Assembly: GCF_026230175.1 (NCBI RefSeq)
Contig: NZ_CP104208.1
Location: 1,302,001-1,366,000 of the forward strand
Source of the DNA: Desulfovibrio mangrovi
GTDB taxonomy: Bacteria; Desulfobacterota; Desulfovibrionia; Desulfovibrionales; Desulfovibrionaceae
Length of the DNA: 64,000 bases
Direction of reading: 5' to 3'
The position numbers and the translations under genes were made by a program. This document shows positions 1 to 64,000 of this stretch, in pieces; the stretch's first letter is position 1; each line of letters starts with the position of its first letter. The notes beneath the pieces were generated by a model. The model was given only the letters and a program-made list of their open reading frames with translations, was not told where the DNA came from and did no database searches.

Positions 1-1384
1 TGCCGGAGCCCGTTCGCCGCCCGACGTGCACAGCCTGCACGCCGTCCACGTTAAAACCGCTTTCACGCATCCTCGCGGCTATGTCATTTGCCGCCACGAC
101 AAGCTCCCAACGCATGTCGCGGGCACGGTTCGAAATCTCGTCGTGTTGCACCCGATAGTACGGCATATCCGCCGTCCACACCTGACTATCATCCTCAAGC
201 ACCCCGCCGCTGTGCGAATGAAAATAGCTGAGCACCACCCTGCCGCCAAACTGCAGCGCCATGCCGCGGGTCTGCCGCACGGCAGCACGGGTTTGCCGGT
301 TCCCCATGGCAAGGCCGCCGTATACCTGAAAGCCTGTGTCCGCCGCAACGTCATAGGCTTTTTCCTGTGATCTTCCTGCCAGATACAAGGCGTAGGATCG
401 CGCCGCCACGGTCTGCGCCTGCAACGCCGCAGGAGAAAAAGACGCAGGCATCTCCGCTGGCAACACTCCCTCAAGATAGCTTTCCATTCCCAACGTATTG
501 ACCACGAGCACCTGCCCGCCTTGCGCAAGCAGAGAAAGGGCTCCGCCGTACTCCGCAGGAGAATTGCCCAGCTTCATGCGTTGGTTCTGCGCAAGGAGGA
601 ATGAAGCCGCCTTGCCCGCAGGCCGACCGTCAAGCAACAACGCTCCCTGCCTGACTGCGCAATGGTGCGAACCAGCCTGAAGCACCACACCACCCTGCTG
701 AAGGGCAACCGGCGCGGAAAGATGAAACGTGAGATCAGAGGCGCGGGCAATGGCCACCCTGAGGACTGGCTCCCCTTTGAGGGGCTGCAGACTCCCTTCA
801 CCACCCTGCAAGGCGTCCTGCCCAACCTTGGGGGAAGTTTCTGTACGCATTCGTTCCAGCATGAAAAGAGCTGTCTCACGGCGATCTGCCTTGGGGTAGC
901 GCAACAGGTAGGTCTGGAAGGTAGCGCGGGCTTCCGGCAGACGCTCCTGCTCGTACAGAATCATGCCCGCATTGAAATAGGCGTTCTCCAACACCGGAAG
1001 CGCGGGGTGCACACGCATGGCGGCACCATAGGCTGCAAGCGCCTCGTCCGGTTGTCCGAGAAACAAGGAGTAGATGTCTCCCATGCGGACAAGAGCCTCC
1101 GCACGGTCTTCGGGGCGCGTGCTGAACGTCTGGATCATATTCCACGTATCCACGCATTCCAGCAGATCACCGGAATCGAGCAGATGTGCCGCGCGAGTCT
1201 TGAGGGGGACAGGATCGAAGGAAAAGGCCAGAACAGGGGAGGCATTCAGAAGCGTGATGACCATCAGAACCGGGAGGCAAAACGGGACAAACAAGCACTG
1301 TTTGATAAAAGGGAGCAGAAGCGCAAGGCCGGAACGTCCGCCCTCACTCTGTTCATCTGATTGCCGCAGTTCAGATACCTTCAT
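1..1384 (-). CDS. SpoIID/LytB-domain protein with N-terminal TPR-like region (3' end outside window)
   Basis: The frame is open from an ATG at 1384 to the window edge (461 codons), so the C-terminus is missing. The start has a good ribosome site, AGGAAAGGAGC. Residues about 20-53 form a hydrophobic signal/anchor. Residues about 60-180 are helical and TPR-like. Residues about 205 onward match the SpoIID/LytB domain, including GMESYLEGVLPAEMP (299-313), AQTVAARSYAL (323-333) and SHSGG (390-394). In the SpoIID family this domain is a peptidoglycan lytic transglycosylase, and Glu311 sits where the catalytic Glu is expected. The protein is probably exported and acts on cell-wall glycan. It lies 84 bp downstream of miaA and is probably the last visible gene of that operon. 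The family assignment is firm; the substrate (denuded glycan in spore-formers) is not established here. Confidence 0.9.
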   Translation of the reverse strand, partial: MKVSELRQSDEQSEGGRSGLALLLPFIKQCLFVPFCLPVLMVITLLNASPVLAFSFDPVPLKTRAAHLLDSGDLLECVDTWNMIQTFSTRPEDRAEALVRMGDIYSLFLGQPDEALAAYGAAMRVHPALPVLENAYFNAGMILYEQERLPEARATFQTYLLRYPKADRRETALFMLERMRTETSPKVGQDALQGGEGSLQPLKGEPVLRVAIARASDLTFHLSAPVALQQGGVVLQAGSHHCAVRQGALLLDGRPAGKAASFLLAQNQRMKLGNSPAEYGGALSLLAQGGQVLVVNTLGMESYLEGVLPAEMPASFSPAALQAQTVAARSYALYLAGRSQEKAYDVAADTGFQVYGGLAMGNRQTRAAVRQTRGMALQFGGRVVLSYFHSHSGGVLEDDSQVWTADMPYYRVQHDEISNRARDMRWELVVAANDIAARMRESGFNVDGVQAVHVGRRTGSG

Positions 1385-1468
1385 TGCCGCTCCTTTCCTG
1401 CCCTCACGACCCTCAGGGCTCACAGCCCATCAAGCGTCCGGACTACGCGCAACGCACCTGCAAGCCCC

Positions 1469-2392
1469 CTACCCGTGTTGCTCCAAAAATTTCTCCACCA
1501 GTTCATCCATGACGGCAAAATCCAAGGCCCCCACCCAGTTGATTTCCGCATCGCGCCGGAACCATGTCAGCTGCCGTTTTGCATACGCGCGCGTGTTCTT
1601 CAGCCAGAGCGCCTTGCATTCTTCCAAGGTCAGTTCGCCGGTCAGATGGCGGTAAACTTCCGCACAACCAATGCCGGACCACCCCGGAGCCTCAGGATTA
1701 TCACAGTGCTGACGGGCAAGTCTCCCCTCTTCCAGCGCCCCGAGTTCCAGCATGATATCAATACGCCTGCCCAGCAACGGAGTCAGCTCATCCAACGTGG
1801 TATGAACGCCCAGCCGAAGCCCCACATAGGGCGTTGGCTCCATGGGCTGCGCGTGCCACCAGCTGAAGGTCTTCCCCGTTCCCTCATGGACTTCAAGGGC
1901 ACGGCAGATACGCTGACGGTCATTGGGGTGAATTTTTGCGGCATAGTCAGGATCAATGGAGGCCAGACGGGCATGCAGCGCTTCCGGTCCGTGCAGATCG
2001 CACTCTTGTTCGAAACGCACCATGAGTTCGGGATCCACCTGCGGAATTGCGGCAAGGCCTTCCAGCAGCGCCTTCAGATACAGGCCGGTCCCACCCACGA
2101 GCAACGGCAGGCGGCCTTCCGCACGGGTCTGCGCAATGGCCTCGGAGGCCATATCCATGAAGCGTCCTGCGGAAATCTTCTCTTCCGTAGCCAGAAAGCC
2201 GTAGCCCCTGTGCGGGCAACGGGCCTGTTCCTCGGGAGAAGGCTGAGCCGTGATGATGGGAAAATCACGATAGACCTGACGGGAATCCAGGTTCACCACA
2301 CTTCCGGCAAAGCGCTCTGCCAGATGCAATGAGGCCGCTGTCTTGCCGGCCCCGGTGGGGCCGACAAGGCATATAACGGGAATTTGTGTCAT
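1469..2392 (-). CDS. miaA: tRNA dimethylallyltransferase MiaA
   Basis: This enzyme transfers a dimethylallyl group to N6 of A37 in tRNAs reading UNN codons, the first step to ms2i6A. The 307-residue product opens with the P-loop GPTGAGKT (about residues 11-18). Other family signatures are NLDSRQVYRDFPIITAQPS, the VGGTGLYLKALLEGL block and RICRALEVHEGTGK. The C-terminus has the KNTRAYAKRQLTWFRR motif, which is the tRNA-binding end of MiaA. The length is typical. It begins 10 bp after coaD on the same strand, so it is co-transcribed. The Shine-Dalgarno sequence is weak, which suggests translational coupling to coaD. Confidence 0.97.
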   Translation of the reverse strand: MTQIPVICLVGPTGAGKTAASLHLAERFAGSVVNLDSRQVYRDFPIITAQPSPEEQARCPHRGYGFLATEEKISAGRFMDMASEAIAQTRAEGRLPLLVGGTGLYLKALLEGLAAIPQVDPELMVRFEQECDLHGPEALHARLASIDPDYAAKIHPNDRQRICRALEVHEGTGKTFSWWHAQPMEPTPYVGLRLGVHTTLDELTPLLGRRIDIMLELGALEEGRLARQHCDNPEAPGWSGIGCAEVYRHLTGELTLEECKALWLKNTRAYAKRQLTWFRRDAEINWVGALDFAVMDELVEKFLEQHG

Positions 2393-2402
2393 GATACTGA
2401 AA

Positions 2403-2915
2403 CTACATATTCAACGGATAAGGATACCCGTACTTTTCGCGCAGCTTGCGATAGACATTGTCCGGCACCAGTCCCTTGATGTCTCCACCGAGCTTGGCCG
2501 CAGCCTTGACGATGGTGGAGCTGATGTAGAGCCACTGGTAGTCGGTCATGAGGAACACGGTCTGGATGTGCCGCTTGAGCTTGCGGTTCATGAGCGCAAG
2601 CTGGAATTCGTATTCGAAATCGGAAACAGCCCGCAACCCGCGCAGAATCACGCAGGCCCCGCGGCGTTCCACATAATCCACAAGCAGGCCGGAAAAAGGC
2701 TCGACGGTGATGTTGTCATCCCCCTTGAACACCTCTTCCGCCATGGCCACGCGCTCGGTAATGGAGAACAGCGGCGACTTGGGGGTATCATTGGCAACAG
2801 CGACAATGACCTTGTCGAATATACGACGGCCACGCTTGATCAAGCTCACGTGTCCGTTGGTCAACGGATCGAAGGTGCCGGGATAGACGGCTATCCGTTC
2901 TCCTTGGCGGTCCAT
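2403..2915 (-). CDS. coaD: Phosphopantetheine adenylyltransferase CoaD
   Basis: CoaD makes dephospho-CoA from 4'-phosphopantetheine and ATP, the penultimate step of coenzyme A synthesis. The nucleotidyltransferase motifs are YPGTFDPLTNGH near the N-terminus (the TxGH element), LRGLRAVSDFEYE in the middle, and the ISSTIVK motif near residue 130. The ATG at 2915 is preferred over the upstream in-frame start at 3017 because conserved sequence begins right after it and gives 170 residues, close to the usual 160. This start lies inside the 3' end of rsmD (25-bp overlap), implying coupled translation. Confidence 0.96.
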   Translation of the reverse strand: MDRQGERIAVYPGTFDPLTNGHVSLIKRGRRIFDKVIVAVANDTPKSPLFSITERVAMAEEVFKGDDNITVEPFSGLLVDYVERRGACVILRGLRAVSDFEYEFQLALMNRKLKRHIQTVFLMTDYQWLYISSTIVKAAAKLGGDIKGLVPDNVYRKLREKYGYPYPLNM

Positions 2916-3463
2916 AGCAATATCCTTGTCTGCCCGTAGGCCCTGTTGGCGATGAGTTCCAGATCTGGATGTTCGGCTTCCGGCGGCAGCGGGAGCTTGG
3001 ACTCCACTTCCGCACAAATGAATCCGCCTTCGGCCAGCCAGCCGAAACGGAGCACAGCCTTGAGTGCCGGCGTCAGGAAGTTGAACCCGTACGGCGGGTC
3101 TATGAAAATGAGATCAAACGGTTCCGCGGCACGCTTGCTCACGACATTCTTCATGTCTTCCGCAAACACGCGGTAACGGTGCGGGGCAACGCCCAGCTTC
3201 ACGGCATTTTCCGAGATGAGGGCCGCCGCCTTCTTGTTCATTTCCACAAACCAGCCCTCTTCCGCACCGCGGCTGAGCGCCTCGAAAGTCAGCGCGCCGC
3301 TTCCGGCAAAGAGGTCCAGTACACGTATGTCAGGCCAGTAGAGGCCCCGTGCCTCCAGCATGGAGAAAATGGCCTGCCGCACTTTTGATGTGGCAGGCCG
3401 ATAGCCCGGCCCTTCCGTGGTTTTGAGGCTTCTGCCTCCATATTCACCAGCAATGATTCGCAT
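2891..3463 (-). CDS. rsmD: 16S rRNA (guanine(966)-N(2))-methyltransferase RsmD
   Basis: This SAM-dependent enzyme methylates G966 of 16S rRNA in the assembled small subunit. The 190-residue product starts MRIIAGEYGGR, has the conserved RPATSKVRQAIFSML block, the SAM-binding motif VLDLFAGSGALTFEALSRGA and the N-methyltransferase motif DPPY. The gene lies 15 bp after the metallo-hydrolase stop and overlaps coaD by 25 bp. An rsmD-coaD pairing is common in bacteria, which supports both calls. Confidence 0.96.
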   Translation of the reverse strand: MRIIAGEYGGRSLKTTEGPGYRPATSKVRQAIFSMLEARGLYWPDIRVLDLFAGSGALTFEALSRGAEEGWFVEMNKKAAALISENAVKLGVAPHRYRVFAEDMKNVVSKRAAEPFDLIFIDPPYGFNFLTPALKAVLRFGWLAEGGFICAEVESKLPLPPEAEHPDLELIANRAYGQTRILLWTAKENG

Positions 3464-3478
3464 GTAATCTGCAGTCCG

Positions 3479-5086
3479 CTATACCTGAGACAGGAAACTC
3501 AGGATTTCGCTATTCAGTTCAACAAGACGGTCGCGTATTTCGACCTGTTCCATCCAATCTTTCTCTTCAACCCTTTCAAGACGCTTGCGCAACTGAGCCA
3601 TCTTGGCCTCGGTTTCCCCGATGAGGAACATCCAGTCCACTCTGGGCTGGGCGCGCAGCTTGTCCACCACGGCTTCCACAATCCTGCCGGGCTTCAGCGT
3701 AAGCTCTTCAAGGTAGTCGGGAATGTGCACGGTAAGGTTAAACTGCTCTTCGAGCAGGCCGCCAAGGGTCTGCTGCGACAATTCTTCACCATGCACCAAA
3801 AAAACTTCCATTTCGGGACGGGCGATGTTTTTGACCCAATCCAGAATCTGGCTCTGGCCCGCATGCCCCGAGAATCCGCCAATGGTAAACACCTTTGCGC
3901 GGATGGCAACATCTTCATTGAACAAACGCACTGTTTCAGCGCCATCAACGATCTTGCGGCCCGGAGTGCCTTGCCCCTGATAGCCCACGAACACGATGGA
4001 AGCGCCTTCTTTCCAGATGTTGTGACGCAGGTGGTGCTTCACACGACCGGCGTTACACATGCCGCTTGCGGAAATGATAATCGCAGGCCCTTCCATGGTG
4101 TTCAACGCCGTTGATTCATGTGTCTTCTGCGTGAAGCGCAGGTTAGGCAGATCAAGCGGGTCTTCGCCGGACTCGATGATCTTTTGCAAATCATCATCCA
4201 TATATTTTGGATGCTTGCGGAAAATTTCCGTAGCACGGATGGCCAGAGGACTGTCCAGATAAATGGGCATATCCTTGGGCATCTTGCCTTCTTTTTCCAG
4301 CAGATAGAGCGTGTAGAGCACTTCCTGTGTACGTTCCACGGCAAATGCGGGAATGATGACCTTTTCACCGTGCCCGTAACTGTAGGCAATGGCTTCGGCC
4401 AGTTCCACACGGCTGGTGTTGCTATCCTTGTGATTGCGGTCGCCGTAGGTGGATTCGAGGAAAAGGTAATCGGCAATACCGGGCTGATCGGGATCATTCA
4501 CCATCAGCTGATTGGGACGCCCGAGGTCGCCGGAGAAAATCATGCGCGTGCTGTCGCCGTTTTCCTTCACATGCACTTCAAGAAAGGCGGAACCGAGAAT
4601 GTGTCCGGCGTCACGGTAGGTGACTTTAACGCCGGGGCAGGGTTCGAAGGACTTATTGTATTCCACCGTTTCAAAAAAACGGGAAACACGGGCAGCATCA
4701 TCCTGCGTATAAAGCGGCTCAACGGGCTTTTTGCCCTTTCGGCTCTGCTTCTTGGTATTCCAGTCCGCTTCCATCTCCTGAATATGCGCGCTGTCCTGCA
4801 GCATAATTTCCAGAAGATCGCGGGTAGGCTCGGTGCAATACACCTTACCCTTGAAGCCCATGCGCGCCATGCGGGGCAGCAGGCCGGTGTGATCTATGTG
4901 AGCATGCGTTACCAGAAAGAAATCTACCCTCTCCGGTGCATATATATCAGTGTCAACGTTACGTTTTTCAATTTCCTTGTTGCCCTGATGCATACCGCAG
5001 TCAATGGCAAATCGCGCGTCGCCAGCCTCAATCATGTAGCAGGAGCCAGTAACAGTCTGTGCAGCTCCGAGAAACTGTATCTTCAT
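3479..5086 (-). CDS. MBL-fold beta-CASP RNA metallo-hydrolase
   Basis: The 535-residue protein is a metallo-beta-lactamase-fold hydrolase of the beta-CASP (CPSF/Ysh1-like) class, whose studied members are Zn-dependent ribonucleases. The metal motif HAHIDH is at residues 61-66. Further signatures are DAGHILGSA, SGDLGRPNQLMV, ESTYGDRNHKD, IIPAFAVERTQEVLY and ISASGMCNAGRVKHHL, then FSGHAGQSQILDWV and VHGEE, which are the late beta-CASP histidine motifs. A helical tail of about 80 residues follows the catalytic region. It is the first gene of the minus-strand operon leading to rsmD and coaD, which fits a role in RNA metabolism. It could be an exo- or endonuclease; the sequence does not decide. 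Confidence 0.93.
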   Translation of the reverse strand: MKIQFLGAAQTVTGSCYMIEAGDARFAIDCGMHQGNKEIEKRNVDTDIYAPERVDFFLVTHAHIDHTGLLPRMARMGFKGKVYCTEPTRDLLEIMLQDSAHIQEMEADWNTKKQSRKGKKPVEPLYTQDDAARVSRFFETVEYNKSFEPCPGVKVTYRDAGHILGSAFLEVHVKENGDSTRMIFSGDLGRPNQLMVNDPDQPGIADYLFLESTYGDRNHKDSNTSRVELAEAIAYSYGHGEKVIIPAFAVERTQEVLYTLYLLEKEGKMPKDMPIYLDSPLAIRATEIFRKHPKYMDDDLQKIIESGEDPLDLPNLRFTQKTHESTALNTMEGPAIIISASGMCNAGRVKHHLRHNIWKEGASIVFVGYQGQGTPGRKIVDGAETVRLFNEDVAIRAKVFTIGGFSGHAGQSQILDWVKNIARPEMEVFLVHGEELSQQTLGGLLEEQFNLTVHIPDYLEELTLKPGRIVEAVVDKLRAQPRVDWMFLIGETEAKMAQLRKRLERVEEKDWMEQVEIRDRLVELNSEILSFLSQV

Positions 5087-5290
5087 GCACGTCTCACAGT
5101 AACAGGTTGGACAGTCGGGTTACTCCAGCATCGCAAATGGAGTTCACTATGGCTGCAGATTCCCCCAAGCGCAAGCAATTTCCACCCGTTGCGCCCGTTG
5201 CCGGAAACCCCTATACTTGTCGTGCGATCATGCTCTTACACCCTGTTCCGCCCATTCGCAGCAATCATTCGAGCACCTACAGGAGCCAAT

Positions 5291-5947
5291 ATGCCATCGT
5301 CCAAGCAGTATGTCATAGACAGTCTTTCCATCAAGGAATCGTGGCGACTCTTCAAGATCATGTCCGAACTGGTCGACGGATTCGAAACCCTGAGCGAACT
5401 TGAACAGTGCGTTTCCATTTTCGGCTCTGCCCGCGTCGCCCCGGACTCTCCGCTCTACAAGGAGACGGAAACGCTGGCCCGCATGCTTGTGGAAGCCGGT
5501 TACGGCGTCATCACCGGTGGCGGCCCCGGCCTCATGGAAGCAGGCAACAAGGGCGCCGCATCCGTGAATGGCACCTCCGTGGGCCTGCACATTCACCTGC
5601 CCATGGAACAGCACACCAACAACTACATGAACGTGCGCTGCAACTTCCGCTACTTCTTCGTACGCAAACTGATGTTCATCAAGTATGCCATGGCCTACGT
5701 GGTCATGCCCGGCGGCATCGGCACCCTTGACGAACTGACGGAAGCCTTTGTTCTCACCCAGACCAACCGCATAAAGCCCTTCCCCATCATCCTCTACAAG
5801 AGCGAATTCTGGAGCGGCCTGCTGGACTGGGTGAGGGACCAGATGGTCAGCGGCGGCTACATCAGTGAAAAGGAACTGGATCTGATCACCATCATGGACA
5901 CTCCCGAAGAGGTGGTCGCCCACATCAAAAAGCACGTCATCATCTAA
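5291..5947 (+). CDS. LOG family protein (TIGR00730-type Rossmann-fold protein)
   Basis: The 218-residue protein carries both LOG signatures: GGGPGLMEAGNKGA and PGGIGTLDE. In characterised LOG proteins these bind the nucleotide and catalyse phosphoribohydrolase cleavage of cytokinin-type or AMP-like nucleotides. The start at 5291 is fixed by AGGAGCCAAT directly upstream; the frame stays open far to the left, but that part lies antisense to the metallo-hydrolase gene. It ends 4 bp before tadA, so the two are co-transcribed. The substrate in this organism is unknown. A link to MiaA-modified tRNA breakdown products is conceivable because i6A nucleotides are LOG substrates in other organisms, but that is inference. 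Confidence 0.9.
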   Translation: MPSSKQYVIDSLSIKESWRLFKIMSELVDGFETLSELEQCVSIFGSARVAPDSPLYKETETLARMLVEAGYGVITGGGPGLMEAGNKGAASVNGTSVGLHIHLPMEQHTNNYMNVRCNFRYFFVRKLMFIKYAMAYVVMPGGIGTLDELTEAFVLTQTNRIKPFPIILYKSEFWSGLLDWVRDQMVSGGYISEKELDLITIMDTPEEVVAHIKKHVII

Positions 5948-5951
5948 CCGC

Positions 5952-6503
5952 ATGACCACACGCAGGGAATTGGAACACCGCTTTTCGGAGCTCACCACGC
6001 TTCCTCAGGGATGGGATTCATGGGAAGCCCTGATGCGCCTCGCCATGGAGGAAGCCGACATGGCGGAAGCACTGGGCGAAGTGCCCGTGGGAGCTGTGCT
6101 GGTAGCGCCGGACGGCAGTGTCATTGCCAAGGGACACAACAGAACCATCACCGCCAACGACCCGACAGCGCACGCAGAGATTCTCGCCCTGCGCAGTGCT
6201 GCGACTGCCATGCAAAACTATCGGGTGGAAGATGCCGTGCTGGTGGTAACGCTGGAACCCTGTCTCATGTGTACCGGCGCCATGGTTCATGCGCGCGTCA
6301 GAGGCATTGTCTACGGCACCACCGACCCCAAGACCGGAGTGCTTTCCTCGCAGATGGCGGCACTGGAACTCCCCTTCCACAACCACGCCATCTGGCACAA
6401 GGGCGGTGTGCTGGCGGATGAATGCAGCGCGCAACTCTCGGCCTTTTTCAAAAGGCGACGAGAGGAACACCGGCAGCGCAAAAGCGAAATAGTCACAGAA
6501 TGA
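5952..6503 (+). CDS. tadA: tRNA-specific adenosine deaminase TadA
   Basis: TadA deaminates A34 to inosine in the wobble position of tRNA-Arg(ACG). The Zn-deaminase motifs are HAEILAL (catalytic HAE) and EPCLMCTGAMVHARV (PCxxC). The product is 183 residues, slightly longer than typical because of an N-terminal extension of about 25 residues before the first conserved block and a basic tail (KRRREEHRQRK). Some cytidine/guanine deaminases share the fold, but the length and the PCLMC/GAM sequence favour TadA. It is coupled to the LOG gene and followed by a hairpin terminator. Confidence 0.94.
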   Translation: MTTRRELEHRFSELTTLPQGWDSWEALMRLAMEEADMAEALGEVPVGAVLVAPDGSVIAKGHNRTITANDPTAHAEILALRSAATAMQNYRVEDAVLVVTLEPCLMCTGAMVHARVRGIVYGTTDPKTGVLSSQMAALELPFHNHAIWHKGGVLADECSAQLSAFFKRRREEHRQRKSEIVTE

Positions 6504-6509
6504 ACCAAC

Positions 6510-6541
6510 GCCCTCCGGCACATCGCCAGAGGGCATTTTTC
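6510..6541 (+). terminator. Rho-independent terminator after tadA
   Basis: GCCCTC and GAGGGC form the stem ends around a short loop, followed by ATTTTT. Confidence 0.85.
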
Positions 6542-6696
6542 TATCCTGAACCGCCCCCCTCCATCTGCTGCAGCCTTCGATAATAAAAAGAATTCTCTCC
6601 AACATCATTGTCTATAATGGTCTCTGGCATCGTGATATGTATAAAAATGAGAGATTCTCCAGATTTCCTGTCACCATGTGCCGCATCGGAGGAGCA

Positions 6697-7989
6697 ATGG
6701 ACATTCAGATTTCACGCACCGAACTTGTCAGAACACTCGCTGCCACGCAGGATCTTGTCTGCCCTGTCGTTGCCGGACACGGCAAACGCGTCGCCGTTTT
6801 CTCATCGCTCATCGCCGAGGCACTGGGCTATTCGCAAGCCGAACGGGAACGGCTCATTCTCGCTGCCGAGCTGCACGACATCGGCTGTTTCACCCTGTCG
6901 ATAAAGGAAAAACAGGACCTGCATGCCTTCGATGTCCTCGCTCCGGAAAAGCACTGCGCGGTCGGATACATCCTTCTCAGCCAAAGTGCCATGTTCAATG
7001 ACATATCCCGGACGGTGCTGCACCATCACGCCCGATGGGATGCTACCAAGGGATTCGACATTGAGGGCAACCCCATTCCCCTGGATGCCTACATCATCCA
7101 CCTCGCCGACAGAATCGACATAAGCATTACGGACAAGCATCAAATTCTATCCATCAAAGACAAGATCAGCGAAAACATCATCAGCCAGTCGGGAACGCTC
7201 TTTTCACCCCGCGTCGTCCGTGCCTTTGAAGACGCATCCGCACGGGACGCCTTCTGGCTGCTCGGCGTGCATTACGAGCACAGCAACCACACCATTCGGG
7301 AAACAGGCGAATTGCTCTCGAACAAAGAACTCATTGAGCTTGCGGACATTCTCACGCTTGCCATCGACTACAAGTCGCGATTTACCTCCACCCACTCATC
7401 AGGCGTAGCCGCCTCGGCTGTAAAACTCGGAACATTGGCCGGTCTGGAGGACACCCTGCCTCTGCGGCTTGCCGCCCAGTTGCATGATCTGGGCAAACTG
7501 GTTGTACCCAACGAGATTCTGGAAAAGAACGGCCCCCTTTCCGATGAAGAACGGGCAATCATAGAAACGCACCCCTTCTACACATACAGCATGCTGAACC
7601 AAGCCAAGGGGCTGAAAGAGATTGCCCGCACCGCTTCGCTGCATCAGGAAAAACTGAACGGAACCGGTTATCCTTTTAAACCAGTACCTGAAGAATATGA
7701 TATCCCTGCGCGCATTCTCGCCATAAGCGACATCTTCACGGCACTCACGGAAGACCGCCCCTACCGTAGCGGGCTTTGCGAAGGCGAGGTGCTTGCAATC
7801 ATGCGCAAGATGGCCGAAGAGCTGCATCTGGATCCTGAAATCTTCACTCTGGTGGAGAAGAACTTCCAGCAGCTGAACGCAGTTCGCAAGGCCGCCCAGA
7901 TTGAAGCCACTAATCGATATGAAGAATTCTGGCAGGAGACCTCAGCCGTGATGGCATACATTCGCCCTGCATATCGACAGAACGCATGA
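6697..7989 (+). CDS. Tandem HD / HD-GYP domain protein (putative c-di-GMP phosphodiesterase)
   Basis: The 430-residue soluble protein has two HD domains. The first (about residues 10-180) has ELHDIGCF (HD at 60-61) and an HHHARWD triad region. The second (about 230-390) has QLHDLGKLVVPNEIL (HD at 263-264), HQEKLNGTGYPF and RILAISDIFTALTEDRPYR, the hallmarks of HD-GYP enzymes that hydrolyse cyclic di-GMP. The canonical HHE..DGTGYP is here HQE..NGTGYP. The ATG at 6697 is preferred over upstream starts because GGAGGAG lies just before it. No receiver or membrane segment is seen, so the N-terminal HD domain is probably the sensory or regulatory half. It stands alone after the tadA terminator. Confidence 0.85.
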   Translation: MDIQISRTELVRTLAATQDLVCPVVAGHGKRVAVFSSLIAEALGYSQAERERLILAAELHDIGCFTLSIKEKQDLHAFDVLAPEKHCAVGYILLSQSAMFNDISRTVLHHHARWDATKGFDIEGNPIPLDAYIIHLADRIDISITDKHQILSIKDKISENIISQSGTLFSPRVVRAFEDASARDAFWLLGVHYEHSNHTIRETGELLSNKELIELADILTLAIDYKSRFTSTHSSGVAASAVKLGTLAGLEDTLPLRLAAQLHDLGKLVVPNEILEKNGPLSDEERAIIETHPFYTYSMLNQAKGLKEIARTASLHQEKLNGTGYPFKPVPEEYDIPARILAISDIFTALTEDRPYRSGLCEGEVLAIMRKMAEELHLDPEIFTLVEKNFQQLNAVRKAAQIEATNRYEEFWQETSAVMAYIRPAYRQNA

Positions 7990-8024
7990 TAAACCGGACC
8001 GATCAACAGCGCTCATACAATTGA

Positions 8025-8056
8025 AAGGCGGGACACCCAAGTGCCCCGCCTTATCA
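8025..8056 (+). terminator. Terminator between convergent genes
   Basis: GGCGGG and CCCGCC pair across a 12-nt loop, followed by TTATCATT on the plus strand. The T tract is imperfect. It separates the HD-GYP gene from the convergent rhodanese gene and has a short A-rich flank for the other direction. Confidence 0.6.
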
Positions 8057-8112
8057 TTACCTCATCAAAAGCCAACGTCTCCTGTCCCGCTTGGCTCCTC
8101 GAACCCCGATCC

Positions 8113-8688
8113 CTATTGTTTTCTGCCCTCAGGCTCCGTCTTTACCGGGCACCCGCCGCCGCACAGGGGCACCCTGTTCCACGGCAACATGACCAGAACG
8201 CGCATCATGCCGCACACGCCGGTGAGTCCGGCAAAGACCATCCCGCCGCCCACAAACAACGGCAGGGCAAAGAAATACGGCGATGCCAGCAGGCCAAGCA
8301 AGGTAAAGAGCAGCACCATGGTTCCGGCAACCACAAGCACCTGCCGCTCAAGCGGAATGGCTTTGCGCCCCAACACCACAGGCAGACCTTCCTGCTTCCA
8401 AGCCACCATGCCGCCATCGAGCACGGCCACTTCCCCCACTTCACGCGCAAGCGCCGCAGCCGCATCTGCCGCCCGAATACCTGACCGGCACACCATGACA
8501 GGCAGCTTGCCCGCCCCGCCAAGCCCTTCCACGCGCTCGCGGCTCACTATGTCAAAGGGAAGGTACACGGAATCCGGCAGCCGTTCGGCAACCGCCTCGC
8601 CTGTAGTCCTCACATCAACCAGCACGGCCTTGCCCTGCTGAACCATATCGTACGCAGCCTTGGGGGATATTTTTGTTACAGTAGCCAT
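8113..8688 (-). CDS. Rhodanese-like domain protein with C-terminal membrane (DUF2892-type) region
   Basis: Residues about 1-110 are a rhodanese domain: VLVDVRTTGE, then the active-site loop CRSGIRA with the persulfide-carrying Cys, and VLDGGMVAWKQEGLPV. Residues about 115-170 contain two hydrophobic segments separated by GLLASPYFF, matching the inner-membrane YgaP/DUF2892 arrangement. The tail carries CGGGCP. The protein likely handles sulfane sulfur at the inner membrane, which would fit a sulfur-metabolising host. The start follows AGGAGATATCAT. A small hairpin (CTTCGC/GCGAAG) lies in the leader at about 8705-8720. Confidence 0.9.
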   Translation of the reverse strand: MATVTKISPKAAYDMVQQGKAVLVDVRTTGEAVAERLPDSVYLPFDIVSRERVEGLGGAGKLPVMVCRSGIRAADAAAALAREVGEVAVLDGGMVAWKQEGLPVVLGRKAIPLERQVLVVAGTMVLLFTLLGLLASPYFFALPLFVGGGMVFAGLTGVCGMMRVLVMLPWNRVPLCGGGCPVKTEPEGRKQ

Positions 8689-9094
8689 ATGATATCTCCT
8701 GCATCTTCGCCTGCGCGAAGCACGGGTTGCATATTGAAGAATGATAGAATTGCACCACCTTCAACATACCCCACCCGGGTCTTTTTTCAATATGTTTTGC
8801 ATAGTGCAGATACGCCCACATAAGACCTTGCTGAAAGGCCTATATTGCAACAGAGGGAACGACATACGAAGATGAGAAAGAGACAAGCACCACCGCTCAC
8901 AAACAGCAGGCCCCCATCGGGCATGGACAATGAACACTCCTTTCCGCCCCTCTACACACGCCCCGGACCAACGCTGTGTCGTAAGAGCTGTCGTCTCACC
9001 ACACTTTTCCGCTTGCGTGTGGACGTAAAATATCTTAGAAACCAAGTCCCTTTTGGTGACAGCGCATTCATTACGCCAAACCGAAGGACCATAC
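8689..9094. other. Intergenic region upstream of the rhodanese gene and tRNA-Ser
   Basis: About 400 bp without a supportable gene. Two overlapping open frames on opposite strands lack ribosome sites and family-like sequence. The left end holds the rhodanese ribosome site and leader hairpin. The right end should hold the tRNA promoter, but I could not identify convincing -35/-10 boxes. Confidence 0.6.
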
Positions 9095-9190
9095 GGAGAG
9101 GTAGCGAAGTCCGGCCGTAACGCGCTCGACTCGAAATCGAGTTAGGGGTTAATAGCCTCTACGTGGGTTCGAATCCCACCCTCTCCGCCA
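9095..9190 (+). tRNA. tRNA-Ser(CGA), reading UCG
   Basis: The acceptor arm GGAGAGG pairs with CCTCTCC, followed by discriminator G and an encoded CCA. The anticodon stem CTCGA/TCGAG encloses the loop CTCGAAA, giving anticodon CGA. A long variable arm follows, as expected for class II tRNA-Ser. The T arm GTGGG-TTCGAAT-CCCAC is intact. Confidence 0.97.
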
Positions 9191-9204
9191 TTCAGAAATA
9201 ATTT

Positions 9205-9241
9205 GAGCTACTTAGCACACAGCCAAGTAGCTCTTTTTTTA
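9205..9241 (+). terminator. Terminator after tRNA-Ser
   Basis: GAGCTACTT and AAGTAGCTC form a perfect 9-bp stem followed by a run of T. Confidence 0.92.
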
Positions 9242-9249
9242 TGCCCTGC

Positions 9250-9291
9250 GGTTCGGTTTTATGGTTCGTGGTTCGATTTGTGGTTCGATTT
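9250..9291 (+). repeat. Short GGTTCG tandem-repeat patch downstream of tRNA-Ser
   Basis: Four copies of GGTTCG occur in 42 bp. The last two are part of a perfect tandem duplication of the 12-mer GTGGTTCGATTT (9268-9279 and 9280-9291). The position just after a tRNA gene is where integrase binding sites often lie. That use is inference, since no integrase gene is present. Confidence 0.75.
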
Positions 9292-9533
9292 AGTAAAAAC
9301 TGCAAAGTTGTGCCAACCGAAGCAAACCAGGCCACAGCTGACAACATCCTGATTTGACATTCATTTCTTCAGCTTCTTCTCTTCCCCCCCCAGAAACACC
9401 TCCCTACCCACCCCTGGGCGTGGCACGCAGATTCTCGGGCGGCAGATCATCCAGATAGGCGACACACATTATAGCCCAGCATTAGAGATTAGGCTAACGT
9501 GCTCCCATCACGAAGCAAACAGGAGAACCATCA
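9292..9533. other. Non-coding stretch before the GIY-YIG gene
   Basis: Nothing codes here. With the repeat patch it makes a gap of over 300 bp between the tRNA and the next gene. The GIY-YIG ribosome site (AGGAGAACCATCA) lies at its right end. Confidence 0.5.
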
Positions 9534-9983
9534 ATGTCCCAACTCCACCAACTTACCCAATTCGGATTCCGCCATGCTGGCTACTGGAGCATTGAAAGCC
9601 ACACCCAAAAGATCAAATTCAACATATTATCTACTGACGACCTCAAGCTTACAAATGTAATATACGCTTTCACCTGCAGCAACGAGGTGCAGTACATTGG
9701 GAAAACCGTCAGAGACCTAAAAAGCCGCCTAAGCGGATACCGTAACCCCAAAGAGGGCAAAGGCGGCACAACCACAAACTACGGCATCAACCAAGAGATC
9801 AAGAAATCCCCGTCACAGTGGGATATTCATCTTCTCCACGTCACGAGCGAACAGCTTGGATACGGCATAATCGACAACAACACCCTGACGATCGAGCGAT
9901 TTGGCAACATTCAAATCAACCTTGCCGAGGGGCTAGAACGCTCTCTTATCAGGGCCTTCACGCCTCGCCATAACAAATTATAA
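9534..9983 (+). CDS. GIY-YIG nuclease-domain protein, isolated
   Basis: The 149-residue protein has the GIY-YIG elements NVIYAFTC and VQYIGKTVRDLKSRL (about residues 41-66), where the GIY and YIG triads are VIY and YIG, plus a late Glu in EGLERSLIRAF that fits the metal-binding residue. GIY-YIG domains cut DNA in homing enzymes, repair proteins and some restriction enzymes. The gene stands alone between the tRNA terminator and its own strong terminator, and looks AT-richer than its neighbours by eye. It may be cargo of a small mobile insertion. The target and activity are unknown. Confidence 0.8.
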   Translation: MSQLHQLTQFGFRHAGYWSIESHTQKIKFNILSTDDLKLTNVIYAFTCSNEVQYIGKTVRDLKSRLSGYRNPKEGKGGTTTNYGINQEIKKSPSQWDIHLLHVTSEQLGYGIIDNNTLTIERFGNIQINLAEGLERSLIRAFTPRHNKL

Positions 9984-9986
9984 CAA

Positions 9987-10020
9987 AAGCCCCGCCGAAT
10001 CAGGCGGGGCTTCTTCATTT
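9987..10020 (+). terminator. Terminator after the GIY-YIG gene
   Basis: AAGCCCCGCC and GGCGGGGCTT form a perfect stem around GAATCA, followed by CTTCATTTC. Confidence 0.9.
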
Positions 10021-10289
10021 CTTTAAAAAGAACCAACATCCCCCACCAGCTACCTACACCTTTCCCAGCCCCACCACACTGCGTTTACCCCAAATCAATA
10101 GTCTGAGCCTATAGCAAAATACAAAAGACATTGATCCATTCAATTGGACAACACCTATCCAGAACAGTACATATCAATGATGGCACTACTCTATGTTACT
10201 GCCATAATGAACATTACAAGACCAAACACAATTGCTGGCAATCACAACAGCACGCAATACACAAGCCTTCCCATTCAAGGAATTGTTGA
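10021..10289. other. AT-rich leader of the ECF transporter operon
   Basis: No gene is visible. A possible sigma70 promoter is TTGGAC (from about 10145) spaced 18 bp from TACATAT, but it is only moderately convincing. I found no recognisable thiamin, cobalamin or other vitamin riboswitch consensus. Confidence 0.45.
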
Positions 10290-10694
10290 ATGATACCCAT
10301 CGCCATACGGCTTCACCCCGGACAGGACATTCTTGCTGAACTTGAAAGCATTGCCGAACTGCAAGAATACGAAGCGGCCTGCATTCTCACATGTGCAGGA
10401 AGCCTGACCAAGGCATGCCTGAGGTTGGCAAACTGCAATGAAGCAACAGAGCTGCATGGGCATTTTGAAATAGTATCATTAACTGGCACACTCTCCCGAC
10501 ACGGCTCCCATTTGCATATCGCCATTGCCGACGGCCAAGGCAAAACAATCGGAGCGCACCTGCTTGCAGGAAGCGCTGTATACACCACTGCCGAAATAGT
10601 GATCGGCATCCTTCCTGACATGCGCTTTCTGCGCACAATGGATACACAGACAGGGTTTCCAGAACTGGATATACAAACTATAGTCAAGGAGTAA
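10290..10694 (+). CDS. PPC/DUF296 domain protein
   Basis: The 134-residue protein is a stand-alone PPC (DUF296) domain. It starts with the family opening RLHPGQDI and has the core GSHLHIAIADGQGKTIGAHL, in which the His residues and GAHL match the usual metal- or ligand-binding HxH...GGHL pattern. Bacterial PPC proteins form trimers and are often annotated as DNA-binding, but their function is mostly unknown. It is the first gene of the ECF operon, ending 5 bp before the S component; its last codons (AAGGAG) supply the ribosome site for that gene. A regulatory or ligand-handling role tied to the transporter is inference. Confidence 0.88.
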   Translation: MIPIAIRLHPGQDILAELESIAELQEYEAACILTCAGSLTKACLRLANCNEATELHGHFEIVSLTGTLSRHGSHLHIAIADGQGKTIGAHLLAGSAVYTTAEIVIGILPDMRFLRTMDTQTGFPELDIQTIVKE

Positions 10695-10699
10695 GTGGC

Positions 10700-11293
10700 A
10701 TGAGCTTTTTTGAACGGGTAAAACAGGATTTTTATACATTTACGTGGGTTCTTATTGCTGTTGCTATCGTATTGAATATTGTTGTCGGGCAACTTGTTTC
10801 ACTTCTCAAGCTGCCCGTCTTTCTTGACTCCATAGGAACAGTGCTTGTGGGCGTGCTTGCCGGTCCTTGGGCTGGCGGTCTGGCGGGCCTGCTCACCAAC
10901 CTCATCTGGGGCATGTTCACCTCTCCCGTTGCCGCAGCTTTTGCCCCCGTAGCCATGGTTATCGGCATAGCCGCCGGTTACACGGCCCGCTACAACCTGT
11001 TCCGCCACTGGTGGCTGGCCATTATCGCCGGTATTATCATCACTGTATTCAATGCCGTTGTCGCCGTGCCGATCCGCCTGTACATGTTCGGCGGCATCAC
11101 CGGTAGCGGCGCGGACTTTGTCACCGCCTACATGCTCGCGCTGGGCAAGGATCTGTTCGGCTCCGTTGTCGTTACCGTGTTCACCTCGAACATTGTCGAC
11201 AAGGTCGTCACTGCCGTTCTGGTATGCGGCATTATCAAGGCCCTGCCCGCAAGATTGCAAGCTCGCTTCACCCCCTGCCCCGTGGCTGGCTAG
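10700..11293 (+). CDS. ECF transporter S component (substrate-binding membrane subunit)
   Basis: The 197-residue integral membrane protein has about six hydrophobic segments. It carries the S-component style sequence LPVFLDSIGTVLVGVLAGPW followed by AGGLAGLLTNLIWG, which is typical of ECF substrate-capture subunits. It precedes the T component and double ATPase, giving a complete S-T-A module. The substrate cannot be read from the sequence; vitamins, their precursors or metals are the usual cargo of such systems. The basic, soluble C-terminus (LPARLQARF) is short. Confidence 0.85.
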   Translation: MSFFERVKQDFYTFTWVLIAVAIVLNIVVGQLVSLLKLPVFLDSIGTVLVGVLAGPWAGGLAGLLTNLIWGMFTSPVAAAFAPVAMVIGIAAGYTARYNLFRHWWLAIIAGIIITVFNAVVAVPIRLYMFGGITGSGADFVTAYMLALGKDLFGSVVVTVFTSNIVDKVVTAVLVCGIIKALPARLQARFTPCPVAG

Positions 11294-11314
11294 ACGACAC
11301 GGAGAGACACAAAC

Positions 11315-12115
11315 TTGCAACCTGCCAGACTCACCCTCTATGTCGAGGGCACTTCTTGGCTGCATTCCCGCCACCCCTTCAGCAAACTGGCCTACATCCT
11401 GCTGACTGGGGTGGTGGTGTATTGCGCTCCCGGAGGATGGATTCCGGATGCAGCCATACTGACACTGAACATTATTCTGGCCGCGCATTGCAGAGTGCTT
11501 TTACCGCTCTGGAAGCTGAGCTGGCGCACACTGCTCCCGCTTTCCATATTCATGCTCCCCATACACGGCCTTCTGTTTCCGCATAATCACACGCCTGTCT
11601 GCACAGTGTTTACCGTTACGCTGTATGCGGAAGGTCTGCATTTCGCCGCAACCATCCTGCTGCAGCTGGCCGCCATTCTGACCGCCTCACTGCTGTTCGT
11701 ATACACCACGCACCCCGCCGGCTACATAACAGCGCTCACGCAAGCTGGCTGGCCGCCCTTCGTTTCATACCTCTTGGGCAGCCCCCTGCTCATGCTTCCG
11801 GCAATGCGCGCCCGCACGGCAACCATTCAGGCTGCCCAGCGCGCACGGGGGCTGGATTCGGAGGCGGGCATTACAAGCCGGATTCGCGCCTTGGCTCCGC
11901 TGGTCACCCCGCTCGTGCTCGGTGCCTTTGCAGAAGTTGAACAACGGGCCATAGCTCTTGAACTACGAGGCTTCAGCAGTACCACCCTCAGAACAAGCCT
12001 GCGCGAAGTACAAGACTCTTCGCAGGAGCGTCTTGCCCGACGGCTCATGCTCGTCACATCCACAGGTCTCATTCTTTATGCCCTGACCAAACACTACCTC
12101 GAAGACTTCATATAG
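11315..12115 (+). CDS. ECF transporter T component (EcfT family)
   Basis: The 266-residue membrane protein has the two Ala-Arg-Gly style coupling motifs of EcfT: QRARGLD near residue 178 and ALELRGFSS near residue 218. They insert into the ATPases to couple hydrolysis to S-subunit toppling. Four to five hydrophobic segments precede them. Translation probably starts at TTG 11315 with GGAGAG upstream, 22 bp after the S gene. The C-terminus has a final hydrophobic helix. A dedicated or shared (group I/II) system cannot be told apart from one operon. Confidence 0.88.
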   Translation: MQPARLTLYVEGTSWLHSRHPFSKLAYILLTGVVVYCAPGGWIPDAAILTLNIILAAHCRVLLPLWKLSWRTLLPLSIFMLPIHGLLFPHNHTPVCTVFTVTLYAEGLHFAATILLQLAAILTASLLFVYTTHPAGYITALTQAGWPPFVSYLLGSPLLMLPAMRARTATIQAAQRARGLDSEAGITSRIRALAPLVTPLVLGAFAEVEQRAIALELRGFSSTTLRTSLREVQDSSQERLARRLMLVTSTGLILYALTKHYLEDFI

Positions 12116-12187
12116 CGAGCAGCCCAGCAATCCGTACTCGCGCCAATGCGATCAGCTATACGGCGTTCCCCTGAAAGACAGACACCC

Positions 12188-14056
12188 ATGACACGAAAGC
12201 CCATACTCGCTCCCCTGCCCTCCTCCGAGCCTCTCAGAGACGCCATAGAGATCGACGATCTCAACTTTACGTATGCCGGAGTCTCTGCGCCCTCGCTGAG
12301 CGGGATTACACTGCGCATACGTGCCGGTGAATTCGTCGGGCTTGCCGGGCGCAACAACGCGGGAAAATCCACCCTCTGCCACGCGCTTGCCGGAGTCATC
12401 CCCCATCTGGTCAGGGGTTCCATGCAGGGAGCAGTGCGCATTTGCGGAATCGATACAACCAGCATGAATATGCCCGATCTGTCCGCCCGCATCGCCTTCG
12501 TGATGCAAAAACCCGATCAACAACTCTCCGGCATGCGGTTCACCGTACGGGAGGAAGTCGCTTTCGGCTTGGAGAATCAGGGAATTGAACGCTCCGAAAT
12601 GCTGCAGCGAATCAACGCCGCCCTTTGCATGACAGGACTTGAAGCGCTGGCTGACCATTCGCCCCACCATCTATCCGGCGGCCAACTGCAACGGCTGATG
12701 CTTGCGGCGGCCATAGCGGGAGACAGCCCCATTCTGGTGCTCGACGAACCCACAACATTTCTTGACCCCGCCGGAGAACTGGCCATGCTGGACCTGCTGC
12801 GCCAGCTTTGCGACACAGGACGCATTGTCATACTGACAAACCAGCGCCCCTGCAGCTTAGCCGCCCACGCCGACAGAATCCTCGTCCTGCACGAAGGAAA
12901 ACTGGAGCTGGATGGCACGCCGCGCGAGGTTCTCACCTCTCAGCGTCTCCTCTCCACTGGATTGGGGGTTCCACGATATACCCAAATATCCCGGCTGGCC
13001 CAACAACACGGAATATGGGGAGTCCCCGCAGCCGCAGACGCCACAGAGCCTGCTCCGGCCATCACGCTTGAACAGACGCTGGCCGGACTGAAGCACCTCC
13101 GCCAAACGGCTGCCCAGCCGCCTACTCTGGTGCCTGATCTGATGCTTGCGGAAGAAAGCTTTCCTCCCCGCCCTGCTGGCGACACAAGGGGCATTTTCAT
13201 GGAAAAGGTATGCTTCAGCTACGAAACCGGACCGGAAGTGCTTACGGACATCACCCTCAGCATAGGCAACACGCCGCAAGGAGCCGCTGGGGAAGCATGG
13301 GCTTTACTGGGACACAACGGCTCCGGCAAAAGCACACTTGTCCGGCACTTCAACGGCCTGCTCAAGCCCTTGCGCGGCACGGTCCATGTGAATGGCACCC
13401 CCACCTCACAACGCAGAGTGGCGCAGGTTGCGCAACACGTTGCCCTGCTGTTCCAGAATCCGGATGACCAGATATGTAAGAGCACCGTGCAGGACGAGGT
13501 GGCTTTAGGACCACGCAACCTTGGCTATCAGAAAGAGCAGGTACAGCGGCTGGTAGAAACATCGCTCCATGCAATGGGACTTACCGGCATGGAGCGCTAT
13601 AATCCCTACGATCTGGGGCTGAGCGAGCGCAAACGCTTGGCCATAGCCTCCGTACTGGCGATGGATACGGACATTGTGGTGCTGGATGAACCGACTGCCG
13701 GTCTTGATGCAAGCGAAATAGCCCTGCTTGAAGCCGCCATACGCCATTTGACCGCATCCGGAAAAAGCGTCGTCGCAATCAGCCACGACATGGATTTTGT
13801 AGCGGAGAACTTCAGCCTCGCCATCTGCCTGGAGGCTGGACAAATTCGGTACCAGGGACCGGTAGCCAACTTGTTCACGACTCCTTCACTCTTGCAGCAA
13901 TGCGGCCTGATGGCTCCGCAGGTGATACAGGCAGCCAACGGTTGCGGCGTAACGCTGGAAACCATCACACCGGAGGCGTTGGTTGAACGCCTGACAACCG
14001 GAAGCGCCCTAAGGGATCTGCCACCAGAACAGCCGACGCAGACATTCCCTGAATAA
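12188..14056 (+). CDS. Fused double ATPase of an ECF transporter (EcfA1-EcfA2 type)
   Basis: One polypeptide of about 622 residues contains two ABC ATPase domains. Domain 1 has Walker A GRNNAGKST (54-62), signature LSGGQLQRL (about 163) and Walker B ILVLDEPTTFLD. Domain 2 has Walker A GHNGSGKST (375-383), a Q-loop FQNPDDQI typical of ECF ATPases and Walker B IVVLDEPTAGLD. Its signature is LSERKRLAIAS, so SGGQ is degenerate in the second half. The fusion replaces the usual EcfA/EcfA' heterodimer. The start is uncertain: ATG 12188 is used, but ATG 12146 is in frame and neither has a clear ribosome site. The gene closes the ECF operon. Confidence 0.9.
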   Translation: MTRKPILAPLPSSEPLRDAIEIDDLNFTYAGVSAPSLSGITLRIRAGEFVGLAGRNNAGKSTLCHALAGVIPHLVRGSMQGAVRICGIDTTSMNMPDLSARIAFVMQKPDQQLSGMRFTVREEVAFGLENQGIERSEMLQRINAALCMTGLEALADHSPHHLSGGQLQRLMLAAAIAGDSPILVLDEPTTFLDPAGELAMLDLLRQLCDTGRIVILTNQRPCSLAAHADRILVLHEGKLELDGTPREVLTSQRLLSTGLGVPRYTQISRLAQQHGIWGVPAAADATEPAPAITLEQTLAGLKHLRQTAAQPPTLVPDLMLAEESFPPRPAGDTRGIFMEKVCFSYETGPEVLTDITLSIGNTPQGAAGEAWALLGHNGSGKSTLVRHFNGLLKPLRGTVHVNGTPTSQRRVAQVAQHVALLFQNPDDQICKSTVQDEVALGPRNLGYQKEQVQRLVETSLHAMGLTGMERYNPYDLGLSERKRLAIASVLAMDTDIVVLDEPTAGLDASEIALLEAAIRHLTASGKSVVAISHDMDFVAENFSLAICLEAGQIRYQGPVANLFTTPSLLQQCGLMAPQVIQAANGCGVTLETITPEALVERLTTGSALRDLPPEQPTQTFPE

Positions 14057-14058
14057 GA

Positions 14059-14092
14059 AACCCCGCCTGTTGGCGGGGTAGACTTTCTTTCC
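14059..14092 (+). terminator. Terminator after the ECF operon
   Basis: ACCCCGCC and GGCGGGGT pair around TGTT, followed by AGACTTTCTTT. It also separates the convergent DAC-fold gene. Confidence 0.82.
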
Positions 14093-14105
14093 GGAACGCC
14101 GTCAG

Positions 14106-15359
14106 CTATCCGACCTTATAAATACACCTGCCTTCACGGTAGATGGAAACGGGCCCGTCTTCCGACACCTTTACGGCAACACCATACTTCGAGGCCGCTG
14201 CGGCCGCAGTGGAGCGCCCCCCGCCGCCGACTTCGTCCGTAGGAGCCTTGGAGGTGTCGACAATGGCGTTGATATCCAGCACCTGACTGAAATCGCTGGA
14301 AAAGACGACCATGCCGTCCGTGGTGAGAATGCGTAACAGTTCACCGGAATCGGCAACGACCCGGATGCCGCACATCTTCACGCTCCGCCGGATCGCCTCA
14401 AACACCCCACTCCCGCTGTCGATATGCTTCTTGACGAACCCTTCGTTCTCGATCTGGTCAAATCTGTCCGTAAACAGCACTACAGATCCTTTGCGAATCT
14501 TGGAAAGCGAGTAAAAACACTTCCACGGCTCAACATCATACGCACTGCCGCACACTGCCTTGTCGATGACGGAGCAATCGAAGATCCTCCACTTGCCACG
14601 CCTGTAAACAATCCTCGACTTATTACTCTTGAATATCTCAACATCGGAAAATGCATTGATGCCAATGTAAAACAGGGCATCCCTCTCCCCTTCCAGAATG
14701 GACAGAACCCGCTGGCCTGTAATCTTGTCAAAGGAGTTCATGATACTTGCATCAATATTATAGTACCCTTTCACAACGCCGTTCACGTCACACGCATAGC
14801 AGGAATCGTAACCGTCAACATACCTGTAGAAGGCTGCGTCGCGCATAACTGCATCGTTCAGCACAATCCCCTTGCTTTCCAAACCGGAAAAACTGATGAA
14901 CTCGGCACCATAGCGGGAATAATCGAAATCCCCTCTGCCATCGAACACCAGCAAGCCCGTCTTAACCGAACTGCCCTCATATTTCTCGAAACTCAGGCTT
15001 TTGATGTTCTGGATTATCTTGAACACTCCGTGCCAGTGAATGCCGCCCACAAACTTGGCAATGGCAATATCAATAACGGACATGGTTGCCATGGCGCTGC
15101 TGTAAGCCGCATCAACTTCACAATGAAAGTCATCGCTGAACACACTGTCGAAAACGTCTACCACGTGATCCAGAAAACGCATTTCCAACTCAGAAAAACC
15201 AACCCCTCTGAAGAACTGCACCTCCTTATCACCACGCAAGATCGCATAAGAGGGCTCCCCCTCACTTTCCTGCCACACGTCAGCCACACTGCACTCGCAT
15301 CCCAGGGCAATCTCAACATCATTCAATACAGAGCGGAATGTATCTGAACCCAAAAGCAT
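14106..15359 (-). CDS. Divergent diadenylate-cyclase-fold (DisA_N/DAC) protein with large N-terminal region
   Basis: The 417-residue protein has a C-terminal part (about 280-417) that follows the DAC domain pattern: CFYSLSKIRKGSVVLF, then LLRILTTDGMVVFS where DGM (348-350) occupies the catalytic DGA position, then GGGGRSTAAAAAS (378-390) at the place of the GTRHRAA motif, and VAVKVSEDGPVSIYREG matching the VSEETGxIS strand. DAC enzymes make c-di-AMP from two ATP. Replacement of RHR by RST makes catalysis uncertain; it may bind nucleotides or use a variant chemistry. Residues 1-270 are a separate mixed alpha/beta region with no motif I recognise, plausibly sensory. The start has GAGGTGAAGA upstream. 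It is monocistronic, convergent with the ECF operon. Confidence 0.65.
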   Translation of the reverse strand: MLLGSDTFRSVLNDVEIALGCECSVADVWQESEGEPSYAILRGDKEVQFFRGVGFSELEMRFLDHVVDVFDSVFSDDFHCEVDAAYSSAMATMSVIDIAIAKFVGGIHWHGVFKIIQNIKSLSFEKYEGSSVKTGLLVFDGRGDFDYSRYGAEFISFSGLESKGIVLNDAVMRDAAFYRYVDGYDSCYACDVNGVVKGYYNIDASIMNSFDKITGQRVLSILEGERDALFYIGINAFSDVEIFKSNKSRIVYRRGKWRIFDCSVIDKAVCGSAYDVEPWKCFYSLSKIRKGSVVLFTDRFDQIENEGFVKKHIDSGSGVFEAIRRSVKMCGIRVVADSGELLRILTTDGMVVFSSDFSQVLDINAIVDTSKAPTDEVGGGGRSTAAAAASKYGVAVKVSEDGPVSIYREGRCIYKVG

Positions 15360-15589
15360 TCTTCACCTCGGTCAAGACTGGAAAGCTTGTGAAGCCGAAT
15401 CAGAAGCGGAAGAACAAAACCGACAAACCCTCTTTCGGCAATTCCGCACTTCTATCGCAGAGAAAGCCCAAGGGCAATCAAGGCTGTTTCATATAACCTG
15501 CAAACTGCAATAAACTTCGGAAAATCGAAGCAAAGCAATACAACACAACTATTCTGTTCCTCTTTCGGCACAACATATTCCTGCTGCCA
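15360..15589. other. Intergenic region upstream of the DAC-fold gene
   Basis: No gene is seen. It should hold the DAC-fold gene promoter, but no clear boxes were identified. TCTTTCGGCA occurs twice (about 15430 and 15561), which is too short to interpret. Confidence 0.4.
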
Positions 15590-15591
15590 AA

Positions 15592-15626
15592 AACAAAAAC
15601 TCCCCGACACCGCAGCATCGGGGAGC
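15592..15626 (-). terminator. Terminator of the mucR-like gene
   Basis: On the minus strand CTCCCCGA and TCGGGGAG form a perfect 8-bp stem followed by TTTTTG. Confidence 0.9.
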
Positions 15627-15658
15627 ACAAAACAATAACCAGAATTATCTGAAAAAGG

Positions 15659-16105
15659 TTAGGCCTTCTTTTCAGCCTTCTTGCCGCCCTTTTTACCGCG
15701 GCTTTCCACCTTTTCCCAAATCTTCATGGAAGCCATCTTTTCCTTACGCTGCTTGGCAAGGCTCTTACATACAAGAGCGGTGCCCTTCTTGTAGCCGTGC
15801 TTTTCACGATATTCGTTAGGAGTAAGACCATGGGTTGCAAGATGCTTCTTGCCGAGAATCTTGAAAGACTTACCGCATTCAACACAGATAATGGCGTTCT
15901 GCTTGATTGCTTTCTTGGGATCAACAACAGGACCTTCAGCTACTTCTTCTGCACACTCTTCAACTTCTTCGCATGCAGCAAGCTTGGCCAGGCCTTCGGC
16001 CAGTTCCTTTACCATGGAGATCATCTCGGCAGGGGTCATCTGCTTAACGCCGGCCTGAGCCTGAACCATGGACATGGCCTGATCAAAGAAAGGGCTAGAA
16101 TTCAT
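15659..16105 (-). CDS. MucR/Ros-family zinc-finger transcriptional regulator
   Basis: The 148-residue protein has the Ros/MucR core: CVECGKSFKILGKKHLATHG, in which C74, C77, H88 and H92 form the single zinc site, followed by LTPNEYREKHG. The tail is rich in Lys and ends KKGGKKAEKKA, suiting DNA binding. The N-terminal half is helical and acidic and may oligomerise, as in MucR. MucR proteins are H-NS-like or specific regulators of surface and virulence genes in alphaproteobacteria and are common in Desulfovibrio. The ATG at 16105 is chosen over GTG 16114 because GAGGTG sits 6 bases before it. It is monocistronic with a long AT-rich upstream region, which fits autoregulation. Confidence 0.92.
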   Translation of the reverse strand: MNSSPFFDQAMSMVQAQAGVKQMTPAEMISMVKELAEGLAKLAACEEVEECAEEVAEGPVVDPKKAIKQNAIICVECGKSFKILGKKHLATHGLTPNEYREKHGYKKGTALVCKSLAKQRKEKMASMKIWEKVESRGKKGGKKAEKKA

Positions 16106-16958
16106 ATGTGGCACCTCATTTTGGGGTTAATTGCTGCGCACATTTAAACACATTATTCTTAAATGTACATAACTTTTTTTTGTAAAAACACCAATAAATA
16201 TTCACTTACATGATACTTATAAAGCATCTTGCAAGTAAACACTCCCATCATAAACCGTAGTTATGTGAATTATCCTGCACATCAGCCCCCCTTGCATAAA
16301 TCGATATTACCTACAGAAATACAAGAAGTTACACCATGAAAACATAAAGAATTTGCCAACCTCTTCGAACGACTTAAAGACAGTAACCGATGCCTCTTCC
16401 CCATGAATGATACAACCCAGCCCCACACCACTTAGCGACAAACCAAACCGCCATCAATTCAAAGTGATACAACACCTATCCAACACCCGAAAAAGCGGCC
16501 ATCAACCTGCATGACATCCATAGGTACAGCCATGAAATCCACACCTAAAAAGGCAGCAAAATGGCTATAGAATAACTAAAGCACACACACGCCCCAGCCC
16601 TCGAAAAATGGGAGCTTGCGGCGTTTTTCTTCGCTTTCCCCTTTGCCTTTCACAAGGCGGCGTGCTAGAGCATTTTTCAGCGACGGGCAAGCCAAACCGC
16701 CATGGAGCATGGCGCTACGGCCAAGGCAAAACAGCCCTCCTGCCGCGCTACAGTTCGTTCTTTTATCCGGGAGTCGGACATTGTCAGGACTCCCTGTTTT
16801 ATTTGCCTGAGCGGTTGCTCTGCCACGCAACCACTGTCAAGGTATGTACGAGACGAGCAGAATTGCATATGATCGCTTTGCCCTCATAAGGTGGGCAGGT
16901 ATGCACGCTTAACGTATGTACCTTTAGAAAACGACTTGCCAATTCGAGAGGAAATCAC
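16106..16958. other. 850-bp non-coding region between mucR-like gene and a small orphan
   Basis: The part from 16106 to about 16570 is AT-rich and probably contains mucR control sites. The part from about 16575 to 16800 is visibly GC-richer. It contains overlapping open frames on both strands (16576-16830 minus, 16608-16889 plus) that lack ribosome sites and recognisable sequence. It ends in a terminator-like hairpin. A small RNA gene is possible but not demonstrated. Confidence 0.5.
16769..16803 (+). terminator. Possible terminator in the non-coding region
   Basis: GGGAGTC and GACTCCC pair around a 12-nt loop, followed by TGTTTTATTT. No gene ends just upstream, so this could be the end of an untranslated RNA. 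Confidence 0.5.
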
Positions 16959-17225
16959 ATGGTCGACCCTAGAGATGTAAACTACGTACTGGACTACTTG
17001 ATATCGGGCACCCGAAACGCAACCACCCCCGGGGGCAAGAAGTCCTACAAGTTTAGCATCGCGGACCTTGCTGAAGATTTGGACTACGCCGACGACGAAG
17101 CCGCAAATATTCTGCAACACATCAATGCCAGCACCAAACTCTGGCCGGCGGACTTTGAAACGGCCGGTAAGAAGCTTGCCATTCCCAACTCCGCACTGGA
17201 TGATCTGAAAAAACTGCGCGGATAA
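16959..17225 (+). CDS. Small conserved-looking hypothetical protein
   Basis: The 88-residue product starts MVDPRDVNYVLDYLISG, preceded by AGAGGAAATCAC. It appears to be a compact helical soluble protein with acidic patches (DLAEDLDYADDEA) and a basic end. No catalytic motif, signal peptide or membrane segment is visible and I do not recognise the family. A good ribosome site and an immediate strong terminator support it as real and monocistronic. A helix-turn-helix-like fold is possible from the spacing of helices, but this is speculation. Confidence 0.7.
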   Translation: MVDPRDVNYVLDYLISGTRNATTPGGKKSYKFSIADLAEDLDYADDEAANILQHINASTKLWPADFETAGKKLAIPNSALDDLKKLRG

Positions 17226-17245
17226 GGATAGTATCTTTTCCGACC

Positions 17246-17280
17246 TGAGCCCCTGCATACATGCGGGGGCTTTCTTTTTT
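17246..17280 (+). terminator. Terminator after the 88-residue orphan
   Basis: AGCCCCTGC and GCGGGGGCT pair around ATACAT (one G-T pair), followed by TTCTTTTTT. Confidence 0.9.
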
Positions 17281-17335
17281 GCCTTGCAACTGAACCGATC
17301 ATCCAGCCCTTCAATCACAACCCGCAGCTCTTCAT

Positions 17336-17366
17336 GCAAAAAGGGGCACCCTTTCGGGTGCCCCTG
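17336..17366 (-). terminator. Terminator of the glycerol ABC transporter operon
   Basis: On the minus strand AGGGGCACCC and GGGTGCCCCT form a perfect 10-bp stem around GAAA, followed by TTTTTG. It lies 30 bp past the glpV stop. Confidence 0.93.
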
Positions 17367-17396
17367 ATCATCTTTCAGAAACGGAACGTCTGCGAA

Positions 17397-19139
<1,743 letters not shown>

Positions 19140-19247
19140 ACATACCTCCGTGTTGATGAAAAAGAGAACTCCAGTAACTCCATTGATCGGCGGCAGCACC
19201 GCCGGATCGTTCACCCCTATTGCATGTCGCTCCATGCGCTGCGGCAA

Positions 19248-19526
19248 CTAGCCCCAGCGCTGGACGGCAACAATGAAGCCCACGGAAAACACAGTTGCAA
19301 TCCAGACAGGCAGGTCGGTAAAGCCCACCCAGGCCAGATGGATATATGCACTGCTCAGCAATCCTATGAAAAGACGGTCACCGCGGGTGGTCACAATGGG
19401 CAGCAGCCCCTTGCGTTCCACATTGGGCGAGAAGATCTCCCAGCAGGTCATGCCGATCAGCATAATCACAATAACAATAAAAAAACCAGCAGTAACAGGC
19501 GTCCACGCCATCCATTCCATATCCAT
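19248..19526 (-). CDS. glpU: DUF2160 small membrane protein of the glycerol ABC transporter (GlpU-like)
   Basis: The 92-residue protein has three hydrophobic segments (about residues 9-27, 45-62 and 68-88), with the hydrophilic stretch EIFSPNVERKGLLPIVTTRGDR between the first two. This fits the DUF2160 family found between permease and binding-protein genes in GlpSTPQUV operons. ATG 19526 is used because AAGGAGCCGGAC precedes it; the longer frame upstream overlaps the intergenic gap. Its exact role is unknown; it is probably an accessory membrane subunit. Confidence 0.85.
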   Translation of the reverse strand: MDMEWMAWTPVTAGFFIVIVIMLIGMTCWEIFSPNVERKGLLPIVTTRGDRLFIGLLSSAYIHLAWVGFTDLPVWIATVFSVGFIVAVQRWG

Positions 19527-19548
19527 GTCCGGCTCCTTTGCCTGAAAA

Positions 19549-20352
19549 CTAAACCCGGCCGAGGGCAAAGCCCTTGGCGAGATGGTTACGCACAAACCAG
19601 ATGACCAGCGCGCCGGGCACGATGGTCAGAATGCCAGCCGCGGCAAGCAGGCCCCAGTCAAGACCGGTGGCGCTTACGGTACGGGTCATGGTGGCAGCAA
19701 TGGGCTTGGCCGCCGTGGTGGTCAGGGTACGCGCCAGCAACAGTTCAACCCAGCTGAACATGAAGCAGAAGAACGCGGTTACGCCGATACCTGCACGGAT
19801 AAGCGGAATGAACACGCGCAGGAAGAAGTGCGGGAAGGTATAGCCGTCAATAAAGGCGGTCTCGTCAATCTCGCGCGGCACGCCGGACATGAAGCCTTCC
19901 AGAATCCATACAGCCAGAGGCACGTTGAACAGACAGTGGGCAAGGGCCACCGCGATATGCGTGTCGATAAGGTTGAAGGTGGAATACAACTGGAAGAAGG
20001 GCAGCAGGAAAACCGCGGGCGGAGCCATACGGTTGGTCAGCAGCCAGAAGAACACGTGCTTGTCGCCGATGAAACGGTAGCGGGAAAAGGCATAGGCCGC
20101 GGGCAACGCCGTGACCAGCGAAATGACCATGTTCATGGTCACATAAATGATGGAGTTTATGTAACCGGAATACCATGAAGGATCGCCGAAGATCTTCATG
20201 TAGTTATCAAAGGTGGGGTGTTCCGGATACATGGCAAAGGTGCCGAGAATGTCCGCGTTGGTACGCAGCGACATGTTCAGCATCCAGTATATGGGCAGGA
20301 ACAGTACCATCAGATAGACGGCAAGCATTATGTAACGTTTACGTATCTTCAT
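19549..20352 (-). CDS. glpQ: Glycerol ABC transporter permease (GlpQ-like)
   Basis: The 267-residue MalG-type permease has six hydrophobic segments and the EAA loop EIDETAFIDGYTFPHFF followed by RVFIPLI, which docks onto the ATPase. Its start codon overlaps the stop of the preceding permease (TAATG), so translation is coupled. It forms the inner-membrane channel with the neighbouring permease. The name follows the rhizobial glycerol transporter and should not be confused with glycerophosphodiesterase GlpQ. Confidence 0.9.
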   Translation of the reverse strand: MKIRKRYIMLAVYLMVLFLPIYWMLNMSLRTNADILGTFAMYPEHPTFDNYMKIFGDPSWYSGYINSIIYVTMNMVISLVTALPAAYAFSRYRFIGDKHVFFWLLTNRMAPPAVFLLPFFQLYSTFNLIDTHIAVALAHCLFNVPLAVWILEGFMSGVPREIDETAFIDGYTFPHFFLRVFIPLIRAGIGVTAFFCFMFSWVELLLARTLTTTAAKPIAATMTRTVSATGLDWGLLAAAGILTIVPGALVIWFVRNHLAKGFALGRV

Positions 20353-21221
20353 TACTTGTCTCCCGTGCCCACGGCCTGCAGTGCCTGGTAGAAAAGCCAG
20401 CAGAACAGCAGGACAATAAGGAAGTAGATCAGCGAGAACGCGGCAGCAGGACCAAGGTCAAACTGCCCCACCGCAACCTTCACCAGATAGATGGACAGGA
20501 AGGTCGTCGAGTTACCGGGACCGCCGCCCGTAAGGACGAAGGGCTCGGCGTAGATAAGGAAGCTGTCCATGAATCGCAGCAACAGCGCGATGGTCAGAAC
20601 GCCGCGCATCTTGGGCAACTGGATATACCGGAAAATGGCCCAGGCGGATGCGCCGTCGATCTTGGCTGCCTGATAATAGGCTTCCGGAATGGCGCGCAGG
20701 CCCGCGTAGGCCAGCAGCGCAACCAGCGGCGTCCAGTGCCACACTTCCATCAGCATCACGGTTACCCACGCGTCCACGGGACTCGCCGTATGGTCGAATG
20801 GTATGCCGAAGTTATTGATGGCCGCACCGAAGAGGCCGATATCCGGTCTGGTAAAGATGATCCAGATGGTGCCGATGACGTTCCACGGAATCAGAAGCGG
20901 CAACGCAAGCACAACCAGACAGGCCGAGGAGCCCCAGCCCTTCTTGGGCATCATCAGGGCGATGCCTATGCCCAGCGGCATTTCAATGAGCAGCACCAGC
21001 CCCGAGAACAGGAGCTGACGCCACAGAGCCTCGTGCAGGCGGCTATCTGAAAGCACGTCCTTGAACCATTCGGTGCCGATGAAGAACCGCTGTCCGGGGC
21101 CGAAGATATCCTGCACGGAGTAGTTCACAACAGTCATCAGCGGAATGACCGCACTGAATGCAACAATGATAAAGACGGGCAGAATGAGGAACCACGCCTT
21201 GTTGTCTTCCCATTTATTCAT
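20352..21221 (-). CDS. glpP: Glycerol ABC transporter permease (GlpP-like)
   Basis: The 289-residue MalF-type permease has a hydrophobic N-terminal anchor (about 10-30), five further segments, and the EAA-loop region AAKIDGASAWAIFRYIQLP. It starts after GGAGGACGCT and is coupled to the next permease by a one-base overlap. It pairs with that protein in the membrane and with the two ATPases encoded upstream. Confidence 0.9.
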   Translation of the reverse strand: MNKWEDNKAWFLILPVFIIVAFSAVIPLMTVVNYSVQDIFGPGQRFFIGTEWFKDVLSDSRLHEALWRQLLFSGLVLLIEMPLGIGIALMMPKKGWGSSACLVVLALPLLIPWNVIGTIWIIFTRPDIGLFGAAINNFGIPFDHTASPVDAWVTVMLMEVWHWTPLVALLAYAGLRAIPEAYYQAAKIDGASAWAIFRYIQLPKMRGVLTIALLLRFMDSFLIYAEPFVLTGGGPGNSTTFLSIYLVKVAVGQFDLGPAAAFSLIYFLIVLLFCWLFYQALQAVGTGDK

Positions 21222-21231
21222 AGCGTCCTCC

Positions 21232-22329
21232 CTACCCTACCAGTCGTTCATTGAAGTAGAGCTTGGTTCTGTCGGCAGGAAAGGTCAGCCAACAGGCTCC
21301 GTCGGAAATCGTGCGGCTGTCGCTAATGCGGGCCTTGATTTCCTGCCCGCCGAACTGGACCGTCACAATCCTGCAGAAGCCCTGATCTTCCACAGCCAGC
21401 ACGCGCCCTTCAAAGGCCGGAGCATCGCCGCACGCTTCGCGGGTGGCATGCACCCCTGTGTACATGGGACGGATACCCAGCTTGAAGTCAGTGCCCAGCT
21501 TTCCGGCACGCTCGCCGTACCCTGCCAGAAGCGGAATGGCTGATCCGTTTACACGGGCAAAGTCGCCATCAAGCGTACACTTCATGAAATTCATACCGGG
21601 GCTGCCGATGAAGTAACCGACAAACACATGCTCGGGACGCTCGAACAACTCTTCGGGAGTTCCCGTCTGAACGATCTCGCCTTCATACATGACCACAATC
21701 TTGTCTGCGAAGGTCATGGCCTCCACCTGGTCGTGGGTCACGTAGATCATAGTGAGACCGAACTCGTTATGAATCTCCTTGAGCTTGCGGCGCAGTTCCC
21801 ACTTCAGGTGCGGGTCAATAACGGTAAGCGGCTCGTCAAAGAGAATGGCCGCCACGTCGCTGCGCACCAAACCCCGCCCGAGGGAGATCTTCTGCTTCGC
21901 GTCAGCGGAAAGCCCAGCGGCCCGCTTTCCGAGATCCGCGGAAAGCTCCAGCGTTTCTGCAATCTTGCGGACACGCGCATCCACATCCCGACTGGAAACG
22001 CCCCTGTTCCGAAGCGGAAAGGCAAGGTTGTCGTACACCGTCATGGTGTCGTAGAGCACGGGGAACTGGAACACCTGCGCAATGTTGCGCTGTTCCGGCT
22101 GCATGGAGGATACATCCACGCCGTCATACAGAATCTGCCCGTGCGAAGGCTTGAGCAGACCGGAAATAATGTTCAGCATGGTAGTTTTGCCGCAACCGGA
22201 AGGACCGAGCAGTGCATAGGCCCCGCCGTCATCCCACGTGGTATGCACGCGCTTGAGCGCAAAATCGTCTTCGCTCTGCGGGTTGGGCTTGTAACTGTGT
22301 TTTATTTCATTCAGATCAATACGAGCCAT
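21232..22329 (-). CDS. glpT: Glycerol ABC transporter ATPase (GlpT-like)
   Basis: The 365-residue ATPase has Walker A GPSGCGKT, Walker B AAILFDEPLTVID, the H-loop TMIYVTHDQVEAM, and a regulatory TOBE-like C-terminal third. The ABC signature is GLSADAKQKISLGRG in place of LSGGQ, a variant that also occurs in GlpT proteins of this transporter class. It probably pairs with the adjacent canonical ATPase as a heterodimer. The gene lies 12 bp after its partner. The symbol follows the rhizobial system, not the E. coli G3P antiporter. Confidence 0.9.
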   Translation of the reverse strand: MARIDLNEIKHSYKPNPQSEDDFALKRVHTTWDDGGAYALLGPSGCGKTTMLNIISGLLKPSHGQILYDGVDVSSMQPEQRNIAQVFQFPVLYDTMTVYDNLAFPLRNRGVSSRDVDARVRKIAETLELSADLGKRAAGLSADAKQKISLGRGLVRSDVAAILFDEPLTVIDPHLKWELRRKLKEIHNEFGLTMIYVTHDQVEAMTFADKIVVMYEGEIVQTGTPEELFERPEHVFVGYFIGSPGMNFMKCTLDGDFARVNGSAIPLLAGYGERAGKLGTDFKLGIRPMYTGVHATREACGDAPAFEGRVLAVEDQGFCRIVTVQFGGQEIKARISDSRTISDGACWLTFPADRTKLYFNERLVG

Positions 22330-22341
22330 GGTCTTTCTCCG

Positions 22342-23424
22342 CTACCTGCCGTGCTTCGGCGCGACAAGCAGATTGCCCGCCTTGTTGAACACATAGAAAT
22401 CGCCGGGGTGCGCATACACGGAAATACGGCTGCCCACCTTATGGGTATGCACGCCTTCTTCCTGCACAACATACGATGCGTTGCCGTGCATAAAATGTAT
22501 GAACGTTTCCGATCCGTTGATTTCCGCCAGTCCCACAGTGCCGGTAATGGGGAAATACCCCTCGCCCAGATCAAAGAGTGAAAGCTTGTTGGAACGAATG
22601 CCGAAGGTATACTCGCCCTTGGGCAAAGCGGCGATTTCCGGCGTCGAAGGAAGACACAGGTCTTCACCGAAACGGTTGCATTTGTCTTCAATGACAACGG
22701 GAATGAAGTTGATAGGCGGATCGCTGAAGACTTCAGCCACCTGCATGTTGGCCGGATTCTGGTAGACTTCCGTTGTAGGACCAACCTGCAGCACGCGTCC
22801 TTCATGCATAACAATAACGTTACCGCCGAGCATCAGGGCTTCCGTGGGTTCGGTGGTCGTGTACACCACAACCGAATCACGCTGCCCGAATATCTTCTGC
22901 AGTTCGTCGCGCAGTTCCTCCCGCAGCTTGTAGTCCAGATTCACCAGCGGTTCGTCCAGCAGCAACAGGTCGACATCCTTCACCAGAGCACGGGCTATGG
23001 CGGTACGCTGCTGCTGTCCGCCGGAAAGCTCGGCAGGCAGACGATCCAGCAGATGGTCAATGTGAAGCATGGCAGCAGCCTCGCGGACACGCTTGTCCAC
23101 TTCGGCCTTGGGAACGCCCTGAATCTTCAGAGGGGAAGCAATGTTGTCGTAGATGGTAAGGGAGGGATAGTTGATGAATTGCTGATACACCATACCGATG
23201 TTCCGGTCACGGACGGACATCCCTGTCACATCCTTGCCGTTGGCAACCACGGCACCTTTACTCGGCCTGTCCAGTCCAGCCATTATTCGCAGCAGCGATG
23301 TCTTGCCGGCCAGCGTTCTTCCGAGCACCACATACCGCGAGCCCGGATCCAGTTGCAGGGAAATGTCTTTGAGATGAACTTCCTGCCCTACAAATTTGGA
23401 AACATCCTTGAGTTCTAAACCCAT
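22342..23424 (-). CDS. glpS: Glycerol ABC transporter ATPase (GlpS-like)
   Basis: The 360-residue ATPase has Walker A GRTLAGKTS, the canonical signature LSGGQQQRTAIARAL, Walker B LLLLDEPLVNLD, and a D-loop. The H-loop position reads VVYTTTEPTEAL, so the usual His is Thr-Thr, while GlpT keeps HD. One composite site may therefore be degenerate. A C-terminal TOBE-like region follows. ATG 23424 is chosen over the GTG three codons earlier because GGAG lies 8 bases before it. It is the first transporter gene, 149 bp after glpR. Confidence 0.9.
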   Translation of the reverse strand: MGLELKDVSKFVGQEVHLKDISLQLDPGSRYVVLGRTLAGKTSLLRIMAGLDRPSKGAVVANGKDVTGMSVRDRNIGMVYQQFINYPSLTIYDNIASPLKIQGVPKAEVDKRVREAAAMLHIDHLLDRLPAELSGGQQQRTAIARALVKDVDLLLLDEPLVNLDYKLREELRDELQKIFGQRDSVVVYTTTEPTEALMLGGNVIVMHEGRVLQVGPTTEVYQNPANMQVAEVFSDPPINFIPVVIEDKCNRFGEDLCLPSTPEIAALPKGEYTFGIRSNKLSLFDLGEGYFPITGTVGLAEINGSETFIHFMHGNASYVVQEEGVHTHKVGSRISVYAHPGDFYVFNKAGNLLVAPKHGR

Positions 23425-23450
23425 ACAAAGCACTCCAAGTATACACTATC

Positions 23451-23462
23451 GGCTATATAGCC
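23451..23462. promoter_or_regulatory. Perfect palindrome upstream of glpS
   Basis: GGCTATATAGCC is self-complementary and lies about 27 bp before the glpS start. It could be part of an operator or overlap a promoter -10 region (TATATA or TATAGC); TTGAAG lies upstream at suboptimal spacing. Confidence 0.4.
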
Positions 23463-23535
23463 CACACACACGCCTTCAACTTGGGTAACAATCGAAATGA
23501 ATGTTCACAAGCGAAAAGAAACAAAATGAAACAAA

Positions 23536-23549
23536 CCGAACCTGTTCGG
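23536..23549. promoter_or_regulatory. Candidate GlpR operator in the glpR-glpS gap
   Basis: CCGAAC and GTTCGG form a perfect inverted repeat around CT. DeoR-family GlpR operators in E. coli are built around TTCG/CGAA half-sites, so this is a reasonable candidate. Direct CGAA and TTTCG elements flank it at about 23493-23516. Confidence 0.4.
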
Positions 23550-23573
23550 AATCTTCCATAAAGACACAAACAA

Positions 23574-24383
23574 CTATTCCGCAACATGCAGTGCAACGCC
23601 TGAACGTCGCATTATTTCTACCAGCTCTTCGGGTGGTCGCTTGTCCGTAAACAGTGCATCCACCTCTTCAATACTGCCGAGCCGCACCATGGCGTTACGC
23701 CCGAACTTGGTATGGTCTGTCACCAGGAACACCTTTCGTGAATTCTCCATGATAGCCCGCGCAGCGCGAACCTCACGATAGTCAAAATCCAGCAGGGTGC
23801 CGTCCATGTCGATACTGCTGATACCTATGATCCCATAATCCACCTTGAACTGGCGAATGAAGTCGATGGTCGCTTCTCCGACAATGCCGCAATCCTTGTG
23901 GCGGACAAGACCGCCTGAAACGATCACCTCAAACGACGAGTTCTTGGACATGATCTGCGCCACATTCAGGTTGTTGGTAATAACCCGCAGCCGCTCATGC
24001 TTGAACAGGGCCTTGGCAACTTCTTCCGTCGTTGTGCCGATATTGATGAACAGCGACGAACGCGCCGGAACCTGCTCCGCGACCAGCTGGGCAATTTCAC
24101 GTTTTTCCTGAAGACACATGATCCTGCGGTCCAGATAGTCCACATTCTCCGTACTCAGAACCGGTCCGGCACCGCCATGATGCCGCTGCAACAACCCCTG
24201 TCTGCTGAGAATGTTGATATCGCGACGCACCGTCTGCGGGGTGACATTAAACCGTTCGGACAGGGTCCCGATGGACATGAACCCCTGTTCCCGAATGAGC
24301 TGCAACACCTGCTCATGCCGCATGCGGACGGCCTCGTGCCGGCTTTCCGCTGTTTCCTCTGCCGCAGATTGCGCTTCCACCAT
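23574..24383 (-). CDS. glpR: DeoR-family repressor, GlpR-like
   Basis: The 269-residue protein has the DeoR helix-turn-helix near residues 35-70 (SIGTLSERFNVTPQTVRRDI followed by NILSRQGLLQRHHGGA). The DeoR effector domain includes FINIGTTTEEVAKAL, VITNNLNVA, VSGGLVRHKDCGIVG and the KVFLVTDHTKFGR motif. GlpR responds to glycerol-3-phosphate in E. coli. It is placed between the transporter and the catabolic genes and can control both. It has GAGGTGAGCAGAG before ATG 24383 and an N-terminal extension of about 20 residues rich in Glu and Ala. Confidence 0.92.
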   Translation of the reverse strand: MVEAQSAAEETAESRHEAVRMRHEQVLQLIREQGFMSIGTLSERFNVTPQTVRRDINILSRQGLLQRHHGGAGPVLSTENVDYLDRRIMCLQEKREIAQLVAEQVPARSSLFINIGTTTEEVAKALFKHERLRVITNNLNVAQIMSKNSSFEVIVSGGLVRHKDCGIVGEATIDFIRQFKVDYGIIGISSIDMDGTLLDFDYREVRAARAIMENSRKVFLVTDHTKFGRNAMVRLGSIEEVDALFTDKRPPEELVEIMRRSGVALHVAE

Positions 24384-24706
24384 CTCTGCTCACCTCACGC
24401 TACGCGTAGCCCATTTTCACTTTCAAACAAAAAACGTTCGTTTTTTGATCACAACCGAAAAAGTTAATGACTATCTGCCATGATTTTGTTATTATCAGCC
24501 ATCATCCAGCTACTAGCCGGTATATTTTTTCTTCTTTCATTGGTATCACGATCAGTTTTTTGCTACAAGAGAAAATAACTCTTTTCACAATACACGCAAA
24601 AAGCACCATGTTAATATGATGTGACATCAAACGAAACGAAGACCCATGTGCGGCGAACACGCCGCGAACCGGCAGGTAAGCTTCCTGCGGACACAAGGTC
24701 GGCTCA
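24384..24706. promoter_or_regulatory. Divergent control region between glpR and glpA
   Basis: About 320 AT-rich bases separate the repressor gene (left) and the catabolic operon (right). It contains the inverted repeat at 24428-24447 and a second palindrome, TGATGT-G-ACATCA, at 24617-24629, followed by the direct repeat ACGAAACGAA. It should hold both promoters; I could not fix their boxes with confidence. Confidence 0.6.
24428..24447. promoter_or_regulatory. 9-bp perfect inverted repeat, candidate GlpR operator
   Basis: CAAAAAACG and CGTTTTTTG are exact inverted repeats with a TT spacer, giving the TTCGTT core seen in DeoR/GlpR sites. It lies 45 bp upstream of the glpR start, suiting autoregulation. 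Confidence 0.55.
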
Positions 24707-26341
24707 ATGAAGACACTTTCAACTACCGTTCTGATTATCGGCGGCGGCGCGACAGGCACCGGGCTTGCCCGGGACCTCTCTCTGCGCGGCATACGCTGCC
24801 TGCTTGTGGAAAAGCGCGACATCAACTCCGGTGCATCCGGCGCAAACCACGGACTTTTGCACAGCGGTGCCCGCTATGTGGCATCGGACTCGGAAGCGGC
24901 CATAGAGTGCCGCGAAGAAGGCGAAATCCTCAAAAGACTCGCCCCGCAGTGTATTGACGACACGGGCGGGCTTTTCGTGGCCGTACCCGGCGACAGCGAG
25001 CAGTACATTGCCGACTTCGAGTCCATGTGCGCCAGAAGCGCCATTCCCTGCAGCCCCATTTCGACTGTCGAAGCACGCGAACTGGAACCCTCGCTTTCCG
25101 ACCGCATCATTGCGGCCTACAGCGTGGAAGACGCCGCCGTAGATCCGTTCATGCTCTCGCTGGACAACCTTGCGCACGCCGTGAGCCTTGGCAGCGAATT
25201 CCGCTGCAATGCACGCGTCACGAACCTGCACATCAGCAACGGGGGCATTGAACGCGTTACTCTTCATGACGACACCACCGGCGAAGACTTTCAGGTAGAA
25301 GCCGAGCTTGTGGTCAACGCCGCCGGTGCATGGGCAGGCAACATTGCCGCCATGGCCGGTGCGAGAATCAACCTGCTTTACTCGTCCGGCAGCCTGCTCA
25401 TTACCCAGAACAGACTGACCACCCGCGTCATCAACCGTCTTCGCAAGCCTGCGGACTCGGACATTCTCGTTCCCGGAGGCACGGTTTCGGTACTCGGCAC
25501 CACCTCTGTGACCATTGACGATCCGGACAAAAGCCGCCCCACGGTGGAAGAGGCCGACCGCATCATCGACGATGCACGCGCCATGATGCCCATACTGGAG
25601 ACCACCCGCTACATCCGTGCCTATGCAGGCGTACGCCCGCTCGTTCTGGCAGGAGACTCCAGCGATGCCCGCAACGTCAGCCGAGGTTTCAGCCTTATCG
25701 ACCACGAACGGGACAACATCGGCAACTTTGTAACCATCACTGGCGGCAAGCTCACCACCTACCGGCTCATGGCCGAAAAAACTGCCGACCTCGTCTGCGC
25801 CAAGCTCGGAATCAACGCCCGCTGCGCTACGCGGGAAGTCCCCCTGCCCGCTTCCACCATGGGCAGATGGACGGAACCCGGCCTGACCGCCAAGACATGG
25901 CTCGGCACCCGCGACGTGCATGACCAGATTCTGTGCGAATGCGAAATGGTCTCCCGCAGTGTCATCGACAACATTATCGACACGATCGGCTCCGAAGGCC
26001 CCAACAGAGGCGACTCCATGCTGACGGCCATCGGCCTGCGCAGCCGCGTGGGCAAGGGCCCGTGTCAGGGCGGCTTCTGCGGCCTGCGCGTTACCAGCCA
26101 CCTGTACGACCGGGGCTGCGTGCAATCGGATCAGGGCGTTGCCGAGCTCAAGAACTTCATAGAACGCCGCTGGCGTGGGTTCTCTCCCATCCTCTGGGGG
26201 CTTCCCGCCATGCAGGCAGACCTGCAGGAAGCGCTCTACTGCGGCATGATGGACATGGAACTCTGCGGCCAAAGGCCGGATGCCGACGCTCTGGGAGCCG
26301 ACAGCATGCAGGAAATTTCCGCTCTCGGGGGCAGGGAATGA
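24707..26341 (+). CDS. glpA: Anaerobic glycerol-3-phosphate dehydrogenase subunit A
   Basis: GlpA is the FAD-containing catalytic subunit that oxidises glycerol-3-phosphate to dihydroxyacetone phosphate. The 544-residue product has the dinucleotide motif IIGGGATGTGLARDL at residues 10-24, the family sequence SGASGANHGLLHSGARY, and a C-terminal BFD-like [2Fe-2S] domain with CEC (about 409-411) and GPCQGGFCG (about 451-458). The BFD-like domain separates GlpA from aerobic GlpD. It heads the plus-strand catabolic operon. Its stop overlaps the glpB start (ATGA). Confidence 0.95.
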   Translation: MKTLSTTVLIIGGGATGTGLARDLSLRGIRCLLVEKRDINSGASGANHGLLHSGARYVASDSEAAIECREEGEILKRLAPQCIDDTGGLFVAVPGDSEQYIADFESMCARSAIPCSPISTVEARELEPSLSDRIIAAYSVEDAAVDPFMLSLDNLAHAVSLGSEFRCNARVTNLHISNGGIERVTLHDDTTGEDFQVEAELVVNAAGAWAGNIAAMAGARINLLYSSGSLLITQNRLTTRVINRLRKPADSDILVPGGTVSVLGTTSVTIDDPDKSRPTVEEADRIIDDARAMMPILETTRYIRAYAGVRPLVLAGDSSDARNVSRGFSLIDHERDNIGNFVTITGGKLTTYRLMAEKTADLVCAKLGINARCATREVPLPASTMGRWTEPGLTAKTWLGTRDVHDQILCECEMVSRSVIDNIIDTIGSEGPNRGDSMLTAIGLRSRVGKGPCQGGFCGLRVTSHLYDRGCVQSDQGVAELKNFIERRWRGFSPILWGLPAMQADLQEALYCGMMDMELCGQRPDADALGADSMQEISALGGRE

Positions 26342-27618
26342 ATCGATACGACACAATTTACGATGTCATGGTCATCGGCGCCGGATTCGCCGGCATGGCC
26401 GCAACCCTTTTTGCCGCTGAACGCGGCTTGAAGGTCGCCCAGACCGGTGCGACCGGGGGCATTGATTTCAGCACGGGCTTTCTGGACCTGATGGCCGTCC
26501 ACCCTGTTGCCGAGGGACGGTATTGGGACTCGCCTTGGGACGCGATTGATGCCGTCATCGCCGAACATCCGGGCCACCCCTACGCCCGCCTCGGCAAGGA
26601 TCGCATCCGTACGGCCATGAACGACTTCACGTCCTTCCTGCAAAGCCAGAAGCTTGAGTACATGGGGCATGAAGACCGTAACACCCCCATTCTGACCCCT
26701 GCCGGAACCGTCAAACGCACCTACCGCATTCCCCGCACCGCATGGAAGGGAACCGAGGCGTTGCGCGACAAGGCCCCCACGCTGATTGTGGATTTCAACG
26801 GCCTCAAGGGCTTCAGCGGACGCCAGATCGTGGAAATGCAACACAAGGAATGGCCCCGTCTCAAGGCCGTCAGAGTGGATTTCCCCGGATCCTTCGGTGA
26901 ACTCTATCCTGAACACATGGCGTGGACACTGAGTTCACCTGACCGATGCAAGGAACTGGCAGACTCCATCGCCGAACACGCGAAGGACGTTGAGTACATC
27001 GGTTTTCCCGCCGTGCTGGGTCTGAATGATCCCGTACGGACCGTCACTCTGCTGGAAGAACTCACGGGCAAGCACGTATTTGAAATTCCCACCCTGCCGC
27101 CGTCGATTACCGGACCGCGTCTCAGGGCGACTTTTGATCGCGGCCTCGCTCCCAAGGGGGTATGCACCTTCTCCCAGAAGATGGTTCTTGAGGCCCGCCG
27201 CGACGAAGACGGTCTCTTCAGCTTCCTCATCGGCGTACCGGGAGACGCCCGCACCGTTCGGGCCAAGAACGCCATCCTTGCATCCGGACGCTTCTTCGGC
27301 AAAGGGCTGCGCGCGGAACGCACCGGCGTTGTCGAACCCGTTTTCGGCATTCCCGTCACTCAGCCCGAACAACGGGCGGACTGGCACCACCCCCATTTCT
27401 TCGACAAACAGGGACATGCGATCAACATGTCCGGCATTGAAGTGAATGACAGCCAGCAGCCGCTGGATGCCGCAGGAAAGGTACTGCACGACAACCTGTA
27501 TGCGGCGGGAGCCATTCAGGCGCACCATGACTGGATGCGCATGAAGTGCGGCGCGGGCATTGCCATTGCCACTGCATACAGGGCTGTGGAAGTCATTACC
27601 GAGAAGAACGGGGAATAG
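26338..27618 (+). CDS. glpB: Anaerobic glycerol-3-phosphate dehydrogenase subunit B
   Basis: The 426-residue flavoprotein has the N-terminal FAD motif VIGAGFAGMAATLFA and the GlpB-specific GGIDFSTGFLDLMAV. The C-terminal LYAAGAIQAHHDWMRMKCGAG is also typical of GlpB, with RYDTIYDVMVIG at the start. It accepts electrons from GlpA and passes them to the membrane. The ATG at 26338 overlaps the glpA TGA; an open frame continues upstream only as a shadow of glpA. Confidence 0.94.
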   Translation: MNRYDTIYDVMVIGAGFAGMAATLFAAERGLKVAQTGATGGIDFSTGFLDLMAVHPVAEGRYWDSPWDAIDAVIAEHPGHPYARLGKDRIRTAMNDFTSFLQSQKLEYMGHEDRNTPILTPAGTVKRTYRIPRTAWKGTEALRDKAPTLIVDFNGLKGFSGRQIVEMQHKEWPRLKAVRVDFPGSFGELYPEHMAWTLSSPDRCKELADSIAEHAKDVEYIGFPAVLGLNDPVRTVTLLEELTGKHVFEIPTLPPSITGPRLRATFDRGLAPKGVCTFSQKMVLEARRDEDGLFSFLIGVPGDARTVRAKNAILASGRFFGKGLRAERTGVVEPVFGIPVTQPEQRADWHHPHFFDKQGHAINMSGIEVNDSQQPLDAAGKVLHDNLYAAGAIQAHHDWMRMKCGAGIAIATAYRAVEVITEKNGE

Positions 27619-27652
27619 CGCCGGACCCAAAACAACTGTTACAGAAATAATG

Positions 27653-27679
27653 CATGCGGGAAGGATGACTTCCCGCATG
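27653..27679 (+). other. Intercistronic hairpin between glpB and the GlpC-like gene
   Basis: CATGCGGGAAG and CTTCCCGCATG form a perfect 11-bp stem around GATGA with no T tract after it. It is not a standard terminator; it may stabilise or process the mRNA or tune expression of the downstream genes. Confidence 0.7.
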
Positions 27680-27728
27680 ACAACAAGGTACGGGAAAGAA
27701 CGGAACCATACAGGAGGGCCCCTCGACA

Positions 27729-29429
27729 ATGACCGTTTTTCGCATACTTCTCGCACTGGCTTGTTGCATCTGTATCGCAGGTATTGTCAGACGGTATACC
27801 CGACACCACAAACAATCATTTTCTCCCTCGGCTCCCAAAGCGTCAGCCCCATCTGCCTTCTCAGCGCTTGCCGTCATGGCCGACATCCTTCTGCTGCGCC
27901 GCACTGCCCGCACCAGTTGGTATCGCTGGGCCATGCACACCCTCATTTTCATCGGCTTCACAGGCCTGCTCGTCTTCCACGCGCTGGACGACATCATCAG
28001 CTACCCCTTCATCAGCGGCTACGAATCCACCCTTGATCCCTGGCAATGGCTCCGCAATCTCTTCGGCGGCATGGCCCTCGCCGGGGTCTGTCTTGCCGTA
28101 GCACGCCGGCTCGGCAACAGGCAGCTCAAGGCCATTTCCCGACCGCAGGACTGGCTTCTGCTGGGCATCGTGGGCGGCATCATGCTTTCAGGCTTCCTGC
28201 TCGAAGCCACCAAGATCATTTCGCCCAACGTCTTCGACAGAATGACGGAATCTTACTTCCTGCCTGAAGAAGAGACCGACGTTCCCGCTTTGCAGGCATA
28301 CTGGTCCGCCCGCAACGGCGTCATATTTTCTCCTCCTGCAAGCACGGATGCCGACCTTGTTGCCAAAGGCGAGGAACTCAGCGCCAACAACTGCAACTAC
28401 TGTCATTCCGATACCGCGTCTGCATTCCTGTCCAGAGCACTGTCCACTGCCATCAGTCCGGCGGCTCAAACACTGAACACAACACACGCTGACGAATACT
28501 TCTGGTATCTGCATATCGTGCTCGCGCTGCTCGCACTGGCGCTCATGCCCTACGGCAAGTTCCTGCATCCGGTGGCCACGCCTGCCAACCTCGCCGCACG
28601 TGGAGGAAGCCATACTGCCACACCACCGCTGGCTTCCGCAGCAGCGCGCAAGCTGGGACTGGAAGCCTGCACCCGCTGCGGGGAATGCAGCCTGCACTGC
28701 AGCGTTGCCCCCGCTCATGCCGCTATCGGCAACGCCAACATCCTGCCTTCGGAGAAACTGGTTTCCCTGCGCAAATATGCCGACGACGGCCTTTCCGATC
28801 ACGATGCAGACGCCTTTGCCGAAGGCAGCCGCATCTGCACGGAATGTCTGCGCTGCACCGAGATATGCCCTTCAGGTATTAATCTGCAGGAACTGTGGCT
28901 CTCGTCCAAAGAATCACTCAAACAACGGGAACTGGACGGCCCCAACACCACCATTCGTCAATGCAACGCCCTGCAATGGGCAGAGGTACTCAGCGCACAA
29001 GGCAAATCACGATTCGAGCAGATAAAAGGCAACGGCCTTGCAGACAAGGCTGAATCCTTCTGGGGCTGCGTGCAGTGCACGACCTGCACCAGCGTTTGCC
29101 CCGTGGTTGCCGTATCCGAAGCACCGGCCAAGGACCTTGATCTTACCCCGCAGCAGATCATGAACCTGCTGCGCATGGGGCTGAAAGACCAAACCCTCGC
29201 CGCACGCATGGTCTGGAGCTGCACCACCTGTTACAAATGCCAGGAGCATTGTCCCCAGAACATACAGGTCGCCGACATTCTGTTTGAACTCCGGCAGATT
29301 GCCACAGAACGATTGAAGGAACGCAAACTCACGGCCTGCCCCCTGCCCGCAGCTACTTCGGGACGATTCAGCGACACAACAAGAGACATACAAGGCCAGG
29401 GCAGCGATTCGGAAGGAGGCAAGGCATGA
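27729..29429 (+). CDS. Membrane cytochrome / polyferredoxin protein replacing GlpC (HdrC-like)
   Basis: The 566-residue protein fuses three parts. Residues 1-165 and 258-280 hold about five membrane segments with His70, His84, His262 and His280 as possible b-heme ligands, like NarI/DsrM-type cytochromes. A single c-heme motif CNYCH lies at 222-226, in a loop expected to face the periplasm. Residues 310-510 contain four CxxCxxCxxxC motifs starting at C314, C370, C447 and C498, enough for four [4Fe-4S] clusters, as in HdrC/DsrK-type proteins. With the HdrB-like protein overlapping its stop (ATGA), it would take electrons from GlpAB to or from the quinone pool. The cofactor count is inferred from motifs only. 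Confidence 0.88.
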   Translation: MTVFRILLALACCICIAGIVRRYTRHHKQSFSPSAPKASAPSAFSALAVMADILLLRRTARTSWYRWAMHTLIFIGFTGLLVFHALDDIISYPFISGYESTLDPWQWLRNLFGGMALAGVCLAVARRLGNRQLKAISRPQDWLLLGIVGGIMLSGFLLEATKIISPNVFDRMTESYFLPEEETDVPALQAYWSARNGVIFSPPASTDADLVAKGEELSANNCNYCHSDTASAFLSRALSTAISPAAQTLNTTHADEYFWYLHIVLALLALALMPYGKFLHPVATPANLAARGGSHTATPPLASAAARKLGLEACTRCGECSLHCSVAPAHAAIGNANILPSEKLVSLRKYADDGLSDHDADAFAEGSRICTECLRCTEICPSGINLQELWLSSKESLKQRELDGPNTTIRQCNALQWAEVLSAQGKSRFEQIKGNGLADKAESFWGCVQCTTCTSVCPVVAVSEAPAKDLDLTPQQIMNLLRMGLKDQTLAARMVWSCTTCYKCQEHCPQNIQVADILFELRQIATERLKERKLTACPLPAATSGRFSDTTRDIQGQGSDSEGGKA

Positions 29430-30241
29430 GATACGCCTATTTTCCCGGTTGCAAGATTCCGCACCACCTGCCGGAGTATGGAGATTCCGTCCGTTCCGTC
29501 TGCACCGCCCTCGGCATTGAACTCGTTCCTGTCGAGTTCTCCTGCTGCGGCTGGCCCATCCGTCATGAAAACGCCGTAGCCTCTACGTACTCCGCCGTTC
29601 GCAACTTCGCGGTGGTGGCTCAGGAGGGCCTGCCCATCATGACGCCATGCAAATGCTGTTTCGGCAATCTCAAGCATGCGCTGGCCAGAATGAATCAGGA
29701 TGCCCGCATCGCCGCGGAAGTGGGCAACCTGTTGGGCAAGGAAGGGCTCAGACTGCCGGAGAAGGTCGAAGTGTTCCATCTCCTCACCGTACTGGACAAG
29801 GACGTGGGAGCGCAGAAACTGAAAGAACATGTCCGCACCCCGTTGTCAGGACTTCATGTGGCCTGCCACTACGGGTGCCACGCCCTTCGTCCCGGCAACG
29901 TCACGGAGTTTGACGACCCGCTGGCTCCGACCGTGTTCGAGCGCATTCTCACCCCAACCGGCGCCGCCATGGTGGACTGGGATCTGCGACTTGAATGCTG
30001 CGGGCACCCCTTGCGCGGACGGGACGACACTATTTCAGACGCCCTCATGCGCAAGAAGCTGGAAAACGCCCGTGAAGCCGGAGCTCACGTGGTAGCCACT
30101 GGCTGCACGTACTGCCAGATGCAGTTCGAACAGGAGCGAAACAGGCTCGGGGAATCTGCGGAACAAAAACAAACGCCCAAGGCGATACTGTTCACCCGCC
30201 TGCTTGAGGCGGCGCTGGGATTGAAGTCGCTGCCGGCATGA
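29426..30241 (+). CDS. HdrB-like CCG-domain iron-sulfur protein
   Basis: The 271-residue protein has two cysteine-rich CCG domains: SCCGWPIRHE with PCKCCFGNL, then ACHYGCHALRP, ECCGHPLRG and TGCTYCQMQ. In HdrB these bind noncubane [4Fe-4S] clusters that reduce disulfides; in GlpC and DsrK the same domains pass electrons to quinones. The start overlaps the preceding stop by four bases, so the two proteins are made together. Together with the preceding membrane protein it covers the domains of GlpC (ferredoxin + CCG) split over two genes. Confidence 0.9.
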   Translation: MRYAYFPGCKIPHHLPEYGDSVRSVCTALGIELVPVEFSCCGWPIRHENAVASTYSAVRNFAVVAQEGLPIMTPCKCCFGNLKHALARMNQDARIAAEVGNLLGKEGLRLPEKVEVFHLLTVLDKDVGAQKLKEHVRTPLSGLHVACHYGCHALRPGNVTEFDDPLAPTVFERILTPTGAAMVDWDLRLECCGHPLRGRDDTISDALMRKKLENAREAGAHVVATGCTYCQMQFEQERNRLGESAEQKQTPKAILFTRLLEAALGLKSLPA

Positions 30242-30346
30242 GGATGGCATTCCGAAGACAGACACCTCAGTTGATTGTATTTTTAGTGTTTTTTCGGCAT
30301 ATTCACGACCAGATGTGTATGACGCAGAATGCATAAGGAGGAAGGG

Positions 30347-31858
30347 ATGGCGAGATATATCGGCGCAGTGGATTCAGGCACCACCAGCAGCAGATTCATC
30401 ATTTTTGACCAGAGCGGCAGAATCGTCGGGCTGGACCAGAAGGAACACCGGCAGATCTACCCCAAACCCGGCTGGGTTGAGCATGACCCGATGGAAATCT
30501 GGAACAACACGCAGGAAGTGATTCGCGGAGCGCTCACCAAATCCGGCCTGAAGGGATCGGATCTTGCCGCCATCGGCATCACCAACCAGCGTGAAACCAC
30601 GGTGGTCTGGGACCGCAATACGGGCAAGCCATTCTACAACGCCATTGTCTGGCAATGCACGCGCACCCATGACATCTGCAAGGAGCTTGCTGCAGAAGGC
30701 GGTCAGGACCGCTTCCGTGCGCAGACGGGCCTGCCCATTGCCACCTATTTCTCCGGTCCCAAAATCCGCTGGATTCTGGACAACGTTCCGGAAGCCAGGA
30801 CCGCTGCCGAGAAAGGCGACATCATGTACGGCACCATCGAAACATGGATCATCTGGTGGCTCACCGGCGGTCCCAAGGGCGGTGCCCACGTAACGGACGT
30901 GACCAATGCCAGCCGCACCATGCTGATGGATCTGAAGTCCCTGCAGTGGGAAGACAGCATTCTCAATGCCATGGGCATTCCGGCGCAGGGACTGCCCCGC
31001 ATCGTGCCCTCTTCCGACTCGGCAACGTGGGGCCCCACCAGTGAAGACGGCCCCCTCGGAGCCCGTATTCCCGTCTGCGGTGCCGTTGGCGACCAGCAGG
31101 CCGCCCTTGTGGGGCAGACCTGCTTTGCTCCGGGCGAAGCAAAGAACACCTACGGTACGGGTTGCTTCCTGCTCATGCATACCGGCCATGAACCCATCCA
31201 GTCCAAGCACGGGCTCATCACCACCCTCGCCTACCAGTTCAGCGGCAGAAAACCCTCCTATTGTCTGGAAGGTTCCATCGCTATTGCAGGTGCGCTGGTC
31301 CAGTGGCTGCGAGACAACCTCGGCATGTTTGAATCCGCACCGGAGGTGGAAGCGCTCGCCAAAGAGGTCGAGGATACCGGCGGCATGTATATCGTTCCCG
31401 CCTTCTCGGGTCTTTTCGCTCCCTACTGGCGGCCAGATGCCCGGGGTGTGATGGTGGGCCTTACCCGATACATCAACCGCAACCACATTGCCCGCGCCGT
31501 TCTGGAAGCCACAGCCTACCAGACCAAGGACATCGTGGAAGCCATGAACAAGGATTCGGGCGTTGAACTGAAGACCCTGAAGGTTGACGGCGGCATGGTT
31601 ACCAACGAACTGCTCATGCAATTCCAGTCCGACATTCTCGATGTTCCCGTGGTACGCCCGAAGGTGGCGGAAACCACCTGCCTCGGTGCAGCCTATGCGG
31701 CTGGCATTGCCTGCGGCTACTGGTCCGGCCGTGAGGAACTTTACAACAACTGGGAAGAGGACAAGACATGGCGTCCCGCTATGGATAATGGAAAACGCGA
31801 GATCATGTACTCCGGCTGGAAAAAGGCCGTAGAAAGAACCCTTAACTGGGTTGAGTAG
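30347..31858 (+). CDS. glpK: Glycerol kinase
   Basis: GlpK phosphorylates glycerol with ATP to sn-glycerol-3-phosphate. The 503-residue product has the FGGY-kinase motifs: [16 protein letters not shown] near the N-terminus, [48 protein letters not shown] and [16 protein letters not shown], all typical of glycerol kinase. ATG 30347 follows AAGGAGGAAGG. It is the last gene of the catabolic operon and closes with a strong terminator. Its placement next to a glycerol ABC importer explains why no GlpF facilitator is needed here. Confidence 0.97.
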
Positions 31859-31879
31859 TTCCCTTAACACGGTACAATC

Positions 31880-31915
31880 AAGCGCCCCGCCTTACGGCGG
31901 GGCGCTTTGTCTTTG
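31880..31915 (+). terminator. Terminator after glpK
   Basis: AGCGCCCCGCC and GGCGGGGCGCT form a perfect 11-bp stem around TTAC, followed by TTGTCTTT. Confidence 0.93.
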
Positions 31916-31924
31916 CATATTGTG

Positions 31925-32170
31925 CTAAACCACATCCCCGAAGCCGAGCTTTTCCAACACATAGCCGTAGCTCACAGGGAACACACCGACCAGATTCTCA
32001 ACTTCGCCGAGTGTCAAATCAGGGTCCGGAGGCACAAGCCACGTCCCGTCAGCCTGCGCGATAGCATTCGGTGCGGGAGATGGTTCAATCATCTCGACAG
32101 TTCCTGCGGGTTGCTGCCACGGAGTGCTGATAATCTGCGTGGTTTTGCCAACGTATGCATAAACAGGCAT
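31925..32170 (-). CDS. Small phage-tail-associated protein (putative fibre chaperone or assembly protein)
   Basis: The 81-residue product starts MPVYAYVGKTTQII and contains IAQADGTWLVPPDPDLTLGE, a composition reminiscent of short proteins encoded after phage tail-fibre genes. It is one base downstream of the large fibre gene and on the same strand, so they form a two-gene unit. I do not recognise a defined family; fibre assembly or chaperoning is inferred from position. Confidence 0.6.
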   Translation of the reverse strand: MPVYAYVGKTTQIISTPWQQPAGTVEMIEPSPAPNAIAQADGTWLVPPDPDLTLGEVENLVGVFPVSYGYVLEKLGFGDVV

Positions 32171-32171
32171 A

Positions 32172-34541
32172 TTAATACCCTCGCTCTATCGTAATAGAAA
32201 CATAGCCAGAATCGTCTACCGTTGCTCCGCCCTGCGATGTCGGGGCAGTTCTTGCATTGGCAAGAATGTTCGGTACGCCAAGCACCCCGAAGGCTTCTTC
32301 AAGCCCTACGATTACACCAACAGAAACGGAAGAGCCCGTCATGTAATGAGCAACTACAGGATGAAACTGCCCATCAGAAAACTTTACAGACGCCAGCCCT
32401 TTTGCCTTAGCAGAAATCAGAAAAGGCGTTTGAAACAGATAGTCCGTATCGTCTAAACAGATGTCCCCGTTGTTGGCAGGCACAGTTACCTGCCTACCAA
32501 GCGCATAACAATTGATGGCAACAACCTTCCCGCCGCTTTTGAGCACGCTTCCGAGTGGCACACGGCGAATTGACTGGTCGTCAACATCAAGAGTCTGTTG
32601 TGTCGCCGGATTGAAATGGTCTTCGGAGAAATACAAAATCGCGCCAAGACATGCCAAAGAGTTACGCACAACTCCGTCAGTGCACATAAGACGAAGATAG
32701 TGAAACTCGGAGTCTATGGTATGAATGCCACCGTCTCTGTAGCCGCCACCAATGGTATAGCCGCCCCAAGCTGGAGTTATGCTACTTACGTCAGTCCAGT
32801 CAGCACCGTTATCACTGGCCTGCACAATCACGCGCGTAGGTTCCCCGTTGCCGGTAAAGGTACTGCGCCCTCCATACAGATGAATGTTCGCAATCCGCCG
32901 CTTCTTGGTAAACTGCATCTGCACCCATCCCCCAAGCTCGTTGGAGGACCACATGCCCGTGTCACCGTGAACGAACGCTGCCCAAGGAAGGTACGACTGG
33001 TTTGTAGAGACGGTGCTTGCGGAAGCGGTGCCCCACCCCGCCAGAGTGTAGTCGGCAAAGGGCGGCATAGCATCCACACCTTTGCGCTCGGTTCCGACTT
33101 CCATTGGTACATCACTGAAGCCAAAGTGGGTGAACGCCCCATCCGCGTTCAGATTCGCATACAGGTAGTGAAAACCATCCGCCGCCGAGCCAAGATCAAC
33201 AGAAGCCATAGCTCCAAGCACTTCCGAAACCTTCACCCTACCGTTGTCGGCGTAGGAAACTTGCAGACCTGCGGGGAACCCAACATGGCCAAGCGAAAGG
33301 TCGGCAAAGATCGGCTCAAGCCGTCCAAAGACAACATAGTTTGAGCCAGAGGTTTCGTTGTTCCTCGTGATTCTCATCCGCAATATTCGGCACGTAATCA
33401 GGTCGGAAAGCGGGATGGATTGCAAAACGCCCTGGCCTGCCGCCGTAAAGCCCGTGACGTTTTCTACAACAACGCCATCAGCCAACAGCTCAAATTCTTT
33501 GGGGAATCGAATTGCCCAGTCTGTACTGTTATGAGAAGCAATATTCACTGCTCCCACCGTGCGCACCATACCGAAATCGATCTCTACCCACTGATCGCCG
33601 GTCCCATTGACGAACGTCCCAGAGGCACTTGCCCATCCATCGTTAGTTCCCGAAGCAGTACCGTTTAAAAGCTTCCATGCCTCTGTTTCCACATACTGGG
33701 AACTCGCGTTGATTCTTGCGCCTCCGTTCCAGTTGGTCGAAAACAGGGGAAGACGGTCGGCAACGATACTCATGACAGGCGCGTCACAATCCAAAGCACT
33801 CCAACCGAAGGGACGATTACCAGTAATAGCCTTGATAATGGCCTGTGTGGAAGTGGGGCTGCTTACGACTGCATTCCTCGCCACGTCCTCCGGCGCAGCT
33901 CCGGAATTCAACCCGGCAGCCGTGCCGCCAAGCGCCCAGCCGCCAACGCCGTCAGCAACAAGGCCGCGCCCGGCATCCCCTTCTATGTGCAAGGGCAGTG
34001 CAATGGAAGCAGCCGCAGCCACAGCCTCATCACGCGCCGCGCCTGCCGCACTGGCCGCACCGGCAGAAGCCCCAGCGAACTCGCTAGCGGCTTGCGCGCT
34101 GCTGATGCAGCTGTCCGCACTCGCGTCAATGCTCAACAGCAACCCTGACGGATTCAACCCACTTGTGCGGTCAACCTGCACACATCTGCTGATCTGTTCC
34201 TGCTGCTGCTGGACCATCAGAGTCAGACGATCCAGACTCCGTTCCAATATTTCCGGAGCAAGAATACCGGTATTGCGAAGATCCACCTCCTGCGTCGGCT
34301 CAAGCTCCAGAAACAGCGTCAACCGCTCCCCATCACCCAACGAACAGATGCAGGTCCCCCCAGCCTCCAACGGAACAACGGAATAATCGCTGCCATACTC
34401 CAGGGCGCTGTCCCCTCCTGCCACATCCGTCCGGATGGCCTTCACCTCTTCCGGTGCAAAAAACGGAAACAGAATCGGCCAATCCGATTGTGTCCCGTTG
34501 CCCACATAAGTGTGAACTATAACCCTTGAAGAAACTGTCAT
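32172..34541 (-). CDS. Orphan phage tail-fibre-like protein with two discoidin-like domains
   Basis: The 789-residue protein opens with a T7-type tail-fibre N-terminus: VHTYVGNGTQSDWPILFPFF then EVKAIRTD, about residues 8-120, the part that anchors fibres to the virion. A Gln-rich (MVQQQQEQ) and Ala-rich coiled region follows (about 110-185). Two F5/8-type C (discoidin-like) beta-sandwich domains appear at about 265-410 (DQWVEIDFGMVRTVGAVNI) and 490-640 (GGWVQMQFTKKRRIANIHLY). These commonly bind carbohydrate. The ATG at 34541 has AGGAGATGGATAC upstream. No capsid, terminase or integrase gene is nearby, so this is a phage remnant or recruited gene rather than a prophage. Confidence 0.82.
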   Translation of the reverse strand: MTVSSRVIVHTYVGNGTQSDWPILFPFFAPEEVKAIRTDVAGGDSALEYGSDYSVVPLEAGGTCICSLGDGERLTLFLELEPTQEVDLRNTGILAPEILERSLDRLTLMVQQQQEQISRCVQVDRTSGLNPSGLLLSIDASADSCISSAQAASEFAGASAGAASAAGAARDEAVAAAASIALPLHIEGDAGRGLVADGVGGWALGGTAAGLNSGAAPEDVARNAVVSSPTSTQAIIKAITGNRPFGWSALDCDAPVMSIVADRLPLFSTNWNGGARINASSQYVETEAWKLLNGTASGTNDGWASASGTFVNGTGDQWVEIDFGMVRTVGAVNIASHNSTDWAIRFPKEFELLADGVVVENVTGFTAAGQGVLQSIPLSDLITCRILRMRITRNNETSGSNYVVFGRLEPIFADLSLGHVGFPAGLQVSYADNGRVKVSEVLGAMASVDLGSAADGFHYLYANLNADGAFTHFGFSDVPMEVGTERKGVDAMPPFADYTLAGWGTASASTVSTNQSYLPWAAFVHGDTGMWSSNELGGWVQMQFTKKRRIANIHLYGGRSTFTGNGEPTRVIVQASDNGADWTDVSSITPAWGGYTIGGGYRDGGIHTIDSEFHYLRLMCTDGVVRNSLACLGAILYFSEDHFNPATQQTLDVDDQSIRRVPLGSVLKSGGKVVAINCYALGRQVTVPANNGDICLDDTDYLFQTPFLISAKAKGLASVKFSDGQFHPVVAHYMTGSSVSVGVIVGLEEAFGVLGVPNILANARTAPTSQGGATVDDSGYVSITIERGY

Positions 34542-34733
34542 GTATCCATCTCCTTTCAACAACGGCCGCTAAGGCCGACTATTTTGAAACAGGCTACACG
34601 ACGAAGAGGCTCACATTCCACACCAACGCAGCTCAGTTCCCTTACTTTATCTGCATTTTGTCTTTTAACCGGCTGAGAATTCCGCTATCCCTTGCAGCCG
34701 TAACACATTTCACACATGCCAAAGGACTTCCCC

Positions 34734-36077
34734 ATGACCGCTACAGCCGAGCACTACAGGGCAGCACCGAATACCACCCTTTTACGCATGTCCATTCCAG
34801 TTCTGATCTCGCTGATAGCCGAGCCTCTCACAGGACTGGCGGATACCGCTTTCGTGGCCCGTCTGGGTGCAGACGCCCTTGCATCGCTGGGCATCGGCAC
34901 CATGGTGCTCACGTCGACCTTCTGGATATTCAACTTTCTCGGCGTAGGAACACAGACAGAACTTGCCAGACATCTTGGAAGCGGTAAGGCAGGTAACGCT
35001 TCGGCCCTGTGCACTGCGTCCATAGCGCTGGCAGTAACGCTTGGAATCCTTTCCATGCTTATCGCATGGCCTTTTCTTGAAACAGCGGCACAGGCCATGG
35101 GCGGAAAGGGAGATATGCTGGTTCTGGCGGTGGAATACATGCAGGCAAGGCTGTTCGGAGCTCCGGCCGTACTCATCACGTTTTCATGCTTCGGCGCTCT
35201 GCGCGGCGTTCAGGATATGAAGGCACCCCTTTTGATCGCCGCCATGGTGAACGCACTGAATATTCTGCTCGACTGGCTGCTGATCTTCGGCATCGGCCCC
35301 TTTCCTGCCCTTGGTGTACAGGGAGCCGCTCTTGCCACGTCTGCCAGCCAATGGGGAGGGGCAATCTGGTCTCTGGCCCTTGTTCATAAACATATAGGAT
35401 TCAGCCGCACCATACACACCGACGATGTACGCCGTCTGATCTCCATTGGTGGAGACATGTTTGCAAGAACCGGAATGGTGCTTGTCTTTCTGCTACTTGC
35501 CACCAGAGTGGCTACAGAGGCAGGCGCAGACTCCGGTGCGGCGCATCAGGCCATCCGACAGTTCTTTTTCTTTACGGCATTGTTCCTTGATGCTTTTGCC
35601 ATAAGCGGACAAAGCCTCATCGGATTTTTCATGGGCAGCGATGACAGACCCACCGCTCGTAATGTGGCAAAAACCGTATGCATCTGGAGCCTTGGAACAG
35701 GGTGCCTGCTGCTTGTCGCCATGCTCGTCTTGAAACAGCAAATCGCCTGGCTGCTCATCCCGCAGGAGTCCTATGCCATCTTCAGCGCAGCGTGGCTCAT
35801 TGCGGCACTCATACAACCGGTAAATGCCCTGTCCTTTGCCACTGACGGAATTCATTGGGGTACGGGTGATTTCCGATTTCTCAGAAATGCCATGTTCGCA
35901 TCCGCAACAGCCGGGGCCGCCATTCTTGGGGCCACAACACTGCTTGAACCTGCCACCCCTCTTGTATGGGTATGGATTGCAACAGGCGTCTGGACAACCG
36001 CAAGAACCGCCTTCGGCGTATTTCGTGTTTGGCCCGGATCAAAAAAGAGCCCGTTACACATCAATGCCATACAGTAA
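34734..36077 (+). CDS. MATE-family multidrug/organic cation exporter (DinF-like)
   Basis: The 447-residue protein has about 12 hydrophobic segments with two-fold MATE symmetry. Family sequence includes ISLIAEPLTGLADTAFVARLG near the N-terminus and ATDGIHWGTGDFRFLRNA in the second half, resembling the DinF branch. MATE exporters use Na+ or H+ gradients to expel cationic compounds. ATG 34734 is preferred over ATG 34716 because AAAGGA lies just before it. It is monocistronic on this strand. Confidence 0.92.
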   Translation: MTATAEHYRAAPNTTLLRMSIPVLISLIAEPLTGLADTAFVARLGADALASLGIGTMVLTSTFWIFNFLGVGTQTELARHLGSGKAGNASALCTASIALAVTLGILSMLIAWPFLETAAQAMGGKGDMLVLAVEYMQARLFGAPAVLITFSCFGALRGVQDMKAPLLIAAMVNALNILLDWLLIFGIGPFPALGVQGAALATSASQWGGAIWSLALVHKHIGFSRTIHTDDVRRLISIGGDMFARTGMVLVFLLLATRVATEAGADSGAAHQAIRQFFFFTALFLDAFAISGQSLIGFFMGSDDRPTARNVAKTVCIWSLGTGCLLLVAMLVLKQQIAWLLIPQESYAIFSAAWLIAALIQPVNALSFATDGIHWGTGDFRFLRNAMFASATAGAAILGATTLLEPATPLVWVWIATGVWTTARTAFGVFRVWPGSKKSPLHINAIQ

Positions 36078-36195
36078 GGGCTATGGCAGCTTTCCGGCAG
36101 CACAGTAATTTCTGTTGAAATAATCCCTGAAAGATGTATAGCCCCCCCAGAAAACAGCAGATACTGCATATCATCTTCACATTGAGGACGCCCTA

Positions 36196-36411
36196 GTGAA
36201 TTTCAAGGAATCGGTCTTGTTTGCCATAAAAAAAGCATACAGGGAAAAAAAAGAACTTGTGGTGGGAAAAGAGGAAAACCAATGGGTTATCCGCGAACTT
36301 GCCGATCCGAAGTCAGACATGCTTTCACCGAGCATTATTGTCACCGGCCAAGGCATCAAATACCCAGACCATGAAGACCTGTACGCCCGACTTGTATCCA
36401 TGGGGGCCTGA
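36196..36411 (+). CDS. Small hypothetical protein
   Basis: The 71-residue product starts at GTG 36196 with GAGGA 8 bases upstream. The sequence MNFKESVLFAIKKAYREKKE is followed by a beta-rich stretch (WVIRELADPKSDM, SIIVTGQGIKYPDHED). It is soluble, without signal peptide or cysteines. I do not recognise the family. It sits alone between the MATE gene and the VWA-OmpA gene. Confidence 0.6.
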   Translation: MNFKESVLFAIKKAYREKKELVVGKEENQWVIRELADPKSDMLSPSIIVTGQGIKYPDHEDLYARLVSMGA

Positions 36412-36437
36412 TAGTTTCATGCAGATAACAAATAATC

Positions 36438-36467
36438 TTGTCATAAGCCTTTTTTTTGAGCTAGATT
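36438..36467 (+). promoter_or_regulatory. Sigma70-type promoter of the VWA-OmpA gene
   Basis: TTGTCA (36438-36443) and TAGATT (36462-36467) are separated by 18 bp that include a T-run. The CDS starts 48 bp further on with AAGGAGATTTCA before it. Confidence 0.6.
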
Positions 36468-36514
36468 AGAAACATTCGATTTCACAGTCCGCAACCTTCA
36501 TTAAGGAGATTTCA

Positions 36515-37573
36515 ATGAAACTTGTAAAAATCATCGCAGCTATTGCAGTTGCCGTGCTCGGGCTTACTGCCGTCGCACAAGCCCAGCCGACCATGCGTAT
36601 GGAACCCAAAATTGCCAGCTTCGACATTTTCATGGACCACTCCGGTTCCATGATGATGAAGCACAAGACCCTTAACGAGCAGAAGATCGTTCTTGCCCGC
36701 GACCTCATGATGAAGGTCAACAAGAAAGTTCCCGCCCTGCCGTACGATGCGGCCATGCATACGTTTGCTCCTTACAGCGAACGCCTGGCGCTTGGCGCGT
36801 TCGATTCCGTAGCAATGGATAAGGCACTTGGCGGCATCAGCACCGACGAGAAAATCCGTGGCCGTTACACCCCCATGGGCGACGGCATCATGAAGGTACA
36901 GCCCGCCGTGCATCCCATGAAGCGCGAAGGCGCAGTCATCCTCGTTTCCGACGGTGAATCCAACAGGGGCAGCGATCCCGTTGCAGAAGCCCGCGTACTT
37001 TACAGCACCGAACCCGGCATCTGCCTGCACGTAGTATCCTTTGCCGATACTCCGGCCGGTGAAGAAACCCTGAAGCAGATTGCCGCTCTCAACGGTTGTT
37101 CCGTATACGCAGACGGCCCTGCCCTGCTGGCCAACGAGGTAACTCTGGACAAGTTCATGCAGGACGTTTTCTACCGTATGGTTGAAGAATCCGCTCCCGT
37201 TCAGGAAATGGCAGCTCAGGAAACCGCCCCTGCCGAAGAAGAAGCCATCGTGCTGCGCAACGTCAACTTTGCCTTTGACAGCGCCGAGATCAATCAGGAA
37301 TCCGCAGCTATTCTCACTGAAGCTGCCATGCTGATTCAGGATCGTCCCGGCACTATCGTTCTGACCGGCCATACCGACTCCACCGGTCCTGACGCATACA
37401 ACCAGAAGCTTTCCGAACGCCGCGCCCAGTCCGTTCGCGCATTCCTTGCCAAGCAAGGCGTCAGCGCCGACCGGATGAAGGCCTTCGGCAAGGGTGAAGC
37501 AGAACCCGAGTACGACAACAAGACCAGCGAAGGCCGTCGCCTGAACCGTCGCGTCGTTATCAACTTCGAATAA
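36515..37573 (+). CDS. Outer-membrane/periplasmic VWA-OmpA protein
   Basis: The 352-residue protein has a signal peptide (cut near AVAQAQ). A von Willebrand A-type domain at about 30-225 has the MIDAS motif FMDHSGSMM (DxSxS) and VILVSDGESN. The OmpA C-terminal domain at about 245-350 has VNFAFDSAEINQES, GHTDSTGPDAYNQKLSERRA and a GEAEPEYDNKTSEGRRLNRR end that binds peptidoglycan diaminopimelate. The domain linker is Glu/Ala-rich. It has its own promoter and terminator and is probably abundant. The ligand of the VWA domain is unknown. Confidence 0.92.
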   Translation: MKLVKIIAAIAVAVLGLTAVAQAQPTMRMEPKIASFDIFMDHSGSMMMKHKTLNEQKIVLARDLMMKVNKKVPALPYDAAMHTFAPYSERLALGAFDSVAMDKALGGISTDEKIRGRYTPMGDGIMKVQPAVHPMKREGAVILVSDGESNRGSDPVAEARVLYSTEPGICLHVVSFADTPAGEETLKQIAALNGCSVYADGPALLANEVTLDKFMQDVFYRMVEESAPVQEMAAQETAPAEEEAIVLRNVNFAFDSAEINQESAAILTEAAMLIQDRPGTIVLTGHTDSTGPDAYNQKLSERRAQSVRAFLAKQGVSADRMKAFGKGEAEPEYDNKTSEGRRLNRRVVINFE

Positions 37574-37586
37574 CTCAAGAAAAACT

Positions 37587-37621
37587 AAAGGCCCGTCAGC
37601 CCTTGCCTGACGGGCCTTTTC
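37587..37621 (+). terminator. Terminator after the VWA-OmpA gene
   Basis: AAAGGCCCGTCAG and CTGACGGGCCTTT form a perfect stem around CCCTTGC, ending in TTTT. Confidence 0.93.
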
Positions 37622-37640
37622 CATTGTACCAACAACGCCT

Positions 37641-38318
37641 ATGAACATTGCACTGTCATCGCTCAAACGACTTGGCTACGTAGCTGCCTGCCTTGCCATA
37701 CTCCTGACAAGCCCGGCGGCCTTTGCAGCCCAGCCGGAGGCGATACCGTCTTCAGACGTTGCAACGCCAACGCAGATAGTTCAACCAGCCGATTCAGCCC
37801 CAGTCTCCTCTGCAACACAGCAGATTACCCCTGTTACAGTTCCTGCTCCCTCCACCGGCACACTGCAAACGCAGCCTGCCGCGACTGAGGCAGGACAAAA
37901 CAACTCCAACTCATGCCCTCCTCCTTCGCCCCCTCCGGCCCAGAAGGAACTAGCTCCCCAAGAGGCCGTTGAACCTGCCCATTTAGTCAAAGCCAGAAAT
38001 CACCTGCATGACTTTGCGTACTCGCGGCTCATCTCCATGGCCAGCAAGCTTTGCTATACCGAATCAAAGCCCAACATCGAAAGGCGAACCGACAAGTGGG
38101 TAGCGTCATACAAGAATATTTCTCCGGATACGCTCATCGTGCAGGTCAAACCCATAGAAGGTGCCAAGAACCGTTTCATGGGACTGATAAAGTATGCTGT
38201 GCTGCACTACGAAGCTTCCGCAGAGACAAAGCCCATGCTTGCCAAGCAGGATTACCAGATGGTCAAGCGCCTCTGGCAGCTTGAGATACTCCGTTTCGAC
38301 GGAAAAACTTGGAAGTAG
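37641..38318 (+). CDS. Secreted/periplasmic protein with Pro/Ser/Thr-rich linker
   Basis: The 225-residue protein has a signal peptide ending near AAFAAQ. Residues about 30-110 are low complexity, rich in Pro, Thr, Ser and Gln, including CPPPSPPP. The C-terminal domain (about 115-225) has a folded look with ARNHLHDFAYSRLISMASK and LIKYAVLHYEA. I do not recognise the domain. It follows the terminator of the VWA-OmpA gene and has its own terminator. An envelope role is likely from the export signal only. Confidence 0.75.
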   Translation: MNIALSSLKRLGYVAACLAILLTSPAAFAAQPEAIPSSDVATPTQIVQPADSAPVSSATQQITPVTVPAPSTGTLQTQPAATEAGQNNSNSCPPPSPPPAQKELAPQEAVEPAHLVKARNHLHDFAYSRLISMASKLCYTESKPNIERRTDKWVASYKNISPDTLIVQVKPIEGAKNRFMGLIKYAVLHYEASAETKPMLAKQDYQMVKRLWQLEILRFDGKTWK

Positions 38319-38334
38319 GCTACTGTAAATAAAG

Positions 38335-38370
38335 CAAGGCGCGGGATAACAATCCCGCGCCTTTTTTTAT
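38335..38370. terminator. Bidirectional terminator
   Basis: AAGGCGCGGGAT and ATCCCGCGCCTT pair around AACA. TTTTTTT follows on the plus strand; TGCTTTATTT follows on the minus strand, serving the convergent ferredoxin gene. Confidence 0.9.
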
Positions 38371-38396
38371 GTCGTCACAACAAGGCACCGAGTGCA

Positions 38397-38594
38397 TCAG
38401 GAGTCGCATTCAAAACAGTCCTCAGGGCAAAAGGCCTGAAGCTCGTTGATAACGTCGTCCGGAGCCACATCAGACAGCAGCAGCGGCCTGCTTTCGCCTT
38501 CTTCCCACCCAATATAATCCGGTTGCAGTTCAGCACACCCTCCACAGCCGGTACAATCTCCCATAACTATGTAAAAACGCTTCAGTTCAGCCAT
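38397..38594 (-). CDS. Small ferredoxin-like protein
   Basis: The 65-residue protein has CTGCGGC near residue 14 and CPEDCFEC near the end, enough cysteines for one [4Fe-4S] cluster, with an acidic middle segment. ATG 38594 has AGGAGGTGCCGA directly before it, which fixes the start; the longer upstream frame is not supported. It begins with MAELKRFYIVMG. It is the likely electron carrier for an unknown partner and is transcribed away from the yibE/F gene terminator. Confidence 0.88.
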   Translation of the reverse strand: MAELKRFYIVMGDCTGCGGCAELQPDYIGWEEGESRPLLLSDVAPDDVINELQAFCPEDCFECDS

Positions 38595-38644
38595 TCGGCA
38601 CCTCCTGTCAGAATCGTAGCAGTCATTGTTCCTTTTCCTGTGCC

Positions 38645-38677
38645 TATAATAAAATAAGCCCCTCGGGCACGAGGGGC
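38645..38677 (-). terminator. Terminator of the YibE/F gene
   Basis: On the minus strand GCCCCTCG and CGAGGGGC form a perfect 8-bp stem around TGCC, followed by TTATTTTATT. Confidence 0.88.
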
Positions 38678-38735
38678 AAGACAAAGGAAGCGGTATGGGA
38701 AACTGTTTTTGGCTGAGCTTCTTGCAAAAGGGCTA

Positions 38736-39917
38736 TCAACTCTCCATGACGATTTCAGGACAGCCTGACAACGATTTGGTTGCGCCCCTCTGCTGAACCT
38801 CGCTCCGGGTAAAGACAAAAGCGCCGACCAGTGCGGTGAATGGAGCTACCAGCACCAAACCGAAACTTCCGACCATGGTTTTCACCACCTCCGCAGCGAC
38901 ATAGAGCAAATTGAAAATATTGATGAGCGGAACCCCCTGCGCCATGAAGGCCATGAGCAAGGTAATGTACCCGCCGGAGTACGCGAGCAACAGGGTTGTC
39001 GTCATGGTGCCCACCACAGATCTGCCGACACGAACGCCTGACCAGAGAGCTTGTGTAGTTGTAACACCAGGCGCCTGATTAACAATCTCATTCTGGCTGG
39101 CAGCAACATCCATGGCCAAATCCATCACCGCACCGGATGCCGCAACAAATATTGCGGCCACATAAATACCGGTAATATCCAGATGCGCATAACCGGAATA
39201 GAGCAAAGTTTCAGCAAAAGGCATGACAGCCCCGCTCAAATGAAAAGCACTGGCAGCCCACATTGCCAATCCGGTACTGGCTCCCACCCCGAGCATCGCG
39301 CCCGAGAATGCGACAACCCCGAGCCGTGTCGGACCAGCCACAAGGAAGATGATACAGGCAGTCAGCAGAGCTACAATAACAAAGGCAAGAGGCACAGGAG
39401 AAACTCCGGCCAGCAAGGCCGGCACAAACAGCTTCCATAAGACCATCCCGGAAAAGATAAAAGACAGCAAAGCCTTTGCCCCTGTCCATCCGCCAAAGGC
39501 CAAGAGAAGAAGTGAGAATAGACCAAATAGACCAAGCTCAAGCCCGACTCTGTAGTGGTCCTGCGCCACAACCGAATTCACAGAACCATCCACGTTTCTG
39601 GTAATCACCAGAAGCACCTCTTCTCCCCTGTCAAACACCTTATCCAAGTCCAACCGCCCCAAAAGCTGGTTCACCACCTGATAACGAGTTCCAGACAATG
39701 GGCCTTCCAGCACTTCGACAATCAATTGCTGCGCACCAACCTTGATGATGGCGTGCTGTTGCAGGTTTGCGCTGTCCACCTCAACAACTTTGCCGCGAAC
39801 CCGTAAGGCGTTATCGTCCACCCGCCCCTCAAATCCCGTCGGCACAAACCACAGCGCAAACGAAAGCAGGGTAAAAACGAACACCAGCATACGGTCTTTA
39901 TTGCAGATCCGATCCAT
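38736..39917 (-). CDS. YibE/F family membrane protein
   Basis: The 393-residue protein has an N-terminal membrane anchor (about 10-27), a periplasmic beta-rich domain (about 30-125), and then about seven hydrophobic segments. The C-terminal region carries the YibE/F signature GAVMDLAMDVAASQNEI and the SVVGTMTTTLLLAYSGGYIT stretch. YibE/F proteins are putative permeases of unknown cargo. ATG 39917 is chosen because GGAGGCAAGGCTAC precedes it; the longer frame adds a non-conserved start. It lies 83 bp after the alkaline phosphatase gene on the same strand. Confidence 0.9.
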   Translation of the reverse strand: MDRICNKDRMLVFVFTLLSFALWFVPTGFEGRVDDNALRVRGKVVEVDSANLQQHAIIKVGAQQLIVEVLEGPLSGTRYQVVNQLLGRLDLDKVFDRGEEVLLVITRNVDGSVNSVVAQDHYRVGLELGLFGLFSLLLLAFGGWTGAKALLSFIFSGMVLWKLFVPALLAGVSPVPLAFVIVALLTACIIFLVAGPTRLGVVAFSGAMLGVGASTGLAMWAASAFHLSGAVMPFAETLLYSGYAHLDITGIYVAAIFVAASGAVMDLAMDVAASQNEIVNQAPGVTTTQALWSGVRVGRSVVGTMTTTLLLAYSGGYITLLMAFMAQGVPLINIFNLLYVAAEVVKTMVGSFGLVLVAPFTALVGAFVFTRSEVQQRGATKSLSGCPEIVMES

Positions 39918-39999
39918 GTAGCCTTGCCTCCAATTGCACAAAGGGCGGCACAGCCCCGCTGCACCGCCCAAGTTCATTAATTCCGTGTCTTCACTGCAG

Positions 40000-41493
40000 T
40001 TACTTTACCGCCAGATACACGTGAGGCTTGTTGCCCAGAATCGCCATAATCTTCTTGGCAATTTCCGCCTGATGGTAAGAGCTGTTAAAAGACTCTGCAC
40101 CAACGCCGAGAGCAGAGGTCATGACAGGCACTGCGGTATGGGAGAAAGAAGTCCAGGCCAGTCCGGCCTTGTTGTTCACGATATGCGTAATCGCAACAGT
40201 CAGGGGGTCATATCCGCCATAAAGACGATTGCTGTCGCCATCAGGCTTGACCACTTCTTCCAGCATGCTCCGTGCATACGCATCCTTCAGTGCTTCCACC
40301 TCATAGGGCTTGAGCACAAGCGGATTCTTTGCGGGATCACCGGAGAACTCCAGACCGAAATAGTGGGTTATGGAAGGCTGCAGCGCCTCGAAGGTCACAT
40401 CGCCCTTGTTCTCCTGCTTGAAAAGCTTGAGTACATCGTCGGTGAAATACTGGAAGGAAACGCACTGAGACTTGAGAACGTCAAAGTTGGTGTCATACTT
40501 CGTCCCGGCAAACCCCAGACTCATGCCCCCGCACTCATGGTCGCCGGTCACAATGATAGCGGTTTCCTCAGGATGCTTCTTGTAAAAGGCCAGCGCTTCG
40601 CGAACCGCTTCGTCAAAAGCCACGGTGTCCATGATGGCAGCCTTGGCATCGTTGGCATGGCAGGCCCAGTCGATCTTGCCGCCCTCAACCATCATGAAGA
40701 AGCCCTTGCTGTTGTCCAACAGTTCGATACCCTTGCGGGTAAACTCGGCCAACGAAATATCCTTGTCCTTGCGCTGGTCAATAGCATAGGGCAACGCTGC
40801 GGAATCCTGCAGCCACTGATTGTAGGCCAGTACCTTTCCGGACTTTCGGGAAAGGGAAAGGAAGTCTTCACGATTATCCACCACCGTAAAGCCAGCGTTA
40901 CGAATGGCTTCCATGGCATCACCGCGGGACTCAATGCCCTTCTTCTTCCCCTTGGGGTCTTTCAGGCCGCCACCGGCAAAATAGTCAAAACCGCTCTCGG
41001 CAATGGCGTGGTCAATGTAGTGATACTGCGATCTGCTCGGAACATGCGCATAAAATGCCGCAGGAGTCGCATGGTCAATGGAAACGCTGGAAACAATGCC
41101 CACCTTCATTCCGCGTTCCTTGGCCATTTCAGCGATGGTTTTGACTTTGCTCTTATCCGGAGCAAGGCCAATCATACCCACATTGGTTATTTGCCCCGCG
41201 CTCATGGCCGTGGCCGCAGCAGCGGAGTCAACGATGAAACGGTCTGCTGCAGGAGTGGTGGTCACTCCCTGCGCCGGAAACGACCGCATGGACAATTCCT
41301 TGCCGAGAAATGCCTCGGTGGCCACCTGCTGCGGTATGCCCATACCGTCACCAATGAATAGAAAAACGTACTTGGCAGCCTTGCCGGAGTAGTAGTCGCT
41401 TCCGCCTGCCGCCGCCCCGCCAGCCAGCATGGTGCCGAGCAACATGCATGCGACCAGAAAGATCTTGTACCCCCGTAGCAACACAGTAGACAT
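40000..41493 (-). CDS. Secreted alkaline phosphatase (PhoA-type)
   Basis: The 497-residue protein starts with a signal peptide (hydrophobic 10-27, cut near AGGAAAGG). It has the alkaline phosphatase active site IVDSAAAATAMSAG, with the nucleophilic Ser in DSA, the metal motif FIGDGMG and the later metal ligands IVTGDHECGGMS. It releases phosphate from monoesters in the periplasm. ATG 41493 follows AGGAGGTTCAGGTT. A weak hairpin (GGGCGG/CCGCCC) just after the stop may terminate or attenuate transcription before the YibE/F gene. Confidence 0.94.
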   Translation of the reverse strand: MSTVLLRGYKIFLVACMLLGTMLAGGAAAGGSDYYSGKAAKYVFLFIGDGMGIPQQVATEAFLGKELSMRSFPAQGVTTTPAADRFIVDSAAAATAMSAGQITNVGMIGLAPDKSKVKTIAEMAKERGMKVGIVSSVSIDHATPAAFYAHVPSRSQYHYIDHAIAESGFDYFAGGGLKDPKGKKKGIESRGDAMEAIRNAGFTVVDNREDFLSLSRKSGKVLAYNQWLQDSAALPYAIDQRKDKDISLAEFTRKGIELLDNSKGFFMMVEGGKIDWACHANDAKAAIMDTVAFDEAVREALAFYKKHPEETAIIVTGDHECGGMSLGFAGTKYDTNFDVLKSQCVSFQYFTDDVLKLFKQENKGDVTFEALQPSITHYFGLEFSGDPAKNPLVLKPYEVEALKDAYARSMLEEVVKPDGDSNRLYGGYDPLTVAITHIVNNKAGLAWTSFSHTAVPVMTSALGVGAESFNSSYHQAEIAKKIMAILGNKPHVYLAVK

Positions 41494-41643
41494 AACCTGA
41501 ACCTCCTGAAGGATAGATAGCGTCCGCGACAAGCGAATCGCCCATATCCTGCAGGGATAGTTATGCAAAGTTACATGCCAGTGACAGAGGAACAACAATA
41601 AGGCGACGGCATCACCAAGATGCTCAAACTCGCAAGGTGGGAA

Positions 41644-42039
41644 TCAGTCAAGAAGGATGGGATCGAGGTCCAGCCTTAGGGACTCTCTCCTTTCCCGTGT
41701 TTGAGAGGAAAAAGAATCGTCTTGTCCGCTGACAAGGGAGCCAGACGAACAATGCGATGAAGAACCAGAACCAGTGGGCGCGGACTGGGAGTCCGAAGCA
41801 GGTTTGGAATCCGCATCCGCTGACAAAACACTCTCCGCAGCGGCATCCTCGTCCCCTGCAGAGCCTGAAACAGCTTCAAGCGCTTCCACCATCAGGCAGA
41901 AATCCGCCCACGGAACAATGACGGATTCCGGCATACCGTCATGAAGCAGTACCGCGGAATGAATCTCTCCATTGCGCAATTGTTCTGCAATTTCGGCCAG
42001 CCGCTCGCGGGCTTCATCAACGTTTTGAAAAAAAATCAC
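41644..42039 (-). CDS. Antitoxin-like small protein with Ser-rich tail
   Basis: The 131-residue product starts at GTG 42039 with AGGGGG upstream. The first 60 residues (RLAEIAEQLRNGEIHSAVLL, then HDGMPESVIVPWADFCLMVE) resemble the DNA-binding part of Phd/YefM antitoxins, where a two-strand hairpin is followed by a helix. Residues 60-115 are Ser/Asp-rich low complexity. No toxin-like partner is adjacent, so function as an antitoxin is unproven. The start codon is followed by eight T in a row, a possible slippage site. Confidence 0.6.
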   Translation of the reverse strand: MIFFQNVDEARERLAEIAEQLRNGEIHSAVLLHDGMPESVIVPWADFCLMVEALEAVSGSAGDEDAAAESVLSADADSKPASDSQSAPTGSGSSSHCSSGSLVSGQDDSFSSQTRERRESLRLDLDPILLD

Positions 42040-42118
42040 ATTGCCCCCTAATGCAACGAATCAAGCATAACAACGCCAACCGAAAAGGACCAGACAGGCT
42101 TCATTCATGCCAGCCCAA

Positions 42119-42463
42119 TCAAGCATGGACAGCAAGCCAGGCGTTTATGGAATCCGTAGTATCCGCAACAATCGCCAGCAACCTGCTTTTAAGCTCGCCC
42201 ATGCCAGCAACATTCTCATCGCGAGCCGCCACTTCAAGCTCCAACGCGCAGGCATGAAGAGCATCGGCATTGATGGTTCCACTTGCTCCTTTCAGACTAT
42301 GGGCTTCCTTGCGAAGCACCTCAAAGTCGCGGGCATCAATTGCACTGGCGATACGCTGGATACGCGCATCAAGGGTATCAAGAAATGTCACATACAGCTC
42401 ACCCACAAACGCGGCATCGTTCATCAACCGCGTGAGCGTGACTTCGGAGTTCAATATCAGCAT
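42119..42463 (-). CDS. HPt (histidine phosphotransfer) domain protein
   Basis: The 114-residue product is a single HPt four-helix domain with the phospho-acceptor sequence EAHSLKGASGTINADAL, in which the His of HSLKG is the phosphate carrier. ATG 42463 has GAGGAGAAAAGC before it. Such stand-alone HPt proteins relay phosphate between hybrid kinases and response regulators. It is encoded next to a two-component system on the same strand, but separated by about 150 bp, so partnership with that system is possible, not shown. Confidence 0.92.
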   Translation of the reverse strand: MLILNSEVTLTRLMNDAAFVGELYVTFLDTLDARIQRIASAIDARDFEVLRKEAHSLKGASGTINADALHACALELEVAARDENVAGMGELKSRLLAIVADTTDSINAWLAVHA

Positions 42464-42615
42464 GCTTTTCTCCTCATACGGGAAACACCTCAGGTTCAAC
42501 GACGCCATATCCCCTGACTTCATCCTCCCCCATTATGAGAACAGCATCATGCTAGGCCATATGTCTGAAATATGCAATTCCGGCCCGCTTTTCGGTGAAA
42601 AAGGCCGGACATGGA

Positions 42616-44025
42616 TCAGTTTCGCTTGGTCAGACCATACTTCCGCAACTTGTATTGCAGGGTGCGGCGGCTTATCCCCAATGCGTCGGCGGTTCTTTCG
42701 CGGTGACCACCTTGCGCTTCCAGTGCGTCCATCAAGGCAATCCGTTCGGCATCGTCAAGAGTTTTCGGCCTGCTTCGCTGGGGCTCGGCACTGGTCTCCA
42801 CATCCTCCCTGAACGCTGACGGGGCAGGCTCCACAGAAGGAATGCGCCGCATCTCGCCAGCCCTGAACTGAGCCGGCAAAGACTCCGTTCCCAGCGTCTC
42901 GGAGCGGGAAAGGATAAGCGCCCTTTCCAACACGTTTTCCAGTTCACGCACATTGCCGGGCCAATCATACTCCAGAAGCGCCTGCATGAAATCAGGACTT
43001 ACCGTACGGATGTCCTTGCGGTTCTTCTTGCCCAGCTTATCCAGCAAACGGCTGACCAACAGGGGGATGTCCTCCTTGCGATCCCGCAGAGAGGGAGAGA
43101 CTATCTCCAGCACGTTAAGACGGAAGTACAGATCTTCGCGGAACTCACCACGAGCCACGGCTTCACGCAGATTCTTGTTGGTTGCTGCGATGATGCGGAC
43201 ATCCACTTCAACCGGACGCACAGCACCGAGAGGCTCCACAATGCGCTCCTGCAAGGCTCTGAGCAGCTTGGCCTGCAGTTCCACGGGCATCTCGCCCACT
43301 TCATCGAGAAACAGGGTACCCCCGCGAGCCAGTTGGAAGCGTCCTGGTTTGTCCTTGATGGCACCAGTAAACGCGCCCTTCATATAGCCAAACAGCTCGC
43401 TTTCAAGAAGGTTTCCCGGCAAGGCCGCACAGTTGACCTTTACCAGTGCATGTGGGGAGCGCGGGCTCGCCTCGTGAAGGGCTTCGGCAATCAGCTCTTT
43501 GCCAGTACCGGACTCGCCCATGATAAGCACCGTTGCCTCCGAAGGACCGGCCTGTCTGATCAGTTCCAGCAAATGAAGCATGGCAGGGCTGCTGCCAACG
43601 ATCCTTTCGGAAGGATCACCTGCGGCCAACTTCTTGCGCAGATTTTCATTTTCAGACAACAACCTTCCATATTCATAGGCCTTTTCAAGAACAGCAACCA
43701 GCTCTTCGTTATCGGCAGGCTTGGAAAGATAATCGAACGCACCACGCTTCATGGCTTCTACGGCAGAGCCGACCGTGCCATAGGCCGTGAGCATAATTAC
43801 AGGCAGACTGGGACGAATCTCCTGAATGCGGGCCAGCGCTTCGCTGCCGCTCATACCGGGCATGCGCATATCCAGCAGAACGACATTGGCGTCGTTGTAC
43901 ATCAGATAATCAATGCCCGCCTCACCGGAGCCCGCCTCATCCACATGCCAGCCAGCATCTTCCATGACGGCGCGCATCATGAGGCGCAGGCCGGGTTCGT
44001 CATCAATAACCAGTAATCTTTTCAC
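42616..44025 (-). CDS. Sigma-54-dependent response regulator (NtrC/ZraR type)
   Basis: The 469-residue protein has a receiver domain with LVIDDEP and the phospho-acceptor Asp in VVLLDMRMPG (about residue 52). An AAA+ domain follows with Walker A GESGTGKE, the sigma-54 contact loop GAFTGA, Walker B LFLDEVGEMP and the R-finger DLYFRL. A Fis-type helix-turn-helix closes it (ALGISRRTLQYKL). GTG 44025 overlaps the kinase stop (GTGA) and has GGAG six bases before it. It activates sigma-54 promoters after phosphorylation by the kinase upstream. The target genes are unknown. Confidence 0.94.
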   Translation of the reverse strand: MKRLLVIDDEPGLRLMMRAVMEDAGWHVDEAGSGEAGIDYLMYNDANVVLLDMRMPGMSGSEALARIQEIRPSLPVIMLTAYGTVGSAVEAMKRGAFDYLSKPADNEELVAVLEKAYEYGRLLSENENLRKKLAAGDPSERIVGSSPAMLHLLELIRQAGPSEATVLIMGESGTGKELIAEALHEASPRSPHALVKVNCAALPGNLLESELFGYMKGAFTGAIKDKPGRFQLARGGTLFLDEVGEMPVELQAKLLRALQERIVEPLGAVRPVEVDVRIIAATNKNLREAVARGEFREDLYFRLNVLEIVSPSLRDRKEDIPLLVSRLLDKLGKKNRKDIRTVSPDFMQALLEYDWPGNVRELENVLERALILSRSETLGTESLPAQFRAGEMRRIPSVEPAPSAFREDVETSAEPQRSRPKTLDDAERIALMDALEAQGGHRERTADALGISRRTLQYKLRKYGLTKRN

Positions 44026-45731
44026 GATGCGCTCCAATCGTACTCAGTATCTTCGCTATCCGGGAAGAACAGGGCCACGGTGGTACCCCGTCCTATTTCC
44101 GACTCAATGAGAGCCTTGCCACCATGTTCCCGCATGGTCTTATGCACCAGTGCCAGGCCCAATCCGGTGCCCTTGGATTTGGTAGTGAAGAAGGGCTCAA
44201 AGGCCTGCTCCTTCTGTTCACGGGTCATTCCGGGCCCGCTGTCCCGGACAAATATCCACACGCCGTCTTCGCCGAAAGTGGACGCGATATGGATCTGCTT
44301 TGTCTCCACGCCACTCTCGGTGAGGGCATCCAGGCTGTTCAGCACAAGATTGAGCACAGCCTGTTTGAGGAGATCTTCATCTGCTCGCACAGATTGGGAT
44401 TCAAGGCTGATATCCAATGTTACGCCTCTGTCTTCCAGATCCATCCGCACGAGGTTGCTGATGTCTTCGGCCAGTTGCAGCAGACTGATTTCTGCAGGCT
44501 GCACGGAACGGGGACGGGACAGGTACAGAAGGTCGGTAATAACACGGTTCAGACGATCCGCCTCGCGAATCATTGTCTGGGCGTAGGTTTCATCTGGTGT
44601 GCTGCCCTTGAATTTCTTGGCAAAATACTGTGCAAAACCGCGAAGAGAACTGAGCGGATTACGAATCTCGTGGGCAACGCCTGCCGCCAGAGTGCCCAAA
44701 GCCGCCATTTTCTCGGCATCGGCCAGACTCTTTTCCAGCTCTCTCATGCGGGTTCTGTCACGGATGATGACCAGACGCACCCCCACCTCGTCGTGCTCCC
44801 GCAGGGGAACAGACAAAATTTCTAGGTGTGTCCCTTTGGCTGTCTTACGCTGCCATCCTGCGTCCGCGCCATCTTCAGGCGGCAGCAGGCACTCGCCCAC
44901 GCTGTCCGGCAGTTGATCCAGCGCCAGACCGGCAAGGCCCGACCCCTTGGCATCCAATATGGTATGCGCTGCCGGGTTAGCCGCCCTGATCACGTTTTTC
45001 GGGCTGACGATAAGCAGGCCATCCGGCAGATTATCCAACAGCTTGGCCTGAAAGCGCTCCAATTGGAGAGCCTTGCCCGCCAACTCACGGCGCTTGAGAA
45101 GTCCCATTGCCAAAGCCCAGATAAAAAGGGCTGCGGCCAGAATGTAGGCAGCCTGAAACAAGGCGTTCTGCCTGAAGCCGTGATACACGGCCATATGCTT
45201 GGTCATATCCAGCCCGACAACTAGAAAGGAAGGTAAAGGCTTACCGGCGGCATCCTGCCGCGCGGCATTACCCAGCGCGGTATTACGCGCGTAGACGTAT
45301 ACCTTGTCCTTCCCGTAGGTGGCTCTGCCGGACCATTCCCCCTGCTCCCGCAACGTACCGAGAGCATCAGGCGGGAAGACAATGGTGGCGGTTTCGCTGC
45401 TGCTATCACGGGAAGTAATTACACGCCCCCCCCGTTCGTCCAAAATACCCACGAACACCACTTCGCCACTGCGTTCAAGCTCACGAAAGTATTCAGCAGT
45501 TCCCGGACGGAACAATCCGGCGTCGGGACGTGTGATAATGCCAGTGCGCAACGAGCTTTCAACAGCCTGCAAAACAGAACGGGCACTCAGTTGCAAGTGC
45601 AGCACGCCTGCCTCTTCCTGTCTGGACAAGGTCTGCCCCGTGGAGATGATGAGCGACAACCCTATCGTCACAAGAGTCATCACCGCGATTATCAGGGTGC
45701 TTCGTTCTTTATTGAGATCTGCAACTTCCAT
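44022..45731 (-). CDS. Membrane histidine kinase
   Basis: The 569-residue kinase has two membrane helices (about 12-30 and 193-212) around a periplasmic sensor of about 160 residues, a PAS domain (about 225-335), the H-box AAGVAHEIRNPLSSLRGF (His354) and a HATPase domain with N, G1 (DSGPGM) and G2 (GTGLGLAL) boxes. The ZraS-like layout and its coupling to the sigma-54 regulator suggest a cell-envelope or metal sensor, but the ligand is unknown. Confidence 0.93.
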   Translation of the reverse strand: MEVADLNKERSTLIIAVMTLVTIGLSLIISTGQTLSRQEEAGVLHLQLSARSVLQAVESSLRTGIITRPDAGLFRPGTAEYFRELERSGEVVFVGILDERGGRVITSRDSSSETATIVFPPDALGTLREQGEWSGRATYGKDKVYVYARNTALGNAARQDAAGKPLPSFLVVGLDMTKHMAVYHGFRQNALFQAAYILAAALFIWALAMGLLKRRELAGKALQLERFQAKLLDNLPDGLLIVSPKNVIRAANPAAHTILDAKGSGLAGLALDQLPDSVGECLLPPEDGADAGWQRKTAKGTHLEILSVPLREHDEVGVRLVIIRDRTRMRELEKSLADAEKMAALGTLAAGVAHEIRNPLSSLRGFAQYFAKKFKGSTPDETYAQTMIREADRLNRVITDLLYLSRPRSVQPAEISLLQLAEDISNLVRMDLEDRGVTLDISLESQSVRADEDLLKQAVLNLVLNSLDALTESGVETKQIHIASTFGEDGVWIFVRDSGPGMTREQKEQAFEPFFTTKSKGTGLGLALVHKTMREHGGKALIESEIGRGTTVALFFPDSEDTEYDWSAS

Positions 45732-46078
45732 TTACTACCCGCTTAGATATTCAGTCGTTCCTCAGACTGCGCTTGCAACTTCACCAGTTGCACACAGCGC
45801 ATGTCAGATGAAAAAGACGTGCCAAAACTGCACATGATGACCGCCTTTGCGCATGCACAAGCCAGTCGGCAACAACATATTAAAATAAAACAAAATATAG
45901 AAACAGAGAATAAGAACCCCAACCTCCCGTCTCGGCTTGTGCAATATATGCACTCATGGCAATGGTCATTTTTTGCACAAAAAAACCTCATGTGCAAGAT
46001 AATGCACATGAGGCCAACACAAAAGCCCTTCATATCAGGAGCAAAACAACGAACGAGGGATGAAAAGGCAAGCAAAGA
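45732..46078. other. Intergenic region between kinase and AsmA genes
   Basis: About 350 AT-rich bases. It holds the AsmA terminator and presumably the kinase promoter. Open frames here on both strands lack ribosome sites and plausible sequence. Confidence 0.5.
45979..46013 (-). terminator. Terminator of the AsmA-family gene
   Basis: On the minus strand CCTCATGTGCA and TGCACATGAGG form a perfect 11-bp stem around a 6-nt loop, followed by TTTTTTTG. Confidence 0.92.
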
Positions 46079-49000
46079 CTACTTGGAAACAGTACCGTTT
46101 CCGGCCAGCCTGCCCAGCATTTCCAGAGCCTTGAACGGTGTAGTGATGACGCGTTTGAAGAGGTTGAATACACCACCACCAATCTTTCCAATGGTTTGGG
46201 GCAATATCTCAGCGCCACGGATGGAAGTTTTAGGATCGTTTAACGGACCGTAGATACGCACGGGAAAAGTCGGTATCTCTGCGTAGGTTACGCTTACACG
46301 ATAATCCACAGACTTGCGGGCAAGATCCACATCCCCTGCCCCCTGCATGGATACGAGCAGCGAATCAAGCTTCAAATTATTGTTCCTGAGTACGCCCTGT
46401 TCCATGGAACCGGATGCAGATGCTTTGGAAAAACTGGAGCGCTGACGCGTTCCGTTGGTGCTCTTGCTCAGGCTGTAGTAGCCGTCAACGATGTCGAATC
46501 CCCAAAAACCATTAAGGCGTGCAGGAATATCATCATTGCTGGTCAGCATCCCCGTCACGTCCAGTGTTGCCGAAGTGGTTCCGCCGAGATAGTCGTCACC
46601 CGCAAGCCGCATAGCCGGATGTTCAAGGTCCACACCTTTGAGCCTCAGGGCAAAGTGGCTATTGAGGGCTTTTCTCTGAATAGTTGTGCCTGCTACGGGC
46701 TCCTCGGCAACACGCCCCGTAAACTCTCCCTCAAGCGTTCCTTTGTAAAACCCTGATGAGAAAGGAGCCAGCGTCACAACGCCATTACCGATCTTCGTAC
46801 GGGCAGCGACCGAAGAGAAATCCAGATTCTTGTATGTGAGCCTGCCCACGGCAATTTCACCGGCCAAATCCAAATCATTAATCCAGTCCAGCTTCCAAGG
46901 CGTTGCCGCTCTCTTTTTGCCGTTTTCAGAAGGAGGCAAATACCGATCAAGGTCAACCGAGTCTGCCTTGAAGCTATAACGGGCCACAAAAGGCTTGCCG
47001 TGCGTAAAGGCCACGCCGCCGGTTATCTTGCTGCTATCAAGTCCGATGGTCATATCCTGAAGAGATGTGTTGCCGGACTCCACATGAAAGCGGGAGCGCA
47101 CCGCGGCATACGAAAGCGCCCTGAGGTCTGCGGTGTTCCAAAGCGTTCCGTTGAAAGCAGCAATGGTCTTGCGCAAATCAATCTCATCGGTTGCCACAGA
47201 CCCGTCCCACACCGGAGATCCCAGAAGACTACCACCTGAAAGACTGCACGCTCCGGTCAAATAGGGCGTTTTCAGACGACCGTCGGCAAGCTTCAAGGTT
47301 TCCCTTTCGAGATCGAAGTCCAACGTACCAGTCAAAGAAATATCCTGCGAAACGGCCTGCCCAAATGTGGGCACCTTACCGCGCCACCGCAGCTCGGACA
47401 CAGCCCCATTCACCTTGACCGGCAAAGCACGTCGGGAATCAATAATCACCGGACCGTTCAACCGCACATCATAACGCTCCTGAGCCCGGGGAGGCACAAA
47501 GCCCAGTTGCAGGTTCCATGAGTAGGGTAAATATCGCTCCGCATTATCCGGATTGGGATGCTGGCTCTTGCCCGACAACCGAATGGAGCATGCTTCCAGC
47601 TCATGCTTGGGCTTGGTACCGTCTCGCTTGGCGACTGTCTGAATATACCCGTCGTTCAACGTCGCTTCGGCCTTGCCTTCAAGACCAGCCACCATTCCCC
47701 ATATGGTATGGGCACCGGACTTCACAGAGGCCTTACCGCTCAGTCTGCCGCCAAGAATGGGCTCTCCGGTAATAAGCCTGCTCACCTCACGGGTTCGAAC
47801 GTTGCTGACGCTGATATCCAGCCCCATGGTATCACGGATGCTCAGAAGCGAATCAACAGAACCGCCGTAGAAAGAGTCCACGGTATAGGACGTGTATGTC
47901 CCTGTTGCAGGCATGGGCCAGCAACGGAAGGAAAGTCCACCCATCTCGAAAGAGCGTGCAACGGCCTTGTCCGCCCTGACGCGGATGTCATAGCCCATGT
48001 CATCCTCAGGGTTATCATCCGGATCCATATCTGCGGAAAAAACAGCCTTTCCCGGACGTGCAGGCTTGGGAAACTTTGCCGGCGGCTTTTCCATGATCTC
48101 GGGAAACACCTTGTTCACATCAATGAAAGGCCCCGCGACATCAATAAAGATTTCAGGACGGCTAAAGTCTGCCACCGCCCCTTTGCCATGGAAGGGCATC
48201 CCCAGAATGCTCACGTCCAGCGAATCCACCTGCAGGCCTTTGCGGTCCATTCTGAGTGAAAGCGTACCTTCAAGGGAATCAAGGGCATGCTGAAGGCTGG
48301 TGGGCAGCAGTTCACCAAAGGCGAACCAGTACGGCAGACTCAACTTGCGGACAGAGGCCTTGCCGGAGAGCTGCCAACCGGGCGAGGTGCAGTTTGCCAA
48401 CCTCAGGTCGCCGTCGAGTTCCAGACCATCAATATTCACATCCTGCAGACTGAACTCCGCGTTCTGCACTGCGGGAGCATACTTGGCCCGCGTCGCCAGG
48501 GAGAGCGGCAACGACCGGCCCTCCACCGCAACACTGCCTCTGGCGGAAAGAAAGCTCTGCACAATATCCGGCTTCATGGTTCCGGCAACAAAATCCACAG
48601 CCCCGTTCGTCAGAAAGGCCAGATTGAGCGAAGCAACCGAACTCTCCAGCACCCCGTTTCCTTCCCAGATGCCTCTTCCGTTCACGTCGGCTTCCAATTC
48701 AAGACGGGAAACCCGCACGAAAGGCGCTGTGCCATTGCCGGACACAGCGGATTCATCAATCCACTCGAACAATCCGTTCTCAATGTTAACGCCAGTGACG
48801 GAAACAGCATTGAGCGCATACCCGGAATCAGGTTCGCTGACTCCGGCCTGCCCTTCCACCGGGGAGACTGTGGACAACATGGTTCGCCAAGGGACAGTCC
48901 CGTTCTGCGAAGTACGCAGGGTGACAACAGGATTGGCCAGAGTAATCTCGGCAAACTCAAGGGAACGGGAAAGAAGAGGTTTAAGGCGGAGCGCGGCGTA

Positions 49001-49267
49001 GAGCTTGTCTACCCTGATGACTTCAGTTCCCTGTTCCGGCTCTTTCAGAACCACATCATCAAGGGCCAGCGCCAGCCACGGATAGAAAGAGAGGGTGATA
49101 CCGCCTTCTACGCTGCATTCACCGCCCGTAAGAGAAGACACACGCGTTTCAATGCGTGCTCTGAGGGCCTCCGTATCCAGCAACCTCGAAAGCAAAAGAG
49201 CCGCTCCCCCTGCCCCAAGCAAAGAGAACAGCACGAGGATAATCAGAATTCTCGCGATACTGCGCAA
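46079..49267 (-). CDS. Large AsmA-family envelope protein
   Basis: The 1062-residue protein has an N-terminal membrane anchor (about 5-28), then the AsmA domain opening SFYPWLALALDDVVL and LYAALRLKPLLS (about 60-105). Long beta-rich repeats follow, and the C-terminus has the AsmA end with MQGAGDVDLARKSVDYRVSV and VRIYGPLNDPKTSI. AsmA-like proteins are thought to bridge the periplasm and carry lipids to the outer membrane. The start is TTG 49267 with AGGAG 8 bases upstream. It is 65 bp downstream of the GGDEF/EAL gene and has its own terminator. Confidence 0.92.
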   Translation of the reverse strand: MRSIARILIILVLFSLLGAGGAALLLSRLLDTEALRARIETRVSSLTGGECSVEGGITLSFYPWLALALDDVVLKEPEQGTEVIRVDKLYAALRLKPLLSRSLEFAEITLANPVVTLRTSQNGTVPWRTMLSTVSPVEGQAGVSEPDSGYALNAVSVTGVNIENGLFEWIDESAVSGNGTAPFVRVSRLELEADVNGRGIWEGNGVLESSVASLNLAFLTNGAVDFVAGTMKPDIVQSFLSARGSVAVEGRSLPLSLATRAKYAPAVQNAEFSLQDVNIDGLELDGDLRLANCTSPGWQLSGKASVRKLSLPYWFAFGELLPTSLQHALDSLEGTLSLRMDRKGLQVDSLDVSILGMPFHGKGAVADFSRPEIFIDVAGPFIDVNKVFPEIMEKPPAKFPKPARPGKAVFSADMDPDDNPEDDMGYDIRVRADKAVARSFEMGGLSFRCWPMPATGTYTSYTVDSFYGGSVDSLLSIRDTMGLDISVSNVRTREVSRLITGEPILGGRLSGKASVKSGAHTIWGMVAGLEGKAEATLNDGYIQTVAKRDGTKPKHELEACSIRLSGKSQHPNPDNAERYLPYSWNLQLGFVPPRAQERYDVRLNGPVIIDSRRALPVKVNGAVSELRWRGKVPTFGQAVSQDISLTGTLDFDLERETLKLADGRLKTPYLTGACSLSGGSLLGSPVWDGSVATDEIDLRKTIAAFNGTLWNTADLRALSYAAVRSRFHVESGNTSLQDMTIGLDSSKITGGVAFTHGKPFVARYSFKADSVDLDRYLPPSENGKKRAATPWKLDWINDLDLAGEIAVGRLTYKNLDFSSVAARTKIGNGVVTLAPFSSGFYKGTLEGEFTGRVAEEPVAGTTIQRKALNSHFALRLKGVDLEHPAMRLAGDDYLGGTTSATLDVTGMLTSNDDIPARLNGFWGFDIVDGYYSLSKSTNGTRQRSSFSKASASGSMEQGVLRNNNLKLDSLLVSMQGAGDVDLARKSVDYRVSVTYAEIPTFPVRIYGPLNDPKTSIRGAEILPQTIGKIGGGVFNLFKRVITTPFKALEMLGRLAGNGTVSK

Positions 49268-49332
49268 CAGCCCGCTCCTGACATCTGTCTTGTATTGACC
49301 GGCTCAAGACTCAGAAAAGTCCAGCCACATCA

Positions 49333-52300
49333 CTATAGACCGGAAACGTCCTTGAAGTCACCTGATTCGGTTGAGACTCTGAGGTATGCCAGAGGCTCTT
49401 TCATTGCAAGCAGAGAGTCGACGTCTGTACAGGAAAGACTGGAGGAATACAAAAACCCTTGCAGGTAGCGGCATTCCATATCTTCCAGCAACTGTTCCTG
49501 ATGCAGACTTTCCACCCCTTCGGCAATGACGTCCAAACCAAGACTGTGCCCGAGAGACAGAATGCTGCGCACGATGGAACGCCCTTCTTTGTCGTCCTGC
49601 AACTGGGCAATGAACGATCTGTCAATCTTGATGGTGTCTACAGGCAGCCGCTGCAGATAACTGAGAGAAGAATAGCCGGTACCGAAATCATCTATACACA
49701 TGCGCACACCAAACGAACGCAGACGTGCGATAGTCTCTGCAACAAAACTCACCTGCTCCATCAATACGCTTTCCGTAATCTCAAAGCGCAGATGCTCCGG
49801 ATTCGCATTCCACTCGCGAATGAGGTATTCCACGTGTCCTGCAAAATCGGGTTGCATAAACTGCCTGCCGGAAATGTTGACGCACACATAGAGACCGCCG
49901 TGCAATGCAATGCCTTCCGGCGTATTCCATTTCTTGAGGTCGCTAACCGCCTGCTCGAACACGAAGTCACCGATTTCCCCGATCAGGCCGGAATCTTCAG
50001 CCAAAGGAATAAACTCGGCAGGAGATATGAAACCAAGAGTCTCATGCTGCCACCGGACAAGTGCCTCGAATCCGCAGATTCTGCCCTCCGAAATGTCGAT
50101 GATGGGCTGATATTGCAGATAGAGTTCCTTGCGCTCAACCGCTTTGCGCAATTCGGTTTCCAGCGCCATAATCCGCAGAACAGCTTCATGCATACGCTGA
50201 TTGAAGACCTTGAACCGCGCCTTTCCCATTTCCTTGGCGCGATACATGGCCGTGTCCGCATCCCTCAACACTTCTTGCGGGTTCGCATACCGTGCTGTCT
50301 TGAGCACAATACCCACGCTGGCGGACGTGAACACCTCGTGCCCATCCAGATCGACCGGGGTTCCCAGCGTTTCGAGAATACGACGAGCGATACGCACGGC
50401 CTCTCTGGGAGCAGTTATCTCTTCCAGCAAAATGGCAAACTCATCACCGCCGAAACGGGCCACCGTATCCACCTCGCGCACACAACTCCGCAACTGGGTA
50501 GAGACATGACACAAAAGTTTGTCGCCGGTCGCATGGCCAAGGCTGTCATTGATCATCTTGAAGCGGTCCAGATCCAGATAAAGCACGGCAAAGGCATAAT
50601 CCAACCTGCGCTGTACGCGGGAAAGGGCCATGGCAAGGTGGTCCTGGAACAACAGTCGGTTGGGAAGACCGGTCAGCGGATCATGGTAGGCCTGATGTTC
50701 AAGGCGCTCCAACGCCTCCTTACGGACCGTCATGTCTTCAATGAAACCTTCGTAATAAAGCAGCCTTCCGTCGCGGTCATGAACGGTTCTGGCGCTTGTC
50801 GTCACCCAGATGACCCCGCCGCAACGCCGTTTGGCCTTGAACTCGAAGTCGCTTATGCTTCCTTCAGAGCCGATACGCTCAACAAAGGCTCTGCGGTCTT
50901 CCGGACGGGCATAGATGTCCTTTCCGACGTCAGCTACCTCGGTCATAATCTCCTGCGGAGAGGCATAACCGAATATACGGGCCAATGCCGGATTTGCATT
51001 GATCAAACGTCCTTCCGGCGAGGTCTGGAAAATACCTTCTATTGAATTTTCGAAAATGGAACGATAGCGTTCCTCTGTGCGCCTGAGCGCCTGCTCCACA
51101 ACCTTACGCTCGGCGTTTTCCAGCATAAGCTGGGAGTTCATACGGGAAAGTTCTCGTGTCCGTTCCGCCACCTTCTGCTCAAGGATATCGTGAGACTTGC
51201 GCAGACTCTCCTGGATACGCCTCCGTTCAGTGACATCCCGCATCAGACACAGCAGGGAACGAACGCCGTCGCGCTCGAAACAGACAAGAGAGATTTCAGC
51301 CGGGAACTCACCACCGTCCACACGACAGCAGACAGTCTCCAGTTCATGCGCCCTTGCCTCAGTTATACAGTGGCCGTCGGTAAGAACCCGGCGCAATGCC
51401 CCCACCAATTCAGCGTTGGCGTGCGGGTTCCGCTCCTGAATAAAGGCCTGCTCCACGGATAATCCTTCAAGCGCAGAGCACCCGAACATGCGTTCCAGCG
51501 CGGCGTTGGAGTTGGCCACCCTGCCATCAGCGTCCACCACCAGCAGGCCTTCTGTTATATTCCCGATGATCGCGGAAATATAAGCGACCGTCTCACTCAA
51601 CTCCTGAGTCTTTTCTTCAACCGCCATTTCCAGATTACCCACCAACGCAGCAAGATCGCGGGACATGGATTGCATGGTCTGGGCCAGCGCTCCCACCTCA
51701 TCCTTGGTCCTGATGTCGATTGAACCGGAGAAATCATGCGCAGCCACTCGGTTGGCGTATTCGGTGAGACTCATCAGGGGCATGGATATGGATCGGATGA
51801 ACAGGAACGCCACAATGGCGCTGACCACAAAAATCACCATGGTTAGCGCCTGTTGCTGCAACGCGGCCTGCCAGATGTACCTCACGATTATGGACCGGTC
51901 CATGCCGATATAGACATAGCCGCCTGCACCGGCGAGAATGGGCATACCCACATGAATGACATCGCCCCGCGGAAGCGTGATATGCTGAACAAGCTTGTCG
52001 TCAGCCAGTTCCCCCGGCTTGCGGTCGTGCTTGATGACAGCAAGAACCGGGTCCGGGATGACAGGGATGAAGGTATGCGCCAAAACCTCCCCGTCCGCAT
52101 CCGTCACCAGCACATAGGACACCCCTTCCAGATCAAGATACTGATCGATCTTTGACTGTATGTGGGCGGCATCGCTTTTCGCGACAATCTCGATATCGGA
52201 GTGGGCAACGCTACGGGCTATGGCAACGGCCTTGCTCTCATACTCCTGTGAAATACGGTTATAGAGAAGCCAACCGGAGTACAAAGCGCTTACATTGGCT

Positions 52301-52362
52301 ACGACACCAAAAAGGATAATGAAAAAGACAAGGGTCTTACGGAAAAGCCTGGACCGAATCAT
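49333..52362 (-). CDS. Membrane GGDEF-EAL receptor with PAS/HAMP domains
   Basis: The roughly 1009-residue protein has two membrane helices (about 10-32 and 172-190) around a periplasmic sensor, HAMP (about 193-245), two PAS domains (about 260-380 and 425-550), a GGDEF domain with RFGGDEF (about 636-642) and an EAL domain starting with FEALVRW (about 765-771). Later EAL residues are NISGRQF, ITESVLM, IDDFGTGYSSLSYL, KIDRSFI and EGVES, so both domains look intact for making and breaking cyclic di-GMP. The ATG at 52362 overlaps the stop of the upstream binding-protein gene (ATGA), so the two are coupled. Confidence 0.92.
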   Translation of the reverse strand: MIRSRLFRKTLVFFIILFGVVANVSALYSGWLLYNRISQEYESKAVAIARSVAHSDIEIVAKSDAAHIQSKIDQYLDLEGVSYVLVTDADGEVLAHTFIPVIPDPVLAVIKHDRKPGELADDKLVQHITLPRGDVIHVGMPILAGAGGYVYIGMDRSIIVRYIWQAALQQQALTMVIFVVSAIVAFLFIRSISMPLMSLTEYANRVAAHDFSGSIDIRTKDEVGALAQTMQSMSRDLAALVGNLEMAVEEKTQELSETVAYISAIIGNITEGLLVVDADGRVANSNAALERMFGCSALEGLSVEQAFIQERNPHANAELVGALRRVLTDGHCITEARAHELETVCCRVDGGEFPAEISLVCFERDGVRSLLCLMRDVTERRRIQESLRKSHDILEQKVAERTRELSRMNSQLMLENAERKVVEQALRRTEERYRSIFENSIEGIFQTSPEGRLINANPALARIFGYASPQEIMTEVADVGKDIYARPEDRRAFVERIGSEGSISDFEFKAKRRCGGVIWVTTSARTVHDRDGRLLYYEGFIEDMTVRKEALERLEHQAYHDPLTGLPNRLLFQDHLAMALSRVQRRLDYAFAVLYLDLDRFKMINDSLGHATGDKLLCHVSTQLRSCVREVDTVARFGGDEFAILLEEITAPREAVRIARRILETLGTPVDLDGHEVFTSASVGIVLKTARYANPQEVLRDADTAMYRAKEMGKARFKVFNQRMHEAVLRIMALETELRKAVERKELYLQYQPIIDISEGRICGFEALVRWQHETLGFISPAEFIPLAEDSGLIGEIGDFVFEQAVSDLKKWNTPEGIALHGGLYVCVNISGRQFMQPDFAGHVEYLIREWNANPEHLRFEITESVLMEQVSFVAETIARLRSFGVRMCIDDFGTGYSSLSYLQRLPVDTIKIDRSFIAQLQDDKEGRSIVRSILSLGHSLGLDVIAEGVESLHQEQLLEDMECRYLQGFLYSSSLSCTDVDSLLAMKEPLAYLRVSTESGDFKDVSGL

Positions 52363-53606
52363 AACCGCCACCGTTCCCAGTTGCGAACGGGCATGTGCAT
52401 GTCACCCGTCAGCATCATGAAATAGACGCGGTCCAGCCCCTGATGGCGGTCAGGGGAAAAACTCACGGGCACATCAAGCCCCAGATTCAGACTGTCCATG
52501 CCCTCCATGACGGCGGGAATGTCTGCCCGCTTCGGCTGTGGCCCCATCCGCCGGAGCATCTCAACCACCAGACGGGCATTCAGGTACCCCTCAAAACTCA
52601 CGGCGCTGTATTGGCGGGGAATATACTGCTCAGGATTCAATTCTTCAGGTGGAAGCTGTGCATAGGCATCCATCACGCTGCGGTATTCCCGTACAGCCGA
52701 AAGCGTTGTGTCCTCGTAACACGGAACAACCTGCATATTGATGATGTTTTCGGCTAAACGCCCCCCTGCCCCGGGGAACATCTCATGCAACCTGCGGATC
52801 AGGTTATCCCCATCCGCAAACGAAACGCTTGCAATGAGAGCATTGTCATGCAACGTCCGAAGGTCACGGACAAAACCGGCACTTGATGCATAGGTGCTGA
52901 TGGCAACAACCGCATCCACCCCTGCTTCATGTATGATGCGAGCCTGCTCTGCATATGAATAGTCGGCTCCGCTTCCTCGCGGATAGGAAACGTCCACAAC
53001 CGGCTTGAGATCATATTTGGCCAAGGCCCGTCGCACGCCATCCCAGCCGCCGCGACCATAGGCATCGGCCTGATAGAAGACGGCTATGCGCTTTCTGCCC
53101 AGCGAGACGAGCCGGTCCACAATGGCTTCCGTTTCCTGCATGTACGAAGTGCGAAGATTGAACACATACTGACTGTAAGGTTCACGACGATGAGGCTCGG
53201 CGCCAGTGAAGGGAAAAAGGAGGAAGGCATGCTGCTGACGATATTTGATCAGCAAAGGCAGTATGCGGGTAACAGTGGGCGTTCCCACATAGGAAAACAG
53301 GGCAAAAACCTTGTCCTGTTCTATGAAACGAATGGTATTGGCAATGGCGGGCGTGGGGTTGTAGCCATCGTCAAGCGGCAATAGTTCGAGTTTCTGTCCG
53401 TAGACGCCGCCGTTCGCATTTATATAGTCGAAATATGCGGCCGCTCCACGATACAATTCGATCCCCAGCCCTTTGGAGGGACCGGAAAACGCGGCAGACA
53501 TGCCGAATTTAAGAGTGTCCTCCGCTGCCCAGATTCTGCCGCCATCCACACCACCCAAGACCAGCAGAATTGCAAAGATCACACTCGTCAGTCTCAAGAC
53601 GTTCAA
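52359..53606 (-). CDS. Periplasmic ligand-binding protein (LivK/type-I fold), partner of the GGDEF-EAL receptor
   Basis: The 415-residue protein has a signal peptide (to about residue 27, WAAED) and the type-I periplasmic-binding fold opening LKFGMSAAFSGPSKGLG, then YINANGGVYGQKLELLPLDD and the FALFSYVGTPT core. There are no ABC permease genes nearby. Instead its stop overlaps the receptor gene start by the ATGA arrangement, so it likely presents a ligand to the periplasmic part of the receptor. The ligand (amino-acid- or amide-like in the family) is unknown. Confidence 0.88.
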   Translation of the reverse strand: MNVLRLTSVIFAILLVLGGVDGGRIWAAEDTLKFGMSAAFSGPSKGLGIELYRGAAAYFDYINANGGVYGQKLELLPLDDGYNPTPAIANTIRFIEQDKVFALFSYVGTPTVTRILPLLIKYRQQHAFLLFPFTGAEPHRREPYSQYVFNLRTSYMQETEAIVDRLVSLGRKRIAVFYQADAYGRGGWDGVRRALAKYDLKPVVDVSYPRGSGADYSYAEQARIIHEAGVDAVVAISTYASSAGFVRDLRTLHDNALIASVSFADGDNLIRRLHEMFPGAGGRLAENIINMQVVPCYEDTTLSAVREYRSVMDAYAQLPPEELNPEQYIPRQYSAVSFEGYLNARLVVEMLRRMGPQPKRADIPAVMEGMDSLNLGLDVPVSFSPDRHQGLDRVYFMMLTGDMHMPVRNWERWRL

Positions 53607-53740
53607 GTAGCATCCCCCGTCTTAGACACTTTACCCGCACCAATTGAAAGTCTATCCTGTCAGTAAGCACTCTATTATTTCACAGAACATATAGAAAAAA
53701 TTAACTCATTGGCAACAATAATATTTCTAAGGAGTCACAA

Positions 53741-54709
53741 ATGCGCATAGTTGTGCTGGACGGTCATACCCTGAATCCCGGAGACAATCCGTGGACTGCT
53801 GTCGAACCTCTGGGGACACTTGAAGTCCATCCCCGCACAAGCCACTCCGAACTGGCAGGCAGGGCCAACGGAGCGCAGGTTCTGCTGACCAACAAAACCC
53901 GCCTTACGGAAGATGTTATCAACGCCCTGCCTGATCTGAAATTCATCTCCGTTCTCGCAACCGGCTATGACGTGGTGGACATCCGCGCGGCCGCTGCCCG
54001 GGGCATCCCCGTTTCGAATGTCCCGGGATACGGCACGAATGCCGTGGCTCAGCACGTATTCGCCATGTTGCTGGAACTGTGCCGCCGCGTTTCGGATCAT
54101 TCCGAAAGCGTACGCAAAGGACAATGGACCACAAACGCAGACTGGTGCTACTGGAACTCAACCCAGATCGAACTGACGGGCAAAACCCTCGGCCTTGTCG
54201 GGTTCGGCAACATCAGCCGCCGCGTTGCCGAAATTGCACTTGCCTTCGGCATGCGGGTGCAGGCGTATGTTCCCCGCCCCAAGCCGCACCCCGGTCTGGA
54301 CAACTTTTCCTTCTGCGATCTGGAAACCCTGTTCGGCAGTTCGGACGTCATCAGCCTGCACTGCCCTCTCACGCCGGAGAACAAGGGCTTCGTCAACAAG
54401 GACCGCATTGCAGGCATGCGCCCGGGCAGCATTCTCATCAACACGGCACGCGGCCCGCTCGTAGACGAACAGGCGGCGGCCGAAGCCCTGAAAGCCGGAA
54501 CGCTTGGCGGGCTGTGCACCGATGTAACCAGCGTGGAGCCCGTTCCTGCCGACAATCCTCTGCTCTCCGCCCCCAACTGCCTGATCACCCCTCATCTGGC
54601 ATGGGGCACGCTCACGGCGCGGCAAACACTCATGCGTGTCACGGCGGAAAACATTCAAGCGTTCCTTTCCGGCGTCCCGCAGAACGTGGTGAACGCACAC
54701 CTGCTCTAG
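53741..54709 (+). CDS. D-2-hydroxyacid dehydrogenase (glycerate/hydroxypyruvate-type)
   Basis: The 322-residue enzyme has the NAD(H) motif GLVGFGNISRRVAEIA, the substrate-binding loop SVLATGYDVVDIRAA, the catalytic RGPLVDE, and the ending TPHLAWGTLTAR that supplies the catalytic His. Related proteins reduce hydroxypyruvate or glyoxylate. The ATG at 53741 has AAGGAG seven bases upstream. It is monocistronic and divergent from the binding-protein gene. The substrate is uncertain. Confidence 0.92.
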   Translation: MRIVVLDGHTLNPGDNPWTAVEPLGTLEVHPRTSHSELAGRANGAQVLLTNKTRLTEDVINALPDLKFISVLATGYDVVDIRAAAARGIPVSNVPGYGTNAVAQHVFAMLLELCRRVSDHSESVRKGQWTTNADWCYWNSTQIELTGKTLGLVGFGNISRRVAEIALAFGMRVQAYVPRPKPHPGLDNFSFCDLETLFGSSDVISLHCPLTPENKGFVNKDRIAGMRPGSILINTARGPLVDEQAAAEALKAGTLGGLCTDVTSVEPVPADNPLLSAPNCLITPHLAWGTLTARQTLMRVTAENIQAFLSGVPQNVVNAHLL

Positions 54710-54730
54710 CCGCCCCGGACAAAAAACAAT

Positions 54731-54766
54731 CAGGCCGGACTCCCTTGCGGGAGTCCGGCCTTTTCT
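54731..54766. terminator. Bidirectional terminator between dehydrogenase and thiC
   Basis: GGCCGGACTCCC and GGGAGTCCGGCC form a perfect 12-bp stem around TTGC. TTTTCT follows on the plus strand and a T-run (TGATTGTTTTTT) follows on the minus strand. Confidence 0.93.
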
Positions 54767-54822
54767 ACCATACGGCAACTGACATGGTCAGCGCCGCGGC
54801 AACATGCGATGATGCAGTATCG

Positions 54823-56112
54823 CTAGTCGCCGCAGGAGGGATTCTCTTCAACCATCTTGTACGCGCAGAACTTGCCGCACATGGCGCATTCGCGCTTGTC
54901 CTTGTGCTCTTCGCGACGCTTTTCAACCGTCTGGGGGTCCAGCGCCAGAGTAGACATTGCTTCCCAATCCAGCGCCTTACGCGCACGGGACATGGCAAGC
55001 TCACGCTCTACCGCATGGGGACGCCCGAGGGCCGCCTCTCCGGCCTGAGCCGCAATCCTGGAAGCCATAACGCCAGCATGCACATCTTCAATGGAGGGCA
55101 GGGTCAGATGCTCTGCGGGAGTCAGGTAGCACAGGAAGTCCACACCGGCGCGCACGCCGATGGCGCCACCGATGGCACCGGCAATGTGATCGTAACCGGG
55201 GCTGCAGTCGATGGTCAGCGGGCCAAGCACGTACAGCGGCGCACCGTTGGTCAGCTTCTTGATGCCCCTGATCTGGGCCTCAACCTCGTCCATGCGGACG
55301 TGGCCGGGACCTTCGATCATGCACTGCACGCCTGCGGCAAGACCGCGTTTGGCAAGCTGACCGAGCACCATGACTTCTTCCCACTGGGCAGCGTCACCGG
55401 CATCGGTGCCTGCGCCCGGGCGCAGACCATCGCCAAGGGAAAGGGTCACGTTGTACTTGCGGGCGATCTCAAGAATGCGGTCATATCCGGTAAGAAGCGG
55501 ATTTTCCTTATCATTCTGGATCATCCATCGAGCGAGGATGGAACCACCGCGGGAAACGATACCCATGATGCGATCGCCGCTGGTGGCAAACTCAGCGCCA
55601 CGACGGGTAAGGCCGCAGTGAACGGTCATGTAGTCCACACCCTGCTGTGCCTGGCTCTCGATTTCCGCAAAGATTTCCTCAGGATCGATCTCCGCAGGAT
55701 CCTTGCCGGCATCAATGTACTTCTGAGCAACAGCGTACATGGGAACAGTGCCGAGCGGCAGGATGCACTTGTCGAGCATCTCCACACGAATGGCGTTCAG
55801 ATCGCCGCCGATGGAAAGATCCATGACGGTATCAGTGCCGGCGTTGATGGCAGTTTGCAGCTTGACCATCTCGCAGCGAACGTCATTCTTGAGCGGAGAG
55901 GTGCCGATGTTGGCATTAACCTTCACGCTTGCGGGCTGTCCCACCAGAGTGGGCACCACATTCTTGTGGTTGGGGTTGGCGAGCAGCACCATGGTGCCGT
56001 TCTCAATCCCCTTGATGATGTCTTCAGGAGCCAGACGCTCCCGGGCCGCCAGCGCGTCCATATGCTTATCCAGCATGGAGGCAAGGGCGGTGTTCAGGTT
56101 CAGAATGGACAT
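54823..56112 (-). CDS. thiC: Phosphomethylpyrimidine synthase ThiC
   Basis: ThiC makes HMP-phosphate for thiamin from AIR, in a radical SAM reaction. The 429-residue product has the typical ThiC core (AGTDAGDAAQWEEV, MIEGPGHVRMDE, LGPLTIDCSPGYDHI) and the C-terminal cluster motif CAMCGKFC (CxxCxxxxC). The ATG at 56112 follows a purine-rich site (AAAGGAAAAGGGG). The upstream frame extension has no conserved sequence. No TPP riboswitch was found in the 5' leader. Confidence 0.97.
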   Translation of the reverse strand: MSILNLNTALASMLDKHMDALAARERLAPEDIIKGIENGTMVLLANPNHKNVVPTLVGQPASVKVNANIGTSPLKNDVRCEMVKLQTAINAGTDTVMDLSIGGDLNAIRVEMLDKCILPLGTVPMYAVAQKYIDAGKDPAEIDPEEIFAEIESQAQQGVDYMTVHCGLTRRGAEFATSGDRIMGIVSRGGSILARWMIQNDKENPLLTGYDRILEIARKYNVTLSLGDGLRPGAGTDAGDAAQWEEVMVLGQLAKRGLAAGVQCMIEGPGHVRMDEVEAQIRGIKKLTNGAPLYVLGPLTIDCSPGYDHIAGAIGGAIGVRAGVDFLCYLTPAEHLTLPSIEDVHAGVMASRIAAQAGEAALGRPHAVERELAMSRARKALDWEAMSTLALDPQTVEKRREEHKDKRECAMCGKFCAYKMVEENPSCGD

Positions 56113-56176
56113 ATGGTCCCCTTTTCCTTTCGGAAACTGACGCAGGGACGGGCCTTGGAACGACAACAACGACGGG

Positions 56177-56205
56177 ATTAGATACCAAGCGAAGCCAATT
56201 TGCAA
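56177..56205 (-). promoter_or_regulatory. Candidate thiC promoter
   Basis: On the minus strand TTGCAA is spaced 17 bp from TCTAAT, about 65 bp upstream of the thiC start. The short leader leaves little room for a riboswitch. Confidence 0.5.
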
Positions 56206-56379
56206 GCGATTCCCGACACCGCCACACCACCGCGCCACCTGAACAAAGCAGCCTGCCGGAGACCGTCGCGTAATTATTGAACAAACGCACAAACTTTGCC
56301 ATACTGACTCCAGCCATCCGTGAACGGGCACCAATTAACCCATTCACGAATCGACACACTGTCCATCCAAAGGGTCTGC

Positions 56380-57369
56380 ATGAAAAAACTGTTCTGGATA
56401 GGTTCTCCCTTCTTCTCCGGAGCCTTGGCCGCATGCGGCTGGGAAGTGCATGTGCACAACTTTGAACAGACTGCCGTATTCGGGTGGGGAGACATCGTCT
56501 CCCTTGCCGGATGGGAGCCGGACGTTGTGGTCGTGGCTGACAAGAGCCGCCCCCCGTTTGTACTGGGCATGGAAAAGTTTCCCTGTCTCACCGTCTTCTA
56601 CTGCGTGGATTCCCACATCCACAGCTGGTACCCCCTCTACGCACAGGGGTTTGACGTCTGCCTCATGAGCCTGAAGGATCATCTGCCGAGAATGGCAGGG
56701 GAATTCCTCCCGGCGGAACGCATCTGGTGGTTCCCCGCCTTCGCCAAGAACGAAGACCAGCCCATGCCGTATGCTCCCGAATGGGATCTGCTTTTCGTAG
56801 GCACGGTCAATGCGCAGACCACGCCGAAACGGCATCAGTTCATGCAGGAGCTGAAGGAGCGGATTCCCTCCCTGCATGTCACCCGGGGCAATTACCGCCA
56901 GCTGTATCCCAAGGCGAGACTGGTCCTGAATTTCTGCGAATTCGACGACCTGAATTTCCGAGTCTTCGAGGCCCTCGGCTGCGGCGCATGCCTTGTGACG
57001 CCGGAGATAGAAAACGGCCAGCCCGAACTGTTCACGCATGGAGAGGACCTGCTGACGTACCCTGTCCATACGGAAGACAGCATGGACATTCTCGTTGCCA
57101 CCGTACAGGAAGCCCTGCAGGACGAAACCCGCTGCAGACGCATCGCGGCCAGCGGACATGCAAAGGTGGACGCCAGGCACAGAGCCGTTCATCGGGCTGA
57201 GGCCTTCACGCAGGCCGTACACGAACTGGCTGCGGGAGAGCTCATAAAAAAACGGACGCAACGTGCGTCCGTTATCAGGGCTGGCGCCCTGCGTTTCATT
57301 TACCTGCTGCTTGCTGAAAGCGTGGATTCTCCCCTTCTCAAGCAGTCATATCTTAAAGCGGCAGGATAA
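56380..57369 (+). CDS. CgeB-like glycosyltransferase-family protein
   Basis: The 329-residue protein has a GT-B look: WEPDVVVVADKSRPPFV in the N-terminal half, and NFCEFDDLNFRVFEALGCGA followed by CLVTPEIENGQPELF in the C-terminal half, the donor-binding region of CgeB-like glycosyltransferases. ATG 56380 is preferred because the conserved sequence begins there (MKKLFWIGSPFFSG). The last 35-40 codons run over a minus-strand terminator hairpin. The sugar donor and acceptor are unknown. Confidence 0.82.
   Translation: MKKLFWIGSPFFSGALAACGWEVHVHNFEQTAVFGWGDIVSLAGWEPDVVVVADKSRPPFVLGMEKFPCLTVFYCVDSHIHSWYPLYAQGFDVCLMSLKDHLPRMAGEFLPAERIWWFPAFAKNEDQPMPYAPEWDLLFVGTVNAQTTPKRHQFMQELKERIPSLHVTRGNYRQLYPKARLVLNFCEFDDLNFRVFEALGCGACLVTPEIENGQPELFTHGEDLLTYPVHTEDSMDILVATVQEALQDETRCRRIAASGHAKVDARHRAVHRAEAFTQAVHELAAGELIKKRTQRASVIRAGALRFIYLLLAESVDSPLLKQSYLKAAG
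57245..57272 (-). terminator. Minus-strand terminator embedded in the glycosyltransferase 3' end
   Basis: ACGGACGCA and TGCGTCCGT form a perfect 9-bp stem around a 3-nt loop, with TTTTTTT following on the minus strand. It would stop transcripts from the convergent coiled-coil genes, 105 bp past their last stop. Confidence 0.85.
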
Positions 57370-57377
57370 GGTCTTCC

Positions 57378-57851
57378 CTAGTCTTTGCAAGCCCGCCCCG
57401 CAGCATAGGCCGCTTTGGCCTGCTGCAAAGCCGTACCGGAAACAAAGTCGAGCATTATCAGCAATTCCTCAACGGAATTCTGGCTCCTGTTCTTTTCCTT
57501 GTAAGCTTTGACCTTGATCAAATGTTCTTTTGTGACAACGCCGGTACGCATCAGGAACTCGACAAACGTCTCGGTCTTCAACTGCTCCTGCTGCAGTGCA
57601 GCTTCGCTTATGGCCCGTTGCTGCGCGGCAAGCGCTTCTTCGTACGCCTCCACCCGCCCTTTCAACTGGGCAACGTTTCCCTGAACCAGATTCCGCTCTT
57701 CCTCCATCTCGTTCACACGGATTTCAAGAACGTTGTTGTCGTTTTCCAACTTGAACAACAGAGCGCGCAACCCTTCGGAACGCTTGTGGATGATCATGAA
57801 AATGAATGCCGCTACAGCGATACCGCCCACCATAATATACACGAAGCTCAT
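57378..57851 (-). CDS. Membrane-anchored coiled-coil protein
   Basis: The roughly 157-residue product has one N-terminal membrane helix (about 4-22) and a long coiled coil (about 25-95, with KLENDNNVLEIRVNEMEEER), then a small helical domain ending FVSGTALQQAKAAYAAG. The ATG at 57851 has GGGGAG just upstream; the longer frame is not preferred. It follows the large acidic coiled-coil gene on the same strand. I do not recognise the family. Confidence 0.75.
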   Translation of the reverse strand: MSFVYIMVGGIAVAAFIFMIIHKRSEGLRALLFKLENDNNVLEIRVNEMEEERNLVQGNVAQLKGRVEAYEEALAAQQRAISEAALQQEQLKTETFVEFLMRTGVVTKEHLIKVKAYKEKNRSQNSVEELLIMLDFVSGTALQQAKAAYAAGRACKD

Positions 57852-57898
57852 GAACTCTCCCCTGCCGAACCGGTAGCGCACCAGCAGGCGCGCAAACA

Positions 57899-60007
57899 CT
57901 ATTCGGGCACGATGAAATCTGTGATATTGCGGTTGCCGCTCTCCTCTTCTTCTGCGGCTTTTTCTCTACGGAGCTTGTCTTCGTCCGAAATCATGTCCAC
58001 GTCCTGCGCTTCAAAAAAACCGGGCAGGATGGTCTGATCATCGCCCGCCTCATCTTCCTCGGCAGATGAAAAATCAAACTCGTCGCCGGCAACAGCGCCA
58101 TCGGCAGGCTCTTCCTTCGCTGCAGAAATGGTGTCGTCTTCCCATACGAAGTCGAGAGATTCTCCGGCCTCCAGCTCTTCATCGGAGACGGAGCCACTTA
58201 CTGCGTCTTCCGTGACATCAGAAAGATACCGATGGCCATCCGCAGCCGGGGTATCATTATCAATGCCTGCTGCAGCCAACGCCTTGGCAAGCGCGGAGTC
58301 CATGTCGACAGGATCATCAAGGCCCTCTGGAACAATGTTGTTCTCGTCCTCCACCATATCAACCAGAGTGTCATCTTCTTCATCAACGCCCAACGACTCG
58401 TCCGGATCGAAGAAGGCGATGCCGTCTTCGTCCTCACGCACAATCTCGTCGGGAGTCAGCAGAATGACGTCATCGACGCCCACCGCTTCACACTCTTCCT
58501 CGTCATCAAAAATGTTCGAGAACCGATACTCCGGACGAGGACGTTCTTCGGCAACCGGTGTATCAGAAGCGGCAATTCCGAGATGATCTGCCTCTGCTTC
58601 CGGTGCAAAACCAAAACTGTCTTCGTCTTCAACTACGCCCACGCCAAGCCCCTGCTCAGCTTCTTCATCTTCAGGCGAAAAAAGGAAAAGGCCGCGTTTT
58701 TCGGGTGCTCTACCTGTTGCGGGACGTTCAAGCCCTTCAAGGTGCAGGTCCGGAACCTCTCTGAACTCACGTACGGACGTATCGCCGATCTCACCCAGTT
58801 CCGAAGAAGTTTCGCCGTCAGCAACGGCATCCAAGGGAAGCTCAAAAACCTCGTCGGAGGAAACAGAACTCTCATCCTCAACCCCTGCGGCCATCATTTC
58901 CAGTTCTTCTGCCGGAAGAATTTCATCAGCACCGGATTCAGGTTCGGCTGTCATCTCATCATAATTGATCGGCAAATCTCGCGGCAGACTGTCTGTCGCA
59001 TCTTTCAGCACTGCCGGATGCACCTCTGCCGGAACGCCCAGCAGTTCTTCGGGCTCCGTCTCGCCAAAAACATCGTCCGTTTCCGCAGGTGCGAAAACAG
59101 GCTCCTCGCCAAGCAGTTGATCCGGAACCTGACCAATACCCTCTTCAGCCTCTGCAAACTGCCCAGAGAGGGGAAGCTCAGAACCTGCGGTATCAAAAGG
59201 AATTCCTTCCTCAGCAACTTCAGTCACAACGTAGCTGGCGGATACTGAGTATTCATCAGCAGGAGAAGATACCTCAACGGAATCTCCAGCGTCGAACTGC
59301 CACCCCTGTGCATTGGTATCGTTATCAGCTACCTGCCCATCCCCTTGGCGCTCGATTTCATCCGGTAGCCCGTAGACGATAGTGTCCTCGCAAGCATCGG
59401 AAGCAATGTTCCCGTCAAAGTAAAGGGAGTCTTCAGATTCGAACGACACCGTTTCGCCAGCAGTCGCAGGCTCGCTGCCGGCAGTCTCCAACGCTCCGTA
59501 CTCGGTCCCATCCAGCTCTTCAGCGGCTTGCGCGTCATCAAACTCCACAGCCTCACTGTAGGCAGCCGAATCATCAACCACGGTCACAGCGCCAGAGGCT
59601 TTCTGCACTCCGGCTGTAATCGCCGCACCGGCAATACCAGCCACAACTCCTGCTGGGAACGCACTGCCGGATGATGCTCCGGCATCAGCGTTGCCAGCCT
59701 CAGCGAAAGGGACTACGGCTTCTTCAAACACTACCTCCCCGTCACGGTTGTAGTGCACGCCCTTTTTGGGGGCAGCCGTCTGCGACACCTCGGAAAGCGT
59801 CTGTTCGTGACGCTGCAGAGTGACAAGCTGGGCTATGCGCTTTTCAATGGAGCGCAATACTTCGTTCATGCTGTTGCGCTCTTCGCGGATGCTGCGGGTC
59901 ATCTCCTCCATGCTGCGGAGCATGAAGTAGAACATGACCATGAGTCCTGCGAAACAGAGCAGGATAAAAACCATAAATAGTGTATATTGCTGACTTAAAA
60001 TGAGCAT
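57899..60007 (-). CDS. Large acidic membrane-anchored coiled-coil protein
   Basis: The roughly 702-residue protein has one N-terminal membrane helix (about 8-30), a predicted coiled coil (about 32-75), and then a very long, strongly acidic, low-complexity region dominated by Glu, Asp, Ala and Val. No enzymatic motif is visible. The ATG at 60007 is preferred over ATG 60064 because the membrane helix follows it directly. With the smaller coiled-coil gene 48 bp downstream it forms a two-gene unit, divergent from a radical SAM gene. A scaffold, polar-organising or adhesion role is possible but not shown. Confidence 0.75.
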   Translation of the reverse strand: MLILSQQYTLFMVFILLCFAGLMVMFYFMLRSMEEMTRSIREERNSMNEVLRSIEKRIAQLVTLQRHEQTLSEVSQTAAPKKGVHYNRDGEVVFEEAVVPFAEAGNADAGASSGSAFPAGVVAGIAGAAITAGVQKASGAVTVVDDSAAYSEAVEFDDAQAAEELDGTEYGALETAGSEPATAGETVSFESEDSLYFDGNIASDACEDTIVYGLPDEIERQGDGQVADNDTNAQGWQFDAGDSVEVSSPADEYSVSASYVVTEVAEEGIPFDTAGSELPLSGQFAEAEEGIGQVPDQLLGEEPVFAPAETDDVFGETEPEELLGVPAEVHPAVLKDATDSLPRDLPINYDEMTAEPESGADEILPAEELEMMAAGVEDESSVSSDEVFELPLDAVADGETSSELGEIGDTSVREFREVPDLHLEGLERPATGRAPEKRGLFLFSPEDEEAEQGLGVGVVEDEDSFGFAPEAEADHLGIAASDTPVAEERPRPEYRFSNIFDDEEECEAVGVDDVILLTPDEIVREDEDGIAFFDPDESLGVDEEDDTLVDMVEDENNIVPEGLDDPVDMDSALAKALAAAGIDNDTPAADGHRYLSDVTEDAVSGSVSDEELEAGESLDFVWEDDTISAAKEEPADGAVAGDEFDFSSAEEDEAGDDQTILPGFFEAQDVDMISDEDKLRREKAAEEEESGNRNITDFIVPE

Positions 60008-60134
60008 ACCTTCGCTCTTTCGTTTAATCGCCCGTTGAAGTACCATGAGACATGGCGAGTCCACTTCCTTTACTTCAGCGCATTTAGCACAGAAACACCA
60101 CGATTAACAATATACACGAACCTCAGGAACCCGC

Positions 60135-61406
60135 ATGGCTTCTTCAAATATCCGCCCGAATCTCCTTGTCGCGGACAAGGATGGAAACATTTTCGACCAC
60201 CCCGACCTGCTCATGGTCTGCCGCCGCGGCAATGAACTGGCGCTGCCCAAACCGGATGAACTGATGCCCCTGCCCGAAGGCAGCGACCTGTTCCTGCTCC
60301 CCGGCAGACTGGCCGTAGGGCTTGATCCCGAAACCGGCGAGGCGGAAGCACTGGAAGAGTATGCCGTAGCTGCCTTTGCCGCCCCGGCCCACACGCTCAC
60401 GGCGCATCCCGCATACCTGACGCAGGACGATGCCCCCACCCTGCCCCTCTTCGCCTATGGTGCAGTAGGCTTTGCCAACGGCAAATTCTACGTCTGCGCC
60501 AAAAAAGTGGATCAGGATGTACGACAGGTATTCACCGGAATATCCTGCAAGAAAATTGAAAACAACGCGCACCAGCTCATGAAGCGCTACCCTGACAATA
60601 GGCTCATGCAGCATATTATGGGCAACTGTGTGCTCAAGTATTCCTGCCCGGCCGCACGCAACCTTGCCCTGGGACGCTTTGAAGCCCCTCTGCCCACCTC
60701 ACGGACCTGCAACGCACGATGCATAGGCTGTATCTCGCAGCAGGATGAGGATTCCGAAATTTGTTCAACGCCGCAGAGCCGCCTCACCTTTACGCCTACT
60801 GCCAAGGAAGTGGCGGAGGTCATGACGCACCACTTCGGTAACGTGAAGGAAAAACCCATCTATTCCTTCGGTCAGGGCTGCGAAGGTGAACCGCTCACCG
60901 AAGCCCCACTGTTGGAAGAGGCCATCAGCCTGTTCCGTGCGCAGGGCGGCAAGGGCACGGTAAACCTGAACACCAACGCATCCATGCCCGACAAGATTGC
61001 CCACCTCTGCGATGCCGGTCTTTCCTCCATTCGCGTCAGCCTGAACTCAGCCCGCGAAGAGGTGTACAACCGTTACTACCGGCCCAAGGGCTTCACCTTT
61101 GCGGATGTGCGCCAGTCCATTGTGGAAGCCAAGTCGCGCGGCAAGTGGGTATCGCTGAATCTGCTCTTCTTCCCCGGCATCACCGATTCCGAACCGGAAA
61201 TCGAGGCTCTCACGGCGCTGGTGGCTGATACCAAGGTCGATTTCATCCAGCTGCGCAACCTGAACATCGATCCCGAAATGTACATGGAACTGCTGGAAGG
61301 CATTGAATTCGGCCCCAGTACCGGATTCTCCTTCTACCGCAAACGCATCAAGAAAGCCTGCCCATGGGTGGAGTTCGGTTACTTCAACCCCTTCGTCGGG
61401 GACTAA
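60135..61406 (+). CDS. Radical SAM protein of unknown function
   Basis: The 423-residue protein has the radical SAM motif TCNARCIGCI (C192, C196, C199) and downstream features of the fold: FGQGCEGEPLTEAPLLEEAI, LNTNAS, LSSIRVSLNSA and NLLFFPGITDSEPE. The N-terminal 180 residues form an extra domain with paired cysteines (C138, C165, C171). No C-terminal extra Fe-S motif is clear. The start is preceded by a weak AGGAACCCGC. It resembles uncharacterised radical SAM proteins of sulfate reducers. Its substrate is unknown. Confidence 0.88.
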   Translation: MASSNIRPNLLVADKDGNIFDHPDLLMVCRRGNELALPKPDELMPLPEGSDLFLLPGRLAVGLDPETGEAEALEEYAVAAFAAPAHTLTAHPAYLTQDDAPTLPLFAYGAVGFANGKFYVCAKKVDQDVRQVFTGISCKKIENNAHQLMKRYPDNRLMQHIMGNCVLKYSCPAARNLALGRFEAPLPTSRTCNARCIGCISQQDEDSEICSTPQSRLTFTPTAKEVAEVMTHHFGNVKEKPIYSFGQGCEGEPLTEAPLLEEAISLFRAQGGKGTVNLNTNASMPDKIAHLCDAGLSSIRVSLNSAREEVYNRYYRPKGFTFADVRQSIVEAKSRGKWVSLNLLFFPGITDSEPEIEALTALVADTKVDFIQLRNLNIDPEMYMELLEGIEFGPSTGFSFYRKRIKKACPWVEFGYFNPFVGD

Positions 61407-61418
61407 CAGCCAATAAAA

Positions 61419-61450
61419 AGGGGAGCCAGCAGGCTCCCCTCTTTTTTTGT
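61419..61450 (+). terminator. Terminator after the radical SAM gene
   Basis: GGGGAGCC and GGCTCCCC form a perfect 8-bp stem around AGCA, followed by TCTTTTTTT. Confidence 0.92.
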
Positions 61451-61465
61451 CACCGTCATCTCAGC

Positions 61466-62665
61466 CTAAAAGACATCCAGCTCCGTCTTCATGGCATTGA
61501 TCAGCAACACGGCATCCACACCGGAAACAGTATCCAGCGGTTTGAACAGCCCCTTGGCCACATCAGCGGTCAGCAGGCCGCGCGTGGTGACGAACATGAC
61601 CGAGTTGAAATACGGATGGTCGCCACGCACATCGGGGAAGGGAGACTCCTGCCCCATGAAACGGGTAGCCAGCGAAGTATCGTTCTTGGCGCGGATGTAG
61701 ATGTCTTCCAGAATCAACGCCAGCTCCGCACGGGTTATGGGCTTGTTGGGCTGAAAGGTATGATCCGCATAGGGCTGCAGGCCGCGCATGCGATACGGCA
61801 ATATCATCTTGATATCCGCAACAAGCGGGTGGTTTTGAATATCCACCGCTTCAACCGCATCTGCTGCGGCACCGGCAGCGGCATCCTGCGGAGTCACGAA
61901 GGAACTGGTGTCGGGCATCTCTGTACCCTCAAAAAACTTTTCAATGCCCAGTTCCTCGATCAGCAATGCCGACATGTCCGCACGGCTGACCTCGTCCACC
62001 AGAGCAATCCGCTTGCCAACAGACGTCTTCAGGGAAGCCTTGATGATCTTCTCAAGCAGCTCCAGTCTGGCGCTCGCCAGTTCGCCGTAGCCTTGGTCAC
62101 GTACCTGCGCCTCCCTGAACAGGGAACGGGCTTCGTCAAACTCAAGCGCACGCAGGTAGGCCACTCCTTCCCAATACCACGGCATGGCTGCCTGTTCATC
62201 GGCGATACGGGCATCGTTGAAAGCTCTGCGGCTCTCCCGCAACAGGGCGGAATCGGAGACCTTGCCCTGCTCGTGCAACACAATGAAGGCGCGCTGCTCG
62301 GCCACAAGAGTCCACATGCGCTCCGGAGAATCGCTGCTGCGGCTGGCCTTGCGCTGGCCGGAACGGATGAGTTCCAGAGACTCGCTCACATCGCCCTTGG
62401 AGGCCAGAACAAGCCCCTTGCCCGCAATGGCGGGACCATAGTCGGCATCCAGCTCCAGTGCCGTATTAAAAGAACGCAGGGCTGCATCCGCCTGACCGTC
62501 GTCGAGGAGCCGCATGCCTGTCTCGTAATGATGCAAGGGGGTATCAAGCATTCCCTGCGCCTCACGCGGAGCCTTGGCGCATCCGGCAACACCGGCAGCC
62601 AGAAGTACCACGCAACAACAAATCAGGCGCCTGACAGACATTCCGAAAAACGTACCGCGTACCAT
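61466..62665 (-). CDS. TPR and SLH-domain lipoprotein
   Basis: The 399-residue protein has a lipoprotein signal (LLAAGVAGC, Cys about residue 29). TPR-like helices (about 35-190) include YETGMRLLDDGQADAALRSF, and a C-terminal SLH-like region (about 285-395) has YADHTFQPNKPITRAELALI and FPDVRGDHPYF. SLH regions bind cell-wall polymers or peptidoglycan. ATG 62665 follows AAGGAGGCCGAA. With the LPP20-like gene upstream it is an envelope-localised operon. Confidence 0.87.
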   Translation of the reverse strand: MVRGTFFGMSVRRLICCCVVLLAAGVAGCAKAPREAQGMLDTPLHHYETGMRLLDDGQADAALRSFNTALELDADYGPAIAGKGLVLASKGDVSESLELIRSGQRKASRSSDSPERMWTLVAEQRAFIVLHEQGKVSDSALLRESRRAFNDARIADEQAAMPWYWEGVAYLRALEFDEARSLFREAQVRDQGYGELASARLELLEKIIKASLKTSVGKRIALVDEVSRADMSALLIEELGIEKFFEGTEMPDTSSFVTPQDAAAGAAADAVEAVDIQNHPLVADIKMILPYRMRGLQPYADHTFQPNKPITRAELALILEDIYIRAKNDTSLATRFMGQESPFPDVRGDHPYFNSVMFVTTRGLLTADVAKGLFKPLDTVSGVDAVLLINAMKTELDVF

Positions 62666-62687
62666 TTCGGCCTCCTTCGCTTGCTGC

Positions 62688-63599
62688 CTAATCAAGAATG
62701 ATCATGACACGGCATTTTTCCAGAAAATCCTGCCCGGTAGCCATTTCACGCAGCTTGGCAGCATCATCATTGGATATGACCAGATTGGTGCGGGCCTTCC
62801 CGTTCACGGCAACAGCCTTGACCACCACGGGGTTGCTGGCGACACGCGGATTCGCGGCAGCCTTGTTGATATCCTTGGCATACCCGGCCATGCCCTGCTG
62901 AATGGCATATTCCCGGCTCACGGAAGCCGTGCCGTACACTTCCTGACCGCTTTCATCCAACAGTTTGGGACTCATGGCAGGACGCGCTCCAAGACCACGG
63001 GCGTCAACCAGCAGTCCCGTAAACACGTCGGGCTTTTCCGGTGCGGGAGCGGGAGCCGCTTCCGGCATGGAAGGCGGCACAGCAGCTCCACCGTCAGTCA
63101 TAGGCGGTACCGCTGGGGACATGGGAGCCCCCGGCGCAAGAAAAGGCATATCCGGCGAGAGAAGGGAATTGGCGAGCCCACCACGCAGGTTCATGCCCAC
63201 GGTTACCTCGACGGATCCGTCAGACATATAGGCAGTATCAAGTATCTGGGAATTCTGCAGGAAGCCCCGCACGCGTTCCACAACGGTGTCATCCGCAACC
63301 ATGGCGTTCTGTACAGTTGTCTGCGCATCAATCTGCACTCCCTTGATCACTGCAAGCAGGTTACGGCGGGCGTCAACGGTGGCGGCACGAATGGCCATGC
63401 CGCGAGCCTGGGCAAGACTGACGGAATTTGGCGGCGGCACACCTATGCCTTTAGCCGTGACAAATCCGGTTTGCCAGTTGACCGCGCCGTTATCCATATC
63501 CTGCACATATTCTGCGTTGCCGAAATCCTGAGCAAGAGCCTGTACTGCCAGCAGGAGCAGACAGACACCCGCTGCAGCCAATGATCTCATGAAGTACAT
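62688..63599 (-). CDS. LPP20-like secreted protein
   Basis: The 303-residue protein has a signal peptide (cut near ALAQDF; no lipobox Cys). The domain (about 45-150) has RGMAIRAATVDARRNLLAVI and KGVQIDAQTTV, matching LPP20/FlgP-like proteins, and the Pro-rich middle (about 155-200) leads to a C-terminal domain (about 210-303). ATG 63599 follows AGGAGGAAGCTC. The C-terminal region with AKDINKAAANPRVASNPVVV is unassigned. It is 22 bp upstream of the SLH lipoprotein gene on the same strand and likely works with it in the envelope. Confidence 0.82.
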   Translation of the reverse strand: MYFMRSLAAAGVCLLLLAVQALAQDFGNAEYVQDMDNGAVNWQTGFVTAKGIGVPPPNSVSLAQARGMAIRAATVDARRNLLAVIKGVQIDAQTTVQNAMVADDTVVERVRGFLQNSQILDTAYMSDGSVEVTVGMNLRGGLANSLLSPDMPFLAPGAPMSPAVPPMTDGGAAVPPSMPEAAPAPAPEKPDVFTGLLVDARGLGARPAMSPKLLDESGQEVYGTASVSREYAIQQGMAGYAKDINKAAANPRVASNPVVVKAVAVNGKARTNLVISNDDAAKLREMATGQDFLEKCRVMIILD

Positions 63600-63681
63600 G
63601 AGCTTCCTCCTGAGTAACGGTTTCGTCCCTGAAAGCACATAACATGCCGGAGACGCATGATTTCATCCTGCCTTTTTTACC

Positions 63682-64000
63682 TTAGCGACCAAGTTTCTGC
63701 AAATAGTATCTGGCCGCCTTGTTGTCGGTTTCATACCGCAACGTCTGCTCCCAGAGGCTGCGCGCCAGACGGGCATCTCCATTCCGGTAGGCGGCGTAGG
63801 CCCTGTCATTCATCACCTTGGCAAGGCTGGAACGGGCCTCGGCATCTCTTGCATTGATCTGCAGCACCCGCTCCCACAACCGGACAGCATGATCAGGATA
63901 TCCCTGATTGAACAAATTCCACCCCAGTCCATGCATCGCCTTGGTGTGACGCGGATTGATGGCAAGAGTACGCTCAAACTCCAGCCGCGCGTTCATGGGC
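63682..64000 (-). CDS. TPR-repeat protein, 5' end outside window
   Basis: The visible C-terminal 100 or so residues contain TPR helices: FERTLAINPRHTKAMHGLGW, RLWERVLQINARDAEARSSL and SLWEQTLRYETDNKAARYYL. The frame is open to the window edge; an internal ATG at 63996 is not necessarily the start. The stop is 82 bp before the LPP20-like start on the same strand, so it may head that operon. Confidence 0.75.
   Translation of the reverse strand, partial: PMNARLEFERTLAINPRHTKAMHGLGWNLFNQGYPDHAVRLWERVLQINARDAEARSSLAKVMNDRAYAAYRNGDARLARSLWEQTLRYETDNKAARYYLQKLGR

What the first reader, a model, noticed from the sequence alone, without database searches (positions are those of the whole stretch)
14106..15359. 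Divergent DAC-fold protein with DGM and RST in place of DGA and RHR
The C-terminal third follows the diadenylate cyclase pattern strand by strand, but the RHR triad that contacts ATP reads RST, and DGA reads DGM. The 270-residue N-terminal region has no motif I know. It could be a nucleotide sensor, a cyclase with different products, or a dead enzyme serving as a receptor.
Basis: partly seen in the sequence, partly recalled or inferred. Interest (0 to 1): 0.72.

Follow-up and report, generated by a model that had tools for sequence, protein, structure and literature searches.

The report
Divergent diadenylate-cyclase-fold sensor protein family
A bacterial protein of an unnamed family keeps the fold and most of the ATP pocket of the enzymes that make the signal molecule c-di-AMP, but has lost one key histidine and gained an invariant lysine, so it is probably a working but altered signalling enzyme or sensor.

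Summary
ORF 14106-15359(-) encodes 417 aa whose C-terminal ~140 residues adopt the DAC (DisA_N) fold: AlphaFold2 pLDDT 86.3, Foldseek ranks 1-47 in the PDB all DACs. DGM and RST are real. Pfam, NCBIfam and PADLOC miss the protein, but it belongs to a traceable family: 28 chosen members aligned, profile-profile match to 11 canonical DACs E 4.8e-10, apart from other DACs at 100/97 in a tree. RST does not look like decay: Asp348, Gly380, Ser399 and Asp401 are 28/28 and Arg382 27/28; the canonical His is 0/28; a Lys two residues before the pocket Ser is 28/28, where 11 canonical DACs have V or T. dN/dS is low. At least 4 of 28 loci read sit beside restriction or defence genes, two inside hsdM-X-hsdM type I operons; three follow a SpoIIE-type gene; many, the window copy included, stand alone. 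Most likely: a sensor-gated DAC-superfamily nucleotidyl cyclase with altered phosphate contacts; a dead receptor is a serious rival. Activity and product are untested. New variant of a known kind.

The parts
14106..15359 (-). 417-aa protein of the divergent DAC family
   Evidence: ORF; model pLDDT 86.3, pTM 0.86; relatives
14106..14528 (-). DAC-fold region, residues ~278-417: DG348-349, GGGGRST 378-384, K397, S399-E-D-G402
14529..15359 (-). N-terminal region, residues 1-277: no Pfam/NCBIfam domain; Y127-E128 and W257 in 28/28 aligned members; putative sensor
   Evidence: sensor role inferred
14060..14079 (.). terminator-like hairpin, found on both strands, between this gene and the convergent ABC transporter gene
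   Evidence: consensus scan only; 5 such sites found in the region, 3.0 expected
15599..15626 (-). terminator-like hairpin between the upstream MucR-type gene and this gene, so perhaps a single-gene transcript
   Evidence: consensus scan only
15659..16114 (-). upstream neighbour: ROS/MUCR-type regulator (Pfam PF05443, E 4e-37); no shown link

Best explanation
A soluble two-part signalling protein. The N-terminal ~275 residues (conserved YEG turn and RRGxW-type strand) act as input; the C-terminal DAC domain binds an adenine-type nucleotide with metal and, when the input allows head-to-head pairing, joins two of them into a cyclic dinucleotide (c-di-AMP or a close analogue). Shown: fold, homology, kept pocket residues, purifying selection, family spread. 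Inferred: that Lys397 reaches the pocket (it lies two residues before the phosphate-contacting Ser on the same strand, hence the same face) and replaces the charge lost with the His of RHR; catalysis; product; the sensor role of the N-terminus.
For: DAC fold; homology E 4.8e-10 and Pfam DAC above cut-off in one member. Contacts listed for CdaA (PMC7288161, section read in full): the ribose Asp, the Gly, the Arg, the Ser and the acidic metal ligand map to D348 (28/28), G380 (28/28), R382 (27/28), S399 (28/28) and D401 (28/28). K397 is 28/28, against V (3) or T (8) at that place in 11 canonical DACs and V, T or A in 14 DACND-DACs. dN 0.17 with dS near saturation (~2) against the 74% ortholog. 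A DAC lineage that also lacks the His (R-Y/F-N in 14 of 14 aligned) persists in 17 of 247 sampled genomes of the phylum, the own genome included. In the DS-2 system mutation of two predicted catalytic DAC residues abolishes phage defence (PMC13092281, passages); L002, of the His-less lineage, hits the DS2_3 model at E 2.4e-20 but far below its cut-off (72 of 630 bits).
Against: His is 0/28. RHR to AAA abolishes activity and ATP binding in M. tuberculosis DacA (PMC3328451, passages) and activity in CdaS (PMC4568413, passages); those mutants also lost the first Arg, which is kept here. The D401-to-Glu124 match needs a one-residue gap. One member, L053, has KSK instead of R-x-x. The own genome already has a canonical CdaA-like DAC. 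Foldseek TM-scores are modest (0.26-0.56 by target length for most rows, rmsd 3.3-8.7). No activity data.
Confidence: 0.5

Rival explanations
1. Catalytically dead DAC fold kept as a receptor: it binds ATP or c-di-AMP made by the cell's CdaA and signals through the N-terminal region.
For: His 0/28; a canonical CdaA-like gene in the own genome; in three loci (G060, G065, G093) it follows a SpoIIE/HATPase-type gene, in G093 with a STAS gene before that, where a sensor subunit would fit (Pfam run on G065 and G093 only).
Against: The ribose-binding Asp and the acidic D401 are 28/28; a receptor need not keep them.
Confidence: 0.3
2. A different reaction in the DAC fold (other cyclic or linear nucleotide, nucleotidyl transfer to a partner protein).
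For: Family-specific invariant Lys and loss of the His suggest changed phosphate chemistry; varied operon partners.
Against: No direct evidence; most of the pocket is kept.
Confidence: 0.15
3. The family's role is phage defence: a cyclase or sensor module attached to restriction and other defence genes.
For: hsdM-X-hsdM in G127 and hsdM-X-hsdM-hsdS-hsdR in G083; Vsr, C5 methylase and MzaE/AIPR beside it in G196, with an integrase 4.6 kb away; the own-genome paralog beside a KAP NTPase that hits PADLOC PDC-S20 at E 3.5e-75. DAC-CBASS links are known (PMC13092281, passages).
Against: I can name defence genes next to only 4 of 28 loci; nine DGM-type loci from other families of the phylum lie among what look like housekeeping genes, with no neighbour common to the nine; the window copy has none that I recognise.
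Confidence: 0.3
4. Degenerate relic on its way to loss.
For: No profile match for the protein itself; only 2 of 10 genomes of the genus have it; one relative elsewhere (G828) shows 7 in-frame TGA.
Against: Low dN/dS, and RST-type motifs (R, then S/T/E, then T/S) throughout a 15-member clade with 100/98 support.
Confidence: 0.03

Closest known systems
DAC / DisA_N domain (PF02457): CdaA, DisA, CdaS
   Same: Fold; DG, Gly, Arg and Ser of the pocket; order of strands and motifs; a GALI-like Gly291 (28/28; matched to a DAC chain only weakly)
   Different: His of GxRHRxA absent, SEE to S-x-D, added invariant Lys397; the query is below Pfam detection
DACND-DACNH-DAC proteins (PF21749, PF21750), including the own-genome L002
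   Same: C-terminal DAC that also lacks the His (R-Y/F-N) and has S-x-D; hhalign over the DAC E 1.9e-4, prob 47.7; similar order of predicted strands and helices in the N-terminus (inference)
   Different: N-termini not related by sequence at significance (E 0.2-0.6); no invariant Lys; separate clade
DS-2 anti-phage system DAC (NCBIfam NF053872; phospholipase-cGAS-DAC)
   Same: DAC protein tied to defence; weak hits of 5 of 17 family members, best E 0.014; those shown lie in the DAC part
   Different: None near the 630-bit cut-off (best 13.8 bits); no CBASS genes recognised by eye beside the window gene

Membership tests
DAC domain (PF02457) | DAC fold | tested here: met
   AlphaFold2 model; Foldseek ranks 1-47 all DACs, TM by target length modest
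DAC domain (PF02457) | Sequence-profile match over the curated cut-off | tested here: not met
   Query: none. 4 of 17 members match at E <= 1; of the nine family members scanned with scores shown, one (L036) is over the cut-off. Family profile vs canonical DACs E 4.8e-10
DAC domain (PF02457) | DGA motif | tested here: not met
   DG 28/28, but the third residue is M in the query (M 12, A 12, L 3, C 1 of 28)
DAC domain (PF02457) | GxRHRxA motif | tested here: not met
   Gly380 28/28, Arg382 27/28, His 0/28, Ala385 28/28
DAC domain (PF02457) | (V/I)SEE with metal-binding Glu | tested here: inconclusive
   Ser 28/28; S-x-D-G with Asp 28/28; register uncertain by one residue
DAC domain (PF02457) | c-di-AMP synthesis, head-to-head dimer | not testable with these tools
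   needs biochemistry or a complex model
DACND-DACNH-DAC | DACND and DACNH sensor domains | tested here: not met
   No Pfam hit; hhalign of N-termini E 0.2-0.6
DS-2 DAC (NF053872) | 630-bit model cut-off; phospholipase and cGAS neighbours | tested here: not met
   No hit for the query; best family score shown 13.8 bits; the window neighbours are an ABC transporter gene (name recalled) and a MucR-type regulator

The most novel reading that the evidence does not exclude
A separate DAC-superfamily lineage in which an invariant strand lysine replaces the RHR histidine, giving a nucleotide second messenger enzyme with changed chemistry or product, used as a sensor module that restriction systems and partner-switch operons have recruited independently.
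Probability: 0.25. Interest if true: 0.8.

Novelty: new variant of a known kind. Interest (0 to 1): 0.55.

Why it matters
Annotation by motif or Pfam mostly overlooks this family, although about half of the sampled genomes of one order carry a member (61 of 117). It would show that the RHR motif, used as the mark of diadenylate cyclases, is not the limit of the superfamily, and it gives named residues (D348, R382, K397) and named operons (hsdM-X-hsdM) with which to ask whether DAC-type signalling is wired into type I restriction.

Tried and rejected
Degenerate relic: rejected on conservation, dN/dS and tree. Homology of the N-terminus to DACND/DACNH: the helix and strand order looks alike, but hhalign with and without predicted secondary structure is not significant, so it is not claimed. 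Conserved partner gene: none shared by all loci; the nine loci share no neighbour as a group, though some pairs do. Mobile-element copies: the window protein alone finds no match in the plasmid or phage records (E 0.01) or, by short patterns that reach close relatives only, in viral contigs. Synteny with G006: the transporter that lies next to the gene in the window is on another contig there. PADLOC scan of flanks: 123 of 128 ORFs of 150 aa or more within 2.5 kb of 28 loci; five long ones were dropped for the size limit (three rpoB-like, one RND-transporter-like, one large oxidoreductase-like; names recalled). The overlap filter kept an antisense ORF instead of the second hsdM of G083, so real genes can be missing. 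Only 25 of 109 matching families are printed and not by locus, so 4 of 28 is a lower bound; two mad3 and two DrmC hits stay unassigned. The same scan on control loci was not run, so enrichment is not shown.

Limits. The 28 aligned members are a chosen set: near-copies from G061, G065, G105 and G172 and most members were not aligned. The 28 loci read are 27 of these (not L018, whose contig piece was short) plus G065. The DACND set is 14 of 17 loci (L083, L086, L091 left out); the canonical set is L001 and ten of the twelve loci L054-L065 (L055, L058 put in the tree apart). Of 46 genomes with only a weak C-terminal match I read those 12: eleven have the RH pair (L055 as RHQ), L058 has not. The tree used the motif columns too, has several long branches that the program flags, and is rooted at the midpoint. 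Family counts come from different profiles: 18 of 347 order genomes with the 4-row profile, 64 of 395 phylum genomes with the 17-row profile, of which 18 have long matches at E 1.5e-31 or better. Galperin's 2023 review of DAC architectures is not held; its content is recalled only, so I cannot exclude that it mentions this family. Papers holding both 'diadenylate cyclase' and 'type I restriction': 0 in the held library. Names of neighbours without a Pfam or PADLOC call are recalled from the sequence.

Full report
What is there. The ORF at 14106-15359 on the minus strand codes for 417 aa. It seems to stand alone: a convergent ABC ATPase gene (12146-14056; name recalled) lies downstream with a terminator-like hairpin between (14060-14079), and a ROS/MUCR-type regulator (15659-16114, PF05443 E 4e-37) lies upstream with a terminator-like hairpin between (15599-15626) (consensus scans, 5 sites found where 3.0 are expected). 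GC of the gene is 51% against 55.5% for the window.

Is it a DAC? The protein has no match in Pfam, NCBIfam or PADLOC at E <= 1. Against PDB sequences six chains come up at E 10 or less: two DisA chains (0.28, 0.35) and four S-adenosylmethionine decarboxylases (0.34-1.1), so the single sequence proves nothing. Relatives settle it. In the genus 2 of 10 genomes have it (own genome and G006, 74% identity), and the own genome holds a second copy at 49%. A 4-row profile finds 18 of 347 genomes of the order; a 17-row profile finds 64 of 395 of the phylum, 18 with long matches (E 1.5e-31 or better) and 46 with weak matches mostly over the last ~70 positions. I read 12 of those 46: eleven have the RH pair of canonical DACs, one has not. 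One Bacteroidota member, from Hymenobacter (L036), passes the Pfam DAC cut-off, 28.1 against 27 bits. The C-terminal profile of 28 members against 11 canonical DACs gives probability 96.6 and E 4.8e-10. Sequence profiles against the PDB are weaker: the full-length 17-row profile finds no DAC, the C-terminal one finds two DAC-domain chains at E 0.027-0.031, DisA at 0.096 and two more DAC chains above 1. The AlphaFold2 model is confident (mean pLDDT 86.3, pTM 0.86), and Foldseek returns DAC structures at ranks 1-47, then prob 0.10 or less in the three further rows printed (152 matches at E 10 or less in all; TM by target length 0.26-0.56, rmsd 3.3-8.7). Rank 47, 2fb5, is titled a hypothetical protein; a paper names it a CdaS homolog (PMC8573169, passages).

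Anatomy of the pocket. A review gives the ATP contacts of Listeria CdaA (PMC7288161, section 2.3 read in full): Leu of GALI and Leu88 for adenine, Asp of DGA for ribose, Gly, Thr, Arg and His of GxRHRxA, Ser and Glu123 for phosphates, Glu124 for the metal. In 28 aligned members the Asp (D348), its Gly (G349), the motif Gly (G380), the Ser (S399), an Asp two residues further (D401) and a GALI-like Gly (G291) are 28/28; the Arg (R382) is 27/28. The His is 0/28 (S, T, Q, R, K or E instead). The Thr place is Gly in 26/28, but it varies in canonical DACs too (T in 2 of 11), as does the third residue of RHR (R 5, A 3, H 1, L 1, V 1). R-H itself is 11/11 there. A Lys at K397 is 28/28; the same place, counted from the Ser, is V (3) or T (8) in the 11 canonical DACs and V, T or A in 14 DACND-DACs. 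K397 and S399 are two apart on one strand, so their side chains should face the same way; that K397 makes up for the lost His is my inference. DGM or DGL marks a clade of 15 (100/98 support), the rest have DGA (12) or DGC (1).

Selection. Against the 74% ortholog dN is 0.17 with dS about 2, near saturation; for two members of another family dN and dS are 0.0255 and 0.247. The protein is under purifying selection.

N-terminus. Residues 1-277 have no known domain. Y127-E128 and W257 are 28/28. The own genome also has a DACND-DACNH-DAC protein (L002) whose predicted order of helices and strands is similar (the L002 model has pLDDT 81.2, pTM 0.65), but profile comparison of the N-termini is not significant, so common descent there is not claimed.

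Surroundings of relatives (28 loci read: 27 of the aligned members plus G065). In G127 and G083 the gene sits between two hsdM genes, overlapping the first by 13 nt; in G083 hsdS and hsdR follow. In G196 it is next to vsr, a C5 methylase and an AIPR/MzaE gene, with a phage-type integrase 4.6 kb away. The own-genome paralog (36% GC) lies beside a KAP NTPase matching PADLOC PDC-S20 (E 3.5e-75) and a gene matching PDC-M09B (E 7e-14). In G043 an hsdR lies 3.75 kb away. In G060, G065 and G093 it follows a gene for a SpoIIE phosphatase with a HATPase_c_2 domain (in G065 overlapping by 4 nt if the longest ORF start is right); in G093 a STAS gene precedes that gene (Pfam run on G065 and G093 only). 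In G690 AAA and VWA_CoxE genes are near. In a second order 61 of 117 genomes (21 of 28 genera) match the DGM-type profile (motifs of these hits not checked one by one). Nine DGM-type loci that I read, seven from families f31, f52 and f109 of that order and two from f105 (order not determined), lie among what look like housekeeping genes with no partner common to all. So defence linkage is real for some members and not the rule. The ten neighbours were picked because they looked like defence genes; 123 of 128 flanking ORFs were then scanned without choice, with output not split by locus and no control set.

How it most likely works. Steps shown: DAC fold, homology, kept pocket, selection. Steps inferred: the N-terminus senses a cue; the DAC domains pair head to head as known DACs do; an adenine nucleotide is bound, with Arg382, Ser399 and Lys397 on the phosphates and Asp401 on the metal; a cyclic dinucleotide is made. 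Against this stand the absence of the His and mutants of RHR to AAA that abolish activity in other DACs (PMC3328451 passages; PMC4568413 passages), although those mutants also removed the first Arg. In favour: another DAC lineage without the His persists (17 of 247 genomes), and a DAC is needed in the DS-2 defence system (PMC13092281 passages). A dead receptor remains a serious rival.

Novelty. No model in Pfam, NCBIfam or PADLOC covers the window protein. The held papers holding 'diadenylate cyclase' with 'type I restriction' number 0; the main review of DAC architectures was not readable. I file it as a new variant of a known kind: a DAC-superfamily family that fails the DGA and RHR motif tests but keeps the fold and most of the pocket.

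Noticed in passing
L067:4663-6165 (-) and 7633-9834 (-), G000:C1 ~1.53 Mb: The second own-genome copy (49% identical, 36% GC) lies between a KAP NTPase (PADLOC PDC-S20) and a 733-aa protein with a PDC-M09B hit; some nearby genes look phage-like (recalled, not searched).
   Followed up: partly
L073:5873-10143 and L075:2202-10644: Type I restriction operons with two different hsdM genes flanking the DAC-like gene, in two genera; why two hsdM is unexplained.
   Followed up: partly
L079:3879-7567; L108:4181-8281: SpoIIE/HATPase gene followed by the DAC-like gene, upstream of an rpoB-like gene (name recalled); a STAS gene precedes it in L108. A possible link of DAC-type signalling to partner switching.
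   Followed up: partly
L107:5592-9719: DAC-like gene with Lys-Ser-Lys in place of Arg-x-x, near AAA and VWA_CoxE genes.
   Followed up: no
L055:1492-3063 and L058:46-1800: Two further odd DAC-type proteins (RHQ with SMDGPIS; THGGSRKE with SQNGAIE) on long branches of the tree near the DACND-DACs, placing unsure.
   Followed up: no
G828:C6:142882-144159: Family copy read with 7 in-frame TGA codons: perhaps a pseudogene or a recoded genome bin.
   Followed up: no
window 9095-9983: tRNA-Ser followed by a low-GC stretch with a GIY-YIG-like ORF (name recalled), possible small island.
   Followed up: no
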